A DNA stretch of 64,000 nucleotides from the NCBI RefSeq assembly GCF_011050055.1, contig NZ_DRGM01000210.1, positions 62,001 through 126,000 of the forward strand, read 5' to 3'. Source of the DNA: Pseudoalteromonas prydzensis. GTDB taxonomy: Bacteria; Pseudomonadota; Gammaproteobacteria; Enterobacterales; Alteromonadaceae. Under the pieces are notes generated by a model. The model ran no database searches and was not told the origin of the DNA. It saw only the letters and a list, made by a program, of their open reading frames with translations. The position numbers and the translations under genes were made by a program. Shown here piece after piece: positions 1 through 64,000 of this stretch (its first letter is position 1; each line of letters starts with the position of its first letter).

Positions 1-1
1 T

Positions 2-1666
2 TTTGATGACTGTAGTCGTGCAAACCTAAACTGCTCAGGCGCATTAGAGCAAGCTGATGTAGGGACCTCTATCTTAGATGCAAACTTTGCCAGCCAAGAG
101 TCAACCGTTGATGAGTTTCGTCTACAGGGTAACTATGTAATGGACAACGCCAGCATAGATTTCGGTATTGAATCGCGCTCTATGGAAAGTCATTCTTTAC
201 AATCGCTTACCCGTAATACCATGGGTAACTGGGGCATTGAAAACCCAGGTGAACTGCCTGATGGCTATTTAGATCCAACTAATTTTTTAGCTGAATTTGA
301 CGATTACGATACCAGTGGCTCATTTGATCAAGGTTTCACCGGTAGTGCTTCACAAATTGGTTATTGGGCAGCAGAGCAATATGGTTTTAATTTTGCTGCG
401 GATGGCGCATTTGCAACCAACCGCACAATTGAAGAAGATATCAAGGCAGCCTTTTTACAATACAACTACAGTAACGAAATTAGTGGTATGCCATTTAATT
501 TAGTAATAGGTGCTCGTTATGAAACAACCGATATTACTTCAACTGCTAATATTGATTTACCGGATGCTGTGGCATGGGAAGGTAACAACGATTTCAATGT
601 ACGCTACGGTACCAATATAGATGATTACTCTTTAAGTTCCAGCTATAACCACTTTTTACCCAGCTTAGACTTTGACATTAATGTGGTTGAAGATGTCACG
701 CTGCGTGCTTCTTATAGCACAACGATTGCCCGCCCTACTTATGATAATTTAAGCTCTGCGGCAACCGTAGGTGTTCCAACAGGCCCGAGTATTATTCCAG
801 GCACTACCAATGCACCCGCTGCGACGGGCAACCCAGGACTTGTGCCACTAGAATCTGACAACTTTGATGTTTCTGCAGAATGGTACTTTACTGATCTAAG
901 TTATGTGTCAGTAGGCTACTTTAATAAAAAAGTGGATAACTTTATTGGTCTATCGCCAATGACACAAAACTACTATGGTTTACGTGATGCATCAGCAGGC
1001 CCGCGCGCCGAAGCTGCAAGAGCGGAGCTTGAAGCAAGAGGCTTAGCATTTACCGATGCAAACTTATTCCAAATGGTCGCCGCTATGGAAAACGGTGTTG
1101 CTTTTGACTCAATGAGTTATGAAGAGTTTGAAGCCGCCTACGATGTTTTACCAAACAGTGATGACCCACTAATGGACTTTACAGCGCAGGTGCCAACCAA
1201 TAACAAAGATGCCAAAATCGATGGTTACGAGTTTGCAGTACAACACTTTTTTGGCGAAAGTGGTTTTGGCTTGCAAGCTAACTACACCATTGTAAATGGT
1301 GATATCGACTTTAATGTAGCAGCGGATCCAACAACCACACAATTTGCACTGGTGGGGTTAAGTGATACCGCTAACTTCATAGCTATGTACGAAAACGATA
1401 AGTTTCAAGCACGTATTGCCTATAATTGGCGTGATAAGTTCTTAAATAGTGCAGCACGTTATGTTAATGAGCCAAGCTTCACTGAAGAGTATTATCAAAT
1501 CGACTTTAATATTGCCTATAACTTCAATGAAAAAATGTCATTCTTCGTTGAAGGGCTTAATATTACTGAGCAAAACATGCGTCAGCATGGCCGTTACCAA
1601 GCTCAACTATGGAACTTGGAGCAAAATGGCGCGCGTTATAACATTGGCATGCGCTATAACTTTTAA
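2..1666 (+). CDS. TonB-dependent receptor, C-terminal part (5' end outside window)
   Basis: The reading frame is open from the first complete codon at position 2, so the gene starts upstream of the window and about 554 residues of its C-terminal part are seen. The sequence has the alternating aromatic/polar pattern of an outer-membrane beta-barrel (for example RASYSTTIARPTYDN, GFGLQANYTIVNGDI, FFVEGLNITEQN) and ends in RYNF with a terminal phenylalanine, as barrel proteins do. TonB-dependent receptors take up large or scarce substrates across the outer membrane using TonB energy. The two halogenase-like genes, the GH1 glucosidase and the sugar symporter that follow suggest a carbohydrate rather than a siderophore substrate, which is inference. 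The plug domain and TonB box are not in the window. A terminator-like hairpin follows at 1702. Confidence 0.9.
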   Translation, partial: FDDCSRANLNCSGALEQADVGTSILDANFASQESTVDEFRLQGNYVMDNASIDFGIESRSMESHSLQSLTRNTMGNWGIENPGELPDGYLDPTNFLAEFDDYDTSGSFDQGFTGSASQIGYWAAEQYGFNFAADGAFATNRTIEEDIKAAFLQYNYSNEISGMPFNLVIGARYETTDITSTANIDLPDAVAWEGNNDFNVRYGTNIDDYSLSSSYNHFLPSLDFDINVVEDVTLRASYSTTIARPTYDNLSSAATVGVPTGPSIIPGTTNAPAATGNPGLVPLESDNFDVSAEWYFTDLSYVSVGYFNKKVDNFIGLSPMTQNYYGLRDASAGPRAEAARAELEARGLAFTDANLFQMVAAMENGVAFDSMSYEEFEAAYDVLPNSDDPLMDFTAQVPTNNKDAKIDGYEFAVQHFFGESGFGLQANYTIVNGDIDFNVAADPTTTQFALVGLSDTANFIAMYENDKFQARIAYNWRDKFLNSAARYVNEPSFTEEYYQIDFNIAYNFNEKMSFFVEGLNITEQNMRQHGRYQAQLWNLEQNGARYNIGMRYNF

Positions 1667-1701
1667 GTAATGGTATTTACTCAGCAAATCAATGAGTATC
1701 A

Positions 1702-1726
1702 AGCCGCTACCTGTTAGCGGCTTTTG
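1702..1726 (+). terminator. Hairpin terminator after the TonB receptor gene
   Basis: AGCCGCTA (1702-1709) and TAGCGGCT (1715-1722) form an 8-bp stem with a 5-nt loop, followed by a short T run. It probably reduces read-through from the receptor gene into the halogenase genes. It overlaps the TTG at 1724, which argues against that codon as the start of the next gene. Confidence 0.75.
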
Positions 1727-1756
1727 TCGTTCAAATTAGACATAGAAGAGCACACA

Positions 1757-3310
1757 ATGAATAACAACATCCAACACATTGTGGTACTAGGCGGTGGTGC
1801 TGCAGGCTGGCTAAGTGCGGGGTTGCTTGGCGCTGAGCATCCTGATAAACATATCACCCTGATTGAATCTGCCACTATTGCTATTTCGGGTGTCGGCGAA
1901 GGCACTTGGCCATCAATGCGAAATACGCTAAAGCGCATCGGTATTAAAGAAGTCGATTTTTTAAAGCATTGTGATGCGTCATTCAAGCAAGGCTCTAAGT
2001 TTATAAACTGGCGCAATTTAAATCCGGGTGAAAACTACTATCACCCTTTTATGACGCCACACGGCTATTTAGCAACCAACCTGCATGCGTATTGGCAACA
2101 ACATGCTGCAACACAAAAATACGCTGACGCCTTAAATATGCAAAGCTTTGTTTGCCAAGCAGGTCTTGCTCCAAAACAACTAACCACACCAGAATATGCA
2201 GCGGTGACTAATTACGGTTATCACTTAGACGCTGGTAAATTTGCTAGCTTTTTAAAAAACCATTGCCAAAACCAGCTGGGCGTAAGCCATATTGTCGATG
2301 ATGTAGTGGCTGTGAATAATGACAGCGACGGCTATATTCGCTCATTAACAACTAAACTGCATGGTGAAATAACGGGTGACTTATTTATTGATTGCTCTGG
2401 TACACGCGCTCGCTTAATTGCTGAGCATTATAATGCAGCGTTTATCAATCGACAGCATACCCTGTTTAATAATACTGCTATTGCCGCACACCTTCCGTAT
2501 GCAAATGAACAACAAGAGATTGCTAGTGCAACGTTATCAACGGCGCAGCCGCATGGCTGGATCTGGGATATCGGCTTACCTAGCCGCCGCGGTATTGGTT
2601 ATACCTACTGCGATAAATACTGTGACGAGCAGACTGCAATTAATACCTTAAAACGCTATGCTGCACAATCGGTAGGCGCAGACCTTGCCGAGCAACTACA
2701 AACCCGAAAACTGAGTTTTACCCCAGGCTACAGAAAACAATTTTGGATAAAAAACTGTCTTGCTGTTGGCATGTCGCAAGGATTTATAGAGCCGTTGGAA
2801 GCGTCAGCGCTTGCGATGGTAGAGTTATCGTTAACGATGTTAAGCGAACAAATGCCGCAAGACCGTAAGCATATGGCCTTATTAGCGACTCGGTTCAATC
2901 AACGCTTTAGTTATCGCTGGCAACGAGTGATCGACTTTTTAAAGTTACACTATATCTTAAGTGAGCGTGATGACAGCCAATATTGGCAGGATATAAAAAC
3001 CGCAGCGAGTACCCCACACCGCTTAGCAGAGCTTATGGAACTTTGGCAATATCAACCACCCAGTCGCTTTGACTTTATTGAAAATGAAGAAATATTTCCT
3101 TCAGCAAGTTACCAATATGTACTGTATGGCATGGGGTTTAATACCGAAAATAATAAAGCCGACAATGCGTTTAATAACCCTGAAACGGGCAACTACTTTT
3201 ATCAGCAAAACCGTGAAAAAATAGCGCAATATTTACACGCCCTGCCAACAAATCGCGCATTATTAAAGCAACTGATTGAGCAAACAACTAACGAAAAGGC
3301 CCAGCTATGA
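1757..3310 (+). CDS. Tryptophan-halogenase-family flavoprotein, copy 1
   Basis: This 517-residue protein belongs to the flavin-dependent tryptophan halogenase family. It has the FAD-binding GGGAAGW motif (residues 12-18), the GVGEGTWPS segment (45-53), a lysine in ASFKQG (Lys77) at the place of the halogenase active-site lysine, and a GFIEPLEAS segment (342-350). The family motif WxWxIP reads WIWDIG here (268-273), so the proline is missing. ATG 1757 is preferred because GAAGAG lies just upstream; the in-frame TTG at 1724 lies inside the preceding terminator. The stop overlaps the next start in an ATGA, so the two halogenase genes are translationally coupled. Such genes are commonly found beside TonB receptors and glycoside hydrolases in Alteromonadales and Caulobacterales, where their substrate is not established. 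Actual halogenation is not implied. Confidence 0.88.
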   Translation: MNNNIQHIVVLGGGAAGWLSAGLLGAEHPDKHITLIESATIAISGVGEGTWPSMRNTLKRIGIKEVDFLKHCDASFKQGSKFINWRNLNPGENYYHPFMTPHGYLATNLHAYWQQHAATQKYADALNMQSFVCQAGLAPKQLTTPEYAAVTNYGYHLDAGKFASFLKNHCQNQLGVSHIVDDVVAVNNDSDGYIRSLTTKLHGEITGDLFIDCSGTRARLIAEHYNAAFINRQHTLFNNTAIAAHLPYANEQQEIASATLSTAQPHGWIWDIGLPSRRGIGYTYCDKYCDEQTAINTLKRYAAQSVGADLAEQLQTRKLSFTPGYRKQFWIKNCLAVGMSQGFIEPLEASALAMVELSLTMLSEQMPQDRKHMALLATRFNQRFSYRWQRVIDFLKLHYILSERDDSQYWQDIKTAASTPHRLAELMELWQYQPPSRFDFIENEEIFPSASYQYVLYGMGFNTENNKADNAFNNPETGNYFYQQNREKIAQYLHALPTNRALLKQLIEQTTNEKAQL

Positions 3311-4809
3311 AGCACAATAACACTATTCAAAACGTAGTAATAGCTGGCGGTGGCACTGCCGGTTGGATGGCCGCGGCTGCACTGAGTAAATTAGTCGGTA
3401 AAAATATTAATGTCACCTTAATTGAATCTGACGAAATAGCCACGGTTGGCGTTGGTGAAGCGACAATTCCGCCCATTCGCACCTTTCATAAATTGCTCGG
3501 TATTAATGAACAAGAATTTATGCAAGCCACTCAAGCGAGTTTCAAATTAGGCATTAGCTTTGAGAACTGGGGGCAAACAAATACACAATACATTCACTCA
3601 TTCGGTATGACCGGTAAAGAGTGTTGGGCGGGTGAATTTCATCATTTTTGGCTACACAGTTTATCGTTAGGGTTAGAGTCTGAATTTGGTCAATACTGCT
3701 ATGAACTGCAAGCGGCCAAGCAAAATAAGTTTGCCTTTAGTCAACAAAACCCGATTAACTATGCATTTCACATGGATGCCAGTCGCTATGCATTATTTTT
3801 ACGTGAATTTACACAACAATTGGGGGTTACTCGCCGCGAAGGTAAAATTACTCATGTAAATAAATGCCCTAGTTCAGGCTTTATTAACAGCTTAACCCTT
3901 AGCGATAACAGCACAATAGCGGGTGATTTTTTTATTGATTGCACGGGCTTTCGCGGCTTACTAATTGAACAAGCACTGCATACCGGTTATGAAGATTGGT
4001 CTCATTTTCTGCCCTGCGACAGCGCCATTGCAGTGCAAACAACCGCCGTTGACGAGGATATAAAACCCTATACCCGCGCCATAGCCCACGATGCAGGCTG
4101 GCAATGGCAAATACCGCTACAACAGCGTGTTGGTAATGGTTTAGTTTATTGCAGCCGTTATTTAGCGGATGATCAAGCAAAGCAGTTATTGCTTGCAAAC
4201 ATTCAAGGTGACACTTTAACTGAACCAAAAATCATCAAGTTTAAAACCGGTCGCCGGCGTAAAGGTTGGAATAAAAACTGCCTTGCCTTAGGGCTTGCCA
4301 GTGGCTTTGTTGAGCCGCTCGAATCCACCAGTATTCACCTGATCATGTCGGGAATTATTCGCTTTATGCGGCTATTTCCGTTCAATGGCATTACCGAGCA
4401 AGCAGTCAGTGAATATAACAAGCAGCTAAAAAGTGAAATCGAAAATATTCGCGACTTTATCGTGTTGCATTACAAAGTGACTGATCGCACCGACAGTGAA
4501 TTTTGGCGCCACTGTAATAGCATGGAGATACCCGACACCCTAGCGCATAAAATTAGCTTATTTAAACACACAGGACGGGTATTCTTAGATGATGGCGATA
4601 TCTTTCGAGTCGACTCATGGGTGCAAGTAATGCTTGGTCAAGGCATTAAACCTGAGCAACATCATTTAATTGCCAGTTTAATGAGTGATGCAGAGTTAAC
4701 CCGTTTTCTAAGTAGTATTAAACAGCAGATCACGCAACGGGTGGCAGCACTGCCATCTCATAAAGCGTTTTTGCAGCAGTACTGCCCTACGGATCTGAAG
4801 CAGCCATAA
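3307..4809 (+). CDS. Tryptophan-halogenase-family flavoprotein, copy 2
   Basis: This 500-residue protein is a second member of the same family and is clearly diverged from its neighbour. It carries GGGTAGWMAA (residues 14-23), GVGEATIPPI (48-57), the candidate catalytic lysine Lys80 in ASFKLG, an intact WQWQIP motif (265-270) and GFVEPLESTSI (333-343). All the sequence hallmarks of a flavin-dependent halogenase are therefore present, unlike copy 1. No flavin reductase partner, which such enzymes need for FADH2, is seen nearby. Its start overlaps the stop of copy 1 by 4 bases. The gene ends the operon; the next gene is 380 bp away behind its own operators. The true substrate is unknown, and a glycan-linked or aryl-glucoside substrate is only a guess from context. 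Confidence 0.9.
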   Translation: MKHNNTIQNVVIAGGGTAGWMAAAALSKLVGKNINVTLIESDEIATVGVGEATIPPIRTFHKLLGINEQEFMQATQASFKLGISFENWGQTNTQYIHSFGMTGKECWAGEFHHFWLHSLSLGLESEFGQYCYELQAAKQNKFAFSQQNPINYAFHMDASRYALFLREFTQQLGVTRREGKITHVNKCPSSGFINSLTLSDNSTIAGDFFIDCTGFRGLLIEQALHTGYEDWSHFLPCDSAIAVQTTAVDEDIKPYTRAIAHDAGWQWQIPLQQRVGNGLVYCSRYLADDQAKQLLLANIQGDTLTEPKIIKFKTGRRRKGWNKNCLALGLASGFVEPLESTSIHLIMSGIIRFMRLFPFNGITEQAVSEYNKQLKSEIENIRDFIVLHYKVTDRTDSEFWRHCNSMEIPDTLAHKISLFKHTGRVFLDDGDIFRVDSWVQVMLGQGIKPEQHHLIASLMSDAELTRFLSSIKQQITQRVAALPSHKAFLQQYCPTDLKQP

Positions 4810-5049
4810 AACGATGAAAACAGCCCTTTGCATAATGCTTGGTAAGAACAGCTAACGTTGTGGGGGGTAAGTGTTTGATCATTTTTATATACCTAGCATT
4901 TATCAGCGATTGGTTTAACAGCGTTGGCTGGCGAATAGCACCGTTGCCGCTAAATCAGCGTGCCGCTTTTGCTATGACCAATAAACAAGTATTTATTGTT
5001 ATCTAAATTTAACTATTGACCTACTTAGAAATAGTCACTAACCTAAACA
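4810..5049. other. Non-coding stretch before the glucosidase operators
   Basis: I see no gene here. There is a weak AT-rich inverted repeat (CAATAAA at 4979-4985, TTTATTG at 4992-4998) and a possible -35 element TTGACC at 5016-5021. A poor -10 candidate, TAACCT, lies 17 bp further on at 5039-5044, just before the first palindrome. Confidence 0.4.
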
Positions 5050-5063
5050 TGGAAGCGCTTCCT
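5050..5063. promoter_or_regulatory. LacI-family operator 1
   Basis: The 12-bp perfect palindrome GGAAGCGCTTCC (5051-5062), with a preceding T, matches the TGGAAGCGCTTCCA-type sites bound by LacI-family sugar regulators. It lies 127 bp upstream of the GH1 start. The LacI gene at 8180 is the obvious candidate regulator, which is inference. Confidence 0.8.
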
Positions 5064-5108
5064 GAAACAACGTTAAATACCATACTAGAGCATTAATCAA
5101 ATTAATTA

Positions 5109-5122
5109 TGGAAGCGCTTTCA
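5109..5122. promoter_or_regulatory. LacI-family operator 2
   Basis: TGGAAGCGCTTTCA is a near-palindrome with one mismatch to the symmetric site. Its centre lies 59 bp downstream of the centre of operator 1, on the same DNA stretch in front of the GH1 gene. A TATAAA at 5141-5146 could be the -10 of a promoter overlapped by this site; that part is weak. Confidence 0.78.
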
Positions 5123-5189
5123 CATATATTGCATTTTTACTATAAAAACGTATCTACAAACTGTATAAGCAAGCAGAGGTTTTCAATTA

Positions 5190-6518
5190 ATGAAACAATT
5201 ATCTTTACCCGCTAACTCACCGCTACTTAGCAAAGAGTTTACTTTTGGTGTTGCTACAGCATCATTTCAAATTGAAGGTGGTGCAGATAGCCGTCTTCCG
5301 TGTATTTGGGATAAATTTTGTGCCACACCAGGTAAGATTGCCGATAATTCAAACGGTTTAGTTGCTTGTGATCACTATAACAACTGGGCAAACGATATTG
5401 AGTTAATTGACTCTTTGGGTGTTGATGCTTATCGTTTATCAATATCTTGGCCGCGCGTGATCAAAGCTGATGGCAGTCTAAACCCTGTTGGGGTTAAGTT
5501 TTATACAGATATTTTAGACGAGTTGGCACGCCGCAACATTAAAGCATTTGTGACGCTTTATCACTGGGATTTACCACAGCATTTAGAAGATAAAGGTGGC
5601 TGGCTTAATCGTAATACTGCCTTTGAATACGCTAACTATGTAGATTTAATCAGCCAAGCTTTTGCTGAACGTGTTTATTCGTATGCAACACTAAACGAAC
5701 CATTTTGTAGCTCCTACTTAGGTTACGAAATTGGTGTTCATGCACCAGGTAAAGTTGGTCGCGAGTTTGGCCGAAAAGCTGCGCATCACTTATTACTGGG
5801 CCATGGTCTAGCAATGCAAGTACTTGCTAAAAACAGCCCTAACGCTTTAAACGGTATTGTGCTGAATTTTACGCCTTGCTACCCAGTTAGCCAAAGTGAA
5901 GCTGACTTAAAAGCCACTGCATTTGCAGATGACTACATTAATCAATGGTATATGCGCCCAGTAATGGAGGGGAAATACCCTGATATTATTGCACAATTAC
6001 CAGCAGAGCAGCGCCCAGATATTCACCCCGGTGACATGGAGATCATCGCACAACCTTTAGACTACCTTGGTGTTAACTTTTATACTCGCCTGCATTATCA
6101 AGCAAGTGATGATGACTTTTACGACGAACGTCCACATCAAGGTCCACTAACTGATATTGGTTGGGAAATATACCCACAAGCTTTAACCGAATTGTTAGTC
6201 TCGTTAAACGAAAAGTATACTCTGCCACCAATTTATATTACGGAAAATGGTGCAGCAATGAAGGATACGCTCGCTAATGGCGAAGTAAATGATTTAGACC
6301 GTATCAGCTACTATCAGCAACATTTAACAGCGCTGCACAATGCAACTTTACAAGGTGTGCGCGTTGATGGCTATTTTGCTTGGAGCTTAATGGACAACTT
6401 TGAATGGGCTGAAGGCTATTTAAAACGTTTTGGTATTGTATACGTTGATTATCACACCCAACAACGTACAGTTAAAGCCAGTGGCCTCGCATACAGTAAC
6501 TTGATCACAAGCCGGTAA
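5190..6518 (+). CDS. GH1 beta-glucosidase
   Basis: This 442-residue protein has the usual length and motifs of glycoside hydrolase family 1: FTFGVATASFQIEGG near the N-terminus (residues 17-31), the acid/base glutamate in TLNEP (Glu170), and the nucleophile glutamate in ITENG (Glu352). There is also an aglycone-side WSLMDNFEWAEGY segment near the C-terminus. It has no signal peptide, so it should hydrolyse imported beta-glucosides such as cellobiose in the cytoplasm. The start at 5190 is preceded by AGAGG (5175-5179). Two LacI-type operators lie just upstream, which points to substrate-inducible expression. A symporter gene follows 66 bp downstream, with an intervening hairpin that probably does not fully stop transcription. 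Confidence 0.95.
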   Translation: MKQLSLPANSPLLSKEFTFGVATASFQIEGGADSRLPCIWDKFCATPGKIADNSNGLVACDHYNNWANDIELIDSLGVDAYRLSISWPRVIKADGSLNPVGVKFYTDILDELARRNIKAFVTLYHWDLPQHLEDKGGWLNRNTAFEYANYVDLISQAFAERVYSYATLNEPFCSSYLGYEIGVHAPGKVGREFGRKAAHHLLLGHGLAMQVLAKNSPNALNGIVLNFTPCYPVSQSEADLKATAFADDYINQWYMRPVMEGKYPDIIAQLPAEQRPDIHPGDMEIIAQPLDYLGVNFYTRLHYQASDDDFYDERPHQGPLTDIGWEIYPQALTELLVSLNEKYTLPPIYITENGAAMKDTLANGEVNDLDRISYYQQHLTALHNATLQGVRVDGYFAWSLMDNFEWAEGYLKRFGIVYVDYHTQQRTVKASGLAYSNLITSR

Positions 6519-6524
6519 TTTATG

Positions 6525-6555
6525 CTAGCCGATGATTAAAAATAAAATCGGCTAG
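6525..6555 (+). other. Intra-operon hairpin between glucosidase and symporter genes
   Basis: CTAGCCGAT (6525-6533) and ATCGGCTAG (6547-6555) form a perfect 9-bp stem with a 13-nt loop. No T run follows, so it may be an mRNA-stabilising or processing structure rather than a full terminator. Confidence 0.5.
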
Positions 6556-6584
6556 TCACTTAAAACAACGATAAGAAACACACA

Positions 6585-8111
6585 GTGAATAAAATACCTT
6601 TATATGAAAAAATTGGCTACGCCATGGGCGATGCCGGTGCCAATTTAGTTTGGCGTGGTGCCCTTGCCTACCTTGCGGTGTTTTATACCGATACCTTTGG
6701 TATATCAGCGGCGGCGGCTGCCATGTTATTTTTAGTGGTGCGTCTATCTGATGGCGTTACCGATATTATTATGGGCATGATTGCTGATAGAACTCACACC
6801 CGCTTCGGTAAATTTAGGCCATGGATACTTTGGTCGGCCCCCTTCTTAGGCTTATTTATGGTGTTGTGTTTTACCACTCCTAACTTTAATGAAACCAATA
6901 AATTAATTTACGCCTACGTTACTTATATTGGTTTAACTCTAGCCTATACAGTTAGTAATGTGCCTTACTCTGCCTTAATGGGCGTTATGAGTCCTGATGA
7001 TACAGAGCGGACTAAACTATCAAGCTTTCGATTTGCAGGAGCCTTTACAGGCGGATTACTGGTAATGGGATTTTTACCCGAATTAGTGGCTTACTTTGGG
7101 GGGGGCGACAATGCCAAAGGCTACCAATTAACCATGTATTTATTTGCAGCGCTATTAATTGCATTGATGGTGATCACTTTTGTCTCGACAAAAGAACGTG
7201 TTATTCCCCATGCAGCAAACGGCAGGTGTTTAAAGTCAGAGCTAAAAGATTTAACGAAGAACCTGCCGTTTATTATTTTACCGCTGCTCGCAACCACTTT
7301 ATTCTTTTACTATCGTGATATTTACAGTGGCTTATTTTTCGCTTTAGTTATGGCGGCCATGACTTTCGTAATCAAAAAATTACTCAACAAAGAGCAGTCC
7401 AATTTAACAGGCACGCAGCAAGATATGGTTGACTTATTAACCAACAAACCTTGGCTTATTCTGCTCGGTATTGGTTTTTTAACTATGATGTTTAACGGCA
7501 TTAAATATGGTGTGATAGCCTATTATTTTAAATATCAGGTCGCAAATGAACTTATGGCTGGGCAATATTTTGTCGCATTATTAATTGTCTCTATTTTTGG
7601 TGCGCTCGCCACCGGTAAATTAGCCGAGTTGATGGGTAAACGTAATTTATTTGTTCTATCGCTGGTATTAAGCGGTTTATTAACGACCGCATTCTATTGG
7701 GTGCCAAGTGATAATATTGTCGCGATATTTACCTTCGGTTGCGCTGCTGAGTTTTTTGCCGCGATGATGCCAACCTTGTTCTTTAGTATGCTGGGTGATG
7801 CAGCCGACTACTCTGAGTGGAAAAACAAACGCCGTGCCACTGGCTTAATTTATTCTGCTGGCACCTTTGTACAAAAAACTGGAGGAGGTTTTGCAGGCGC
7901 GCTCGTGCTGGTTGTGTTAGCAGGTTACGGTTATAACGGCATGGATGAAACCAGCATTGCGCAGTCGCTGCCCGGCATGCAACTATTAATGAGCTGGATA
8001 CCGGCTGCATTTGCCTTCTTAGGGGCTATTTTGATGCTAATATACCCACTTACTTCACTAATGACACAAAAAATTACAGAAGACTTGGCAATTAGGCGCA
8101 GTAATGTGTAA
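6585..8111 (+). CDS. GPH-family sugar:cation symporter (MFS, MelB-like)
   Basis: This 508-residue protein is rich in membrane segments and opens with IPLYEKIGYAMGDAGANLVW, the typical N-terminus of glycoside-pentoside-hexuronide symporters. It also has the family's DRTHTRFGKFRPW loop (about residues 67-79) and SEWKNKRRATGL in the second half. It should import the glucoside across the inner membrane for the GH1 enzyme upstream. The start is a GTG at 6585 with only a weak ribosome binding site; the distance to the EKIGYAMGD motif fits the family. A LacI regulator gene follows 68 bp later. The substrate cannot be read from the sequence, and a beta-glucoside is inferred from the neighbours. Confidence 0.92.
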   Translation: MNKIPLYEKIGYAMGDAGANLVWRGALAYLAVFYTDTFGISAAAAAMLFLVVRLSDGVTDIIMGMIADRTHTRFGKFRPWILWSAPFLGLFMVLCFTTPNFNETNKLIYAYVTYIGLTLAYTVSNVPYSALMGVMSPDDTERTKLSSFRFAGAFTGGLLVMGFLPELVAYFGGGDNAKGYQLTMYLFAALLIALMVITFVSTKERVIPHAANGRCLKSELKDLTKNLPFIILPLLATTLFFYYRDIYSGLFFALVMAAMTFVIKKLLNKEQSNLTGTQQDMVDLLTNKPWLILLGIGFLTMMFNGIKYGVIAYYFKYQVANELMAGQYFVALLIVSIFGALATGKLAELMGKRNLFVLSLVLSGLLTTAFYWVPSDNIVAIFTFGCAAEFFAAMMPTLFFSMLGDAADYSEWKNKRRATGLIYSAGTFVQKTGGGFAGALVLVVLAGYGYNGMDETSIAQSLPGMQLLMSWIPAAFAFLGAILMLIYPLTSLMTQKITEDLAIRRSNV

Positions 8112-8179
8112 ATTACCTTAACACTCAATACTGATTTATAAAATATCATATAAAACAGAGCATTAACGTTAGGAAAGCA

Positions 8180-9181
8180 ATGGCTACAATTTATCAGGTA
8201 TCAGAGCTTGCAGGTGTCTCCCTGTCGACTGTGTCCAGAGTTCTGAACAATAATGACTATGTGAGTAAAAAAACTAAAAAGAAAGTAATGGAAGCAATGC
8301 AACAGCTGGGCTATCAACCAAGCTCTATCGCACGTTCACTCGCTTCAAGCAGAACCAGTAGTGTTGGTATTTTAGTCTCTGAGTTAGATGGCCCATTTTT
8401 CGGGCAAATGATGTCAGCGATTGAAGAGCAACTGCGGGCAGCAGGCAAGCACGTCATTATAACCCCAGGACACAGTGATGAAAGCAAGGAAAAAAGCGGC
8501 TTTGAATTTTTGATCAGTCGTAATTGCGATGCCATCATTGCCCATGTTGAAGCCGTCTCAAACGAGTACTTAATTGAACTGAGTAAAGGTAAAACACCGA
8601 TTTACTTAATGAGCCGCTATGTTGAAGAAATTAAAGACAACTGCATTAGTTTAGATAACGTAATGGGCGGTTACTTAGCGACTAAAACCATGATCACCCG
8701 AGGTCATAAAAACATTGCCTATATCGCAGGCCCACAATTTAAAATAGATGCATCTGATCGACTAAAAGGCCATAAACAAGCCCTTAGTGAATTTGCTATC
8801 GAGTTTAATGAAAACTTATTTTACATTGGCGATTTTAAAGAAACGGGTGGCAATGATGGTTTGAAGTACTTTATAGAGAACAAAGTCCCCTTTACAGCAC
8901 TGGTGTGTGCTAATGACGAAATGGCCTCGGGAGCCATGAAATATGCCCGAGAGCACGGTTTTAACCTGCCTAGCGATCTTGCCATTATGGGCTACGATAA
9001 CGTCATTTTTACTAATTACTTGTACCCAACGCTTACAACTATCAATAACCCAGTACCAGAGATGGGCAAAATGGCTGCTAATTTAGTGCTTAAAGATATT
9101 TATAAGCACAGCGGCATTACCATTAACCACATATTTCAGCCAAATTTAATTTTACGCGACTCAACGCCCACGGTTAAATAA
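8180..9181 (+). CDS. LacI-family transcriptional regulator
   Basis: This 333-residue protein has an N-terminal LacI helix-turn-helix (TIYQVSELAGVSLSTVSRVL, residues 3-22) with the usual hinge helix around SSIARSLASS. A periplasmic-binding-protein-like effector domain starting at SVGILVSELDGPFF follows. The length is normal for the family and an AGGA precedes the ATG. It closes the glucoside locus and is the best candidate to bind the two GGAAGCGC palindromes at 5050 and 5109. No such palindrome was seen directly in front of its own gene, so autoregulation would have to act through the upstream operon promoter. Confidence 0.95.
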   Translation: MATIYQVSELAGVSLSTVSRVLNNNDYVSKKTKKKVMEAMQQLGYQPSSIARSLASSRTSSVGILVSELDGPFFGQMMSAIEEQLRAAGKHVIITPGHSDESKEKSGFEFLISRNCDAIIAHVEAVSNEYLIELSKGKTPIYLMSRYVEEIKDNCISLDNVMGGYLATKTMITRGHKNIAYIAGPQFKIDASDRLKGHKQALSEFAIEFNENLFYIGDFKETGGNDGLKYFIENKVPFTALVCANDEMASGAMKYAREHGFNLPSDLAIMGYDNVIFTNYLYPTLTTINNPVPEMGKMAANLVLKDIYKHSGITINHIFQPNLILRDSTPTVK

Positions 9182-9206
9182 CCTGTGAGCAAATAACAAT
9201 AGTGAC

Positions 9207-10151
9207 TCAGTTTAGCTCAAGCCCGCAGAGCTCGTTGCAAACCCAGCGAGCATCTAAATAACGTTCTAAGTTGTGCTCTGCAAATTGTAAAAAACTGCGC
9301 GCAGCATGGGATAGATGTCGGTCGGTGCGAATAACAAAATACCAATGACTGGCAAGTTGCGTATCGCTGACATTGAGTACTTTGAAATCCTCATCGCCTT
9401 TTGGTAGAACATGGCGAGAAAGCACTGCAACACCCATTGCTGATGACACCGCAACCCGAATCGCCTCATTACTGGCCATTTGTACGCTGTCACTTAACAC
9501 TAAGCCCCGCCCCTGTAACTCACTTTCAAACAACATTCGCGTCGCTGAGCCGGGCTCTCTTAATAAAAACCGATAGCGTGTCAGCTCAGCCAATGTAATA
9601 TCAGTTGCTGCTGCAAGTGGATGCTCACTAGGTACAATAAATTCAAGTGGGTTTTGTAAAAAGCGTGCTGCTTTTGCATGCTCAAGGGATGGCGGGTGAC
9701 TAAATACATAAATATCGTCCTCACCGCGTTCAAACCGTGCTAATACCTCAGCCCTGTTACCTATTTCTAGGGGCAGCTCAACATGTGGGTGCAAATTACT
9801 ATATGGCCCAAGTAATTTCGGCAAAATATATTGCGCCGTATTGACCATGGCGATTTTGCAACGACCGCGTTCACCCCCTCTAAGCTCGGCTAAAAAATCT
9901 TTGTAATCATCAAACTGACCAAACACTTGCTGGCCAGTTTTAAATAATTCCAACCCAGCTTCGGTAACCGTTAACTTTTGCTGTTGCATCAAAATTAAAG
10001 GTTCGCCAACCGCCTCTTGTAAGCGCTTAATTTGCAACGATACCGTAGGCTGAGTTAAATGTAACACTCTTGCGGTCTCACTGATTGAGCCAGTTTTTAC
10101 CACACTCATAAATACTTCAAGGAGTCGAAATGATATGTGTCTTAAATCCAT
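9207..10151 (-). CDS. LysR-family regulator, divergent from the SbtA-type permease
   Basis: This 314-residue protein has a typical LysR N-terminal winged helix-turn-helix (MSVVKTGSISETARVLHLTQ, residues 14-33, followed by PTVSLQIKRLQEAVGEPL) and a C-terminal effector-binding domain. It is transcribed away from the permease gene at 10297 across a 145-bp gap. LysR regulators usually control a divergent neighbour, so the permease is the likely target. The effector is not known. LysR proteins of this arrangement in autotrophs sense inorganic carbon metabolites, but no carbon-fixation gene is in the window, so that comparison is loose. Confidence 0.93.
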   Translation of the reverse strand: MDLRHISFRLLEVFMSVVKTGSISETARVLHLTQPTVSLQIKRLQEAVGEPLILMQQQKLTVTEAGLELFKTGQQVFGQFDDYKDFLAELRGGERGRCKIAMVNTAQYILPKLLGPYSNLHPHVELPLEIGNRAEVLARFERGEDDIYVFSHPPSLEHAKAARFLQNPLEFIVPSEHPLAAATDITLAELTRYRFLLREPGSATRMLFESELQGRGLVLSDSVQMASNEAIRVAVSSAMGVAVLSRHVLPKGDEDFKVLNVSDTQLASHWYFVIRTDRHLSHAARSFLQFAEHNLERYLDARWVCNELCGLELN

Positions 10152-10296
10152 GTCAGCCCCTTAAAGCAAAGTTAATAAGCAACTTATAAATAACAACCCA
10201 TAGATAATAACCTATATATAACTACTAATCATTTTATTATTTACTATACAAAGTTTTCATTACAATAGCGCCACTTCAAATACAAAGGAGAAAGGC
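10152..10296. promoter_or_regulatory. Divergent promoter region of LysR regulator and SbtA-type permease
   Basis: This 145-bp AT-rich gap separates two divergent genes and should hold both promoters and the LysR binding site. Several short TAT/ATA-rich dyads are visible around 10190-10255, but I could not fix one site. AAGGAG (10285-10290) is the ribosome binding site that supports the GTG start of the permease. Confidence 0.55.
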
Positions 10297-11244
10297 GTGC
10301 CGGATATTGTTGTTATGTTTTTTGTTTTAGGCTTAGTTGCAGGACTGTTGCGATCTGATTTAAAAATACCGCAAGCGACCTACGAAACGCTCAGTTTGTT
10401 ACTGATGCTAACAATTGGTTTAAAAGGCGGCATGGTTTTACACGGTAATTTAAGCTGGCAGTTGCTGCCAGAAATGGGCTCAGTCATGTTATTGGGGGCA
10501 TTTATTCCGCTGATGCTCTACCCTATTTTAAAATACCTAGTGAGACTCTCTGTCGCTAATAGCGCAAGTATTGCAGCGCACTACGGCTCGGTCAGCGCGG
10601 GGACTTTTGCCGTTGCGCTTGCTTATGCAGAATCTTCACAGCTCATCGTTGGCGCGGAGGTCACGCTTTATTTAGTGATGCTAGAATTACCGGCGATTAT
10701 TGTTGCCCTATTACTCTACAGACGCCTTAATAAAGAAAACAACACTACACGCACGCTTTCACTAAAAACACTGTGGCATGAGACGCTTACCAATAAAAGC
10801 ATCATTCTTTTAGTGGGTGGCGTTATTATCGGCATGCTTTACGGCACGCAACAAGGTAGCCAAGTCACCAACCTTCTTACTAGCAGCTTTAAAGTGGTGC
10901 TGGCATTATTTTTACTGGAGATGGGATTAACCGCAGCCAAAACACTGCGCCCTATTCCTTGGCACCATTGGCGAGTTGCGCTGTTTGCATTAGTCACACC
11001 GCTGTTGTTAGGCGTGATTGGCGTCACTGCCGGCACAGCATTAAAGCTCGAGCTAGGCTCTGTGGTTGTATTAGCAAGCTTAGTGGCCAGCGCCTCATAC
11101 ATAGCAGCTCCTGCGGCTATTAAAGCTGCGATCCCAAAAGCGGATATAGGCTTAGCCATGCTTAGCTCACTTGGTATTACCTTCGCATTTAACGTCACTA
11201 TAGGGATTGGTTTGTATCATCAACTGGCAGTAACAATGCAATAA
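10297..11244 (+). CDS. SbtA-family sodium-dependent bicarbonate permease
   Basis: This 315-residue, strongly hydrophobic protein has about ten predicted membrane spans. Two segments are typical of the SbtA/DUF897 family: AAHYGSVSAGTFAVALAYAE and, near the C-terminus, LVASASYIAAPAAIKAAIP. In cyanobacteria SbtA takes up bicarbonate with sodium; in heterotrophs the substrate is often only assumed. The GTG start is supported by AAGGAG six bases upstream, and no better ATG lies ahead of the first membrane segment. The divergent LysR gene is the probable regulator. No PII-like SbtB partner is visible beside it. Confidence 0.88.
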   Translation: MPDIVVMFFVLGLVAGLLRSDLKIPQATYETLSLLLMLTIGLKGGMVLHGNLSWQLLPEMGSVMLLGAFIPLMLYPILKYLVRLSVANSASIAAHYGSVSAGTFAVALAYAESSQLIVGAEVTLYLVMLELPAIIVALLLYRRLNKENNTTRTLSLKTLWHETLTNKSIILLVGGVIIGMLYGTQQGSQVTNLLTSSFKVVLALFLLEMGLTAAKTLRPIPWHHWRVALFALVTPLLLGVIGVTAGTALKLELGSVVVLASLVASASYIAAPAAIKAAIPKADIGLAMLSSLGITFAFNVTIGIGLYHQLAVTMQ

Positions 11245-11260
11245 ATTACTTAATAATCAT

Positions 11261-11292
11261 TTTAAGGGGCTCATACAAAGAGCCCGCTTAAA
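11261..11292. terminator. Convergent hairpin between permease and helicase genes
   Basis: TTTAAGGGGCTC pairs with GAGCCC-G-CTTAAA (one bulged G) around a 7-nt loop. It lies between two convergent genes and overlaps the last codons of the helicase. No long T run is present on either strand, so efficiency is uncertain. Confidence 0.55.
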
Positions 11293-14206
11293 CCAGCTCT
11301 GGCCATTGAATTGCTTTATTGTCTTTGCCATTTTTACAGCTCAGTGGATCATTTCCTTGATAGTTTTTACACCCCCAAAACGACCCTTTAGCACTTTGCC
11401 GTAACACCATCTCAGCGCCGCATTTATCACAAATAGGCTGCATGTGATTGCACGACTGATTAACGCATAGTTTAAACCCTGTATAACGGCTGCGGGTCAT
11501 TGGGCTTTGGCACTGCTGACAGGGATTTTCTTTATGCTCGCAACGCGGAAATAACGAACAGCCGTAGAATGGCCCAAAACGTCCCGTTTGCTTTTTTAAG
11601 ACCCCAGTATCACAGCGCATACAGTTTATATCTGCGATATGTAATTGCTCAACATCACTGGTAAATTCATCCAGTTCGATGTCATGTTCAGCAATTAACT
11701 CCGAGACAAAACAACTACTATTGGCCATATCAGCAATGATGTAGGCGCGCTGTTTTGCCCGCGTTAGGGCAACGTAAAATAACCGCCGTTCCTCAGCAAA
11801 TGCGAAATCTTCTTGCTCGGGCAGTAATGCATCAATAATGGCGGGCGTTACTTTTTCACAGGGGAAACCATGTTTACCTTTTTGTAAGCCGATGATCACT
11901 ACATGATCGGCCTCTTTACCTTTCGCTGCATGAAAAGTCTGCGACTGAATGTTTAACAGCGGATACTTCACTTGCATGGCTTTAATATCTGCATTAGTAG
12001 GTAGTTGAAACCAAAAGCGGGCTAAAAAATAGACCGAGGTTGGTTTACACACTGTGCCGCAAATTGCATTAAGCACATCATCTATCGCGCCATTGGCAAG
12101 CTCAGGTAGCTCGCTGTGATAATGATTTAAAGTAGTCGGCGCTTTATTGCCGCGTCTTAATATTGATATCGCAGGCTGAGCTACTTGAGCCAAAGACGTG
12201 ATGGTTTTATTAAGCTGCGCGGGATTTTTACTAATAAATGCTGAGGCAACTTCACCAATTTTATTATTAAAACGAAAAGTAACATCCAACTGCGCTTGGC
12301 TGGTAAAACCAAAGTGCTTGGTAAACTCAGTGGTTAACTTTATATCTGCGCCGCTAAATCGGTAAATCGCTTGCCAATCATCGCCCACAGCAAATACTGA
12401 ACAACCTTTGCGGCTATCACGTAGCGCTTTAACTAATCGCGCTCGTGCATGTGATATATCCTGAAATTCATCAACCATAATGTAACGCCAGGGCGATACA
12501 AATTGCCCTGACTCTACATAGCTAATTGCTTTGCTGATCATGTCTTCAAAGTCTATTTCACCACGCTGCTGCAAGTAAGCGTTGTAGTTAGATATAATTG
12601 GTTTTAATAGCGCCAACGCTTGCGTTGTTTGCTTGGCATCAAGGGAGCGTTTAATGACATCAACTTCATCGGCATCAGTTAAATAAGCCGCCTTATATAA
12701 ACTAAGCAGTTGACTAAATAACGCAGCTAATACGGTGATCCTGCCAGTTTCTTTTAAGCTTTCGAGCAGTGATTCTACGGGCAATATCTGCGTTTGTATG
12801 TTCGCACTTAAAAGCGCTTGTTCAAGTTCACTTAACAGCTTGCCTTGTTTATGTTGCCCATAAGTCAAAGCTATACAGTGAGTGTTATTACTGGCATGAG
12901 TGGTATTTTTCCAATCAATTGCGCCATGGTATTGCGCTTTATCAATGTAAGGCGCCGTATTGCCAGCTTCATCAATGCCGTAATATTCAATGTAAATGTC
13001 GTACTCAGGTAAGTAAAAATCAGGCTTATATTGGCTGCGTTCAATGGTTTTTACGGCAATTTTATAAGGCGCTTCGTAGTGATAATCTATACCGTGATAA
13101 AACAGCCAATTAGCAATATATAACTCACCAAAGCTTTTTACCTTGTCGCCCTTTAGACTACGGATATCGTTATCATTTAAGTAACTGTAGTAATCACCTA
13201 AGGTTTTAAAATCAAATTCGTTTTTTTCAACATAATAGTATTTACTAAAATAATCTAAAACCAGACGACGATACTCAGCACTGTTTTCAATCATTGCTTC
13301 AAAGCACTGCTGCACCCATTTTTCTTTCGCTTGTTCGTCTTCTGCAAATACACTCATACTCGGTTTAGCATGTTCAACTTGTGAGATAATCGCCAAGCCA
13401 ACACTATGAAACGTAGCGGCTTTTATTTTATCGGTGGCGAGCTTATTTTGGATCCGCTGATCCATTTCATCGGCAGCTTTGCGACCATAGGCTAACAATA
13501 AAATATCACTGTAACTTGCCTGCTGGCTTTGCACTAAAAACCCAGCCCTGCCAATCATAACACTGGTTTTACCGGTGCCAGCGCCCGCCAATAACAAGTT
13601 ATTATCGTCATCAATCACACATGCTTGTCTTTGACTTAGTGTTAATGGATTAGCTTCAACACTGTCAAAAAAAGCGTGGTGTAAGTTAAGTTGCTTAGTC
13701 ACGTATTTTTGTTGTAGATACTGCGTAAGTGCAGCATCCCAGTTTGCATATTGCTCTAATACGTTTATTTTTTTATCCACTAAAACAAATGCGGGGCTGT
13801 TTTTTATCCACGGTAACCAACGATCATGCTCTTGCTGCGCCAACCGCTGAATACGACTAACATAGGACTGGCGTAAATATCGCTGCTTGACCAGTTTTGT
13901 TATTTTATTAAGAAAAGTATCAAGCTTAGCGACATTCGCGTTCAGCCAACACCGTTCAAATTCAGCTTGAAATTTACGGTGAACACCATATGCCAGCAGC
14001 GAAAATGTATAATTTTGTTGCGCCGTAACAAAAGAAATCGTTTGCCCAAACAAACCGTAAGCAAACGACGGCGGTGCCTCCAACTCACTCCAACTTATTT
14101 GTGTGGTTGAGTTGCCTTGGCGAATAGTCAAAATATGGTGATCAAACGCCAACATGGCTTTAGTAGCAAACATCCTGCCAAACAGACTAACTGGAATAGA
14201 ATTCAT
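11288..14206 (-). CDS. DNA helicase IV-like (HelD/UvrD type) SF1 helicase with extra nuclease-like and zinc-finger parts
   Basis: This 972-residue protein combines an N-terminal region like that of helicase IV (about residues 1-135) with a UvrD-type helicase. Walker A is GAGTGKT (208-214), the Walker B-like segment is MVDEFQDIS, and a late motif reads VALTRAK. It is much longer than E. coli HelD (684 residues). Around residues 357-410 the insert SFGELYIANWLFYHG...YKPDFYLPEYDIYIEYYG resembles a PD-(D/E)XK nuclease fold (Glu361, Pro395-Asp396, Glu407), although the final lysine is not obvious. The C-terminal 130 residues hold several CxxC groups like the zinc ribbons of topoisomerase I. It probably acts in DNA repair or recombination. 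It starts divergently from nothing and stands alone. Confidence 0.9.
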   Translation of the reverse strand: MNSIPVSLFGRMFATKAMLAFDHHILTIRQGNSTTQISWSELEAPPSFAYGLFGQTISFVTAQQNYTFSLLAYGVHRKFQAEFERCWLNANVAKLDTFLNKITKLVKQRYLRQSYVSRIQRLAQQEHDRWLPWIKNSPAFVLVDKKINVLEQYANWDAALTQYLQQKYVTKQLNLHHAFFDSVEANPLTLSQRQACVIDDDNNLLLAGAGTGKTSVMIGRAGFLVQSQQASYSDILLLAYGRKAADEMDQRIQNKLATDKIKAATFHSVGLAIISQVEHAKPSMSVFAEDEQAKEKWVQQCFEAMIENSAEYRRLVLDYFSKYYYVEKNEFDFKTLGDYYSYLNDNDIRSLKGDKVKSFGELYIANWLFYHGIDYHYEAPYKIAVKTIERSQYKPDFYLPEYDIYIEYYGIDEAGNTAPYIDKAQYHGAIDWKNTTHASNNTHCIALTYGQHKQGKLLSELEQALLSANIQTQILPVESLLESLKETGRITVLAALFSQLLSLYKAAYLTDADEVDVIKRSLDAKQTTQALALLKPIISNYNAYLQQRGEIDFEDMISKAISYVESGQFVSPWRYIMVDEFQDISHARARLVKALRDSRKGCSVFAVGDDWQAIYRFSGADIKLTTEFTKHFGFTSQAQLDVTFRFNNKIGEVASAFISKNPAQLNKTITSLAQVAQPAISILRRGNKAPTTLNHYHSELPELANGAIDDVLNAICGTVCKPTSVYFLARFWFQLPTNADIKAMQVKYPLLNIQSQTFHAAKGKEADHVVIIGLQKGKHGFPCEKVTPAIIDALLPEQEDFAFAEERRLFYVALTRAKQRAYIIADMANSSCFVSELIAEHDIELDEFTSDVEQLHIADINCMRCDTGVLKKQTGRFGPFYGCSLFPRCEHKENPCQQCQSPMTRSRYTGFKLCVNQSCNHMQPICDKCGAEMVLRQSAKGSFWGCKNYQGNDPLSCKNGKDNKAIQWPELV

Positions 14207-14292
14207 TACTGCTGAATTCCTAAATGAAAAGAGTGAATTAGCGCTATTTTAAGTTAATCCGCAGAATAAGTGTGAAAATAACAGCAATTATT

Positions 14293-14802
14293 TTAGCGCA
14301 GTTTTTCATCTGGATTTAAAAAGAACATTTTTTTCCAGCCTTGGTTTTGTGTGGTCATTAACCATGGGTATGGCAGCAGCGATAAAATAGCGTAATGCAC
14401 ATGAGGTTGTTTACCGGCCGCATTACCCGTGTCTCCTAAGCTACCAATCACCTCACTGACTGCAACATAGTCTCCTGCACTTACCGAATAACTTTCTAAG
14501 TGGGCAAAGTAATGCAGTCGCCACTTAGGCCCAAGTAATGCCACCACATTACCACCACGCTTTAGCTCACCAGCGTAAACAACAATACCACTGACAGATG
14601 ACACCACTGGTGTATGTTTTTTGCCAAAAATATCGATGCCTTTATGCACACCTGATTTCCCCCATGGGGCGTACCAAAAGGTGTTGTGATGCCAATCATT
14701 TGCTGTAGCACCTTTGACTGGGATCACTATTTTTTCAGGTATGAGTAGCCCAATAGCAAGTAAAATAACCAGTGTTAGTCCCACATACTTCATCACTTTC
14801 AT
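14293..14802 (-). CDS. M23-family peptidase (LytM-like), membrane anchored
   Basis: This 169-residue protein starts with a single hydrophobic anchor (YVGLTLVILLAIGLLIP, residues 5-21) followed by an M23 domain. The metal-binding HKGID segment (HxxxD) and the HVHY segment are both present, so it should be an active zinc endopeptidase or at least keep the ligands. M23 enzymes cut peptide cross-links in peptidoglycan and act in the periplasm. It follows the Gfo/Idh gene in the same direction by about 48 bp, so the two may be co-transcribed without an obvious functional link. No coiled coil or LysM domain is present, unlike EnvC or NlpD. Confidence 0.88.
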   Translation of the reverse strand: MKVMKYVGLTLVILLAIGLLIPEKIVIPVKGATANDWHHNTFWYAPWGKSGVHKGIDIFGKKHTPVVSSVSGIVVYAGELKRGGNVVALLGPKWRLHYFAHLESYSVSAGDYVAVSEVIGSLGDTGNAAGKQPHVHYAILSLLPYPWLMTTQNQGWKKMFFLNPDEKLR

Positions 14803-14850
14803 TGTTCATCCCTTGCAAACGTTTAACAATAAAACGGCCCGCTATTAGGT

Positions 14851-15768
14851 TTATACTTGTGCAACCAGCCACTCACACAGCTCATGGGTTAAGCTATCTT
14901 TTTTAAGTTGTAATTGATCAACTTGCTTAGTTTTAACCGCCGTTAGCCATGCCTCTAGCATTGACTCAAAGCCGCGCTTATAAAGCGTTGTTTGCCAATC
15001 ATTTTGCATCGCGCTCTGCTGTACTCCATTTACCATGTAAGTCATATTAGTTAACGATTCAATCCGCCATTTTTCATTCAAAGCTGTTATTTCAACCACT
15101 TCCTCATTGCAGCCACTTAACCTGTCCATAGCACCTTGAAATAACCGCCCTTCAAACTCAAAGCTAACATGAATAGCTGCCAAGAATCCTTGTGGATCAA
15201 GCTGTGAAAACAGCTGTAACTGAGTAAGTTGATCAAAACGCTCTACATTTGCAAAGTGACATAAGCTATCAACCACATGGATGAAGTCATCAAAAATAAA
15301 TGTGCGCGGCTGTGCAGGTAAATTCAAGCGGTTTTTTTGCCATTTAAGATGGCGTATCTGTGGCTTTGCAATGTCAGCCATTATTGGTATAAAGCGGCGA
15401 TTAAAACCTAAAAATAATGGTGTATTCTGTTTAGTTGCTAACTCAACTAGTTGTGTAACTTCACTAAAACTATACGCTAAAGGCTTATCTACAAACGTGG
15501 CAATTTTTTGCTCAAGCGCTTGCTTTGCAAACGTAAAGTGAGACTCAGTATTAGTGTGGATCATCACCCCATCGGGCTTACACGCAAGTACATCTTGGTA
15601 ATCTGTAAAGTATTTTTCTACCCGATATTGCTTTGCCAACTGCGTTAATGTTGTGAGGTTTCGTGTACAAAAAATAGGATCGATCTGCGCATGTTGCGTG
15701 GCAATCGGTAAATATGCTTTTTGTGCTATATCCCCAAGCCCTACTAAAGCGATTGTCAGCTGACTCAT
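14851..15768 (-). CDS. Gfo/Idh/MocA-family oxidoreductase
   Basis: This 305-residue protein has an N-terminal dinucleotide-binding fold (IALVGLGDIAQKAYLPIA, residues 5-22) and the FVDKPLAYS segment that carries the conserved lysine-proline of this family. Members are NAD(P)-dependent dehydrogenases, mostly acting on sugars or inositols. The C-terminal half is shorter than in many members. The substrate cannot be predicted, and the neighbours (M23 peptidase, MFS permease on the other strand) give no clear pathway. Confidence 0.85.
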   Translation of the reverse strand: MSQLTIALVGLGDIAQKAYLPIATQHAQIDPIFCTRNLTTLTQLAKQYRVEKYFTDYQDVLACKPDGVMIHTNTESHFTFAKQALEQKIATFVDKPLAYSFSEVTQLVELATKQNTPLFLGFNRRFIPIMADIAKPQIRHLKWQKNRLNLPAQPRTFIFDDFIHVVDSLCHFANVERFDQLTQLQLFSQLDPQGFLAAIHVSFEFEGRLFQGAMDRLSGCNEEVVEITALNEKWRIESLTNMTYMVNGVQQSAMQNDWQTTLYKRGFESMLEAWLTAVKTKQVDQLQLKKDSLTHELCEWLVAQV

Positions 15769-16045
15769 TTTACTGCCTTACTAGATAAAGAAAACCCAAA
15801 TATAGCATACCAAGTTATTATTTAGATTGATAAAACAACTACAAATTTGAAACAATCTTGCTAAATAATTTATACCAAAATGACGCAAATAACCGATTGT
15901 TTTACTTAACTGATCGCTCTAAATAAAATGTTGGCTGAATATGCAAATATAACTTTACTTGTGTTCAAAATCGGCTTAAATTCGCCGCAAAATTAACCAA
16001 TCAAAAATAATTGCCAGCCATTAAAACACTCCAACGCAATTATTT

Positions 16046-17239
16046 ATGCCCTTTACATCGGATACTTTAATGGTTGAGCTCACAGCAGATCATAAACCAA
16101 ATAACCCACTTGCGCCTGTTATTGGTTTGTCTTTTTTTGCTATCGCATCAGGCTTTTTAATGAGCCTAATTCCTTTATCATTGAGCGCCTTTGGGCTTGA
16201 TAATGAGCTTGCCTCATGGCTGGCCAGTGTGTTTTATCTAGGCTTGTTAATTGGTGCTTTTTTTATTGAGCGTATTGTTACAAAAATAGGCCATCGCCAT
16301 GCCTTTATGGCATTTCTAGGTTTATTAATTTTCAGTGTTGCAGCGCAACTGATTTTACCTAAAGCCAGCGTGTGGCTTTTCGCCCGCTTTGTGGCAGGTA
16401 TTGCCGTCGCTGGCGTATTTGTGGTGGTTGAATCCTGGTTACTCATGACCGACACAGCCAAAGCCCGAGCAAAACGGTTAGGCTTGTATATGACATCCCT
16501 TTATGGTGGCAGCGCCGTTGGTCAACTGGCTATCGATCCACTTGGCACCAGTGGCGCACTTCCCTATTTGTTTGTTATTGCTCTGTTATTTTTAGCGATG
16601 TTAGCACCGCTACTGATTAAATCAGGGCAACCGCAAAGTCAGCACTCGCAAAAGCTGCAATTAACGGAATTAAAAAAGCTCAGTCGCCCAGCAATTTTAG
16701 GCTGCTTAGTATCAGGATTAGTACTTGGGCCAATTTACGGTTTAATGCCAGTATATATCGCAGCCCAAACTGAACAGGCCGCTTTCACTGGTACATTAAT
16801 GGCGGTGATCATTTTAGGCGGCATGCTAGTACAACCGCTGGTGAGCTATTTATCTACACGAATGGCAAAAAGCTTATTAATGGCACTGTTTTGTTTATTT
16901 GGCGCGATGGGCGTAGTTGGTATTATGCAAGCTGTGCACTTCAACGTATTAATGGCGAGTTATTTTATTTTAGGGGCTGCAAGTTTTGCACTCTACCCCA
17001 TTGCCATCACCTTAGCCTGTGACGCGTTGCCAATCGAAAAAATAGTCTCAGCAACAGAAATCATGCTACTGAGTTACAGCTTTGGCTCGGTCTTTGGACC
17101 TTTGCTTGCTGCCAACCTATTTGCTTCAACTCACGGCATTATGTTGTATTTAGGCGGCTGTTTATTCACCACCTGTATTTATATGCTGATCAAAAGCCTT
17201 AAAGGTATCTCCACTGACAATACCCCAGTGGCTGGATAA
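16046..17239 (+). CDS. MFS permease, YcaD-like
   Basis: This 397-residue protein has about twelve membrane segments and the MFS loop between helices 2 and 3 (RIVTKIGHRHAF). It also has the helix-4 segment RFVAGIAVAGVFVVVESWL, whose VVVES resembles E. coli YcaD. The substrate is unknown. The start at 16046 lacks a clear ribosome binding site; ATG at 16070 (MVELTADH) is an alternative that leaves the first membrane segment intact. A strong bidirectional terminator follows directly. Confidence 0.85.
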   Translation: MPFTSDTLMVELTADHKPNNPLAPVIGLSFFAIASGFLMSLIPLSLSAFGLDNELASWLASVFYLGLLIGAFFIERIVTKIGHRHAFMAFLGLLIFSVAAQLILPKASVWLFARFVAGIAVAGVFVVVESWLLMTDTAKARAKRLGLYMTSLYGGSAVGQLAIDPLGTSGALPYLFVIALLFLAMLAPLLIKSGQPQSQHSQKLQLTELKKLSRPAILGCLVSGLVLGPIYGLMPVYIAAQTEQAAFTGTLMAVIILGGMLVQPLVSYLSTRMAKSLLMALFCLFGAMGVVGIMQAVHFNVLMASYFILGAASFALYPIAITLACDALPIEKIVSATEIMLLSYSFGSVFGPLLAANLFASTHGIMLYLGGCLFTTCIYMLIKSLKGISTDNTPVAG

Positions 17240-17247
17240 TGAAAAAC

Positions 17248-17286
17248 AAAAACCCCATACTGATATGCCCAGTATGGGGTTTTTTA
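17248..17286. terminator. Bidirectional rho-independent terminator
   Basis: AAACCCCATACTG and CAGTATGGGGTTT form a perfect stem of about 13 bp with a 7-nt loop (17263-17269), flanked by A and T runs. It serves the MFS gene on the + strand and the 135-residue gene on the - strand. Confidence 0.92.
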
Positions 17287-17312
17287 AAATACTTTGCTTT
17301 TATAACAACTAT

Positions 17313-17720
17313 CTATAAAGAAAGGTTTTCTTTAGCCCGCGCTAGGTTATGAGAAACCATTACACTATCTGCTATTTGCGCTGCTTCATAAAAATCAGAA
17401 AGACCAGCCGCATCATTGTTTGCCATCATACGAGACACACCGCGATTACTAAATGCAAATGAGGTTAACTCACGCACTTTCATTCTTGGCCCATCACTTT
17501 GCTTTAACAAGGCAATTGCTTTTGTGCAAATAGCTTCAGCTTGCTCATAATTTTTTGACTTCACATTTAATGCGCAACTATTAAATGACTCTTCTAATTG
17601 CAAAGGTGCAGTCTCTTGCTCGATAACCACTAGTTTGTAATCACTCTGATCAGCCATAACAGCCGCTGAGCAAGTAAATAATGAGCAAAGAGCAATGGTT
17701 TTGATAAGTGTACGTTTCAT
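17313..17720 (-). CDS. Secreted 135-residue protein with TPR-like helices, paralogue A
   Basis: I do not recognise a named family. A signal peptide (MKRTLIKTIALCSLFTCSAAVMA, residues 1-23) is followed by a short strand-like part and a helical region around SKNYEQAEAICTKAIALLK that reads like a TPR motif, with a second helix pair at NRGVSRMMANND. The two cysteines outside the signal peptide (in FNSCALN and EAICTKA) could form a disulfide. A close paralogue of the same length lies at 52624-53031, and about 120 bp of upstream sequence is also conserved between the two. It is likely a periplasmic or secreted protein, translated from a single-gene transcript ending at the terminator at 17248. Confidence 0.8.
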   Translation of the reverse strand: MKRTLIKTIALCSLFTCSAAVMADQSDYKLVVIEQETAPLQLEESFNSCALNVKSKNYEQAEAICTKAIALLKQSDGPRMKVRELTSFAFSNRGVSRMMANNDAAGLSDFYEAAQIADSVMVSHNLARAKENLSL

Positions 17721-17860
17721 GATTATATTCCTATTTGGTTACGTCGTATCTGTTGCCGACAATTAAACTTTAGTGCGTTGGGGCAATCTCGACAAACGAT
17801 AAAAATAAACCTAATAGGTGAATAAAATTAACTTATAGACTTTAGTCTAATACCATGTGA
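17721..17860 (-). promoter_or_regulatory. Upstream region shared with the paralogue at 52624
   Basis: The stretch next to the start (GATTATATTCCTATTTGGTT as read on +), and farther out GACAAACGATAAAAATAAAC and AATAAAATTAACTTATAGAC, recur almost unchanged upstream of the second copy (53032-53165). Conservation outside the coding region suggests the same promoter and 5' leader drive both genes. Confidence 0.65.
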
Positions 17861-18007
17861 TGAATAATTGATAACAAATAAAACTGCCTCCAGTTAAACC
17901 TATCAAAGTAGCATTTTTGTTACCAAATTGATAACTTATGAATTTACATATACACTCAGCTATCTCTAACTCCCTATGTACTTTAAAACACTTATTCGGA
18001 AGTAATC

Positions 18008-18796
18008 ATGCTGTCAAAATGCTTAGCTTTTACATTGTGGATGTTAATTTTGTTCAACCTGGCAGCCTGTGGTTCTGGCACTACAAGTGATAAGCCAAAG
18101 CAATCAACGCAACCCGAAACGACCAACCCAGTTGATAATAGCGCTCGCGCAGATTACCGGGTGATTATTTATGGTAACAGTCACAGTGCACAATTAGGCT
18201 CAATACTTAAAATACTTGTCACTAGTCAACTGCCAAACAGTACAATTGAAACAGTAACAATAAGTGGCTGGTTTTTAGATGAGATTGTCGCCGTTTCTGG
18301 AAATTTAGCACAATTGCAACAAAGCAGTTGGAGTCACGCTATATTTCAAGGACAAAAATACTCCCAATCCGGAACTACAAACTATTCAACAGAAGCAACG
18401 CAGCGTTTAATCGCAACCGCGAAGTCAAACAATATCATGCCTATTTTATTCCCAGAGCATCCTCAACGTGGTAACCCTGCTGAAGCAGAGCGTGTCTATA
18501 ATTTACATCAATCGATTAGCCAACAAGAACCAAGTTGTATTGCGCCAGTAGGTTTGGTTTGGAACCGCTTATTAGCTGTTATGCCAACAGCTAAGTTGTA
18601 TAATGCTGATGGAAACCATGCCTCATATGCAGGTAATATACTGACTGCAATGACCTTTTATGAAATTATCAGCGGTGAATTAGCCGATGCAATCCCCTAT
18701 ACTTCGGCTCTTGAATTAGATCAACAGCAACAAGCTCTGTTTGGGCAAATTGTCACTCAAGTGCTTGCAGAACACCCAGCTTGCCCGACCCCTTAA
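18008..18796 (+). CDS. SGNH-hydrolase-like lipoprotein
   Basis: This 262-residue protein has a lipoprotein signal with lipobox LAAC (Cys21) and a low-complexity linker rich in Thr, Pro, Ser and Gln. The following domain contains IYGNSHS (Ser58) as a block-I-like segment and DGNHASYAG (Asp201, His204) as the Asp-x-x-His block of SGNH hydrolases. These could form a Ser-Asp-His catalytic set, so an esterase or acyl-glycan hydrolase role is possible. Block I is GNSHS rather than the common GDS. It stands alone on the + strand; the nearest promoter sequence lies in the AT-rich gap upstream, and a 13-bp hairpin follows. Confidence 0.72.
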   Translation: MLSKCLAFTLWMLILFNLAACGSGTTSDKPKQSTQPETTNPVDNSARADYRVIIYGNSHSAQLGSILKILVTSQLPNSTIETVTISGWFLDEIVAVSGNLAQLQQSSWSHAIFQGQKYSQSGTTNYSTEATQRLIATAKSNNIMPILFPEHPQRGNPAEAERVYNLHQSISQQEPSCIAPVGLVWNRLLAVMPTAKLYNADGNHASYAGNILTAMTFYEIISGELADAIPYTSALELDQQQQALFGQIVTQVLAEHPACPTP

Positions 18797-18830
18797 CAAA
18801 TGGCTTTTATAACTACCTGATTGATAAATA

Positions 18831-18869
18831 GGGAATTAAATAGGTTGCAAGACAGTCTATTTAATTCCC
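18831..18869 (+). terminator. Strong hairpin after the SGNH-like lipoprotein gene
   Basis: GGGAATTAAATAG (18831-18843) and CTATTTAATTCCC (18857-18869) form a perfect 13-bp stem with a 13-nt loop. There is no T run behind it, so it may terminate inefficiently or act as an mRNA end structure. Confidence 0.55.
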
Positions 18870-18998
18870 AGCTATGCTGTAATTATCATCCGATTTTATA
18901 AGGTAGTTACTTAATCCAACTCATAACTAATCGATTATTGTTCATTTTACGTATTACCTGCAAAGGTATAGGACCTTCTTAAAAGGCAAGGAACAATT

Positions 18999-19175
18999 AT
19001 GTTTTCATTTTTTAAAAAAGACCCGTTAAAACAACTTAATAAACAATACAGCGCAAAGCTTGAGCAAGCGATGCAATCGCAGCGAAATGGCGATATAAAA
19101 AGCTACTCGCAACTAACCTTTGAAGCGGAGCAAATACTCGATAAAATTAAAGTCATTGAAAGTAAAATCTCTTAA
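18999..19175 (+). CDS. DUF6435-like small protein (58 residues)
   Basis: A short frame of 58 codons begins MFSFFKKDPLKQLNKQY and continues with AMQSQRNGDIKSYSQLT and EAEQILDKIKVIESK. This matches, from memory, the small DUF6435/Lacal_2735 proteins, which share the FFKKDPLKKL opening and the RNGDI segment. It is charged and fully helical with no signal peptide, so it is cytosolic; its function is unknown. AAGGA (18988-18992) sits seven bases before the ATG. It is flanked on both sides by perfect 13-bp hairpins (18831-18869 and 19206-19240). Confidence 0.82.
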   Translation: MFSFFKKDPLKQLNKQYSAKLEQAMQSQRNGDIKSYSQLTFEAEQILDKIKVIESKIS

Positions 19176-19205
19176 ATACAAAATCTTATCAGTGTCACTT
19201 GTTTT

Positions 19206-19240
19206 TTGATAACAGCACGTTATTGCAGTGCTGTTATCAA
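19206..19240. terminator. Perfect 13-bp hairpin between convergent genes
   Basis: TTGATAACAGCAC (19206-19218) and GTGCTGTTATCAA (19228-19240) pair around a 9-nt loop. It lies between the end of the 58-residue gene and the end of the signal peptidase gene on the other strand. T residues precede rather than follow the stem on the + strand. Confidence 0.5.
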
Positions 19241-19299
19241 GCATGGACAATAGAAAACTTTAAACCACTAAAGTAAATATGCCTGTATGAATTTTGTAG

Positions 19300-19947
19300 T
19301 TAAAGTGCTTTTAAAACCCGATCTTTACGGGGTAAATAATAATCATCGTAATCAAGGGATACGATAACCCGCTTTGCTCTACCAAGTAATTCAGCTCTGG
19401 GGACTAAACCAATGACTCTAGAGTCAGCGCTATTATCACGGTTATCGCCCATTGCTAGGTACATGTTTTCAGGAATGATAACAGGTGCAAAATTTTGCAT
19501 TGCAGAGCGCTGTTTAGACAACTCAACGGCGTGCTTTATACCATGAAGATTCTCTATCTCTACGCGATTTATAGCGGTTTCACTCACTGGATCATAATTT
19601 AATTTTTCACCATTGATCACTAACTGATTATCTACCAAAGCAACGCTGTCACCTGGCACACCGATAACCCGTTTTATCAAGCGATTTTGCGCTGCAACAG
19701 AATCAAATACGATAATATCACCCGCTTGCGGCTCGGCTAGTTTCAGCAATGAAATTTTCGTAAATGGCACTCGTAAATCGTAGGCCATTTTATCTGTAAA
19801 AATACGGTCTCCTTCAACAATTGTCGGTTTCATCGACCCTGTAGGCACTTCATACCAGTCTGCTACTGCGCTTCTAAAAACACACATAAGCGAAATAAAC
19901 ACGATTAGGGAGCGGTTATTTTTCCATATTTTATAAAGGTATTTCAT
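19300..19947 (-). CDS. lepB: Signal peptidase I (orphan copy)
   Basis: This 215-residue protein has the family's catalytic serine in PTGSMKPT (Ser38), the general-base lysine in RLIKRVIG (Lys92) and the conserved GDNRDNSADSR box, so it should be an active leader peptidase. It has one N-terminal membrane segment (LIVFISLMCVFRSAVA) instead of the two found in the main enterobacterial LepB, and it is not next to lepA or rnc. It is therefore probably a second, accessory signal peptidase. Its upstream side borders the MITE-like repeat at 19971. It cleaves exported preproteins at the periplasmic face of the inner membrane. Confidence 0.9.
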   Translation of the reverse strand: MKYLYKIWKNNRSLIVFISLMCVFRSAVADWYEVPTGSMKPTIVEGDRIFTDKMAYDLRVPFTKISLLKLAEPQAGDIIVFDSVAAQNRLIKRVIGVPGDSVALVDNQLVINGEKLNYDPVSETAINRVEIENLHGIKHAVELSKQRSAMQNFAPVIIPENMYLAMGDNRDNSADSRVIGLVPRAELLGRAKRVIVSLDYDDYYLPRKDRVLKAL

Positions 19948-19970
19948 TGTGTTGATCCATTCAATTTACT

Positions 19971-20236
19971 AGGGCGTGTTGACCTTTCAGGATTAAAATT
20001 TGTTCAAACTAGGGGCGATTTAATCGCGGCGCGAGATTTGTAACCTAGTGGGCTAAGTAAAAATCGAGCAACAAAGAGTTAATCGCCCCTAGGAAGAACC
20101 CGAAGGGCAGCGCGTGTTTGGCATTGATGCTGCGTTATCGCCTATTTATGGGGAACAACCACACTACATAGGCTCTGCCTTGCCTAAATACCAAACACAC
20201 TGCTGCAAATTTAACCTCGAAAGATAAACACGCCCT
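19971..20236. repeat. MITE-like dispersed repeat with terminal inverted repeats
   Basis: The 266-bp element has imperfect terminal inverted repeats: AGGGCGTGTTGACCTTTC at the left end and the complement of GAAAGATAAACACGCCCT at the right. Inside it, CTAGGGGCGATT (20009-20020) and AATCGCCCCTAG (20081-20092) form a perfect 12-bp inverted repeat. GTGTTTGG (20114-20121) also pairs with CCAAACAC (20191-20198). No open frame of note is present, and no clear target-site duplication is visible. It resembles non-autonomous elements I associate with Pseudoalteromonas-type genomes, but I cannot confirm copy number from this window. Confidence 0.75.
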
Positions 20237-20403
20237 TGTGTTAGATAGACAAATTCTGCACCTATCCGTTCAGTTAACTTTGTAACAAAGTATGTCTTTG
20301 TTCTACTTAAAATAAACAGTTAATACCACTCGTTTGTCGTAGTGATTTTTAATCTATTTTAAAGGATACTATTTGGAAACAAATAATAATTACTACAAAA
20401 TAT

Positions 20404-21102
20404 ATGGAAATTACTCAAGCCAAACCAAGCCAGAATAACAAAACCAAGTTTTGTTTAGATTTATTACCTGGCAAAATAATTGATATTCAATTTACCAACC
20501 CATTAACAGTCAGGTTTAAATTAACCTTGATTGGCTATGAGGCAGGAAAATACTTAATTTTAAAGTACCCTCCTCAAGCAAAAAACAATCAATATAGCGA
20601 TGTGTTAAAAGAAGGTAATGGCGCGATAGTACGTTACATTGTTGAAGGTGAACGGGGGGAGTGTGTGGCATTTTCAACCACAATTTTAGCCATTGCATTT
20701 CGACCAGAAAAATTAATCTACCTTGCTTACCCTAAACAAATTGAAAGCCGGCAACTGCGAGAAGTAAACCGATTACAAACCCACATCCCAGCAAAAATTA
20801 GTATCAACAAAGATCAACATTATGACAGCGAAAACCTACTGCAAGGGATCATCATTGATATTTCCGCCACCGGCTGTCGCTTTACCGTGCACGTTAACTC
20901 TGGATTTTTAGCCCTAAAAAAACGCCAAGTATTCGTGCACTTACTATCCCCCATCGACAATGAATCTGTAGTGATCAGTGCTCATATTCGTAATAATCAA
21001 ATGCAAGGCAACCGTTTAAATGTTGGGATTGAATTTGCAGAGTCAGAGCAACAAAAAATGCATAATTTACTGGCCGCTTACGCAATTGATATTGGCCAAT
21101 AA
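20404..21102 (+). CDS. PilZ-domain protein with YcgR-like N-terminal domain
   Basis: This 232-residue protein has an N-terminal beta-rich domain (about residues 18-110) of the YcgR/flagellar-brake kind, followed by a PilZ domain. The c-di-GMP binding motifs are both present: RxxxR as Arg119-EVN-Arg123 and the DxSxxG motif as DISATG (152-157). It should bind c-di-GMP and act as a cytosolic effector, perhaps on motility or surface behaviour. The start has no good ribosome binding site. The repeat at 19971-20236 lies upstream and might carry or affect its promoter. It is not linked to flagellar genes here. Confidence 0.87.
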   Translation: MEITQAKPSQNNKTKFCLDLLPGKIIDIQFTNPLTVRFKLTLIGYEAGKYLILKYPPQAKNNQYSDVLKEGNGAIVRYIVEGERGECVAFSTTILAIAFRPEKLIYLAYPKQIESRQLREVNRLQTHIPAKISINKDQHYDSENLLQGIIIDISATGCRFTVHVNSGFLALKKRQVFVHLLSPIDNESVVISAHIRNNQMQGNRLNVGIEFAESEQQKMHNLLAAYAIDIGQ

Positions 21103-21278
21103 TGCTACTTTAATAAACGCACAAGCAGTCATTTTTGGTTAGTTAAAACTATACGTTAGTGGCGGGAAACCTTATCAACAGATCAGCTTAAGCGTCTTTA
21201 TGAGACTATTACCATGTATTTAAATGAGCACTTGATAAATATGAAATTGATTAAGCCAAAGAGCATCACTTAATAGAA

Positions 21279-21419
21279 ATGATGAATTGGTTTTCTGATG
21301 AACAAGAGCTACAAAATTGGTCGGGTCCAAATTTCAGGTATCCATTTAATTTATCTTCGTTTAATGACTATCCAGAGCAAATCCCCTTAGCCAATTGCTT
21401 ATATATGGTTAAAGCATAG
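21279..21419 (+). pseudogene. GNAT acetyltransferase remnant
   Basis: A 46-codon frame begins MMNWFSDEQELQNWSGP and continues with FRYPFNLSSFNDYP before a TAG. The segment resembles the start of a GNAT acetyltransferase domain, in which a W-F-x-D-E-x-x-L-x-x-WSGP-x-F-x-YPF block recurs (recognised from memory). The rest of the domain, including the acetyl-CoA site, is absent, so this is a truncated relic. Stop codons just upstream in the same frame (around 21270) separate it from any longer 5' part. The rest of the 21103-21508 gap holds no gene I can see. Confidence 0.6.
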
Positions 21420-21455
21420 TTTCAGCGGTTTAATACTATAAATTACTGAAATCAC

Positions 21456-21493
21456 CTGTCAGCTCTACTTCTATTACAAACCAAAGCTGACAG
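21456..21493 (-). terminator. Weak hairpin after the DUF2999 gene
   Basis: CTGTCAGCT (21456-21464) and AGCTGACAG (21485-21493) form a 9-bp stem with a long, 20-nt loop just beyond the stop of the DUF2999 gene on the - strand. No T run follows. A second short dyad (AAAATCAA/TTGATTTT) overlaps the stop codon itself. Confidence 0.4.
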
Positions 21494-21508
21494 CTTAAAA
21501 ATCAACGC

Positions 21509-21763
21509 TTATTGATTTTTATACTGCTGTTTGGCTTTTTCAAGCTCACCATCGGCAATACCTAAAGACGCTGCGGCTTCTTTAATTAACTGTGGCTGAG
21601 TCATTACCAACCCCATTAACGCTTGCAGTTTCTCTGGTGGAATACCAAGCTGCTGCACAAGCGCCATTGCCATCATTGGGTTTTGGGTAAATGCTTGAAA
21701 AAGCTCATGCACTTTTTCGTCGCTGACGTTATGTTCTTGCAATGTTGCTATAATTGGGTTCAT
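21509..21763 (-). CDS. DUF2999 family protein
   Basis: This 84-residue acidic, helical protein (MNPIIATLQEHNVSDEK, then FQAFTQNPMMAMALVQQLGI) matches the DUF2999 proteins of Vibrio, Shewanella and Pseudoalteromonas. No function is known for the family. It has no signal peptide or membrane segment. It stands alone, 76 bp downstream of the quinone oxidoreductase gene on the same strand. Confidence 0.85.
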   Translation of the reverse strand: MNPIIATLQEHNVSDEKVHELFQAFTQNPMMAMALVQQLGIPPEKLQALMGLVMTQPQLIKEAAASLGIADGELEKAKQQYKNQ

Positions 21764-21839
21764 ATTTTTGCCTTAAATCGCTTTTTAGTTACGCACAGTT
21801 ATATGGGCAAATTGCTGGTTTTAAACCTGCACAATTGAA

Positions 21840-22802
21840 TTACTGAACTTCTAATACCACTTTTCCGGCATTTTCGTTACGTTCTAATATTTCATGGGCT
21901 TGAGCAGCCTGTTGCCATGGTAGCGTTTTATAAATATTAAAATCAAAGCGTTGATTGGCAATATCATCATAAAACTGTGCAACAAACTGATCCCTAAGTT
22001 GGCGTTTAAATGCTTGGCTGCGGTTACGAAGTGTTGAAGCATGAAAGGAAATTCGCTTTTGCAATAAACGACCAAAGTCTACTTCTGCAAAGCGACCATC
22101 TAAAAATGCTAACATAATGATTTGGCAATCCATTGCGGCAATCTCAGCATTTTTATTTAAATAGCGCCCAGAGACAGGATCAACAATGACGTTGGCTGTT
22201 AACTGATGGTGTTGCATATATTCAACAAAGTCATTGCTTTTATAGTTGATGGCGTGATCGGCACCCAGCTCTTTAGCATGCTGGCATTTTTCATCACTGC
22301 CTGCGGTGATCACCACCGTTGCCCCAACACGTTTTGCCAATTGAATAGCCGCGCCGCCTACTCCACTGGCACCGGCATGAATAAGTGCAGTTTGCCCTTG
22401 TTGTAAATTACCAAGCTGAAACAGTGCGCCAAAGGCAGTTAAATAGACTTCACTGATTGCCGCACCTTGCGCCATAGTGAGACTCTCGGGTAACGGCATC
22501 AGTTGGCTTGCATCCACAGCCACATATTCGCTGTATGCACCGCCGGCGCATAAAGTAAACACTGCTTGATTAAGCCAGTTGCTATCTGCCTCAGCACCAA
22601 GCTCTACCACAGTACCTGCGCACTCAAGTCCTAAAATGGGGCTATCGCCTTTTGGGGCGGGGTACTTACCTTGGCGCTGCATGCAATCGGCTCGGTTGAC
22701 CCCTATTGCCGCCACTTTTACTAATACCTCATGAGGCTGCAATGATGGTTTGTCTGTTTCGCTTAAGCTTAGTTGCTGATCGTGATGAGATATAAATTGC
22801 AT
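21840..22802 (-). CDS. NAD(P)H:quinone oxidoreductase, zinc-independent MDR family
   Basis: This 320-residue medium-chain dehydrogenase/reductase has the N-terminal GroES-like fold and a Rossmann fold with HAGASGVGGAAIQLAKRVGA (about residues 141-160). The NRADCMQRQGKYP segment near residue 35 is characteristic of the quinone-reductase/PIG3 subgroup, which lacks catalytic zinc. It probably reduces quinones or enones with NADPH in the cytosol. It is a single gene, with the lipocalin-like gene divided from it by only 27 bp on the same strand. Confidence 0.9.
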   Translation of the reverse strand: MQFISHHDQQLSLSETDKPSLQPHEVLVKVAAIGVNRADCMQRQGKYPAPKGDSPILGLECAGTVVELGAEADSNWLNQAVFTLCAGGAYSEYVAVDASQLMPLPESLTMAQGAAISEVYLTAFGALFQLGNLQQGQTALIHAGASGVGGAAIQLAKRVGATVVITAGSDEKCQHAKELGADHAINYKSNDFVEYMQHHQLTANVIVDPVSGRYLNKNAEIAAMDCQIIMLAFLDGRFAEVDFGRLLQKRISFHASTLRNRSQAFKRQLRDQFVAQFYDDIANQRFDFNIYKTLPWQQAAQAHEILERNENAGKVVLEVQ

Positions 22803-22829
22803 TGTGGCTCCTAGCTAGGTTGGCTAAAT

Positions 22830-23222
22830 TTAATCGATTTTACGCCATACTTCGGCTTCCACTAACTTACCATTTTCAGTTAAAGAATGATGCCATAAAT
22901 TACCCTCAATTTTGTAATCAAAAGCCATGCTTTTACCCAGTAACGAGGGGATATTGCCATACGCAAATGTTTCAACAAACTGTTGGTTTTTCAGGGTATA
23001 CTTGCCGCCGCCAGCATAATGGAATGCACCGTTTTTTTGCGTAATGTAGTTAAAGTGGGTGGCGGTAATTAACTTAATTGACGTAAGCTCAGGTGCTTTA
23101 GCGGTTACATAGCCCTGCTCTACCGCGTATTTTCCTTCTACAAATTCCCAACTGCCGAGTAGCGGGTTAGCCAAAACCAGAGGAGAGGCAACTAATAACC
23201 CCGTTAAAATCAGTGTTTTCAT
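22830..23222 (-). CDS. Secreted lipocalin-like protein
   Basis: This 130-residue protein has a signal peptide (MKTLILTGLLVASPLVLA, residues 1-18). The beta-rich mature part starts LLGSWEFVEGKY and runs through THFNYITQKNGAFHYAGGGKYTL, a pattern seen in small calycin/lipocalin-like domains (the DUF4488 kind). It is likely periplasmic. The function is unknown. It precedes the quinone oxidoreductase gene, so the two may be co-transcribed, but nothing in the sequence ties their roles together. Confidence 0.7.
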   Translation of the reverse strand: MKTLILTGLLVASPLVLANPLLGSWEFVEGKYAVEQGYVTAKAPELTSIKLITATHFNYITQKNGAFHYAGGGKYTLKNQQFVETFAYGNIPSLLGKSMAFDYKIEGNLWHHSLTENGKLVEAEVWRKID

Positions 23223-23304
23223 GGTATGTCCTTTGATGTTTTTTTATATTGTTTATAAATTGTACCTGTTGCTGTAAAAAACACCTATCAGACTTGTGGC
23301 TAAT

Positions 23305-25095
23305 TTATCCAAATCGCCAACTCTGTTTGTAAGGGTAAACATCATACACGTAGCCGGCATTAATTTGCGTTTGACATTGCTGCCAAAACTCAGGGCTGAA
23401 TAAGTCGTTATGCTGCTCACTAAAATAGTTGAATGCACGCTGATCAGCAGTAAAAAATACCTTAAATTGACTAGGAAACACGTCATTCTCGGCAACATCA
23501 AAATAGCTTTCATTACTGAGTTCATCAAAGCTATTTTCACTGCTGGGTAATTGCCGAAAATGACACTGTGTGAGTGGGCAAATCTCATCATAATCATAAA
23601 ATACCACGCGCCCCCAACGGGTAACGCCAAAATTTTTCATCAGCATGTCACCGGGGAAAATATTCGCCCCCGCTAAGTCTTTAATTGCTTGACCATAATC
23701 ATGCATTACCTTCTTCAATTGGTTATCATCACACTGATTAATATATAAATTAAGCGGGGTCATTTTACGCTCCACATACACATGTTTAAGTACCAATGCT
23801 TTGTCTGCAATCGACATACTACTGGAAATGTTAGCGTGCATTTGCGCAAGTAGCTGATCACTAAAACGACTTAAATCAAACGCCAAATAACGAAACTCAT
23901 GGGTATCGACCAAACGCCCCACTCTGTCGGCTTGCTTTACAAAATCATACTTCGCCATAACTTGTGCTTTGGTGGCTGTTTTTGGTGCATTAAACTTATC
24001 TTTTATCACCTTATACACATAGTCAGAGCCTGGGGTGGTAAATACCAGCATCACCATGCCTGGCGTACCTGGAGCGGTAATATATTTATCCTCAATTGGG
24101 CTATTTTTTGTGGTGTCTACCTTGTAGCGATAAAACTCTGTTTTGGCATGTTTAATAAAGCCAATGGCATTAAATAGTTCAAAGCGTTGTTTATGAGGCA
24201 TCAGTACAGATAAGTAATCAACATAACGCGCAGGTTGATCGGTATCGACCATAAAATAAGTGCGCGCAAAGCCAAATAATAAACTCAGTTGATCGGCTCC
24301 CATCATTACTGCATCTAGCTTTAAGCCGTCATCTGTATTTAAAATGGCGATTGCAAAGGGCATATTATCGCCATTTTTAGCAATGCAACGGCCAATCACA
24401 TAACAGGCTTTATTTCTAAAAAACAGTGAATTAGCGTATTCAATATAGCCGTCATTCAAATTCATTAATTCATACACTTGGCGGCACTGCTGCTTTGCGC
24501 CTAGTCTGAGCGTAGCTTGTAAATTATCAATATCTTTAGCTAAATCGGTAAATTTAACCCGAAAAGCTTGGCGGTAAATAAGTTGCTGCACTGCGTGGGT
24601 AAAGCCAGCTTGTAAGGAAATACGGCTCACTAACTTATCAAATGGCCGTGGCTTGGCGCGATATTTGGCTTTTAGTACAAACAAATGCACAGTGCGAATT
24701 TTTTTATCGTCCCAAATCGAGCCAAAGGTCGAATTAAAAAAAGTATGCGCAATCGGCTGGTTTTCATGCTCAGCAACCATTTGCCCATAAATGTGTTTTG
24801 CCCGTTGCCAAAGTAGTGGCTCGTGCAGTTCTTGAAAAGCAATGATCCGCACGGCTTCACTGACATTTTTAACTTGCCGTTCGTAGACTTGTAATCGCTC
24901 GCGCATTGCTGACTGCACAGCTTGCCATTGCTGTTGCTCAAAACGACTTTGCGCCCCCAGCGTGATATTTAAAAACTCTGCAAACATGGCTTCAAAACCT
25001 GCAAATACCGCACGGGCTAATTTAGTTGCAATCACTTGTTGTAGCGCGTTTTCTTGCTCAATTAATAAGGGAGTTTGCGGCTCTAATTCAGGCAT
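23305..25095 (-). CDS. aceK: Isocitrate dehydrogenase kinase/phosphatase
   Basis: This 596-residue protein has the normal length and landmarks of AceK: the N-terminal regulatory region, then FGFARTYFMVDTDQP and APGTPGMVMLVFTTPGSD, which covers the ATP-binding loop. The lysine-containing YVYKVIKDKF and the RWGRVVFYDYDE segment with catalytic aspartates follow. It phosphorylates and dephosphorylates isocitrate dehydrogenase, switching carbon between the TCA cycle and the glyoxylate shunt during growth on acetate or fatty acids. The aceB and aceA genes, its usual neighbours in enterobacteria, are not in the window. A LysR gene starts divergently 86 bp away. Confidence 0.97.
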   Translation of the reverse strand: MPELEPQTPLLIEQENALQQVIATKLARAVFAGFEAMFAEFLNITLGAQSRFEQQQWQAVQSAMRERLQVYERQVKNVSEAVRIIAFQELHEPLLWQRAKHIYGQMVAEHENQPIAHTFFNSTFGSIWDDKKIRTVHLFVLKAKYRAKPRPFDKLVSRISLQAGFTHAVQQLIYRQAFRVKFTDLAKDIDNLQATLRLGAKQQCRQVYELMNLNDGYIEYANSLFFRNKACYVIGRCIAKNGDNMPFAIAILNTDDGLKLDAVMMGADQLSLLFGFARTYFMVDTDQPARYVDYLSVLMPHKQRFELFNAIGFIKHAKTEFYRYKVDTTKNSPIEDKYITAPGTPGMVMLVFTTPGSDYVYKVIKDKFNAPKTATKAQVMAKYDFVKQADRVGRLVDTHEFRYLAFDLSRFSDQLLAQMHANISSSMSIADKALVLKHVYVERKMTPLNLYINQCDDNQLKKVMHDYGQAIKDLAGANIFPGDMLMKNFGVTRWGRVVFYDYDEICPLTQCHFRQLPSSENSFDELSNESYFDVAENDVFPSQFKVFFTADQRAFNYFSEQHNDLFSPEFWQQCQTQINAGYVYDVYPYKQSWRFG

Positions 25096-25181
25096 ATTTT
25101 TATCACTTATGGCGACTATTTATCATTATAGGTTTACACACCTTAGCAAGCAGGCTTTAATTTAGGTAATTAATACAGCGA

Positions 25182-26147
25182 ATGAATAAGATTGATCAAA
25201 TGAATATACGTAATGTCGATCTCAACCTGCTGGTGTACTTAAATGTACTCATAGATGAGCAAAATGTCTCTAAAGCGGCGAATAAACTGGCTCTCACTCA
25301 ACCTGCGATGAGTAATGCCCTGAAGCGTTTACGTGATTTATTTGATGATCCTTTGTTGGTACGCGCCGCAGGCTCTATGACTCCAACCGCAAAAGCGCTG
25401 AGCTTAAAGCCTGAAATTGAGGCTTTATTAAAGATGGCCGAAGCGATCACTCAACCCAGTGATATTTTCGACCCTAGCACTGCGCAAATGACCTTTCGCA
25501 TAATGGCCAACGATTACTTAGAATCAACCTTAGTCGCTCCTTTTATCACCGCGCAACTTAACAAACACCCAGGGCTTAATTTTGATGTGCTCAGCCCAAG
25601 CGATGTGAGCCTACAAGATATGGAAAAAGGCACTATAGATTTAGCTATCAATCGCTTTAATGGCTTGCCCCGCTCGTTTCACCAAGCCAGTGTGTGGCGT
25701 GACAATTACTGTTGTTTAATGCACCCTGCAAACCCTTATTTAAAACAGCCTGATTTAGCGCAGTATTTAGCGAGTGAGCATATTTGGGTTAATCGTGCCG
25801 GTTGGGGAGCAGAAGCGGCAGTGACCAATAAATCGGGCAGCCAAAAACTCGGTTGGGTAGATGAAGCATTGTGGCAACTTGAACAAACCCGTCATATTCG
25901 GGTGTTTACTCGCCACTACATGGTGGCCAGCTTGCTCTGCCAATCGCCGCAGCTAATAGCCACCCTGCCACGGCGCCAAGCTATGTTACTTACAAAGCAC
26001 ACTGAGTTAGTCATAAGCCCCGTGCCATTTCAAATTGTGCCTATTGAAGTAAAAATGCTCTGGAGCCCGCTACTTCACCATGCCAGTCCTCATCAATGGT
26101 TACGCCGCGAATTATTAGCCTTTGCGCAAACCATTGCTGACAGGTAA
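25182..26147 (+). CDS. LysR-family regulator, divergent from aceK
   Basis: This 321-residue protein has the LysR N-terminus (DLNLLVYLNVLIDEQNVSKA, then ANKLALTQPAMSNALKRLR) with the NodD/LinR-like opening NIRNVDLNLL, followed by an effector-binding domain. ATG 25200 (MNIRNVDLN) is an alternative start 18 bases later. It is divergent from aceK, but control of aceK by it is only a possibility from position; its effector is unknown. Its 3' end is followed by a hairpin that serves the opposite strand. Confidence 0.92.
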   Translation: MNKIDQMNIRNVDLNLLVYLNVLIDEQNVSKAANKLALTQPAMSNALKRLRDLFDDPLLVRAAGSMTPTAKALSLKPEIEALLKMAEAITQPSDIFDPSTAQMTFRIMANDYLESTLVAPFITAQLNKHPGLNFDVLSPSDVSLQDMEKGTIDLAINRFNGLPRSFHQASVWRDNYCCLMHPANPYLKQPDLAQYLASEHIWVNRAGWGAEAAVTNKSGSQKLGWVDEALWQLEQTRHIRVFTRHYMVASLLCQSPQLIATLPRRQAMLLTKHTELVISPVPFQIVPIEVKMLWSPLLHHASPHQWLRRELLAFAQTIADR

Positions 26148-26183
26148 CTAGCAAACGCGATTCAATGTGGTTTACATTGCCAT

Positions 26184-26219
26184 AAAAAAAATCCGTAATT
26201 AGCAAAACTAATTACGGAT
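26184..26219 (-). terminator. Rho-independent terminator of the scpB-rluB transcript
   Basis: ATCCGTAATTAG (26191-26202) and CTAATTACGGAT (26208-26219) form a perfect 12-bp stem with a 5-nt loop. On the - strand it is followed by a run of seven T, just past the rluB stop codon. Confidence 0.93.
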
Positions 26220-26270
26220 CATTGACCTTGCGCTTACTCGGTAAGCAGAGCTGCGCGGTTTACTTTATGC

Positions 26271-27140
26271 TTAACGGCGTTTCGTTTGTTTAACGCGGTT
26301 ATTATGTTTTTTAACAGCTTTACGAATTTGATTAATTTTAGCGCGTTTATCTTTACGCTTTTCAGGCATTACTGACAACTTAGTTTGTGTTTCACGCCCT
26401 AACTTCACCGTTTTACGCAAATAGTTAACGGTCTCGAGTTCAAGCTCAGCCCAACCACCTTGCGGTAGCCGTTTATCAAGCTCTAACTTACCATAACGAA
26501 TACGAATAAGACGTGACACTTCAACATCTTGAGATTGCCATAAACGACGTACTTCGCGGTTACGTCCTTCAGTTAAAGTAACGTTATACCAACGGTTAAT
26601 GCCTTCGCCGCCCAGTGGTTTTATATTTAGGAACTTAGCCATACCATCTTCAAGTTCAACACCTTTGGTTAAATTCTTGATGGTTTCAGCGGTGACTTCA
26701 CCAAATACACGGGCTGAGTATTCACGCTCTACTTCATAGCTTGGGTGCATTAAGCGATTGGCAAGTTCACCATCATTGGTGAACAACATTAAACCGGCAG
26801 TATTTATATCTAAACGACCGACTGCAATCCAACGTTCGCCATCAACCCGTGGTAGACGATCAAATACAGTTCTACGTCCTTCAGGATCTTTACGTGTACA
26901 TAACTCACCTTCAGGTTTGTTATACATAATGACACGGCAAATACGTTCTGCTTTTTCTTCAATTTTAACGGTATGGCCGTCAACACGGATCAAATCTGTT
27001 TCTTCAACACGATCGCCCAATTTTGCTACTTTGCCATTTACACTGACGCGATTCGCATCAATGTATTTTTCCATCTCACGTCGCGAACCAACGCCCGCTC
27101 TTGCTAAGACTTTTTGTAACTTTTCACCTTGTATACTCAT
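26271..27140 (-). CDS. rluB: 23S rRNA pseudouridine synthase B (pseudouridine 2605)
   Basis: This 289-residue protein has an S4 RNA-binding domain ([20 protein letters not shown], residues 7-26) and the RsuA/RluB catalytic segment [20 protein letters not shown], where the aspartate in LDINT is the nucleophile. A lysine/arginine-rich tail follows ([11 protein letters not shown]..., then NRVKQTKRR), typical of RluB. It modifies U2605 of 23S rRNA in E. coli numbering. It overlaps scpB by 4 bases, as in many gammaproteobacteria, and shares its transcript. Confidence 0.95.
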
Positions 27141-27739
27141 TCGGATAGTTCTCTCACAGAAGGATCACTCAATAACTGGTCGATTTTACTTTGCTGCTGT
27201 TTTGGCAGTGGCGGTAAATTATCTAAACCTGTTAACGAAAAATAATCTAAAAATTGTTTAGTTGTCGCATATAAAGCAGGCCTACCCGGCACTTCTTTAT
27301 GGCCTACAACATGTATCCACTCGCGTTCGAGCAGACTTTTAATAATACCAGAGCCAACAGTTACGCCACGTACCTGCTCTATTTCACCTCGGGTGATTGG
27401 CTGCCGATACGCAATAAGGGATAACGTCTCTAATAAGGCACGAGAATATTTAGGTGCTCGTTCTTGCCAAAGGTTATTTAACCAAGGCGCCAAACTCGCA
27501 CATGCTTGAAATCGAAAGCCACTCCCCACTTCAACTAACCGAATACCTCGGGTTTGATAATGAATTTGGATTTGTTCAATTGCGAGGTTAATGCGCGTCA
27601 TCGACACACTCAAGTCACTTAATAGCGTTTCTTTTAAGTGTCGCTTACTGAGGGGTTTTCCAGCAACAAAAATAGCCGCTTCAATGATCTCAACAAGTTG
27701 CTCATCACTAATTCGTTTTGTAGCCGATTTTGTCACCAT
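27137..27739 (-). CDS. scpB: Segregation and condensation protein B
   Basis: This 200-residue protein (from ATG 27739) shows the two winged-helix modules of ScpB, with [18 protein letters not shown] near the N-terminus and [20 protein letters not shown] in the middle. It binds ScpA and the SMC/condensin-type complex in chromosome organisation. An in-frame TTG at 27748 would add three residues (M-V-S); the ATG seems better, although its ribosome binding site is weak either way. The usual partner gene scpA is not immediately upstream, where a 145-bp gap and a DUF3718 gene are found instead. It is translationally coupled to rluB. Confidence 0.93.
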
Positions 27740-27814
27740 AGACACCAAGACGCTGAGGTATATTCAACGCGCTATTATGCCAGAACTATGCAAAGGTTGG
27801 AAAAGTTATTATTT

Positions 27815-27853
27815 AAAAAGACAATATTAGCGGTCATTAACAACCGCTAATAT
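27815..27853 (-). terminator. Terminator after the DUF3718 gene
   Basis: ATATTAGCGGT (27824-27834) and ACCGCTAATAT (27843-27853) form a perfect 11-bp stem with an 8-nt loop. On the - strand it is followed by TGTCTTTTTAAA. It separates the DUF3718 gene from scpB. Confidence 0.85.
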
Positions 27854-27883
27854 CGAAATGTGCATTAGCACAGCCTATTTTGA

Positions 27884-28315
27884 TCAAATAGTTGCGCCTT
27901 GATAGCGTTTCACAAACTCGGTAACCACTTCACCATTACATTGCAAAGAATTAAGATCTGCAATTTTTGCTTTTACTGGCGCCAAACCTTGTTGTAATGC
28001 CGTCATGCATAATTGCGTTTCTGTTTTGCTGTTTTTAGCAAACACTGTAATTACTTTTTGTTGGCGAATTTTATCATCACGCTTTTTAGCAATATTGCGA
28101 ATATCTTCGCCATTACATAAAATGCTTTTTGACTGACGCGATAGATAGACATTATGTTGTGCTGCAACTTTACGCGCGGCAGTAAATCCTTGGTTGGCGC
28201 TAATTGAACACAGTTTAGATTCAATTTTTTGATCCGCATTAAAGTATTGTGCCGCACTTGCAGTGTGAGAAAATGCAGTCGTTGCCGCAAACAATGCTAA
28301 TAATTGTAGTTTCAT
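27884..28315 (-). CDS. Secreted DUF3718-like protein with a duplicated cysteine motif
   Basis: This 143-residue protein has a signal peptide (MKLQLLALFAATTAFSHTASA, residues 1-21) and two related repeats. The first is ESKLCSISANQGFTAARK...ILCNGEDIRNIAKK and the second ETQLCMTALQQGLAPVKA...LQCNGEVVTEFVK. Each carries a Cys pair ending in CNGE. This matches DUF3718 as I remember it. It is probably a periplasmic protein with two disulfides; its function is unknown. It is a monocistronic gene with its own terminator. Confidence 0.8.
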   Translation of the reverse strand: MKLQLLALFAATTAFSHTASAAQYFNADQKIESKLCSISANQGFTAARKVAAQHNVYLSRQSKSILCNGEDIRNIAKKRDDKIRQQKVITVFAKNSKTETQLCMTALQQGLAPVKAKIADLNSLQCNGEVVTEFVKRYQGATI

Positions 28316-28563
28316 GATTTACCTTTGGTGGAGTGATAAAGCGAGTGATTTTTGCGCATTATATAGACCAAAAAAGACAAATCAACTGGATTATATAGTT
28401 AATCTTTTATTTTAAATTGCATTAACAATTTTTAATCATCATTCATAATTCGTTCATCATTTAAGCAATTTATTTTTAATAAATAAGCACATGTACCACA
28501 CCTTATTTGATGGTAGAATTTGCCATAATCTGCGAAAAGCTAATTCTAATTTAAGGTCTAGCC

Positions 28564-29370
28564 ATGAAAGTAATTTCATTTAACATTAATGGGCTGCGAG
28601 CTCGCCTGCATCAACTACAAGCAATTATTGAGAAACATCAGCCTGATATCATCGGTTTACAAGAAATAAAAGTACACGATGAAGCTTTTCCACTCGAAGA
28701 TGTGCAAAAGATGGGTTATCACGTGTATTTTCATGGTCAAAAAGCCCATTACGGTGTGGCTATGTTATGCAAAAATGAACCTAAATCTGTAGTTAAAGGG
28801 TTTGCAACTGATACTGAAGAATCGCAAAAGCGTATGATCAGTGTCACTGTCAGCCAAGAAAATGGCCGTGATTTAACGGTGATGAATGGCTATTTCCCAC
28901 AAGGTGATAACATCAGTCATGAAATTAAATTTCCATACAAGCGCCAGTTTTACCGCGATTTAATGACCCATTTAGACACCCATCATAATAATGATGAAGA
29001 TGTGATTGTGATGGGCGACATCAATATCTCTGCGACCGATCTTGATATTGGTATTGGTGAAGTAAACCGTAAGCGCTGGTTAAAAACAGGTAAATGTTCG
29101 TTCCAACCTGAAGAACGTCAATGGCTTGCAACCTTACTGGAGTGGGGCTTTAAAGACACCTTTCGTGAACTTCACCCAGACACAACAGCGCAATACTCAT
29201 GGTTTGATTATCGTTCAAAAGGTTTTGATGATAACCGTGGCCTGCGTATTGACGTTGTATTAGCAACGCCTGCACTTGCTGAGCGTTGTATTGATGCCGG
29301 TATTGATTATGAGCTGCGTGGTATCGAAAAACCATCCGATCACGCCCCCATTTGGTCAACATTTAGCTAA
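28564..29370 (+). CDS. xthA: Exodeoxyribonuclease III
   Basis: This 268-residue protein starts [18 protein letters not shown] and has the EEP-nuclease motifs: LQEIKVHDE with the metal-binding glutamate, [24 protein letters not shown], and the C-terminal SDHAPIW with the catalytic Asp-His. It is an AP endonuclease and 3'-5' exonuclease in base excision repair. Length and start agree with the family. A membrane protein gene follows after only 4 bases, which suggests co-transcription. Confidence 0.95.
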
Positions 29371-29374
29371 TTAC

Positions 29375-30046
29375 ATGCATGAGTTAATTACAGCGCCGAT
29401 AATAAGCAGCAATTTACAAGTAATTGCTTGGCTTATTGTCGGCTGCATTGTTTGGCTCAGTATTAGTAACAAACAATACCAACAGTTACTAGCTACACCA
29501 GCACGACAAACCGGCGTGTTCGCTTGCGCTTTAGTGTTTATGCTGCTGTGGCGCATTAAAGCGGGCATATTACCAGGCCTTGAATTACACATTCTTGGTG
29601 TTACCGCCATCACACTTATTCTTGGTTGGCGATTTGCATTATTGAGCGCTACGCTTGCCAGCTTACTATTGGCTGCCTTTAATCAAATTAGCATTACACA
29701 GTTACCGATACAGTTACTGCTGAGTGCTTACTTGCCGATTTTAGTAAGTTATGGCTTATTTATACTGTGTTACAGCCTGTTGCCACGGCATTTTTTCATC
29801 TATATTTTTGTCTGTGCTTTTATTTGTGCCGCTTTAATTGCCTGTTTGAAGATTATTACTGTGAGTGCCTTTTATTATGCGACGGGCAATTATAATTGGT
29901 TTGAATTAAGTGAAAATTACCTCTACTTATGTGCCATCATTTGGTTTCCAGAAGCGATGCTCAATGGTATGGCCATCACTTTATTGATCACCTATCGCCC
30001 ACATTGGGTGAAAACTTTTTACGATAAGGATTACCTAGACTCATGA
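29375..30046 (+). CDS. Membrane protein, ECF-permease-like (COG3235)
   Basis: This 223-residue protein is almost entirely membrane segments, with the LELHILGVTAITLILGWRFALLSA stretch (two pieces around residues 74-97) that I associate with COG3235, annotated as energy-coupling-factor transporter permease or CbiM-like. The start ATG 29375 is chosen because it follows the xthA stop by 4 bases and opens the first helix; longer frames would run inside xthA. The last four bases overlap the next gene. The transported substrate is unknown, and no ECF ATPase gene is nearby. Confidence 0.75.
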   Translation: MHELITAPIISSNLQVIAWLIVGCIVWLSISNKQYQQLLATPARQTGVFACALVFMLLWRIKAGILPGLELHILGVTAITLILGWRFALLSATLASLLLAAFNQISITQLPIQLLLSAYLPILVSYGLFILCYSLLPRHFFIYIFVCAFICAALIACLKIITVSAFYYATGNYNWFELSENYLYLCAIIWFPEAMLNGMAITLLITYRPHWVKTFYDKDYLDS

Positions 30047-30852
30047 GTCTTGATTATCAATGCCCGCTTTGCCAGCAATCGCTAATATTACACGCTAATG
30101 TACTCAAATGTAGCAACAACCATAGTTTTGATACGGCCAAAGAAGGGTATGTAAATTTATTGCCAGTACAACAAAAAAACTCTAAACAACCGGGCGATAA
30201 CCTTGATATGGTGCAAGCAAGACGTGCATTTTTAACAACCGGGCATTATCAGTTTTTACAAACAGCCATTGCTCAGCGTGTTGCAACGCACTCTCCACAA
30301 TGTGTTATCGATTTAGGCTGTGGCGAAGGTTTTTATACGCAAGCGATAGCCAATGCGTGCGATGCCAAGGTTTATGGGGTAGACATTTCAAAATCAGCCA
30401 TAAAATACGCTGCAAAACGATACTGTAATTGTAATTTTAGCGTAGCATCAATAAGCCAAGCACCGTTTAATGAGGGCATGGCTGATGTGTTGGTGAGTAT
30501 TTTTGCACCGTTATTTGATGCTGAATTAGCACGATTAGCTAAAGCGGATGGCACACTTATTGTGGCAAGCCCTGGCCCTTGGCATTTAAAAGAGCTGAAG
30601 CAATACATTTACCGCGACGTTAATGCACACACGCCCATTAGTGTACCGACAGGCTTTGAGTTGGTTGAGCAAACCTTGTTAGAGCAACAAATAAGCGTGC
30701 CATTTAATGACGTGAAAAACCTGATAACTATGACCCCCTTTGCGTGGAAGTTTCGCCCAGAGCATTGGCAACAATTAGCACAACAAGGTGAACAAGTTGT
30801 CACCTTGTCATTTTATGTGAGTCAATTTACCCGTCTTACAGATTCTCTTTAG
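30043..30852 (+). CDS. rlmA: 23S rRNA (guanine-745-N1)-methyltransferase
   Basis: This 269-residue protein has the N-terminal zinc-binding part of RlmA (CPLCQQSL with the pair of cysteines, then CSNNHSFD). The RNA-proximal segment FDTAKEGYVNLLPVQQK follows, and then an AdoMet fold with VIDLGCGEGFYTQAIA. It methylates G745 of 23S rRNA in E. coli. It overlaps the upstream membrane protein gene by 4 bases. Its 3' end overlaps the convergent yfbV gene by 17 bases. Confidence 0.93.
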   Translation: MSLDYQCPLCQQSLILHANVLKCSNNHSFDTAKEGYVNLLPVQQKNSKQPGDNLDMVQARRAFLTTGHYQFLQTAIAQRVATHSPQCVIDLGCGEGFYTQAIANACDAKVYGVDISKSAIKYAAKRYCNCNFSVASISQAPFNEGMADVLVSIFAPLFDAELARLAKADGTLIVASPGPWHLKELKQYIYRDVNAHTPISVPTGFELVEQTLLEQQISVPFNDVKNLITMTPFAWKFRPEHWQQLAQQGEQVVTLSFYVSQFTRLTDSL

Positions 30853-31285
30853 TAAAAGCACGGTCCATTTTATCAAACATATCATTGAGTAAATGGGCCA
30901 ATTCTGCATATTTAGGTTTATCTTTAGGGGTATGGCCTTGGTAGCCGTTAGCAACCATTTTGCTGTGCAGCTCTTTATACCAATGCTCCATAGCCGGCTC
31001 AAGCGCAGTATCTGCACGCTTGCCTAACCACAGTAGACCTTGCAACGGTAACGATACAAAAAACAATGCAATGGCGATTGCTTGAGGTAAAAAACTGCTG
31101 CCTAAATAATTAATTTGCATAAATAAAGTGAGCATTGCCAAAATCGGCATGACGGTAATTGCCAACTCAGTGGCTTTAATCACTCTAAACTCCGTGAAAA
31201 TAGGCGCTAGCTCTTTACGCATCGGCCATTTTTTAGCATATTCACGACCAGTTTGAACTTGTGACATCACACTTTTTTGCATCAT
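30836..31285 (-). CDS. yfbV: UPF0208 membrane protein YfbV
   Basis: This 149-residue protein matches YfbV: GREYAKKWPMRKELAPIF, a shared VIKATELAI segment, two membrane segments in the middle (MPILAMLTLFMQI and AIAIALFFVSLPLQGLLWLG), and LGKRADT. Its place divergent from ackA is the same as in E. coli, which supports the call. There are two adjacent ATG codons (31285 and 31282); the AGGAG upstream is better spaced for the second. The function is not well defined; a link to chromosome or Ter-region biology has been suggested for E. coli YfbV. Confidence 0.92.
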   Translation of the reverse strand: MMQKSVMSQVQTGREYAKKWPMRKELAPIFTEFRVIKATELAITVMPILAMLTLFMQINYLGSSFLPQAIAIALFFVSLPLQGLLWLGKRADTALEPAMEHWYKELHSKMVANGYQGHTPKDKPKYAELAHLLNDMFDKMDRAFTKENL

Positions 31286-31594
31286 GACTCCTAGGTGTCG
31301 CTGGTGTATTTATAAATGTTAGCCGAGCGAGTGTATCACATTGATGGCAACATTCCTGTGTAAAATCCCTTCCACCTTTTCGTCCAAAACATATTTTGAT
31401 CATGGTTTAAACTTACCTTAAATAAATTAATCAGGTAAAATAAACGCACATTAAGTCAACTAGATTTTAGTATAGCCATTGCAATTTATCGACCGTTAAC
31501 ACGGTAACTTTAGTCAATCTAGTTCGATGCTTAGTTATATTACAACTAAGCTTAATGTGCACTTACCGATATTGTCAAAACATGGGATCCTGAT
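31286..31594. promoter_or_regulatory. Divergent yfbV/ackA region with nested inverted repeats
   Basis: This 309-bp gap holds the ackA promoter and leader. Three inverted repeats occur: GCACATTAAG (31446-31455) with CTTAATGTGC (31551-31560), AACTAGATT (31458-31466) with AATCTAGTT (31516-31524), and CTTAGTT (31530-31536) with AACTAAG (31544-31550). The second and third lie within the first, so the transcript or DNA could fold into a branched structure ending 34 bases before the ackA start. Confidence 0.6.
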
Positions 31595-32809
31595 ATGTCT
31601 GCGCAACCTTCATCGCCACACCACGTGCTTGTTCTTAATTGTGGAAGTTCAAGTTTAAAATTCGCTATTTTAGATGCCATCAGCTCTGAAGAAATCATTT
31701 CAGGTTTGGCTGAGCGCTTAGGATCATCATCGCCATCTATTAAATACAAATACTTAGGCAAAAAATACCTACTTGAATTGACAGCCAATCAAGCACACAA
31801 AGAAGCAATCGACACCCTGGTTAAACTTATTAATGAGCAGAATTTAGCAAGTAACCTCATTGCAGTGGGTCATCGTGTAGTGCATGGTGGTGAGCACTTT
31901 ACTAAATCAATGCTGATTGATGATGCGGTTATTAAGGGCATTACCCAAGCGGCTACGCTTGCCCCATTACACGGGCATGCAAATTTGTTAGGCATAGCCT
32001 CAGCACAAGCCGCCTTTAAAGGATTACCGCAAGTCGCTGTGTTTGACACTGCATTTCATCAAACCATGGAGAAGGTTGCCTATTTATATGCTCTACCTTA
32101 TAAGCTCTACACAGACTACGGTGTTAGACGCTATGGCTTCCATGGTACCAGCCATTATTATGTAGCAAGTCAAACAGCCGAACTCCTGGATCAACCGATA
32201 GAGCAAAGTAACTTTATCAGCGCCCACTTAGGCAATGGTTGTTCAGTCTGCGCGATTAAAAATGGCAAAAGTGTCGATACCAGCATGGGCCTAACGCCGC
32301 TGGAAGGTTTGATGATGGGTACCCGCAGCGGTGATATCGACCCTGGGTTATTTAACTTTTTAACCACGCAACTAAATTATGACGCCCAACAAATTGACGA
32401 TTTATTAAATAAACAAAGCGGCTTACTTGGTATTAGTGAATTGTCAAACGACTGCCGTACTATCGAGGAAGCAGCTGTAGCTGGCAATGAAAAAGCCATT
32501 TTAGCACTTGAAATGTTTTGTTATCGCTTAGCGAAACAAGTGGCCGCCTTTATGGTGCCATTGCAGCGCCTTGATGCATTAATTTTTACCGGTGGTATTG
32601 GCGAAAACTCCGATATTATTCGTGACAAAGTGATTACTCAACTTGCCTACCTTGGCCTTGATTGTGATAACGGCGCAAACCTTGCAGCCCGCTTTGGCAC
32701 GCAAGGTGTGATAAGTTCACAACACGCCTCAACAAAAGCGGTGGTCATGCCAACCAACGAAGAATGGGTGATCGCCCGTGATGCCGCCGCAATTGCACAG
32801 GAGCTATAA
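31595..32809 (+). CDS. ackA: Acetate kinase
   Basis: This 404-residue protein has the acetate-kinase signatures [12 protein letters not shown] (N-terminal phosphate-binding), [39 protein letters not shown] and [12 protein letters not shown], with FTGGIGENS near the C-terminus. With Pta it interconverts acetyl-CoA, acetyl phosphate and acetate. The gene is followed after two bases by pta, the usual operon. The start ATG has only a weak ribosome binding site, and the leader is strongly structured (nested inverted repeats upstream). No alternative start is obvious. Confidence 0.97.
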
Positions 32810-32811
32810 CA

Positions 32812-34962
32812 ATGGCACGTCGAATTATGCTAGTTCCAATCTCAACGGGGGTTGGTTTAACTTCAGTATCAGTTGGTTTAGTGCGCGCGCTTGAGCAGAA
32901 AACCGTTAAAGTTAACTTTTTCAAACCGATTGCACAACCTCGCTCTGGGGAAACTGGGCCGGAAAAATCAACTCAAATTGTTACGCAAGGATCGGCTATT
33001 ACCCCTCCCGTGCCTTTTGCTCTTGATTACGCAGAGCAAATGATTGGTGATGGTAAAGGTGATGACTTACTTGAAGAAATAGTCGAGCGCTTTGAAAATG
33101 CCATTGGTGATGATGTCGTCGCTATTATAGAAGGCATGGTGCCTACCCGTCGCCAACCTTATGCTGGGCGAGTAAACCGTGAAATCGCGCAAACGCTTGG
33201 GGCTGATATTGTATTTGTACTCACTCCCGGCAATGACAGCAATGACCAAATTGAAGACAGATTAGAAATTGCCGCCGGATATTATGGCAGTGTTGATCAT
33301 GCTCGCGTATTAGGCTGCATTTTTAATAAAGTAAATGCCCCACTGGATGATGAAGGCAGAGCCCGCGCTGACTTGGTTGAATCACACGAGCCGGATGCGC
33401 TTGAAAACGAGCTGAACCGTTTAGCGTCACTGCCCATTTTTAGAAAACACCCCTTTATGTTATTAGGCTCGATCCCATGGAATTTTGAGCTGGTGGCACC
33501 GCGGGTGAAAGATCTATCAGCCTATTTAAAAGCGCAAATACTCAACGAAGGTGATATGGCGCATCGACGACTGCGTAGTGTCACATTTTGTGCTCGCACT
33601 GTGTCTAACATCCTGAGCCATTTTACGCCAGGTGTACTGCTTGTCACGCCAGGTGATCGCTCTGATGTACTAGTTGCAGCCTGTTTGTCAGCTATGAACG
33701 GCACTAAAATTGGCGCAATTTTATTAACTGGTGGCTTTAAACCAGAGCCACGGATCATGACTTTATGCGAACAGGCCATGGCCACTGGCTTGCCAATTTT
33801 AAGTACCGATGCGGATACATGGCGTACCTCGTTATTGTTACATAACTTTAATATGGAAGTACCCTGTGACGATGTCCAACGTATTGATAAAGTTAAGCAT
33901 CATAATGCCAGCCACATTGATTCTGATTGGTTAGATACCCTTGCTAAAAGCGTTGGTAAAACCCGGAAAATGTCGCCGCCTGCGTTTCGCTATCTACTTA
34001 CAGATAAAGCCCGTCAAGCGGCAAAAACGATTGTACTGCCTGAAGGCAATGAACCTCGCACCATTAAAGCCGCGGCTATTTGTGGTCAACGTGGTATTGC
34101 AAAAACCATTTTATTAGGCGATCGCGAAGAAATTGAACGTATCGCAATGCAGCAAGGTGTTGAGCTTAACGAAAACGTAACCATTATCGAACCCCAAGAT
34201 GTGATCAACGATTATGTTGCTCCTATGGTTGAAATTCGTAAAAGCAAAGGGTTAACCGAAGTTGTAGCGCTTGAGCAATTACAAGATAACGTGGTGCTGG
34301 GCACTATGATGTTAGAGCGTGGCAAAGTGGATGGTTTAGTTTCTGGTGCGGTTAACACCACAGCGAATACCATTCGCCCACCGCTGCAACTAATAAAAAC
34401 AGCCCCGGGTTCATCATTGGTATCATCGGTGTTTTTTATGCTCTTACCCGATCAAGTACTGGTATACGGCGATTGCGCGATTAATCCAGATCCAACGGCC
34501 GAGCAATTAGCTGATATTGCCATTCAGTCAGCCGATTCTGCTGCTGCATTTGGTATTGAGCCACGCGTTGCAATGATAAGCTACAGTACCGGCACGTCTG
34601 GCACTGGCGCGGATGTAGAAAAAGTCCGCCTAGCAACGCAATTAGCACAGCAAAAGCGCCCTGATCTGATCATCGATGGGCCGCTGCAATATGACGCGGC
34701 AATTATGGAAAACGTCGCCCTTAAAAAAGCGCCAAATAGCCCTGTGGCGGGTAAAGCGACGGTATTTATTTTCCCAGATTTAAACACCGGAAACACCACT
34801 TACAAAGCGGTGCAACGTAGTGCTGATTTGATCAGCATTGGGCCTATGCTGCAAGGTATGCGTAAACCCGTTAATGATCTAAGCCGCGGCGCTTTAGTCG
34901 ACGATATTGTTTATACAATCGCACTTACCGCTATTCAAGCAGCACAAGTACAGGGTAACTAA
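32812..34962 (+). CDS. pta: Phosphate acetyltransferase (long, two-part form)
   Basis: This 716-residue protein has the N-terminal P-loop-like region ([20 protein letters not shown], residues 6-25) followed by a DRTGG domain (about 230-340). The C-terminal catalytic PTA domain (about 390-715) includes [13 protein letters not shown] and [16 protein letters not shown]. This is the long regulatory form found in E. coli. It converts acetyl-CoA and phosphate into acetyl phosphate. It is translated 2 bases after ackA and probably ends at the inverted repeat that follows. Confidence 0.97.
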
Positions 34963-34972
34963 CGCTTAAAGT

Positions 34973-34997
34973 AAAGTGATCAAACACTGATCACTTT
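34973..34997 (+). terminator. Hairpin after pta
   Basis: AAAGTGATCA (34973-34982) and TGATCACTTT (34988-34997) form a 10-bp stem with the 5-nt loop AACAC, ten bases past the pta stop. Only a short T-rich stretch follows. Confidence 0.65.
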
Positions 34998-35073
34998 GCC
35001 CTTGCTGTTAATCTAACCCTATTTTAAATAGTCAATAAAATAAGTAAGTTATTAACTTTATACCTCACTACTC

Positions 35074-35113
35074 CCAATGTTATCCACAGAAATTGTGGAC
35101 AACATTGGCCTTT
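35074..35113 (+). promoter_or_regulatory. Hairpin containing a DnaA-box-like TTATCCACA
   Basis: CCAATGTTATCCACA (35074-35088) pairs with TGTGGACAACATTGG (35094-35108) with one mismatch, followed by CCTTTTATTT. It could be a second terminator of ackA-pta. One arm contains TTATCCACA (35080-35088), identical to the DnaA box consensus; the other arm reads TTGTCCACA on the opposite strand. Confidence 0.55.
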
Positions 35114-35187
35114 TATTTCACCCTGATAATCTATACTATTGATCAGTATATGCTGATGGAAAGCTTTACAATTAAAAAGGGTCCGCA

Positions 35188-35586
35188 ATGTCTAAGCAAA
35201 CTTTAAAGCTACATAGTACAACCTTTACCATTCATACCCTTGAAGTGACTGCCGTGATCCCACCTGAGTTATTTAACCAGTCTATGTTTGTGGTAGCCAA
35301 AACTAAAGATGAATTATCGATTGTGTGCCCTAGTGAGTTTGCCATTGACAGCCTTGATGCTGAACATGATTGGCGCGCGTTAGAAGTTATTGGCCCACTT
35401 GGTTTTTCGCTCACTGGGATCATGGCGAATATTTCTGGGGTTTTAGCCAAGGCTAATATCTCTATCTTTGCGATTTCAACTTACGACACTGACTATGTGC
35501 TAGTAAAACAACAACGCATTAATGATGCCATGAAAGCATTAAAAAAAGATGGCTATCAGCTACTTAATGACACTAAGTTGGCATAA
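35188..35586 (+). CDS. ACT-domain protein
   Basis: This 132-residue protein ends in a C-terminal ACT fold: EVIGPLGFSLTGIMANISGVLAKANISIFAISTYDTDYVLVK (two pieces, about residues 70-111). This is the small COG3603-type protein, with an N-terminal half also of ACT-like shape. ACT domains bind amino acids or small ligands and act as sensors. It opens a tight operon with the EIIA-like gene (one-base overlap), the ArsC-like gene, dapE and the M15 peptidase. The ligand is not known. Confidence 0.85.
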   Translation: MSKQTLKLHSTTFTIHTLEVTAVIPPELFNQSMFVVAKTKDELSIVCPSEFAIDSLDAEHDWRALEVIGPLGFSLTGIMANISGVLAKANISIFAISTYDTDYVLVKQQRINDAMKALKKDGYQLLNDTKLA

Positions 35587-36080
35587 TGAAAAACCTTGAG
35601 ATTAGCTATTTACCACAGCGACAATTAACGCCAAACAGCATTGCAATTTGCAGTCCGTTTAGCGGTAAAGTCATGCCATTAAATGAGCACCCTGAACCAT
35701 TTTTTAGCTATGGCACACTGGGCCCTGGCATTATGGTTGCCCTGAGCAATCATAAAATATTAGCGCCTTTTGATGGCACATTATTGCAAGTAAAAAATGC
35801 CGGCACTGAATTTATTTTACAGGCTAATAATGGCTTAAAAGTGCTGCTGAATTTACAGTTAGACCCACAGCAACACATTAAGCAAACACACATTGCTCAG
35901 CTTAATGGCAGTAAAGTGACAAAAGGTCAGCGACTCGCCTATTTTGATCTCAGAGATCTCAGTAGCCCATTACTCGCCTGCCTGATTTTGCTCAATGGCC
36001 ATCAGCTTATACCCATGCATTATTCGTTATCCCACGTAAGCGCAGGGATAGACACCCTTTTAACTATCACTAAGAAGTAA
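35586..36080 (+). CDS. EIIA-Glc-like protein lacking both catalytic histidines
   Basis: This 164-residue protein aligns with the glucose-type PTS EIIA fold: ICSPFSGKVMPLNEHPEPFF (residues 21-40) and ILAPFDGTLLQVKNAGTEF (58-76) followed by LKVLLNLQLD (84-93). In E. coli EIIA-Glc the active-site histidines 75 and 90 sit in TNHAFSI and ELFVHFGID. An ungapped alignment of that 35-residue stretch places Thr74 and Asn89 at those positions. It therefore should not carry phosphate, and is more likely a regulatory or structural relative. Its start overlaps the ACT gene stop by one base, so the two products may work together. No PTS EI, HPr or EIIBC gene is in the window. Confidence 0.82.
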   Translation: MKNLEISYLPQRQLTPNSIAICSPFSGKVMPLNEHPEPFFSYGTLGPGIMVALSNHKILAPFDGTLLQVKNAGTEFILQANNGLKVLLNLQLDPQQHIKQTHIAQLNGSKVTKGQRLAYFDLRDLSSPLLACLILLNGHQLIPMHYSLSHVSAGIDTLLTITKK

Positions 36081-36085
36081 TTAAT

Positions 36086-36433
36086 ATGACCACTCTTTAC
36101 GGCATCAGTAACTGTGACACTATAAAAAAAGCCAAAAAATATTTAACCGATAACGCCATTGACTATACGTTTCATGACTATCGTAAAGACGGCATAAACC
36201 TAGCGATGATCAGCGAGTTTGCCAATCACATCGATTGGCAAGAGTTAGTTAATAAACGCGGCACAACCTATCGCCAATTAACGGATGAACAAAAACAAAA
36301 TCTTGATAAAGACAGCGCACTGGCCATTTTGGTTGAGCAGCCAGCGATGATCAAACGACCAGTATTAATTCACAATGACACTTACCACTTAGGTTTTAAA
36401 GTGGCGCAATACGATGAGATTTTCGCATCATGA
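36086..36433 (+). CDS. ArsC/Spx-like reductase (YffB)
   Basis: This 115-residue protein is an ArsC-family thioredoxin-fold protein, starting [19 protein letters not shown] (residues 2-20), with the family's single N-terminal cysteine in SNCDT (Cys10) and the C-terminal AMIKRPVL segment (about residues 90-97). E. coli yffB sits directly before dapE, as here, which supports the identity. The physiological substrate is unknown; a glutathione-linked thiol reductase role has been proposed for YffB. It overlaps the dapE start by 4 bases. Confidence 0.9.
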
Positions 36434-37560
36434 TCCATCCAGTAATTGAACTTGCTCAAGCCTTGATCCAACGTCGTTCTGTCACGCCTGAAGATGCTGA
36501 TTGCCAAACGATGATGAATGAGCGTTTACAAGCAATAGGCTTTAATATTGAGTCAATGTTTTTCACTGATACCTTGAATACGTGGGCACGAAAAGGCCAA
36601 CAGTCACCTCATTTTTGCTTTGCAGGCCATACCGATGTTGTACCGACTGGGCCTGAAAAAAACTGGCAACACCCGCCATTTTCAGGTTTGCTTGCCGATG
36701 GCATGCTACATGGTCGCGGCGCTGCTGATATGAAAGGCTCACTCGCTGCGATGATTGTTGCAACGGAGCGCTTTGTTGCAAAACACCCCGATCACAAAGG
36801 CTCTATCTCGTTTTTAATCACCTCCGATGAAGAAGGCCCTTTTATCAACGGTACAACCCGCGTGATTGATACCCTAGAAGCGCGCGGTGAAAAAATTGAT
36901 ATGTGCTTAGTCGGTGAGCCATCATCGCGCAATGTATTGGGTGATGTGGTTAAAAATGGTCGCCGTGGTTCTTTAACAGGCTTTTTAACCGTTAAAGGTA
37001 TTCAAGGACATGTGGCCTATCCGCAACTTGCCTTAAATCCAGTGCACTTGGCCGCCCCGCTACTTACGCAGCTCAGCCAAACAGTGTGGGATAACGGTAA
37101 TGAGTTTTTCCCTGCAACCAGCTTTCAAATATCGAACATTAATGGTGGCACTGGTGCGGGTAATGTGATCCCGGGTGAACTTGAAGTGCAGTTTAATTTT
37201 CGTTTTAGTACTGAAGTCACCCATCAGCAATTACAGCAACGCGTAGTTGATATGTTAGCTGACTATGATTTTGAATATGAGCTGAATTGGATTGTTAATG
37301 GTCAGCCATTTATCACCGAAGGCGGACCATTAATTGATGCAACGGTTACAGCAATAAAAGCAGTGACCGGGTTAGACACCGTACTTGAAACCACTGGCGG
37401 CACGTCTGATGGACGCTTTATTGCCCAAACGGGCGCAAAGGTGATTGAGCTTGGGCCACGTAATGACACCATTCATAAGGTCAATGAGTGTGTAAGCAGT
37501 GACGATCTCATTGCCCTTGCCGATATTTACGAACATATTTTAGAGCAGCTGTTAACATGA
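36430..37560 (+). CDS. dapE: Succinyl-diaminopimelate desuccinylase
   Basis: This 376-residue M20 metallopeptidase-family enzyme has the metal-binding segments [12 protein letters not shown] (residues 65-76), [11 protein letters not shown] and [11 protein letters not shown] with the catalytic glutamate pair, plus the GGTSDGRF segment and a C-terminal [12 protein letters not shown]. It removes succinate from N-succinyl-LL-diaminopimelate in lysine and peptidoglycan precursor synthesis. It starts within the end of the ArsC-like gene and its last bases overlap the M15 peptidase gene, so all these genes appear to be translated in a chain. Confidence 0.96.
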
Positions 37561-38258
37561 GCCAAAGTACACTCACTGCACAACAATTAGCTGAGTGTGC
37601 GTGCGGTAAAAATGAGCTGCAGCTTGTTGAGTATCAAGGTTATAAACTGCATAAAGAGATTGTTGACGACTTTATACGCTTACAAAATGCGGCGCGTGAT
37701 GCGGGCTTTGAACTAGCCATCGCATCTAGCTTTCGGGATTTTGAACGCCAAGCGTTGATCTGGAATGCTAAATTTACTGGACAACGTCCGGTGCTTAATA
37801 AACAACAGCAGCACGTTGATTTAGCGAGTATGCCGGATATTGAAAAGTGCCATGCGATTATGCTCTACTCTGCACTGCCAGGTACCAGCCGACATCACTT
37901 TGGCACTGATCTTGACATCTTTGATCAAGCCGCCGTGTCAGCAGACTATAAATTGCAGCTAGAGCCGAGCGAATACACTGGAAATGGCCCTTTTTCGGCA
38001 ATGACTCAGTGGCTTGATAATCATTTAGAAGACTATGGCTTTTACCGTCCTTATCAACAAGACTTAGGGGGCGTTGCGCCCGAGCCTTGGCACATTAGTC
38101 ATATTCAACAAGCGCAACAGTTAATGCAACACCAGAGTATTGCCGCCTTAACGGATATTATCGAAAACAGTGAAGTTGCGGGCAAAGCCGCTATTTTGGC
38201 GCATTTGCCGCAGCTTTATCAGCGCTATGTGTTGAATGTGAGTGCCCCGGCTGTTTAG
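37557..38258 (+). CDS. M15-family D,D-peptidase (LdcB/VanY-like)
   Basis: This 233-residue protein has the M15B motifs: [28 protein letters not shown] with the metal-binding His and Asp, and EPWHISH with the third ligand. Such enzymes are D-alanyl-D-alanine or LD/DD carboxypeptidases acting on peptidoglycan peptides. No signal peptide is visible at the N-terminus, so a cytosolic role in murein-peptide recycling is more likely than a periplasmic one. Its place after dapE fits peptidoglycan metabolism. The last 68 bases overlap the end of the convergent DMT permease gene. Confidence 0.88.
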
Positions 38259-39120
38259 CCAACATAAACACCAATACAGCGCCGAGAATAACGGCGCTGG
38301 CAATCACAAACTGTATACTGAGTTCTTCTTTTAAAAATAACATGCCTGCTAATGCCGCTATGACCGGCACACACAGTTGCACCACCGCAGCCTGACTACT
38401 TTTTAACAAAGGCATAGCAACATACCAAATACTGTAACCAATACCCGAAGCCAGTGCACCAGAGGCACAAGCAAGCGCAACCCCCTGCCAGCTAAGCCCC
38501 GATAAATGACTAAAACCAATCATAAATAACACAGGTAACGCAAATAAACTACGGGCAAAATTAAAGGTGGTGGTTTTAAGCGGTGAAATACATACCTTAC
38601 CGCGAATACTGTATATACCCCAGGCTACGCCACTTAGCATCATCAATAGTGCTGGTATCACTGATGGAATAGTTGCCGAGGGCAACATCAGATATACAAA
38701 ACCAATCACAGCGATAATAAATGCACACCACTGCACAGTGCTGAGCCGCTCTTTATTGTAAATACCCCAACCAATCATGGTTAGCTGCACCGCTGAAAAT
38801 AAAATAAGCGCACCAGTGCCAGTATCAAGTTCCACATAGGCAATTGAAAAGCAAAGTGCATACACCAATAAGCTGATACTGCTGCGCCAGCTGCCGCGAT
38901 CATCCACGTCGAGCTCAATATCGTCATTATTATTAGCCGGATTGGCTATTGATTTTGCTTGTATAAGTACGATAAAGCCTAAGCACAGCGCGCCACTGAG
39001 TAACCGCAACGCAGTAAAATTCCAAGCATCTATGTAGTTTTGAACTAATGCCATACGGCATAAAAGAGAGTTTGCTGCAAATGCCAGCAAGGCAAGTACC
39101 GTGTACAATGTTGCTTTCAA
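38191..39120 (-). CDS. DMT-family permease (EamA/RhaT type)
   Basis: This 309-residue protein has ten membrane segments arranged as two EamA halves, opening with TLYTVLALLAFAANSLLCRM and with DAWNFTALRLLSGALCLGF in the first half. The family exports amino acids or other metabolites; the substrate is unknown. The hydrophilic C-terminal tail (about 20 residues) is encoded in the region that overlaps the 3' end of the M15 gene by 68 bases. A frame for a small protein lies 49 bp upstream. Confidence 0.85.
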   Translation of the reverse strand: MKATLYTVLALLAFAANSLLCRMALVQNYIDAWNFTALRLLSGALCLGFIVLIQAKSIANPANNNDDIELDVDDRGSWRSSISLLVYALCFSIAYVELDTGTGALILFSAVQLTMIGWGIYNKERLSTVQWCAFIIAVIGFVYLMLPSATIPSVIPALLMMLSGVAWGIYSIRGKVCISPLKTTTFNFARSLFALPVLFMIGFSHLSGLSWQGVALACASGALASGIGYSIWYVAMPLLKSSQAAVVQLCVPVIAALAGMLFLKEELSIQFVIASAVILGAVLVFMLAKQPGHSHSTHSADKAAANAPK

Positions 39121-39169
39121 AGTGTTCCTTAGTTAAAACCGTTACTGCACATGCAGCGTGTATGGTTTG

Positions 39170-39376
39170 TTATGTTGTCGCTGACACCAGCCAACCACGT
39201 TCGAGCCATTGATTTATCAAACTGATAAGAAAGCCAGCAATTTGCTCACTGGGTATATCATTTATACAGGATTGCCATAATTGCGCAAAGTTTACCTGTT
39301 GTAATCGTAGTGTCAGTGATTGGTATTGGGATAGCACACACTTAGCAACACAGTAAAGTCGATGAGTTTTCGTCAT
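39170..39376 (-). CDS. Possible small helical protein (68 residues)
   Basis: This frame reads MTKTHRLYCVAKCVLSQYQ, then LQQVNFAQLWQSCINDIPSEQ and IAGFLISLINQWLERGWL. I do not recognise it. The composition is protein-like, with amphipathic helices, no signal peptide and three cysteines, and it precedes the DMT permease gene on the same strand by 49 bp. No good ribosome binding site precedes the ATG. It could be a chance frame in the 435-bp gap 39121-39555, which otherwise holds only a hairpin before the next operon. Confidence 0.35.
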   Translation of the reverse strand: MTKTHRLYCVAKCVLSQYQSLTLRLQQVNFAQLWQSCINDIPSEQIAGFLISLINQWLERGWLVSATT

Positions 39377-39506
39377 TTAATCGACTACTTATTTGATTAT
39401 GAAATATTCTAAATTGAAAACTAGCGGCTTTGCTGATCTATTGCAGCTCAGTTACGTAATTATAGAATGAGTGCCTACGATTTTTTACATTGTTTATCAT
39501 CGCCCT

Positions 39507-39528
39507 CAGATTAGTTTATGCTAATCTG
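39507..39528 (+). promoter_or_regulatory. 8-bp palindrome upstream of the COG3014-LpoB operon
   Basis: CAGATTAG (39507-39514) and CTAATCTG (39521-39528) form an inverted repeat with a 6-nt spacer, 28 bp before the first start codon of the operon. It may be an operator or a leader hairpin. Confidence 0.4.
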
Positions 39529-39555
39529 TATTAACGGTGATAAAAGGAGTGCCAT

Positions 39556-40920
39556 GTGCAACGTAGTGTTATTTTTGGCTTTTGTGCTATTTTAGGTGGA
39601 TGCAGTACCATTGGATTTGGTGATCTTTTTACTGATTACGCCACTCAAATGACGCCTGTACGCCAAGCAATTAATAGCAATAATATGGCTCAAGCCCAGC
39701 AGCTATTGCCAACTAATGGGCAATCGCACAGCAACTACTTGCTCAATCAATTAGAACACGCTCGGTTAAACACGCTAACGAATCAAGATGATACTGCACA
39801 ACCGCAATATGAAGCGGTCTATCAGCAAATGGAAATAAAACGCCAAGCCGCCAAAGTACAACTCAGTGCAGGGCTTGAACAAAGTAACGCCCTGCTCACC
39901 AATGATTCAGTCATCGCGTATACGCCAGCGCCTTATGAAATGAGTATGCTGCATAGCTATAAAGCACTCAGTTATGTTTATCAAAATGATATTGAAGGTG
40001 CACTGGTTGAAGTGCGCCGCGCTAATAAAGTACAAACAGATGCATTAACGGCCAATCAAGATGACCTTGATGCCAGCGTAAAAGAAGCGCAAAAGCATTA
40101 TCCCAGCATGGATGAGGTGATTAAAAACGTAAAAAATGGCTACCAAAATGCGTTTACGTTTTATTTGTCAGGCTTACTTTACCAAAGTAATAAGCAATAC
40201 GATGATGCCTACATTGATTTTAAAAAAGCGCTGGAGATCAATCCAGAAAACACCTATTTGCAGCAAGATGTACTGCAGCTTGCCAAGCGACAAGGCTTTG
40301 ATCAAGACTTTGCAGAATTTAAAAAGCGCTTTGGTGAGCCAACTAAGCGCGCCGCTAACAGCGGTGATGTGGTGGTGCTAGTTGAACAAGGGTTAGTGCC
40401 AGAAAAAGATGAGTTTGTATTGCGTTTGCCGATTTATACATCCCGTGGCGATGCGCGCTTTTACAGTTTAGCGATGCCCGTTTATAAAGATAACGCATTT
40501 ATACCCGCGATTAACAAAATTAGTATCGCAGCACAGGTTTTACCATTGAGCCCCTTGGTACGCCTAGAAGCATTAGCGGCAAAAACCCTTGAAGAGCAAA
40601 CACCGGCGAGAGTCTCTCGGCAAATATTGCGTTTAGTAGCAAAAGAAAAAGTACGTGCAGAATTAGCACGCAGTGGCGGCGATGTCGGCAATATTCTCGC
40701 GAATATTTACAACTTAGCGTCAGAGCAAGCGGATACCCGTAGTTGGTTGACGCTGCCCAATCAAATAAGTGTCGCGCGTACCCAGCTCGCTGCAGGGGAT
40801 CATGTATTAAAACTTGGTGCTCATAGCGACATAAACTTTACCGTTAGTAAGCAAGGGTTAACCTTGATTTATCTAACCTCTATTAACAACTATTTTAATT
40901 CCCATGTAGTGCAACTTTAG
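39556..40920 (+). CDS. COG3014-family TPR lipoprotein
   Basis: This 454-residue protein has a lipobox (AILGGC, Cys16) and TPR-like repeats in the middle (for example SGLLYQSNKQYDDAYIDFKK, then ALEINPENTYLQQD). The beta-rich C-terminal part starts around VVVLVEQGLVPEKDEF. It matches COG3014 proteins that head the YcfL-LpoB cluster in Alteromonadales and Vibrionales. The GTG start at 39556 is supported by AAGGAG (39544-39549); the ATG two bases earlier is in another frame and soon stops. It is probably an outer-membrane lipoprotein working with the following genes in cell-envelope assembly. Confidence 0.85.
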   Translation: MQRSVIFGFCAILGGCSTIGFGDLFTDYATQMTPVRQAINSNNMAQAQQLLPTNGQSHSNYLLNQLEHARLNTLTNQDDTAQPQYEAVYQQMEIKRQAAKVQLSAGLEQSNALLTNDSVIAYTPAPYEMSMLHSYKALSYVYQNDIEGALVEVRRANKVQTDALTANQDDLDASVKEAQKHYPSMDEVIKNVKNGYQNAFTFYLSGLLYQSNKQYDDAYIDFKKALEINPENTYLQQDVLQLAKRQGFDQDFAEFKKRFGEPTKRAANSGDVVVLVEQGLVPEKDEFVLRLPIYTSRGDARFYSLAMPVYKDNAFIPAINKISIAAQVLPLSPLVRLEALAAKTLEEQTPARVSRQILRLVAKEKVRAELARSGGDVGNILANIYNLASEQADTRSWLTLPNQISVARTQLAAGDHVLKLGAHSDINFTVSKQGLTLIYLTSINNYFNSHVVQL

Positions 40921-40928
40921 GAGCTACC

Positions 40929-41354
40929 ATGAAATATTTAGTGCCATTATTAGCGGTGTGTCTACTGGCAGCCTGTACAAGTAGACCAACCACATCAGGT
41001 ATTAGTGTTGAACAAGCTTCAGCACAATACCAGCAACAGTTAAAAGTAGATAACCCTGAACTAGCTAAAAAACTGGCCATCACTGATGTAAAGACTCGCC
41101 AAACTAATCAGTTAACCGATGTCGTAGTGACACTGTCTAGCCAATATAAAAAGTCACAATATTTGCAGTACCAGTTTACTTGGTACGACGGAGATGGTTT
41201 TGTGATCAAAGGCAATCATTCACCTTGGCAAGCGCTGACTTTATTTGGCTTTGCTAATATGCAGCTACCTGGCCTTGCACCGACAGCCGATGCAGTCACA
41301 TTTTCATTAGCAGTTCGCGAAGTATCGACTGAAGCACAAGAATTTAAAAAGTAA
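40929..41354 (+). CDS. YcfL-like lipoprotein (DUF1425)
   Basis: This 141-residue protein has a lipobox LAAC (Cys16) and a compact beta-rich domain with QYLQYQFTWYDGDGFVIKG, the signature of the YcfL/DUF1425 fold. YcfL is encoded beside LpoB in E. coli too. It lies 8 bp after the COG3014 gene and 11 bp before lpoB, so these form an operon. Its biochemical role is not known; the context suggests an envelope function with LpoB. Confidence 0.87.
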   Translation: MKYLVPLLAVCLLAACTSRPTTSGISVEQASAQYQQQLKVDNPELAKKLAITDVKTRQTNQLTDVVVTLSSQYKKSQYLQYQFTWYDGDGFVIKGNHSPWQALTLFGFANMQLPGLAPTADAVTFSLAVREVSTEAQEFKK

Positions 41355-41365
41355 AGGACACCACT

Positions 41366-42001
41366 ATGAATACTGAAAACACAACGAAAAAACCAACATT
41401 TAAAGCACTCTCTGGTTTTGCTTTACTTGGCTTAAGCGCTTTAGCGCTCAGTGGCTGTGCTAATAAAGCGGTGGTTAGCTACGGTGACGCACAAGCTGTT
41501 GAAACAACCGATATTAACTTTGGTTCAACCGACTTGCAAAAAGTCGCTACGCAAATGACCGATTCGCTGCTGGCTTCGCCAGTGGTGGGTACTATGACCG
41601 CTAATACACGCCCAGTGGTATTTGTTGAACGTATTAAAAACAAAACCAGTGAGCATATTGATACTGAATCGATCACTGATTCAATTTCAACCCAACTACT
41701 GCGCAGCGGTAAATTCCGTTTTGTGGATATGGGCCGTGTAGAAGCGGTAAGAGAGCAACTTAACTTTCAAAATGTTGATGCATTAGTTGACCCTTCAACT
41801 GCAGTGGCCTTTGGTCAACAAGTGGGCGCGCAATATATGCTGTATGGCAATTTATCAAGCATTGTTAAGTCAAACAAAGATAAAGCCGATGTGTACTATA
41901 AATTTACCATGCGCTTAATGGATTTAAAAAGTGGCTTAGTCGAATGGGCTGACGAAACAGAAATTCGGAAAACCCGAGAAAAATCAACCTTTGGCTGGTA
42001 A
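41366..42001 (+). CDS. lpoB: Penicillin-binding protein activator LpoB
   Basis: This 211-residue outer-membrane lipoprotein has its lipobox ALSGC at Cys31 after a long N-terminal region. The LpoB domain follows, with TRPVVFVERIKNKTSEHIDT, STQLLRSGKFRFVDMGRV and GAQYMLYGNLSSI. LpoB stimulates the bifunctional peptidoglycan synthase PBP1B from the outer membrane. The linker between lipidation site and domain is short compared with E. coli LpoB, so its reach across the periplasm may differ. It follows ycfL directly and precedes the glycine-zipper gene by 17 bp. Confidence 0.93.
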   Translation: MNTENTTKKPTFKALSGFALLGLSALALSGCANKAVVSYGDAQAVETTDINFGSTDLQKVATQMTDSLLASPVVGTMTANTRPVVFVERIKNKTSEHIDTESITDSISTQLLRSGKFRFVDMGRVEAVREQLNFQNVDALVDPSTAVAFGQQVGAQYMLYGNLSSIVKSNKDKADVYYKFTMRLMDLKSGLVEWADETEIRKTREKSTFGW

Positions 42002-42018
42002 TGCAGCTTAGGAGGTAA

Positions 42019-42489
42019 ATGATGAATAAACTCATAATTGGGCTGTGTACAGCCCTGCTCATCAGTAATCCAAGTTTTGCGGCATATGAGCGAAATAAAG
42101 CCGTGCCCGTACAGCAAGTTCTGTTTGGCAATGTGCAATCAGTGCGTAATATTACTGAACAAGAACTGGTGCAAGACAAAAATAGTGGTTGGAAAACCTT
42201 TGGCGGCGCCTTACTAGGTGGTGTGATCGGTAATCAATTTGGTGGTGGCAGCGGCCGCACCGCCGCGACTATTTTAGGCTCTGTAATTGGTGGCAGCGTT
42301 GCGCATAACCGCCAACAAGGCAGTCATTACAACCAATATCATTTGGTTGAATTAATGATCAAAGTTGAAAACGGTAAGCAATTTATGGTGGTTCAAGACA
42401 AAGACAGTCAAATGACCTTTAACACCGGTGACAGCGTGCGCTTAGTGTATTTATCAGATAACACCGTCCGCGTTGATAAAGCCTACTGA
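42019..42489 (+). CDS. Glycine-zipper outer-membrane protein (SlyB/17-kDa type)
   Basis: This 156-residue protein has a signal peptide (MMNKLIIGLCTALLISNPSFA, residues 1-21) and a glycine-zipper two-helix segment (GGALLGGVIGNQFGGGSG and then TILGSVIGGSVAH) like SlyB and the rickettsial 17-kDa antigen family. The second ATG (42022) has better spacing to AGGAGG (42010-42015) than the first. It closes the COG3014-YcfL-LpoB operon and is followed by a terminator. It may help envelope stability; the exact role is unknown. Confidence 0.85.
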   Translation: MMNKLIIGLCTALLISNPSFAAYERNKAVPVQQVLFGNVQSVRNITEQELVQDKNSGWKTFGGALLGGVIGNQFGGGSGRTAATILGSVIGGSVAHNRQQGSHYNQYHLVELMIKVENGKQFMVVQDKDSQMTFNTGDSVRLVYLSDNTVRVDKAY

Positions 42490-42513
42490 GTTTAGCTAGT
42501 CTGATCTGAAATG

Positions 42514-42553
42514 AAAAAAGCGAGCCATCATTTAACTATGAGCTCGCTTTTTT
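42514..42553. terminator. Bidirectional terminator between the LpoB operon and alaA
   Basis: AAAAAAGCGAGC (42514-42525) and GCTCGCTTTTTT (42542-42553) form a 12-bp stem with a loop of about 16 nt, with A and T runs at the ends, suited to both convergent transcripts. Confidence 0.9.
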
Positions 42554-42574
42554 ATTGTTGCCAAGTATTAACTC

Positions 42575-43792
42575 TTAACTTTGCCGATAATTATTAAAGA
42601 AGCGCTGCATCTTGCCCATCGCGGTCGTTAAATCATCTTTATTAGGCAAAAACACCAATCTAAAGTGATCAGGGCTAGGCCAGTTAAATGCCCTACCATG
42701 CACTAACAATATTTTTTCTGCTTTGAGTAAATCGAGGATCATTTTTTCATCATTTTTGATATTAAAACGTTCTGTATCCACTTTAGCAAAAGCGTACAAA
42801 GCCCCTTTTGGTTTTAGACAAGAAATACCATCTATGGCATTCAAACCACGCCAGGCGATATCACGTTGTTCGTACAAGCGCCCACCAGGATTAATTAACT
42901 CATCAATTGATTGTACGCCTCCTAACGCTTGCTGAATCGCATATTGCGCAGGCACATTAGCGCATAAACGCATTGAAGCTAAAATATCTAAACCTTTGCG
43001 TAAATCGTCCATGACCGAGGTGCGACCACTGAGTACCATCCAGCCCATCCGTAAACCTGCTGCGCGGTAAGTTTTCGCTAAGCCGTTAAAGGTGATGATC
43101 GGCACGTCATCACAAAGCGCACCAATAGAGCTATGGGTGATCCCGTCATATAAAATCTTTTCGTAGATTTCATCGCTTAATAACAATAACTTATGCTCAC
43201 GAGCTACGTCTATTAACTGTTGTAATAACGCATCATCGTATACCGCACCAGTCGGATTATTTGGGTTGATCAACACCAACGCTTTGGTCTTTGAGGTGAT
43301 TTTGCTACGAATATCAGCAATATCTGGAAACCAATCTTGTTCTTCATCACATAAATAATGAACGGGGTTACCCCCTGCCAATTTCACTGACGCTGTCCAT
43401 AATGGGTAGTCCGGTGCAGGGATCAACACTTCATCATCATTATTGAGTAACGCCTGAGTCGTCATTTGAATTAATTCACTGACGCCATTACCAATATAAA
43501 TATTATCTACGTCTAGATTGTATAAACCGCGTTGTTGGTAGTGCTGATAAATAGCCACACGGGCTGAGTAGAGGCCTTTCGAGTCACAATAGCCTTGGGC
43601 TGAATATAAGTTACGAATAATATCACGGTGCATATCTTCTGGCATATCAAAGCCAAACGCCGCGGGATTACCAATATTCAATTTTAAAACTTTTTGGCCT
43701 TCATCTTCCATTTTGCGAGCCTGTACTAACACTGGCCCACGAATGTCATAACAAACGCCTTGTAATTTATGACTCTTTTTAATTTCTGACAT
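42575..43792 (-). CDS. alaA: Alanine aminotransferase AlaA
   Basis: This 405-residue fold-type I aminotransferase matches E. coli AlaA: SHKLQGVCYDIRGPVLVQ at the N-terminus, NIGNPAAFGFDMPEDM and LINPNNPTGAVYDD. The PLP lysine lies in FNGLAKTYRAAGLRMGW. It makes alanine from pyruvate and glutamate. The ribosome binding site AGAGG lies in one arm of a perfect 10-bp inverted repeat directly before the start codon, so translation may be blocked when the RNA folds. The terminator at 42514 ends the transcript. Confidence 0.95.
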   Translation of the reverse strand: MSEIKKSHKLQGVCYDIRGPVLVQARKMEDEGQKVLKLNIGNPAAFGFDMPEDMHRDIIRNLYSAQGYCDSKGLYSARVAIYQHYQQRGLYNLDVDNIYIGNGVSELIQMTTQALLNNDDEVLIPAPDYPLWTASVKLAGGNPVHYLCDEEQDWFPDIADIRSKITSKTKALVLINPNNPTGAVYDDALLQQLIDVAREHKLLLLSDEIYEKILYDGITHSSIGALCDDVPIITFNGLAKTYRAAGLRMGWMVLSGRTSVMDDLRKGLDILASMRLCANVPAQYAIQQALGGVQSIDELINPGGRLYEQRDIAWRGLNAIDGISCLKPKGALYAFAKVDTERFNIKNDEKMILDLLKAEKILLVHGRAFNWPSPDHFRLVFLPNKDDLTTAMGKMQRFFNNYRQS

Positions 43793-43797
43793 TTTTA

Positions 43798-43835
43798 CCT
43801 CTACTAGTGGAACAACTAGATTACCCTAGTAGAGG
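43798..43835 (-). promoter_or_regulatory. Hairpin sequestering the alaA ribosome binding site
   Basis: On the - strand CCTCTACTAG and CTAGTAGAGG form a perfect 10-bp stem around an 18-nt loop. The 3' arm contains AGAGG, five bases before the alaA ATG. Folding would hide the ribosome binding site; alternatively the DNA palindrome could bind a regulator such as Lrp. Confidence 0.65.
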
Positions 43836-43896
43836 GGCCAAATACTAGTGTATTTAAGGCTTTAAAACTGAAATAAATTCACGTCTGAGTATATGG

Positions 43897-44241
43897 CTAA
43901 CGGCTTTGCAACCAATCAGTTAACTTTGCCTTTGAGCCCGCAACTTGGCTATCTAGTTGTTGTGATGCCTCGAGTGCCTGCGCCGTATTATGATTGTTCA
44001 AACTTTGCTCGATTGTCCTTGCCACTTCCGACAAACTACTCGCTCCAAATTGCGCGGCGTTCGACTTTAAGCTATGAGCATGACGGCTGGCGACTTGAAT
44101 ATCGTTATGGATCGTTGCTAATATTGCTGAGCTTAAGCGCTCAAATTCAGCGCAGCAAAACACCAATGTATCACTAAATTGCTCTCCTAATAACGATTCC
44201 ATACTTTCCAATGCGTTTTCATCAATGATAATTGTGTTCAT
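43897..44241 (-). CDS. Stand-alone Hpt (histidine phosphotransfer) protein
   Basis: This 114-residue helical protein has the Hpt phosphorylation segment SRHAHSLKSNAAQFGA with His56 in HSLKS, in the middle of the four-helix bundle, and the usual SLSEVARTIEQ helix after it. It would pass phosphate between a hybrid histidine kinase and a response regulator. No kinase or regulator gene is adjacent, so its partners are unknown. It is a single gene on the - strand. Confidence 0.88.
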   Translation of the reverse strand: MNTIIIDENALESMESLLGEQFSDTLVFCCAEFERLSSAILATIHNDIQVASRHAHSLKSNAAQFGASSLSEVARTIEQSLNNHNTAQALEASQQLDSQVAGSKAKLTDWLQSR

Positions 44242-44441
44242 TCTTTATCCTTTTTTACTCATGCAACACGACATCAGTAACTTATGTTAATTATAGACCC
44301 TAGAGTCTGCTTATCTTTCGAGGTTAAACTTGCAGTAATGTGCATACCCTAATGTTATCTCGAAAAAAAAACCAACTAATCGTCTCATTCAGCGTATAAT
44401 TAACGGGTTTTTCAACTATTCACAAATAAATAGATTATTTT

Positions 44442-45047
44442 ATGTCTCGTTCACTGTGTGCTCATTGTAAATTTAGCTTATCAACTTGCCTTTGTGAAGA
44501 TTTATCAGTGCTTGATAATAAACTTAAAATTATTATTTTACAGGATCCTAACGAAATCAAAGTGAGTAAAAACACAGCGCGCTTATTAACGCTTTGTCTA
44601 ACTCAATGTGAACTAATTATTGGTGAAACGCAGACTGACTTCAGTATCTTAGAAAAACTCCCCAGCACCTCAACAGCACTGCTCTACCCTGCTGAAGATG
44701 CCATTTTGTTAGATGATGCGAGCATTTCAACCAAAAAGTTTACCGCGCAGTTAAGCCATTTAATTGTGCTTGATGGCACATGGAAAAAAGCATTTAAGCT
44801 AATGCAATTGACCCCTGCGCTAAACAACTTTAAGAAAGTCAGCTTTGCCACAATTCCACCAAATCGCTACCGCATTCGTAAAGCCCCACGCGAAGATAGT
44901 TTGTCGACCTTAGAAGCGGTAGCACATAGCTTAGCGTTAATTGAACACGCAAACCCAGCAGCTTTATATCAAGCACTAGAAGCGCTTAACAACAAACAAA
45001 CTCAGTTTATGCCGGAGCATGTTAAAGCCCGCTATCAAGTAAAATGA
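44442..45047 (+). CDS. DTW-domain tRNA-uridine aminocarboxypropyltransferase (TapT-like)
   Basis: This 201-residue protein has the N-terminal zinc-binding cysteines (LCAHCKFSLSTCLC, residues 5-18) and the DTW-family segment LIVLDGTWKKAFKL, followed by NRYRIRKAP and LSTLEAVAHSL. E. coli TapT (YfiP) of this family adds an aminocarboxypropyl group from AdoMet to U47 of tRNA. Two DTW paralogues (TapT and YfiP-like/TuaA) exist in some bacteria, so the exact tRNA position is not certain. It overlaps the next gene by 4 bases. Confidence 0.87.
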   Translation: MSRSLCAHCKFSLSTCLCEDLSVLDNKLKIIILQDPNEIKVSKNTARLLTLCLTQCELIIGETQTDFSILEKLPSTSTALLYPAEDAILLDDASISTKKFTAQLSHLIVLDGTWKKAFKLMQLTPALNNFKKVSFATIPPNRYRIRKAPREDSLSTLEAVAHSLALIEHANPAALYQALEALNNKQTQFMPEHVKARYQVK

Positions 45048-45826
45048 CGGCTAAAAATCGCTTACAACGCGGGTTTTACCGCCAAGGGCCCAATTATCGC
45101 TTTGATGACCAAGTTGATTTTAACGATATTCGTGACACTTTTGGCTTTCGTACTATGGTGGTTGGTAAATGGGTTAGTAAAGAAGAGCGCTTTATTAGTG
45201 CTAATTTGATCTATGATGCCTTAGCTGATTTAGCCCAAATTCTGCAAGTTCCCCCTAACGCGATTGGCCTCAGAGGAAAGCTTAACTTTGCCTTTGGTCA
45301 TGGCGGTCAACAACACGTGCAGGCGCATTATAATAGCCGAACACGTACCCTTGCACTGGCAAAAAATGCCGGAGCTGGCGCGCTGGCCCATGAATGGTTT
45401 CATGCCTTTGATCATCATATTACCGGGCATGTTTTTCCCGCACACTCAAAAAACCATTTTGCATCGAAACTGTGGCTTGAACATCCTATAGCGCCATCCC
45501 ATTCGCTCAACTTAGCGCTAAATAAGTTTTACCAGAGTGTATTTTTAGAGCCAACAGGTGAAAACGCCAATCACTATGTACAACAATGTATCGCATTTGA
45601 TAAACACCATCAGCAATATTATATGAGCATGCCTGAAGAGTTAGCCGCACGTAGCTTTGAAGCCTGTATTGCCCAAAATGAGCAAATCATTAATCATTTT
45701 TTAGTATCGGGTATCAATAGTTCAGGCCTTATTTACCCTGACAATAACACCTTGACCACCTGCAACCGGGCGCTTAATAATTATTTTTCTCGATTAGGCC
45801 AATTGCTCTTTCATCATCACGTGTAA
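45044..45826 (+). CDS. CLCA_X-family protein with a zinc-peptidase-like HExxH
   Basis: This 260-residue protein matches the family named CLCA_X, found with DTW-domain genes in gammaproteobacteria. It contains GFRTMVVGKWVSKEERFIS (residues 34-52), KLNFAFGHGG and a HEWFH motif (His116, Glu117, His120) followed by DHH. The block from FGFRT to HEWFHAFD resembles the LPD1 domain of phage and integrative-element polyvalent proteins, where the HExxH is thought to be a metallopeptidase. No substrate is known. It overlaps the DTW gene by 4 bases, and its end overlaps the convergent EAL gene by 53 bases. Confidence 0.8.
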   Translation: MTAKNRLQRGFYRQGPNYRFDDQVDFNDIRDTFGFRTMVVGKWVSKEERFISANLIYDALADLAQILQVPPNAIGLRGKLNFAFGHGGQQHVQAHYNSRTRTLALAKNAGAGALAHEWFHAFDHHITGHVFPAHSKNHFASKLWLEHPIAPSHSLNLALNKFYQSVFLEPTGENANHYVQQCIAFDKHHQQYYMSMPEELAARSFEACIAQNEQIINHFLVSGINSSGLIYPDNNTLTTCNRALNNYFSRLGQLLFHHHV

Positions 45827-48320
45827 CTAACGAAGTGTTTTCAAGGTTTTTCTCAAGCCACAGCATATAATCAACAAACGTTAAAGGCCGTGAAAAGTAA
45901 TATCCTTGGCCAATTTCACAGCCGTAACTTTGCAATTTAACCATACTTTGGCTGTCCTCAATCCCTTCAGCAACAACATAAGAACCCAACGATTTAGCAA
46001 TATCGCAGGTCGCGCGACAGATTGTTTGATCATTCTTTGAATACTCAATGTTCATCACAAATTGCTTATCTATTTTTATTTCATCAAAGCCCATTTTGCT
46101 CAAATACGCCAGTGATGAATAGCCAGTGCCAAAATCATCAATGGCTATTTTAACGCCAATTAAACGGTAATCATTCAGTGCATTCTTTATATCAACGCCT
46201 TCAAAAAGCGTCGCAGACTCGGTCAGCTCTAGCATTATGTTACTCGCATTAAGCTTAAACTCATCCAGTAATGTAATAAATAACACGGGTAAATCTTTAC
46301 ACATTAAATCTTTAGCAGAAATATTGATGGAAATAATATGCTCCGGCAATAATGCCGTCATTTGTTTTTGGTAAATCAACGCGTGCGTAATAACCCATTC
46401 GGTTAGCTCTGAAATGATCCCAGATGATTCAGCTATCGGAATAAATAGATCCGGCGGCACATGCCCAAATTGTGGGTGTTCCCAGCGCAATAAGGCTTCA
46501 CACCCATGTACTTTCCCTGTGTTTAAATCAACCTGAGGTTGGAAAAACAAGCTAAGTTGATCATATTCAATCGCTTCTTTTAAAGCTGATGCTATGGCGA
46601 TACGACGCTGCGAAAGAGTGACATTTTCAATATTAAACATATGCCAACGTTCACCATGCAATGGTTTTGCACCCAATGCTTGTAAGCCGCGCTGGATCAA
46701 TTGCGAAGCTGTACTTGCATGTAACGGGTAATTTGCCACGCCAATATCAACTTTATCAATTAAATGAAGCCGTTTATGGGTAATGCCATCAGCAAACACA
46801 CTGTTGATCACACACACCAACTGCTCTATTTGGCTCAACTCTAGCCTACCAAGTACTACCACTGCATAAGTACTGTCATCAAGTCGAACAATACTTCGTG
46901 CTCCTTGTGTATTCGTTTCAACGCACAATACATTCATTGAGGCTAATTGCTGCGTCAATTTATTCATAATCACTTTTATATGTTCATTGACATGCTCATA
47001 ACCAAAATTTGCCCGTGCATTCGACAATACTGCGGGCCTAAATAGCAATATAGAATGCGCTGTGGTTAGTTTTACTTGGCTATCAAGGCGTTTTATTAGT
47101 AACAGTTTATTCGGTAGTTTTGTTTCATCATCATGAGTGAGATTATGGTTATATTGCTTAACACGTTTTCGTTCATGAATAAGTAACGCCATCACAAACG
47201 CCAATGCATTTACCACAATTAATACATCATTAAATGGGAATAACTGTGCACCAGCCACCAATGTTGCTTGCCAACACAGCGTTTGTAAAATGACAGCACA
47301 CCAGACAATTAAAAACTCATACTGGATTGGTTGTTTGGTGTTACTACGCCAATAAAAAAATAAATAACTTAGCAGCACTAGCATAAAACCCAAACTCAAA
47401 GTCACAACAACAAAGTGCACTGATTGCTTCATAAAACAACTTAAAATTGCTGTCATACTAAATAAGCTAACATACGCTAATAACTTATACTGACGTGGTT
47501 TTAAAATATTCTGTGATTGTAAATAATGAATAAAGCAAAAGCTGATCACCGCCAGTGCCATCACTTGAAATGAAAACTGTAGCTTTGCATACCATAAAGG
47601 TAACAGCGCATCACTAACATAATTCAATACCCCTTGCGCTATTAAAAACTCACTTAATATACACCCAAGATAAGCAAGTAAATAAAGTGCTTTAGTTTGA
47701 TGTGACAAAATGTAAACAGTGCCAGCAATCGTAATACACAGCAGTAATACGCCGATAATTAATATAAAATTTCGCAGTTTAGTATTTACTAACTCAATAA
47801 ATTGTTGATCCGTAGCAAAACCAATGTTGATCCACTCATCATCATTGTGGCGAGCGGATAGCACAGCCCAATGCGCCCTGTCGGCGGTAAATACTACGTG
47901 GGGCAACACCTTATTAATGGCGCGGTGAGCTTCATTATTTACTGCAACTAGCTGGTTAAAATTGTCATCTAGGGTGTAAAAATCAACGTGTGATAAATGA
48001 ACATTATCAGCATAAATAACGTTTGACTGTGATTGTTGGTACTGAGATAAATCAATAATAAACCAATAGTCTTGCTCGGCTTTCAACCGAACCTGTGATA
48101 AGTCTGATTTAGCGTAGGCTGTTATTGCATGTTGTAGCAAGGGTTTGGCAGTTTCAAAGGGAGCATTCGCTGGCACGATCCAGCCTGTCACAACGGAGTC
48201 ATTTGCAGCTATCGCACACGATGAAGCAGCGATACTAAAAAGTACGAGCAAAAAATTTATAAACACTGTTCGTGCGAATGTACTTACCTGAATCACTGTC
48301 ACTCCATGTGCTTTTAACAT
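45774..48320 (-). CDS. 7TMR-DISM-type membrane protein with degenerate GGDEF and active-looking EAL domain
   Basis: This 848-residue protein has a signal peptide, an extracytoplasmic 7TMR-DISM-like sensor (about residues 40-180), seven membrane segments (about 182-390), and then a GGDEF-like and an EAL domain. The GGDEF motif position reads RLDDSTYAVVV, so the cyclase should be inactive. The EAL part keeps CEALLRWEHP, NISAKDL, ELTES, IDDFGTGYSSL, IKIDKQFV and VVAEGIE, so it should be a c-di-GMP phosphodiesterase. The start has no clear ribosome binding site. It stands alone; its ligand is unknown. Confidence 0.9.
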   Translation of the reverse strand: MLKAHGVTVIQVSTFARTVFINFLLVLFSIAASSCAIAANDSVVTGWIVPANAPFETAKPLLQHAITAYAKSDLSQVRLKAEQDYWFIIDLSQYQQSQSNVIYADNVHLSHVDFYTLDDNFNQLVAVNNEAHRAINKVLPHVVFTADRAHWAVLSARHNDDEWINIGFATDQQFIELVNTKLRNFILIIGVLLLCITIAGTVYILSHQTKALYLLAYLGCILSEFLIAQGVLNYVSDALLPLWYAKLQFSFQVMALAVISFCFIHYLQSQNILKPRQYKLLAYVSLFSMTAILSCFMKQSVHFVVVTLSLGFMLVLLSYLFFYWRSNTKQPIQYEFLIVWCAVILQTLCWQATLVAGAQLFPFNDVLIVVNALAFVMALLIHERKRVKQYNHNLTHDDETKLPNKLLLIKRLDSQVKLTTAHSILLFRPAVLSNARANFGYEHVNEHIKVIMNKLTQQLASMNVLCVETNTQGARSIVRLDDSTYAVVVLGRLELSQIEQLVCVINSVFADGITHKRLHLIDKVDIGVANYPLHASTASQLIQRGLQALGAKPLHGERWHMFNIENVTLSQRRIAIASALKEAIEYDQLSLFFQPQVDLNTGKVHGCEALLRWEHPQFGHVPPDLFIPIAESSGIISELTEWVITHALIYQKQMTALLPEHIISINISAKDLMCKDLPVLFITLLDEFKLNASNIMLELTESATLFEGVDIKNALNDYRLIGVKIAIDDFGTGYSSLAYLSKMGFDEIKIDKQFVMNIEYSKNDQTICRATCDIAKSLGSYVVAEGIEDSQSMVKLQSYGCEIGQGYYFSRPLTFVDYMLWLEKNLENTSLVTRDDERAIGLIEKNNY

Positions 48321-48528
48321 ATATAGCTAATTAGCCCCAAGATCCGAACATCATTGGCATTAAAAGCAAAGCATTGATTATAAAGTAACGCTTGAGATTA
48401 AGCCCAGTGAAACGCTGAATTCTCTACCTTGATGTAATTAAGCTATAGTACATTGCAAAAAGATAACTAAAGTATGGAAGTATTGAGTGAAATTGCCAGT
48501 AATTAACCGAAGAGATATTGTTTTTCTA

Positions 48529-48562
48529 ATAAATAAAAAGGCCTACCTTCTGGTAAACCTTT
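48529..48562 (-). terminator. Terminator after dcd
   Basis: On the - strand AAAGGTTTACC and GGTAGGCCTTT pair as an 11-bp stem (two G-T pairs) with a 4-nt loop AGAA, followed by TTTATTTATT. It lies 20 bases past the dcd stop. Confidence 0.75.
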
Positions 48563-48582
48563 ATTTTAAAATGTATTTTTAA

Positions 48583-49170
48583 TTAATTGCGATCGTCACT
48601 GATACGACTAGCAACGGCGCTGGTTTGATCTTTATATTTGGCATCTTTACGAATGTTATACGGGTTTTCAGCAGGGCCTGACAGGGTTTCAAAACTCATT
48701 GCGCCAATTTTCATCATTGGCCGCAGCGCCAGTGGCAGCTTACCTGAGTTATAAAACTCTAACACGATATTACCAGACCAACCTGGATCTATCCGGTGTG
48801 CCGTAACGTGCACCATCAAACCTAGTCGCGCCAATGACGAACGGCCGTCAAGCCAACCCACAATATCAGCCGGTAACGTTACTTTTTCGTAAGTCATTGC
48901 AAGTGCGAGTTCACCCGGGTGTAAAAAGAACGCATCGCCATCTTTTAGCACGATTTCATCGCTCATTATCGATTCCATCGCTTTATTAAGCTGATCTTTA
49001 GGACCGCTTAAATCAACATACGCTGCGGTATGATCTTGAAACACACGAAACTTATTGCCTAACCGTAAGTCTGCCGTTACCCCAGAAATCATTTCATCGG
49101 TCGGACTTGGCTCAATAATAATACGTTGTTGGGCAATATATTCTTTAATATGGGTATCTGATAATCTCAT
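48583..49170 (-). CDS. dcd: dCTP deaminase
   Basis: This 195-residue protein has the normal length of Dcd (E. coli 193) and its motifs: [12 protein letters not shown] at the start, then [20 protein letters not shown] and [14 protein letters not shown] with the catalytic glutamate. It converts dCTP to dUTP in pyrimidine deoxynucleotide synthesis. It lies 3 bp after apbC on the same strand; dcd and apbC beside metG is a common order in gammaproteobacteria. It is followed by a terminator. Confidence 0.97.
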
Positions 49171-49173
49171 TAG

Positions 49174-50253
49174 TTAATCATCCGTAATCACAATCTCAAC
49201 TGAGTCATGATGGGGTTGTTGATAGTAAAGCGTACTGGCAATTAAGCGCGCAGCATCAGCATAAGTTTTACTCACAGCAGCTTGGTTATCCATTGCTATT
49301 AATTTGCCTTGCTCTGAGTATTCGCGAATATCAATCGCCAGTGGAATTTTTGACAACACAGGCACACCATGACGCTGGGCTAATTTTATTGCGCCATCTT
49401 TGCCAAATACATGATTAGGCTCACCACAGTGCGAGCATAAAAAATGGCTCATGTTTTCAATCAAACCTAACACCGGCACATTCACTTTATTAAACATCGC
49501 GATGCCTTTTTGTGCATCTGCCAACGCTAAATCTTGTGGCGTGGTGACAATCACAGTGCCACTGGCAGGCACTTTTTGACTCATAGTTAATTGAATATCG
49601 CCAGTGCCCGGTGGCATATCTACAATCAGGTAATCAAGCTCGCCCCAAGCTGTTTCGTTAAGTAACTGATTAACCGCACCCGAGGCCATTGGCCCACGCC
49701 ATACCGTGGCGTCATCACTGGGCACTAAAAAACCGATTGATTGAGCTTTAATGCCATTAGCATCAAAGGGCTGTAATTGTTTATCATCTTGTGTCGTAGG
49801 CGCCGCGCCGCTTAGCCCCAACAACATAGGAATAGAAGGACCATAAATATCCGCATCTAAAATCCCAACTTTGCCACCTTCAGCGATAAGGGCGCCCGCC
49901 AAATTCACAGCTGTAGTTGATTTACCAACCCCGCCCTTGCCAGATGCAATCAATACAATATGTTTAATAGATTTGAATTTGCACGCGCCAGGCAGCTCAA
50001 CATTAGCGTTAATCACCACCGTTTGCTTAAGCTTTTCGCTGACAAACTCAGCCACTTGTGGCATTTCAGATAGCGCAGCAAATGGCAGCGTTAAATTGAG
50101 TAATAATGAGTTATCATTTTGTGGTTCAATACGGTTGATAAATTTTTCATCAACGCCAACTGCAAAAGCGGCACTGCGATACCCTGCTAATGCAGCAATA
50201 ATCGGTTGTTTTTGCACCGATTTAGAAGAGAATAGTTTCGACAGTCCAAACAT
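49174..50253 (-). CDS. apbC: Iron-sulfur cluster carrier protein ApbC (Mrp)
   Basis: This 359-residue P-loop ATPase has the deviant Walker A GKGGVGKSTT (about residues 110-119). It also keeps the two cysteines in FLCSHCGEPNHVFG near the C-terminus that bind an Fe-S cluster, and an N-terminal DUF59-like part. It transfers Fe-S clusters to apo-proteins in the cytosol. It is divergent from metG, the same arrangement as in E. coli, and upstream of dcd with which it is probably co-transcribed. Confidence 0.96.
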   Translation of the reverse strand: MFGLSKLFSSKSVQKQPIIAALAGYRSAAFAVGVDEKFINRIEPQNDNSLLLNLTLPFAALSEMPQVAEFVSEKLKQTVVINANVELPGACKFKSIKHIVLIASGKGGVGKSTTAVNLAGALIAEGGKVGILDADIYGPSIPMLLGLSGAAPTTQDDKQLQPFDANGIKAQSIGFLVPSDDATVWRGPMASGAVNQLLNETAWGELDYLIVDMPPGTGDIQLTMSQKVPASGTVIVTTPQDLALADAQKGIAMFNKVNVPVLGLIENMSHFLCSHCGEPNHVFGKDGAIKLAQRHGVPVLSKIPLAIDIREYSEQGKLIAMDNQAAVSKTYADAARLIASTLYYQQPHHDSVEIVITDD

Positions 50254-50423
50254 AGCAATAAAATAGTGTTTCTTTGATGAAAATTGCCTCGGAATTATGT
50301 AACATTCAGGGCATTAACACCAGTCAATTAATGAAAATCGGCTCACCACTAAGGTGTTTCCTTTAGGTTTGCTGATAATATTATGATTTTCATCCGTTCC
50401 CTCACCGGAACCGTCAATTCGGA
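50254..50423. promoter_or_regulatory. Divergent apbC/metG promoter region
   Basis: This 170-bp gap must hold both promoters. I could not fix -10/-35 elements with confidence. GGA (50421-50423) is spaced six bases from the metG ATG at 50430. Confidence 0.4.
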
Positions 50424-50429
50424 ATGATT

Positions 50430-52454
50430 ATGGCACAGCGAAAGATCCTCATTACCAGCGCATTACCTTATGCCAATGGCCCAACACATTTAGGTCATTT
50501 ATTGGAATATATTCAAACTGATATTTGGTCGCGTTTTCAAAAATTACAAGGCCACGAAGCTTATTATGTTTGCGCCGACGATGCCCATGGCACACCAATA
50601 ATGCTAAATGCGCAGAAGCAAGGGATCACGCCGGAAGAAATGGTAAAAAATGTCAGTATTGAACGACAACGTGACTTTGCAGACTTCAATATTAAATTTG
50701 ATAACTATCACAGCACTCACAGCCAAGAAAATAAAGAATTAAGCGAACTTATTTATAATCGCCTAAACGATGCCGGTCATATCAAAAAGCACACTATTTC
50801 GCAGTTATTTGACCCTGAAAAAGGCATTTTCTTACCGGATCGTTTTGTAACGGGTACCTGCCCTACTTGTAAGTCTGAAGATCAAAATGGCGACAGCTGT
50901 GACGCATGTGGTGCAACATACAGCCCTACAGAGCTAATTAATCCGCGCTCTGTGATGTCGGGTGCTGAGCCTGTATTAAAAGATTCTGAGCATTACTTTT
51001 TCGATTTACCCGCGTTTGAAGACATGCTTAAAGAATGGCTTCACTCCGGCACTATTCAGCAAGAAATGGCCAACAAGTTAGACGAATGGTTTGCCGATGG
51101 CCTGCAACAGTGGGATATCAGCCGTGATGCACCTTATTTTGGTTTTGAAATCCCGGGTGCACCAGGCAAATACTTTTATGTATGGTTAGATGCGCCAATT
51201 GGTTACATGGCCAGCTTTAAAAACTTATGCGACAAACAAGGCATCGACTTTGATGCATTTTGGCAAGAAAGCTCAGACGCTGAGCTTTACCACTTTATCG
51301 GTAAAGATATTATCTACTTCCACAGCTTATTTTGGCCTGCAATGCTTGAAGGCGCAAAATTCAGAAAGCCAACCAATGTATTCGCGCACGGTTTTGTCAC
51401 CGTTAATGGCGCGAAAATGTCTAAATCAAAAGGCACGTTTATTAAAGCGCGTACTTATTTAGACAACCTAGATCCTGAGTTTTTACGTTATTACTACGCA
51501 GCAAAACTTAACAGTGGTATTACCGATCTTGATTTAAACCTTGAAGACTTTGCACTGCGCGTAAATTCAGACCTAGTGGGTAAAGTGGTTAATATCGCCA
51601 GTCGTTGTGCCGGTTTTATTACTAAAAAGTTTGACGGTAAATTAAGTGACACTGTAATGGAGCCACAATTATTAGCTGAATTCCAAGCCGCTACCGACAC
51701 TGTTGCTCAACACTATGAAAACCGTGACTACAGCCGTGCAATTCGTGAGATCATGGCACTTGCTGATAAAGCCAACCAGTTTATTGATACCGCAGCACCC
51801 TGGGTATTAATTAAAGACGAAGAAAAGCAAGAAGAAGCGCACCAAGTATGTTCGCTTGGACTTAACTTATTCCGCGTATTAATGACTTACTTAAAGCCAG
51901 TATTACCGGGTATGGCAGCCAATGTAGAAGCGTTTTTAAATGATGAGCTATCATGGCAAGGCGCGCAAACTGCGCTGGTAAGCCACCCTATCAATAAGTT
52001 TAAACCGTTAATGCAACGTGTCGAAATGGATAAAGTAAACAAAATGGTTGAAGAATCAAAAGAAAGTTTATTAGCAGCAAAAGACAAAATTGATCCTAAC
52101 AGCCCACTTGCTAAAGAGCCAATCGCTGCTGAAATCGAGTTTGATGATTTTGCCAAAGTAGATTTACGCGTAGCTAAAATAGCTAAAGCAGAGCACGTTG
52201 AAGGCGCTGACAAGCTACTAAAACTCACCCTCGATTTAGGCGGCGAAACACGTCAAGTATTTGCTGGTATTAAATCAGCTTACGCGCCAGAAGACATCGA
52301 GGGCAAACTAACTGTTATGGTTGCGAATTTAAAACCACGTAAAATGCGCTTTGGCATGTCAGAAGGCATGGTTTTAGCTGCCGGCCCTGGTGGTAAAGAA
52401 ATTTACATACTCAACCCAGACGATGGCTCAGAGCCAGGCATGCGAGTAATGTAA
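50430..52454 (+). CDS. metG: Methionyl-tRNA synthetase
   Basis: This 674-residue protein has the class I motifs: HLGH in [17 protein letters not shown] in [11 protein letters not shown], and the zinc knuckle [18 protein letters not shown]. The C-terminal tRNA-binding (Trbp111-like) domain runs from about residue 570 to the end ([20 protein letters not shown]). It charges tRNA-Met. The ATG at 50430 (MAQRK) is chosen for spacing to GGA; an in-frame ATG at 50424 would add M-I. A strong terminator follows. It is divergent from apbC. Confidence 0.97.
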
Positions 52455-52480
52455 TTCGACTGGTAAAAAGTTAAAGACTA

Positions 52481-52513
52481 AAAAGCCGTTGTTTTAAAAC
52501 AACGGCTTTTTTA
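52481..52513 (+). terminator. Rho-independent terminator of metG
   Basis: AAAAGCCGTTGTTTT pairs with AAAACAACGGCTTTT as a near-continuous stem with essentially no loop, followed by T residues, 27 bases past the metG stop. Confidence 0.9.
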
Positions 52514-52556
52514 ATTTATTTTTAATTGCTCTATAAATCATAATCCAATTAAAACG

Positions 52557-52594
52557 CAAAAAACCATATTGACTAATCAATATGGTTTCTTTTT
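52557..52594. terminator. Bidirectional terminator after paralogue B
   Basis: AAACCATATTGA (52561-52572) and TCAATATGGTTT (52577-52588) form a 12-bp stem with the 4-nt loop CTAA. A and T runs flank it, so it can end the - strand gene at 52624. Confidence 0.88.
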
Positions 52595-52623
52595 AAAACG
52601 GCTTGTAGTGATACAGAAATAAC

Positions 52624-53031
52624 TTATAGAGAAAGGTACTCTTTAGCGCGAGTCAGGTTATGCGATACCATTGCGCTGTCCGCAATTTGTGCTGCTTCGT
52701 ATAAATCAGAAAGACCAGCCGTATCATTATTAGCCATCATACGTGACACACCACGATTACTTAATGCATACGCTGTTAACTCACGTACTTTAAATTTTGG
52801 CGCATTGCTTTGCTTTAAAAGTGCAATCGCTTTGGTGCAAATTGCTTCTGCTTGCTCATAATTCTTTGACTTAACATTCAATGCGCAGCTGTTAAACGAC
52901 AGCTCAACTGGCTGTGCTGCGTTGGCCGTTTCAATAACCATTAATTTGTAATCACTGCCACCAGCCATAGCAGCTGCTGAGCAAGTTAGTAATGAGCCAA
53001 GTGCGATGGTTTTTATGAGTGATAATTTCAT
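52624..53031 (-). CDS. Secreted 135-residue protein with TPR-like helices, paralogue B
   Basis: This is the second copy of the protein at 17313-17720, with the same length and a signal peptide (MKLSLIKTIALGSLLTCSAAAMA). The segment from FNSCALNVKSKNYEQAEAIC to CTKAIALLKQS is identical in both, and the C-terminal NRGVSRMMANND and LYEAAQIADSAMVSHNL parts differ by only a few residues. The divergence is concentrated in the signal peptide and residues 30-45. The two non-signal cysteines are conserved. Its upstream region is also like that of copy A. It is followed by a terminator, so it is a single-gene unit at the edge of the NRPS cluster. Confidence 0.8.
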   Translation of the reverse strand: MKLSLIKTIALGSLLTCSAAAMAGGSDYKLMVIETANAAQPVELSFNSCALNVKSKNYEQAEAICTKAIALLKQSNAPKFKVRELTAYALSNRGVSRMMANNDTAGLSDLYEAAQIADSAMVSHNLTRAKEYLSL

Positions 53032-53165
53032 GATTATATTCCTATTTGGTTGAGTCCTGTCGTCTCTGGTGCCGACAATTGAACTTTAGAGTGTTAGCTC
53101 AATTTCGACAAACGATAAAAATAAACCCGATAGATGAATAAAATTAACTTATAGACTTTATCTTA
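53032..53165 (-). promoter_or_regulatory. Upstream region shared with paralogue A
   Basis: Read on +, GATTATATTCCTATTTGGTT, GACAAACGATAAAAATAAAC and AATAAAATTAACTTATAGAC recur in the same order as at 17721-17860. The stretch from here to 53332 otherwise holds only the hairpin at 53217 and no gene. Confidence 0.65.
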
Positions 53166-53216
53166 TAGGCTTTGTAAAAACGGATTTTTACTGAAACAAG
53201 ATTCTGTAGTAAGACT

Positions 53217-53241
53217 AAAAGGTGTCAACATCACACCTTTT
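53217..53241 (-). terminator. Terminator of the NRPS-export gene group
   Basis: AAAAGGTGT (53217-53225) and ACACCTTTT (53233-53241) form a 9-bp stem with a 7-nt loop, past the end of the last - strand gene (SPFH). The T tail on the - strand is short. Confidence 0.65.
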
Positions 53242-53332
53242 GATCTATAACAGCAAAAGCCATTAGCGCGTTATTTTATAATATACGAGCAACTAACTGG
53301 CTATAAAATGTTTTTTCTGCACTGGCAGGCGT

Positions 53333-54412
53333 TTACTTGAATGGTAAAACAGGATCATCCTTCGTAACCGCTTGTTCAGCTGTTGTACTAGGCAGTATAG
53401 GGCTTGGCGCGACTGAGCCTTGCGTTGTTTCTGTGTTCAAAATTAATGGTAAACCATCTTTACCACCACCTATCACCACAACTTTACTATTGTTAGATTT
53501 GGCCAACTCAACGGTCGCTTCAATCCCTCGCCAGCGTAAATAAGTTTCAGAAATACCACCACTGACTGTTTGCTGAAAATCTCGGATCCCTTCGGCTTCC
53601 GTTTTTTTACGTTGTGCTTCTTTTCTGGCTACAACTAAACGCATGTCGTATTCTTCATTCAAATAATCTTGATTCACTTTTGCGATAATCGCATTATGGA
53701 CCTTTTCTGGGATATTAACGCGTTTGATCAACATATCATCCAAATTAACTAACACTTGCTCTGTATGCGTTGTTTTCTCTTGCTGTAAAATTGTTTTTTC
53801 TTGTAATTGCAGTTCCTTTAATACTTCATCTAAAAGCTCTTTTTGTACTTGTAAACGCATATTACCGTACACTTGCTCTGCCGTGTAACGCGATACAATC
53901 ATGATCACTGCAGAGTTAACCTCGGGTAACACTGTTTCTTTTAAGTAATCCGTGCCAACTAATTTATGTAGATAAGGTATTTGTGCGACCACAGGTCGAT
54001 AACGCACAGTCACCTCTAACGAAATTTGTAAGCCCTGCGACGTAATAGCATGGATGGTTTCATCAGCGGTTTGAAATCGACTAGAATATAAAGTTAGCGT
54101 ATCCCAAGGCAACACTAACACGGTTCCTTCACCAAACGGTTTTTCCAAATAAGTACCACCGCCTAAACGTTTCCACAAAACTCCGACTTGGCCTGAATCA
54201 ATTTTAATAAACATCACTGGCACCAACACCATGGCTAGAAACATAAAAATCAGTAATGTGATCCCAGCCCTAAAACGCCATGACAATATACGTTTATGAA
54301 ATTTAGGCTTGTAACGTTTAATAAACCGCATACTGATATTAGTGATTAATACTGCAAGCAGTAAACCCGCAAGCACCAACAGGGTCAAATCGGGAGTAAT
54401 GACAATATTCAT
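53333..54412 (-). CDS. Prohibitin-like SPFH/band 7 membrane protein
   Basis: This 359-residue protein has two N-terminal hydrophobic stretches (LTLLVLAGLLLAVLITNISM and GITLLIFMFLAMVLVPVMFI). The SPFH domain starts at IDSGQVGVLWKRLGGG (about residues 71-86) and is followed by charged helical stretches (residues 195-270). The C-terminal tail is rich in Thr, Pro and Ser. SPFH proteins form ring or cage scaffolds at membranes and often protect transporters or proteases. Its start overlaps the stop of the cyclic-peptide exporter gene by 4 bases (ATGA), so the two are co-translated. That pairing is unusual in peptide clusters as far as I know. Confidence 0.85.
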   Translation of the reverse strand: MNIVITPDLTLLVLAGLLLAVLITNISMRFIKRYKPKFHKRILSWRFRAGITLLIFMFLAMVLVPVMFIKIDSGQVGVLWKRLGGGTYLEKPFGEGTVLVLPWDTLTLYSSRFQTADETIHAITSQGLQISLEVTVRYRPVVAQIPYLHKLVGTDYLKETVLPEVNSAVIMIVSRYTAEQVYGNMRLQVQKELLDEVLKELQLQEKTILQQEKTTHTEQVLVNLDDMLIKRVNIPEKVHNAIIAKVNQDYLNEEYDMRLVVARKEAQRKKTEAEGIRDFQQTVSGGISETYLRWRGIEATVELAKSNNSKVVVIGGGKDGLPLILNTETTQGSVAPSPILPSTTAEQAVTKDDPVLPFK

Positions 54413-56067
54413 GATGAGACCCCATTGCTTACAATATCGTTATTATCGGTTAACTGCCCTTCCACCATTTTTAAGTGGGCATCGGCTAAATGAAAGTATG
54501 TATCATCATGGGTAATTGCAATCACTGTATTTCCTCTTGCTTTGAGTCGCGGTAACACTTGCTCGTAGAATTTACGCCTAAAAATAGGGTCTTGATCGGC
54601 TGCCCATTCATCAAAAATATATACAGGTCGATTTTCTAAAATTGTACTCAATAGCGCTAAACGTTTTCGCTGTCCTGACGATAAGTCAACCGTGCTAAAT
54701 TGACCATCGACGATACTCACTTTGGTGTTCATTTCTAAAAATGCCAACCATTCATCAATTTCTTGCTGTTTTGTATCGTGAATACCATACAGCTGTTTAA
54801 ATAAATGAAAGTCAGAAAATACCGCTGTAAATAAGCTACGATAACCTTGCAGCGAAGTTTCATTGAGCTGTTGACCATCAAGGAGTATTTTTCCAGCCTG
54901 TAACTCATATAAACCGGTGAGCATACGAATAAAGGTGGTTTTTCCGCTTCCGTTTCCCCCAGTAATAAACGTAATTTTGCCCCGCTGCAGCTGAAAATCA
55001 ATGGGCCCAACTACGAAGGCATGTTCACCTGGGGCACGATTATGCTGATAATATGCACCACTTAATTGTATCTGCTCAAATGTTGCAAGCTCAGCATGAG
55101 CCGAGTTTGTATGTTGAGTTTTTTCCTGTTCACACTGCAACTCCTTTTCCAACGCTAACACATTTTGCCCTGCCTCACTGGCAGCGGTAAAAATAGGAAT
55201 ACCGCCGACAATACTGGTGATCGGGCCAATTAAAAATAGCGAAGCTGTGGTGACTTTAATAACCACATCGGTGTAGACATGCGATAACACGGGGACAATA
55301 AAAACCATAGCCCCAGTTGCCGCAAAAAAACTGATTTGCGATAAAATAAAATCGCTGGCAAACAAAGTTTGTGTTTTGGTCTTCGAGCGTTTAGCGCGTG
55401 CTGAGTCCATTGCAAACTCATATTCAAGATCATCCGCTCTTGGCACACTTAGCTTTACTTCTTTAAAGCCATCGAGTAAATCAGATAAGCGTTGAATTAA
55501 TTTGTTTTCGCTCTCAAATGACTGCTGCATATTCTTTTGTATTTCGTCTGCCCGCAGTCGGTGAATGCTGCCTCCAAGCATAATCAATACGGCCAACACA
55601 ATGAAAGCGACAAAGGAATGATATGCAATATACATAGATGTAAAAAAAACTAAGCTAATTGACTGTCCTATAATCACAAACAATTGTGCAGACTGAGAAA
55701 TAGTCTGTAATTCTTTGCTTAGCGTAGTAAAAATTCTCTCTTTACCAATCTTCTCTAAGGTCGCCAGTTCAGTGTGACGAACACATTCAAATAACTCGAC
55801 ACGTAACCCATCTATGGCCTGTTCAACCATTTTTGCGGCTTTAGTCATTAATCTATGTTGGGTGAGACCATAAATAGCAATGGTTAACGAAAATAAAGCG
55901 AGATAATAAAGAATATGATTTTCGCGGTGAATATCAGCAATATTTTCCGCAACATTATTTATTAGCGCTAAAACGAGGGCATTTGCTAATCCGGAAATAC
56001 AGCCTAGCGCAGCAAATGTTCTTTTTTTAACTGTGATGTTTCGACTAATTAAATCGTATAATACCAT
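54409..56067 (-). CDS. Cyclic-peptide export ABC transporter (SyrD/PvdE type)
   Basis: This 552-residue half-transporter has an N-terminal membrane domain with about six segments, then an ATPase domain with Walker A TGGNGSGKTTFIRML, the signature VDLSSGQRKRLALL and Walker B RPVYIFDEWAADQDP, where DEWAADQDP is characteristic of SyrD/PvdE-like exporters. These export NRPS lipopeptides or siderophore precursors across the inner membrane. The gene lies in the same direction downstream of the NRPS, which supports that role for its product. Its stop overlaps the SPFH gene start. Confidence 0.92.
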   Translation of the reverse strand: MVLYDLISRNITVKKRTFAALGCISGLANALVLALINNVAENIADIHRENHILYYLALFSLTIAIYGLTQHRLMTKAAKMVEQAIDGLRVELFECVRHTELATLEKIGKERIFTTLSKELQTISQSAQLFVIIGQSISLVFFTSMYIAYHSFVAFIVLAVLIMLGGSIHRLRADEIQKNMQQSFESENKLIQRLSDLLDGFKEVKLSVPRADDLEYEFAMDSARAKRSKTKTQTLFASDFILSQISFFAATGAMVFIVPVLSHVYTDVVIKVTTASLFLIGPITSIVGGIPIFTAASEAGQNVLALEKELQCEQEKTQHTNSAHAELATFEQIQLSGAYYQHNRAPGEHAFVVGPIDFQLQRGKITFITGGNGSGKTTFIRMLTGLYELQAGKILLDGQQLNETSLQGYRSLFTAVFSDFHLFKQLYGIHDTKQQEIDEWLAFLEMNTKVSIVDGQFSTVDLSSGQRKRLALLSTILENRPVYIFDEWAADQDPIFRRKFYEQVLPRLKARGNTVIAITHDDTYFHLADAHLKMVEGQLTDNNDIVSNGVSS

Positions 56068-56219
56068 GTTAGGGTCTTTTATTGTTTTTGATGGTCTTTA
56101 TCAACACCCATTAACGTACAGCTAAGTAGTATTACCACTGCTTTCTAAACAAATGGTTTAACTAAGCTGTATAAGTAATTGAGCGTTAAACGTTGTTATC
56201 CATGTCGCTGTATTAGTTG

Positions 56220-56393
56220 TTATGTATCTTGGCTATGTGTCGACTCTTTTTTATGCGCAAAAATCAATATTAATAAACCAACAAAAGGTGTCAGCATCAG
56301 CGAAAGCAAAAAAAAGCCAACAGGGCCTGCAAACGTATTTCGCCCCCAGTAACCACACAATAAACATAATCCTAAATATAAAATGACGATCAT
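56220..56393 (-). CDS. Small membrane protein (57 residues) in the NRPS-export group
   Basis: This short frame encodes MIVILYLGLCLLCGYWG, then RNTFAGPVGFFLLSLML and TPFVGLLILIFAHKKES with a charged tail ending HSQDT. It has two predicted membrane helices with a short glycine/proline turn between. AAGGA lies eight bases before the ATG on the - strand, which supports translation. It sits between the DUF697 gene (86 bp upstream) and the exporter gene (152 bp downstream) on the same strand. I do not recognise a family. It may assist the exporter, but that is inference from position. Confidence 0.7.
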   Translation of the reverse strand: MIVILYLGLCLLCGYWGRNTFAGPVGFFLLSLMLTPFVGLLILIFAHKKESTHSQDT

Positions 56394-56479
56394 TATTAAT
56401 TCCTTTCAGTTAAGCTGTAATCAATTGATAAATAAACCAGCAATAACTGCTGGTTTATTTAGGGTTTAGCTCATTCTAC

Positions 56480-57037
56480 TTACACTGCAGCTTGGCTTGG
56501 TTGAGCACTTACATCACCTTTGTCTTTACGATACTTCGCTGCGATCTCAGAGATATCACCTTTAATACTTGCTAAATTAAGGTTTATCAATGTACCGCCA
56601 TTTTCAAAGTGTCGAATAAACGTAGAACCGACTGCATGCGAAGATGCCGCCGAGATCACAGGCATAAATGCAATGGAACTGAGTGTTCCAATGATAGGAA
56701 TAGCCTTGAGGAAACTACTTAAACCAGCCCCACCTAATGTCTGTGGAAAAGAGCCACCAATTACGGCACTAATAGTGCCTCGCAGCTTATTCTCACTATA
56801 GGATTGGCCATATACCTTAGCAATCTCATCAATCATTTTTATTTGAATACCTGTCAAAGCTACCAAATCAACCACCGGAATTGGAATAAGTCCGCTGCCA
56901 AATGACCATTTGCTATACTTATCGACAATGATCTGCGCTACAGCCACTCGATTTTCTGCTTCAACGAGATCTGCTTGTTGCTCAGAAACGGTGTCAGTAT
57001 TCGCCTTTTCGTCCTTCGCTGTTTTTGCCGCTGTCAT
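56480..57037 (-). CDS. DUF697-like membrane-associated protein
   Basis: This 185-residue protein (from ATG 57037, with AGAGGA upstream) has a charged N-terminal helix (SEQQADLVEAENRVAVAQII), then KWSFGSGLIPIPVVDLVALTG and IQIKMIDEIAKVYG, the usual opening of DUF697/YcjF-like domains. A glycine-rich hydrophobic stretch (ISAVIGGSFPQTLGGAG, then FLKAIPIIGTLSSIAFMPVI) follows. The DUF697 family is of unknown function and often found near GTPases or membrane-stress genes. The longer frame to 57082 lacks a ribosome binding site. It belongs to the - strand gene group of the NRPS cluster. Confidence 0.75.
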   Translation of the reverse strand: MTAAKTAKDEKANTDTVSEQQADLVEAENRVAVAQIIVDKYSKWSFGSGLIPIPVVDLVALTGIQIKMIDEIAKVYGQSYSENKLRGTISAVIGGSFPQTLGGAGLSSFLKAIPIIGTLSSIAFMPVISAASSHAVGSTFIRHFENGGTLINLNLASIKGDISEIAAKYRKDKGDVSAQPSQAAV

Positions 57038-57308
57038 ATTTTTTCCTCTATGAATTAAATTAACAGTTGTTGAACCCACCAAATTACTGCTCTAGTAAAA
57101 CTTTAGTCAGTAACTTGCCCTTTTTCACTTTTCTTTTCATGAATATAAAAAGAAAAGTAACACTTTGCATAAACATGCAAACAGTAATTGGACTACAACC
57201 ACTCCTTGTTCAGGTTTGGTTCCAACTTTATTAGTACTTAGCCCATTGCTAATGCAAGGGACTAAGCAATGCAATTCTTTTGGCACTTATTAATCCATCG
57301 ACACAACT

Positions 57309-58676
57309 TTATGCATCATTTAATAGCGCTTGGCACTTCTGTTCACGGTGCTTATCACTGTAAAAAATTATATTTCTGATCTCACTTGCGATGCAGTCCG
57401 ACTCTAGCCCTGTTTTAACGTAATTACTAAAGACCATCACTGACTGATCCCGTTCCACTAAACGATTAAAGCTCGTCACCCATGAATATGGATAACTACC
57501 TGAGTACTGTAAAAATTTTTCATACTTTCGCAGATTGGCATCAGCAGGATCGGATGGACAATCGGCAACTTTGCCAAACTGTAACGGGTCAATAAATGTA
57601 ACAAACCAACCATAGCCATAGTATTCGCATTGCGTGCTGTTATCGGTATTAGCATAAGGTGCAAATGCCACTACCTTTTGTGCCTCATCTAAAATTTTAC
57701 TTGTGTACAATGCCTGATCCCACTTATGCATATCAGTCACTGTTGAGTACATATCACCAGCAGCATAAAGTACCAGTGGATTGCTATAAGGATTCTTTAA
57801 AATATTCTCATATGGTGCAGGACCGCCGACTAAGGGAGGCCGGCCATTGGCTAGTGGTAAATATGGATTTTGATTTGAGATATAACCTGTGGTCATATTT
57901 TGATACACGCCAATAGCGCTAAATGAACCACTATCGTTCATATTGATCGGATCTAATATTTGTTCTTTAAGGAGGTTTTCGAACCAAAAGCTGCGATCAA
58001 TATCGCCTTGGCTACCCGCAGCAATTTGCTCAATAATATTGCCGATTAAATAATAATTACAATTACTATATTGATATTTAGAGCCCGGGGTAAATGTCGG
58101 TTTTTCATCTTGTTCTGTACAAGTACAGAAACGATTACTGAAATCTTCAGGGCCATTTAAATTTAGCGTTTGATCATAAAGAAACGGCCGCCAACCATAA
58201 TTATCATAAACATCTTCATTATCACTGTAATTATTAATGCCTGAAGACATAGTCAATAAATTGTGCAATGACACATCCGCACATTGATTTTTAGGAAACC
58301 AAGGTAAATAGTCACCTATAGTCTGGGTTCTTAAATCTTTGCCTTTGAGCATTTTCATTAACATGGTTGCTGCAAATGCTTTAGTGTTAGAACCAATTCG
58401 GTATTTTGACTCGGTAGTATTTGCAATATCATATTGCATATTTTGCGGTCCACAATTTGCCTCGTAGACAACCGCATCAGCAGAAGTAATATACACAGTG
58501 CCAAAAAAGACTAAAGTGTCGCAATATTCCTGCACTGTTGCAGCAATCATTTCTATCTGAGTCGCTGTGATAGTGACATTTTTTGCCACACTCTTTTTTT
58601 GCAAACAAGACGCTAAGATCAAACTTAATAAGCAGACAATCATGATTTTAAATTTTACATGCGTAAGCCATTTCAT
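57309..58676 (-). CDS. Serine hydrolase lipoprotein of the beta-lactamase class C type
   Basis: This 455-residue protein has a lipobox LASC (Cys24) and the class C/D-Ala-D-Ala peptidase-like fold. The active-site SxxK is Ser96-NT-Lys99 in YRIGSNTKAF and the second motif Tyr-x-Asn lies in YQYSNCNYYLIGNII. The third KTG-like motif is not obvious. ATG 58676 follows AGGAG at good spacing; the longer frame from 58700 has no such site. It is anchored at the periplasmic face. In NRPS clusters such enzymes may trim an acyl or peptide group from the exported product or act as esterases, but the substrate here is unknown. Confidence 0.85.
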   Translation of the reverse strand: MKWLTHVKFKIMIVCLLSLILASCLQKKSVAKNVTITATQIEMIAATVQEYCDTLVFFGTVYITSADAVVYEANCGPQNMQYDIANTTESKYRIGSNTKAFAATMLMKMLKGKDLRTQTIGDYLPWFPKNQCADVSLHNLLTMSSGINNYSDNEDVYDNYGWRPFLYDQTLNLNGPEDFSNRFCTCTEQDEKPTFTPGSKYQYSNCNYYLIGNIIEQIAAGSQGDIDRSFWFENLLKEQILDPINMNDSGSFSAIGVYQNMTTGYISNQNPYLPLANGRPPLVGGPAPYENILKNPYSNPLVLYAAGDMYSTVTDMHKWDQALYTSKILDEAQKVVAFAPYANTDNSTQCEYYGYGWFVTFIDPLQFGKVADCPSDPADANLRKYEKFLQYSGSYPYSWVTSFNRLVERDQSVMVFSNYVKTGLESDCIASEIRNIIFYSDKHREQKCQALLNDA

Positions 58677-58772
58677 TATTCTTCTCCTGTAAATAGCCAC
58701 ATCTCTTTGCCAAAATCATCACTGCTAACAAAGTGAACATAGTCTTAGTAAACTTCTTATAATAACAACCAG

Positions 58773-59726
58773 TTAGGCCATGCCAACCAGTACTTTTCGA
58801 GGACCGCTATATGCCTCTCGTCCATGGGTGTACAGCATGTTATCAAGCAACAAAATATCATTGCGCTGCCATTGATAAGAGAATGTAAGCCCACGATACA
58901 CATCATTGATCGCGGCTATATCTTGTGGGTTAATGTGCGTGCCGTCACCGTAGTACGCATTACGGGGCAAATGTGCTTCACCGATACTACTTCGCATTGA
59001 TTGCACCACTGCACTGTCCATACTTGAACAATGAAAAAGATGGGCTTGGTTAAACCAGACTTTCTCACCACTTGAGGGGTGAGTAACAACCGCAGGGCGA
59101 CATTGACGTGTTTGCAATTTATCGCCATCAAGCCATTCGAATTGTATGTCGTTTGCATGGCAATACTGTGCAACTTCACTTTTACTCTGTGTTTGAAACA
59201 CTTCTTGCCAAGGTAAATCAATATCGCCGTAGTTTCGCACGTACATAACACCTAAGCGCTCAAACTTTTCTCTGATCTGCACGGGTATGTGGTTATACAC
59301 AGCTCTACTATCGGCCAAGGGGGTATTGCCCCCAGTCGTCGCTGGCACCACACAGAAAAACCCCATTCTCATCGGCCAACTATTCGAATAAGCATTTTCG
59401 TTGTGTTGCAAAATCACCTGATCAGCATGGTATTCTGTGGTGGTATAAATATTATTCTTCAACGCAGTGCGTGGCGAAGAACGATACACATACTGTTTTA
59501 GAGGCTCACCAAAGATAGTTTCTAAAATAGTACTAAATTGATGCGTACTAACAATATTTAGTCCTCGCAGTAGCGCAAAACCATCTTGATTTACCCAATC
59601 ATTTATTAAGTCAGTATTGGCTTTAACCCATGCCAAACCACTTTGCTTTTCAGCACTCATATCATGCACTCGACAATCGCTATTGCCGGTGTCTAAAGCC
59701 ATATCTATTGCTAATAACTGATCCAT
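58773..59726 (-). CDS. TauD/TfdA-family dioxygenase, SyrP-like (probable aspartyl beta-hydroxylase)
   Basis: This 317-residue non-heme iron, 2-oxoglutarate-dependent enzyme resembles SyrP. The metal site is His108-x-Glu110 in LQHNENAYSNSWP, with a distal histidine His301 in YTHGREAYSGPRK and an arginine (Arg311) for 2-oxoglutarate. SyrP hydroxylates aspartyl residues loaded on an NRPS carrier domain, giving beta-hydroxyaspartate, which often chelates iron in siderophores. The gene is 59 bp after the NRPS, so it probably modifies a residue of that assembly line. Which amino acid it acts on cannot be told here. Confidence 0.9.
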   Translation of the reverse strand: MDQLLAIDMALDTGNSDCRVHDMSAEKQSGLAWVKANTDLINDWVNQDGFALLRGLNIVSTHQFSTILETIFGEPLKQYVYRSSPRTALKNNIYTTTEYHADQVILQHNENAYSNSWPMRMGFFCVVPATTGGNTPLADSRAVYNHIPVQIREKFERLGVMYVRNYGDIDLPWQEVFQTQSKSEVAQYCHANDIQFEWLDGDKLQTRQCRPAVVTHPSSGEKVWFNQAHLFHCSSMDSAVVQSMRSSIGEAHLPRNAYYGDGTHINPQDIAAINDVYRGLTFSYQWQRNDILLLDNMLYTHGREAYSGPRKVLVGMA

Positions 59727-59785
59727 TTCATTTCCATCCTTTTAATAGGTAAGGGGTTTACTGTAGAACATAGCTCCCCCACTTG

Positions 59786-62700
59786 TTAACAAAGCGTATA
59801 TTTACTTGCAATTTGTTTAACGATTGCACCAACATGCTGATACTGTAAGATTGACAGGTGATTACCTGTGATCTCTATTGCCGCAAGATCTGGGTTAACA
59901 ACTCGCCAGCCCATATCATCAGTAAGCAATTGGCCTGCAAACTCTTTAGTATCGTGTGCTTTTATGACCATCAGCGGCACCTCAAGTAACTCATCGTTTA
60001 TTGCTACCTTTGCTTGTAACTGCGCTTTATATACGCATTGCAGTGCCTGCAATTGACGAGCACTGAACTGGTAGCCCGCAGTGGCTAAATGTTTACTTAA
60101 CCACTGTGTTTGTTGCTCATCAGCAAGCGTGCAATATAACTGCTGCTCATCGTCAGTTAAGTGCAATTGAAAAAATTCACTCAGGTTCGCGATTAGTAAC
60201 GCTGCTATTTGCCTATCTTGCAGGTTTAGCACCGCAACATTAGGCATAGGCGTATCAATAACTAGCAGTGAGGCTGGGGCTTTATTACGCTGTACTAATT
60301 GCTGCGCCATTTGATGAATCACAAAGCTTCCAAATGAATGACCAACCAAGTGAATATTAGCGTCTACCCCCTGTTCAATTAATGCGTTGCAGTAATGGTG
60401 TGCGGTCAGTGATAAGGAATTAATAATATCGGGTTCTAAAGCGATCAGATCGGGCTGCAAACCATAAACTGGAATACGTTGATCCAGTTGATTAACTAAT
60501 GCTTGATAGATCATCAGTAATCCTCCCGCACCGGCGACTAAAATCACCGGCTGAAACCCTTGTTCACCGGCCTGTAAACAAACTAAAGTTGTCGACTGAA
60601 GATCAGCAGCGTTGCTTTTTTGTAATTGCTCAATTGCCTCAGCTAAGCCGTTTACAGTACGATGGCGAAATAACATATCAATGGGCACCGTTAACTGCAT
60701 CTGATAGCTCAATTGCGATACCAAGCGCATTGCTAGTAATGAATGACCACCTAGCATAAAGAAATCATCATTGATCCCCACTTGCTCTATGTTTAACAAC
60801 TGACTAAATTGTTCAACCAATAATTTATGCAATGGCGTGATCGGCGCACTGTATGAAAAGTCATTCTGGCTACTTAATTGTTGCGCTGTTTTACTAAGCT
60901 GCTTTCGATCGATTTTGCCATTATTTGTACAGGGTAAGTTATCAACAAATTGAACATTCTGTGGCACCATATACGCTGGTAAAACACCCGCTAAACTACG
61001 AATTAGTGGCTCACTGGCTCGTTCTTGATCACCCACATCAACAAATGCAACTAGCTGTTCATTACCACTGTTATCTTTACGAACCACCACAGCACAGGCG
61101 TTTATTTGTGGTAGCGCAAGTAAATGACGTTCTATTTCGGGTAACTCAACACGATAGCCGCGAATTTTAACTTGTTCATCTAAACGCCCTAAGAAAATTA
61201 CTTCTTGGGTATTTGTACAACGCACTTTATCACCCGTTTTATATAACCTAACGCCGCTGTTTGGTTCAATAATAAATGCAGCAGCCGTTTTCTTTACATC
61301 GTTAAGGTAGCCTCTTGCTAACCCTTTGCCACTGAGGTACAGCTGCCCACTCACATAATAGGGAACCGCTCTTAAATATTTATCTAGGATGTGTAATTGC
61401 AGCCCTGCCACTGGTTGGCCAATCGGTATTTCAGAACCCGTATAATCAGTTACCGCAATTAATGTTGCAGAAATAGTTGCTTCTGTCGGTCCATAAGCAT
61501 TGATCAAAATAATGTTATTACTGTAATAAGCTTGCCATTGCTGCAACCTTGCCGCTTGCATTTGCTCTCCACCAATTGTGATAATGCGTAATTGTTCGCC
61601 AAGTGTGACTGGCGCTGCAGCTAATTGATGCCAATAGGCTGTGGGTAAACTCATCAAGGTTAATTGACTGTACTGCGATAGTTTAGCTAAATACTGGGTA
61701 TCGAGTAGTTTTTGTTGATCGGCCATCACTAAAGTGGCACCGCTTAGCAAAGTACAAAAAACTTCCTCTGCAAATACATCAAAGCTGCAACTTGCAAACT
61801 GTAAGTAATTATCGTGCGAACTGATCGCATAATTTTGTTGTAAACACTGCACATAGTTAATAACACTGTGTTGCTCAACCATAACCCCTTTTGGCACCCC
61901 AGTTGTACCTGAGGTATAGATCACATAACATAAATCATCCGGCGTATAAGTTACTATTGGGCTGCAATTAGGTTGTAAAGCAAGTGCCGCAGCACAACTA
62001 TGAAGATCGATGTTAACTGTTGGCGGTAATGCGCCCTGCCAGTCTGCTTCGCACGTTAGCAATACTGCAAGCTCTGCATCTGCGGCCATAAACTGCCGCC
62101 TTTTTAGCGGTAAACTAGGTGCAATCGGTACATAAGCCGCACCGATCTTTAAACTCGCTAAAATAGCGACAATCAAATCGCAACCAGGGTTTAAACAGAT
62201 CCCGATGCGCAAAGCTTGGTCAGAGTCTAGCGTATGTGTGAGTAAGTAATTAGCCAGTCTGTTAGCGGCTGCATCCAGCTCATTATAACTCATTGTTTTA
62301 ACTGGTAGGTTGTTGTCAGCATGGTAATATTCCAGCGCTGTTAACTCACCATAACTTGCCACAATTTGGCTAAATCGTTGCTGCAACGTTGTTTCGATAT
62401 CCCAGCTTACAGCTGCCACTTGCTTAGCTGGTAAACTAAACTCAGTGAGCTTATCGATACCTGTTGTAAATTGATGATCTACTAAATCAATTGCTAAGCT
62501 AGACAATAGCTGCTCTGGTGTCATTACAAACGCCTGTAATAACTGCTGCAACATAGCCAAGCAATGACTGGCAAGCGAGTCATTAAATAGTGCGCTTTGA
62601 TAACTCAAAGTCAGTGAGAGTTGCTCAGCTTGGCCAACAACTAAAGTCATTGCATAATGCGTATGATCTTTACTGTCATTCGCTAGCACCTTAAATGGCA

Positions 62701-64000
62701 TATTTGCAATTTCTGCCAGTGGATCTGTCGGGAAATTTTCAAATACATACAAAGCATCAAACAAGGGACTGCCATTAGCAATATTACTGTAGTTATGTAC
62801 TTGGGTTAATGGAGTATGGGCATAGTCAGACACCGCTAATAAGCTTTGCTTAACTGATTTTAAATACGCTAACACCGACTGCTCACCCGTTGTGGTTAAC
62901 AACACCGCTTGGGTATTAATGTATAAACCAACCCGTTGTTCAACATTAGCAAGTTGGCTTGGTCGCCCGGATACCGTTTGCCCAAATAAGGCATGCTCTG
63001 AATTACAACAAACACTCAGCCAGTAACCCCATGCACCTTGCAGTAAATGATTCACTGTTAAACCCTGTTGACGAGCAAACTCAACCAGTTGTGAACACAA
63101 TTCAGGCTCAAGTACTAAGGTTTGTTCAGTCATCGTGTTGATATCATCGCCTTGCTTACGCTGCGCAATATGCTCAACCAATAATGTTGCTTCATCTATA
63201 TTGGCTAAATAACCTTGCCAAAATTGTTGCTCGGTTGTTTTATCTTGTTGCTGTAAGTATTTAATATAGTCGCTATAATTATCTTTTTTTAGAGATAAAC
63301 TATGCCCTGCAAGGCGAGCCTGGTAATGCTGTAATAACTCTGAAAACAAAACAGGTAATGACCAGCCATCCATGATCAAATGATGGTATGTCCAGATAAA
63401 TGCCATTTTACGTTCACTCAATGCAAGCAAACGTAAGCGCATACAAGGTGCCGCAGCTAGATCAATACCTTGTTGGTATTGTTGATCTGCAATAGCAGTA
63501 ATATAGGCTTGCTCATCAAGCACTGCTTCAGTTACTGAGTCAACCCGCAATGGTACTTGGTATTTATCAACCACTATTTGCACCGGTCCCACCGGGCTTG
63601 CCACGAACGCAGTGCGTAATATGCTATGTGTATCAAGTAGCTGGTGCCATGCATACTCGAAAGCTTCGATGTCAAGCGCGCCCTCAAGTAACAACGTCGT
63701 TTGTTCATAATAAGCACTAGGTTGTGCTACTTCACCAGTTCGTTGACTGTGAAACCACATGCCTTCTTGTAGTGCACTCAGCGGGTAAATATCAACAATG
63801 GCTGATTGCTGAAAAGGGGCTAATAAATGCTGTAACTGATGATTTGCCATCGTTGGCAAAAGTGGAAAATCACTTACCGTATGGCGCTTAATGTCGTCTT
63901 GTAGACAATGTTCAAGCACCGTCATAATACTTGCTTGATAATGCGTCATAAATGAAGCGACATCGGCTTCCGCTATGCGGGCAGCATCATACTCCAGATG
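59786..64000 (-). CDS. Nonribosomal peptide synthetase, last module C-A-T-TE (5' part outside window)
   Basis: The frame stays open to the window edge, so the start is upstream; 1404 residues are seen. Taking the first internal Met (codon at 63949) as residue 1, the order is: end of a previous domain (LEHCLQ...SDFPLL), then a C domain with HHLIMDG (189-195) and an A domain (about 530-1020). The A domain has TSGTTGVPKG (679-688), NAYGPTEATI, YKTGDKVR and NGKIDRKQL. A carrier domain with LGGHSLL (Ser1070) and a thioesterase with GHSFG (Ser1205) follow. The SDFPL linker before DIYPLSALQEGM is typical after an epimerisation domain, so this C domain probably accepts a D-residue. By hand alignment to GrsA the A-domain pocket reads roughly D-V-E-S-I-I-A-I-S-K; I cannot assign the amino acid. 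The TE suggests release by hydrolysis or cyclisation. Confidence 0.96.
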   Translation of the reverse strand, partial: HLEYDAARIAEADVASFMTHYQASIMTVLEHCLQDDIKRHTVSDFPLLPTMANHQLQHLLAPFQQSAIVDIYPLSALQEGMWFHSQRTGEVAQPSAYYEQTTLLLEGALDIEAFEYAWHQLLDTHSILRTAFVASPVGPVQIVVDKYQVPLRVDSVTEAVLDEQAYITAIADQQYQQGIDLAAAPCMRLRLLALSERKMAFIWTYHHLIMDGWSLPVLFSELLQHYQARLAGHSLSLKKDNYSDYIKYLQQQDKTTEQQFWQGYLANIDEATLLVEHIAQRKQGDDINTMTEQTLVLEPELCSQLVEFARQQGLTVNHLLQGAWGYWLSVCCNSEHALFGQTVSGRPSQLANVEQRVGLYINTQAVLLTTTGEQSVLAYLKSVKQSLLAVSDYAHTPLTQVHNYSNIANGSPLFDALYVFENFPTDPLAEIANMPFKVLANDSKDHTHYAMTLVVGQAEQLSLTLSYQSALFNDSLASHCLAMLQQLLQAFVMTPEQLLSSLAIDLVDHQFTTGIDKLTEFSLPAKQVAAVSWDIETTLQQRFSQIVASYGELTALEYYHADNNLPVKTMSYNELDAAANRLANYLLTHTLDSDQALRIGICLNPGCDLIVAILASLKIGAAYVPIAPSLPLKRRQFMAADAELAVLLTCEADWQGALPPTVNIDLHSCAAALALQPNCSPIVTYTPDDLCYVIYTSGTTGVPKGVMVEQHSVINYVQCLQQNYAISSHDNYLQFASCSFDVFAEEVFCTLLSGATLVMADQQKLLDTQYLAKLSQYSQLTLMSLPTAYWHQLAAAPVTLGEQLRIITIGGEQMQAARLQQWQAYYSNNIILINAYGPTEATISATLIAVTDYTGSEIPIGQPVAGLQLHILDKYLRAVPYYVSGQLYLSGKGLARGYLNDVKKTAAAFIIEPNSGVRLYKTGDKVRCTNTQEVIFLGRLDEQVKIRGYRVELPEIERHLLALPQINACAVVVRKDNSGNEQLVAFVDVGDQERASEPLIRSLAGVLPAYMVPQNVQFVDNLPCTNNGKIDRKQLSKTAQQLSSQNDFSYSAPITPLHKLLVEQFSQLLNIEQVGINDDFFMLGGHSLLAMRLVSQLSYQMQLTVPIDMLFRHRTVNGLAEAIEQLQKSNAADLQSTTLVCLQAGEQGFQPVILVAGAGGLLMIYQALVNQLDQRIPVYGLQPDLIALEPDIINSLSLTAHHYCNALIEQGVDANIHLVGHSFGSFVIHQMAQQLVQRNKAPASLLVIDTPMPNVAVLNLQDRQIAALLIANLSEFFQLHLTDDEQQLYCTLADEQQTQWLSKHLATAGYQFSARQLQALQCVYKAQLQAKVAINDELLEVPLMVIKAHDTKEFAGQLLTDDMGWRVVNPDLAAIEITGNHLSILQYQHVGAIVKQIASKYTLC

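Follow-up and report, generated by a model that had tools for sequence, protein, structure and literature searches.

A natural EIIA-Glc homologue without phosphotransfer histidines in Pseudoalteromonas prydzensis and its family

Natural EIIA-Glc proteins without phosphate sites exist, are more widespread than was first noted and are under selection where this was measured. We describe such a protein from Pseudoalteromonas prydzensis, encoded at positions 35586-36080 (+ strand) of a 64,000-nucleotide stretch of DNA, hereafter called the window. Textbooks present EIIA-Glc as the classic carbon switch and usually explain its regulation via its phosphate. We consider it fairly probable that the window gene is a vertically kept orthologue of crr, that its histidine sites drifted after the loss of ptsHI and that its product now acts as a phosphorylation-independent binding protein.

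The EIIA-like protein and its locus

The open reading frame is uninterrupted, starts with ATG and encodes a protein of 164 amino acids. This protein matches Pfam PTS_EIIA_1 (3.9e-19, residues 20-126), and its score of 69 bits lies above the curated cut-off of PF00358 (27.2 bits). With the NCBIfam equivalog model for the EIIA-Glc phosphocarrier (PRK09439), in contrast, it scored 51.2 bits against a cut-off of 212. The closest solved structures are E. coli IIAGlc chains (1.7e-08), and the counterpart in P. prydzensis DSM 14232 is 99% identical. In EIIA-Glc, His90 is the phosphoacceptor and His75 the assisting residue. As the first-pass annotation of this DNA had stated, Thr74 (codon 35805-35807) and Asn89 (codon 35850-35852) stand opposite His75 and His90 of the E. 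coli protein, respectively: the phmmer alignment has no gap across either site, and a recheck with MAFFT agreed. The two histidines that a functional EIIA-Glc should possess are thus both replaced. The first-pass annotation had added that the EIIA fold is otherwise retained, and this holds at the level of sequence and no further; a structure prediction from a shallow alignment of 21 Pseudoalteromonas sequences had a mean pLDDT of 50.4. The N-terminus does not have a crr-like start, which is MGLFDKLK in E. coli. Some of the relatives described below retain such an N-terminus (for example, MGLFSKLV).

The upstream gene (35188..35586, +) encodes an ACT-domain protein (Pfam ACT_7, 1.2e-23; A9CJY8-like_N). 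Its stop codon and the start codon of the EIIA-like gene have one base in common (TAATG). The one-base overlap, which had been described as a fusion, is therefore real, but it is a tight gene junction and does not fuse the proteins. Downstream are genes for a YffB/ArsC-family reductase-like protein (36086..36433, +; above the cut-off of NCBIfam PRK10853), which is a conserved downstream neighbour, for DapE, succinyl-diaminopimelate desuccinylase (36430..37560, +), and for a VanY-type D-Ala-D-Ala carboxypeptidase-like protein (37557..38258, +). The dapE gene overlaps yffB by 4 bases, and the VanY-like gene overlaps dapE by 4 bases. In a promoter scan, promoter-like sites were at chance level (7 versus 7.6 expected). 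Six terminator-like sites were found versus 3.8 expected; one of them lies at 34971-34999, 3' of pta, and weakly suggests a separate unit.

Histidine loss in the family and descent from crr

We searched 147 genomes from the window's GTDB family with a profile (A1) built from 34 relatives and obtained matches in 77 (L, G and f numbers below denote loci, genomes and families). Three of these were dropped: G115 and G139 contain EIIA-HPr-EI fusions, and G007, which has a marginal match elsewhere in the genome (5.4e-4), was treated as a non-carrier. The 74 carriers are the window's genome and 73 others. Both histidines are absent in 51 carriers, one is kept in 22 and both are kept only in G121; His75 is present in 16 carriers and His90 in eight. 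Many kinds of residue occupy position 75 across the family, and the most frequent 75/90 pair is Glu/Gln (14/74). Whether the loss is fixed in the clade had been raised as a check. The loss is general, since at least one histidine is missing from 73 of the 74 carriers, but it is not universal, as G121 demonstrates. The genome of G121 (locus L136) encodes a single HPr and a single EI, the latter as long as PtsP (764-amino-acid frame).

Within Pseudoalteromonas, 23 loci were taken from named records. They represent 22 strains because L052 and L053 belong to one strain, Pseudoalteromonas sp. 3D05, in which two contigs carry the same locus close to their ends; an assembly overlap or a duplication is possible. 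Position 90 is Asn at all 23 loci. Position 75 is Thr at 14, Cys at three, Lys at three, and Ala, Gly or Ser at one each. Among four additional congeners, G098 and G127 have Thr/Asn, and G018 and G064 retain His90.

Over the whole order, the A1 profile matched 324 of 394 genomes at 1e-6, mainly from other families. We read 30 matches in 22 chosen genomes of the order, and 27 have His/His; the exceptions are two loci of family f16 and L161. The L161 gene (649-1194, - strand; G148, family f3) encodes an EIIA-Glc domain in which Ser replaces each of the two histidines, and it stands directly behind an EI-like ORF that runs to the end of the locus. Because L161 lies outside the degenerate family in the gene tree described below, its two histidines were probably lost independently of that family.

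The gene neighbourhood is well conserved. At the 73 carrier loci other than the window's own, yffB is downstream at 68, dapE at 67 and the VanY-like gene at 66, and an ACT gene is upstream at 42. ACT and/or yffB adjoins the EIIA-like gene at all 73. At five of these loci yffB lies 358-998 bases away, and all five have ACT close upstream. In sister families, a canonical His/His crr precedes yffB-dapE at 7 of 19 stand-alone loci (f6, f9, f11, f12, f15, f20), the 19 being the 17 that represent crr in the gene tree below and two f3 loci that were left out of it. At six of these seven loci an EI match lies within 1.5 kb upstream of crr. In family f16, a degenerate EIIA with His/Thr or His/Tyr stands before yffB-dapE. 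The first-pass annotation had named histidines kept by homologues at the same locus as the observation that would count against it, and such homologues do occur: sister families and G121 keep both residues, and single ones are kept elsewhere, including His90 in G018 and G064.

At one sister locus, L145 (G165, family f20), yffB-dapE follows a canonical His/His crr, and the 1.5 kb on the other side of this crr contain no EI match. This genome has two further EIIA matches, in ORFs of 867-870 amino acids, each with an EI match behind. It is possible that G165 represents a halfway state in the history of ptsHI loss.

We examined 30 dapE loci of family genomes without an EIIA match at the locus; they come from 27 of the 70 family genomes without a match and from G007, G115 and G139. 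No trace of EIIA was found at any of them, and the most sensitive HMM search gave a single hit, inside dapE, with an E value of 0.9. A hidden, diverged EIIA was thus rejected at 30 of 30 loci, because this hit is at chance level.

We built a gene tree from 107 EIIA proteins. One branch (99) has the 76 degenerate proteins on the same side, and another (94) has the 18 crr proteins on the same side. A further branch (92) splits the crr and degenerate proteins together from the remaining EIIA rows, of which three nevertheless fall on the crr-plus-degenerate side. Because this tree is quick and unrooted and has long branches, the single origin could come partly from long-branch attraction. The window gene thus has a neighbourhood in common with canonical crr, and crr is its nearest relative in the tree. 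Because of the sister-family synteny and the gene tree, the window gene is most likely an orthologue of crr, stranded upon the loss of ptsHI. On the same evidence, the ancestral order would have been ptsI-crr-yffB-dapE; ptsH and ptsI would have been lost in the line to this family, and crr would have been left before yffB-dapE. Released from phosphotransfer, both histidine sites may then have drifted, repeatedly and separately. On a tree of YffB and DapE, counting over 77 rows gave a minimum of 13 changes at His75 and of 10 at His90. The deep branches of this tree are weakly resolved, and 6 of 113 loci are missing from it because they have no dapE match. In this tree, the crr-bearing sister families are mixed among the carriers.

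The PTS proteins of the window's genome were surveyed in an assembly of 224 contigs (93.84% complete, 8.62% contamination). The window gene is its one PF00358 match. A single HPr was found; it adjoins rapZ, and its assignment as NPr comes from this adjacency, its score being under the cut-off of the NPr model (70.7 versus 119 bits). The single Enzyme I found is of the GAF type and lies above the cut-off of the PtsP model PRK11061. With this PtsP-type EI and this rapZ-linked HPr, the relay found in the genome is of the nitrogen type only. Sugar-type EI and HPr, which would form the cognate relay, were not found in this 93.84% complete assembly. In the family, HPr is present in 146 of 147 genomes, in single copy except in G092 (two), G115 (two) and G139 (three), and the EI N-domain is present in all 147. 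Among the EI matches listed, the ORFs have the length of PtsP (694-822 amino acids) except for three fused proteins of 845-859 amino acids. These three belong to G115 and G139, whose EIIA-HPr-EI fusions are mentioned above; a stand-alone EIIA-like gene was not found in either genome. No sugar-type EI was seen in carriers among the EI matches listed; two carriers, G045 and G129, have a second EI match beyond those listed, and a sugar EI is possible there. Thus, sugar-type PTS proteins were seen in this GTDB family only as the fusions of G115 and G139.

The ACT gene and adenylate cyclase

The first-pass annotation proposed that the ACT and EIIA-like proteins form one sensor. In such a two-protein sensor, the ACT protein would bind an amino acid and control the EIIA-like protein, or the reverse, and an amino-acid signal would act in place of the phosphate signal. 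Both in the window and at 23/23 Pseudoalteromonas loci, the EIIA start follows the ACT gene at a distance of -1 to +3 nt, and the dN/dS values of the two genes are similar (see below). Over the family, the 42 of 73 loci with ACT upstream agree with this idea, as does f16 locus L154, which has an ACT gene; none was detected at the other f16 locus, L155. However, tight spacing is usual in operons. Moreover, no nearby ACT gene was detected in 31 of 73 carriers, and at 18 of the 30 other dapE loci ACT stands before yffB with no EIIA found. The ACT coupling is constant within Pseudoalteromonas, not over the family. A joint function of the two proteins is possible in Pseudoalteromonas, an obligate pair is not supported, and the one-sensor claim lacks support as it was stated. 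We regard the two-protein sensor as rather unlikely. It also seems unlikely to us that, after loss of the sugar PTS, an ACT-coupled crr product dropped its phosphate input and became an amino-acid-responsive regulator in part of the family. If this were true, a famous carbon switch would have turned into a nitrogen or amino-acid switch in part of a bacterial family.

A second proposal was that the protein mimics one state of EIIA. In relatives that retain CyaA, a phospho-state mimic with Glu75 and Gln90 might keep adenylate cyclase active. A class I cyclase was found above the cut-off in 21 of 147 family genomes; all 21 are among the 74 carriers and none among the 73 non-carriers (Fisher, 1.8e-07). 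Furthermore, genomes with a cyclase encode 11 of the 14 Glu/Gln proteins, compared with 10 of 60 other EIIA-like proteins. However, this association is confounded by descent: on a 98-row tree with seven independent carrier/non-carrier pairs, cyclase changed in the same direction in 1.3 of 7 on average and in the opposite direction in 0. Because these pairs give no significance, the association is a lead only. Cyclase genomes also contain eight other residue pairs (Tyr/Lys, Thr/Ser, Gln/Gln, His/Val, His/Glu, His/Gln, Asn/Gln and Glu/His). In the window's genome, the N-domain of class I cyclase was not found and the residues are Thr/Asn. Mimicry of one state is not supported by these results, nor by the variety of residues at position 75 of the 23 Pseudoalteromonas loci. 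In addition, the three cyclases that were scanned (L195, L196 and L198) match PF01295 only within positions 2-341 of 601. Taken together, a phospho-state mimic acting on cyclase is very unlikely.

The three scanned cyclases are short, with 654 (L195, G114), 658 (L196, G033) and 718 amino acids (L198, G129). The short form is already known, because NCBIfam holds a short class I cyclase model (PRK09450.2-1, 638 positions), which L198 alone of the three passed. Four genomes (G033, G073, G075 and G106) have two class I cyclase matches each; in G073 and G106 the two lie about 2 kb apart on one contig.

Selection and possible mode of action

We calculated dN/dS by the Nei-Gojobori method from 23 Pseudoalteromonas sequences (the window and 22 loci, L053 omitted). 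The median for the EIIA-like gene was 0.070 (28 non-independent pairs, dS 0.05-1.2). In the same set, the medians for the neighbours were 0.081 (ACT), 0.084 (YffB), 0.084 (VanY), 0.030 (DapE) and 0.022 (Pta). No in-frame stop was found inside the matched frames of the stand-alone EIIA-like proteins. Simple decay in Pseudoalteromonas was rejected by the dN/dS of about 0.07, which resembles that of the neighbours. Among 21 Pseudoalteromonas proteins, the segment of residues 68-90, around the old active site, had the third lowest entropy of 142 overlapping segments (the two lower ones start at 100 and 101), although it includes position 74, one of the variable sites. Thus, the surroundings of the active site are held while the place of the old histidine is free. 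Of 50 EIIA positions that are invariant in canonical proteins, many vary in this family. A decaying relic without function would explain the free variation of the histidine sites and of these positions, and also a gene so losable that it was not found at 30/30 other dapE loci, but it is highly improbable given the low dN/dS in Pseudoalteromonas and the intact frames. The EIIA-like protein would instead have stayed under purifying selection, as measured in Pseudoalteromonas, while its histidine sites drifted. The earlier description of a non-catalytic protein agrees with the loss of both histidines and with this selection.

Because no sugar relay was found, both histidines are missing and selection is strong, the EIIA-like protein probably now does something other than phosphate transfer. 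Selection without phosphate sites makes binding the most likely mode, and the window protein is probably a phosphorylation-independent binding protein. It would be permanently unphosphorylated, and it may contact its target via the surface that formerly faced its partners or via a remodelled surface. Its amount would be set by translation of the neighbouring genes (in Pseudoalteromonas, the ACT gene), not by sugar flux. At 19 positions chosen to represent the partner interface of E. coli EIIA-Glc, the median identity to E. coli was 0.16, which is lower than the overall identity (medians of 0.22 and 0.28 in two groups). Therefore, the old partners may not be bound. EAL/GGDEF proteins of the CsrD/MshH/PdeS kind are known targets of dephospho-EIIA-Glc, and a protein of this kind is our first guess for a candidate partner. 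In E. coli, EIIA-Glc that carries no phosphate binds CsrD (PMC5027483). The H91A variant of V. cholerae EIIA-Glc is a dephosphomimetic that is active in vivo; in the PdeS pathway it increases both c-di-GMP and biofilm (PMC6877527). The N-terminal amphipathic helix of V. cholerae EIIA-Glc is required for membrane partners (PMC6123446). Because the window protein does not have a crr-like N-terminus, a soluble partner seems more likely.

The window protein resembles EIIA-Glc (crr) of E. coli and Vibrio in its Pfam family, in a gene position before yffB-dapE that several sister families have in common, and in that crr forms the nearest large branch of the tree. It differs in having neither His75 nor His90, in the sugar HPr and EI not being found, and in low identity at the 19 partner-face positions. 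In V. cholerae H91A EIIA-Glc, the phosphorylated histidine is likewise gone and the protein has a regulatory effect in vivo (PMC6877527); however, H91A is one substitution made in the laboratory, in cells that have a PTS, whereas here the loss is natural and the cells show no sugar relay. Of the PTS relays, only PTS-Ntr was found in the window's genome, through its PtsP-type EI and its HPr, but the window protein has neither histidine for it to serve. PtsN, the EIIA of PTS-Ntr, is of another fold and family. The f3 protein of L161 also has both histidines of an EIIA-Glc domain replaced, although it belongs to another family, is encoded beside an EI-like gene and lies outside the window's family in the gene tree. 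In the excerpts of open-licence literature that were searched, no earlier report of such a histidine-less EIIA-Glc family was found, which does not imply absence from print.

These results also carry a warning for annotation: such genes may be named as sugar-transporter subunits where no sugar PTS was found. The approximately 70 natural variants are available for finding phosphorylation-independent partners of EIIA-Glc. In this family, selection that keeps the protein but not its phosphate sites separates the two roles of EIIA-Glc.
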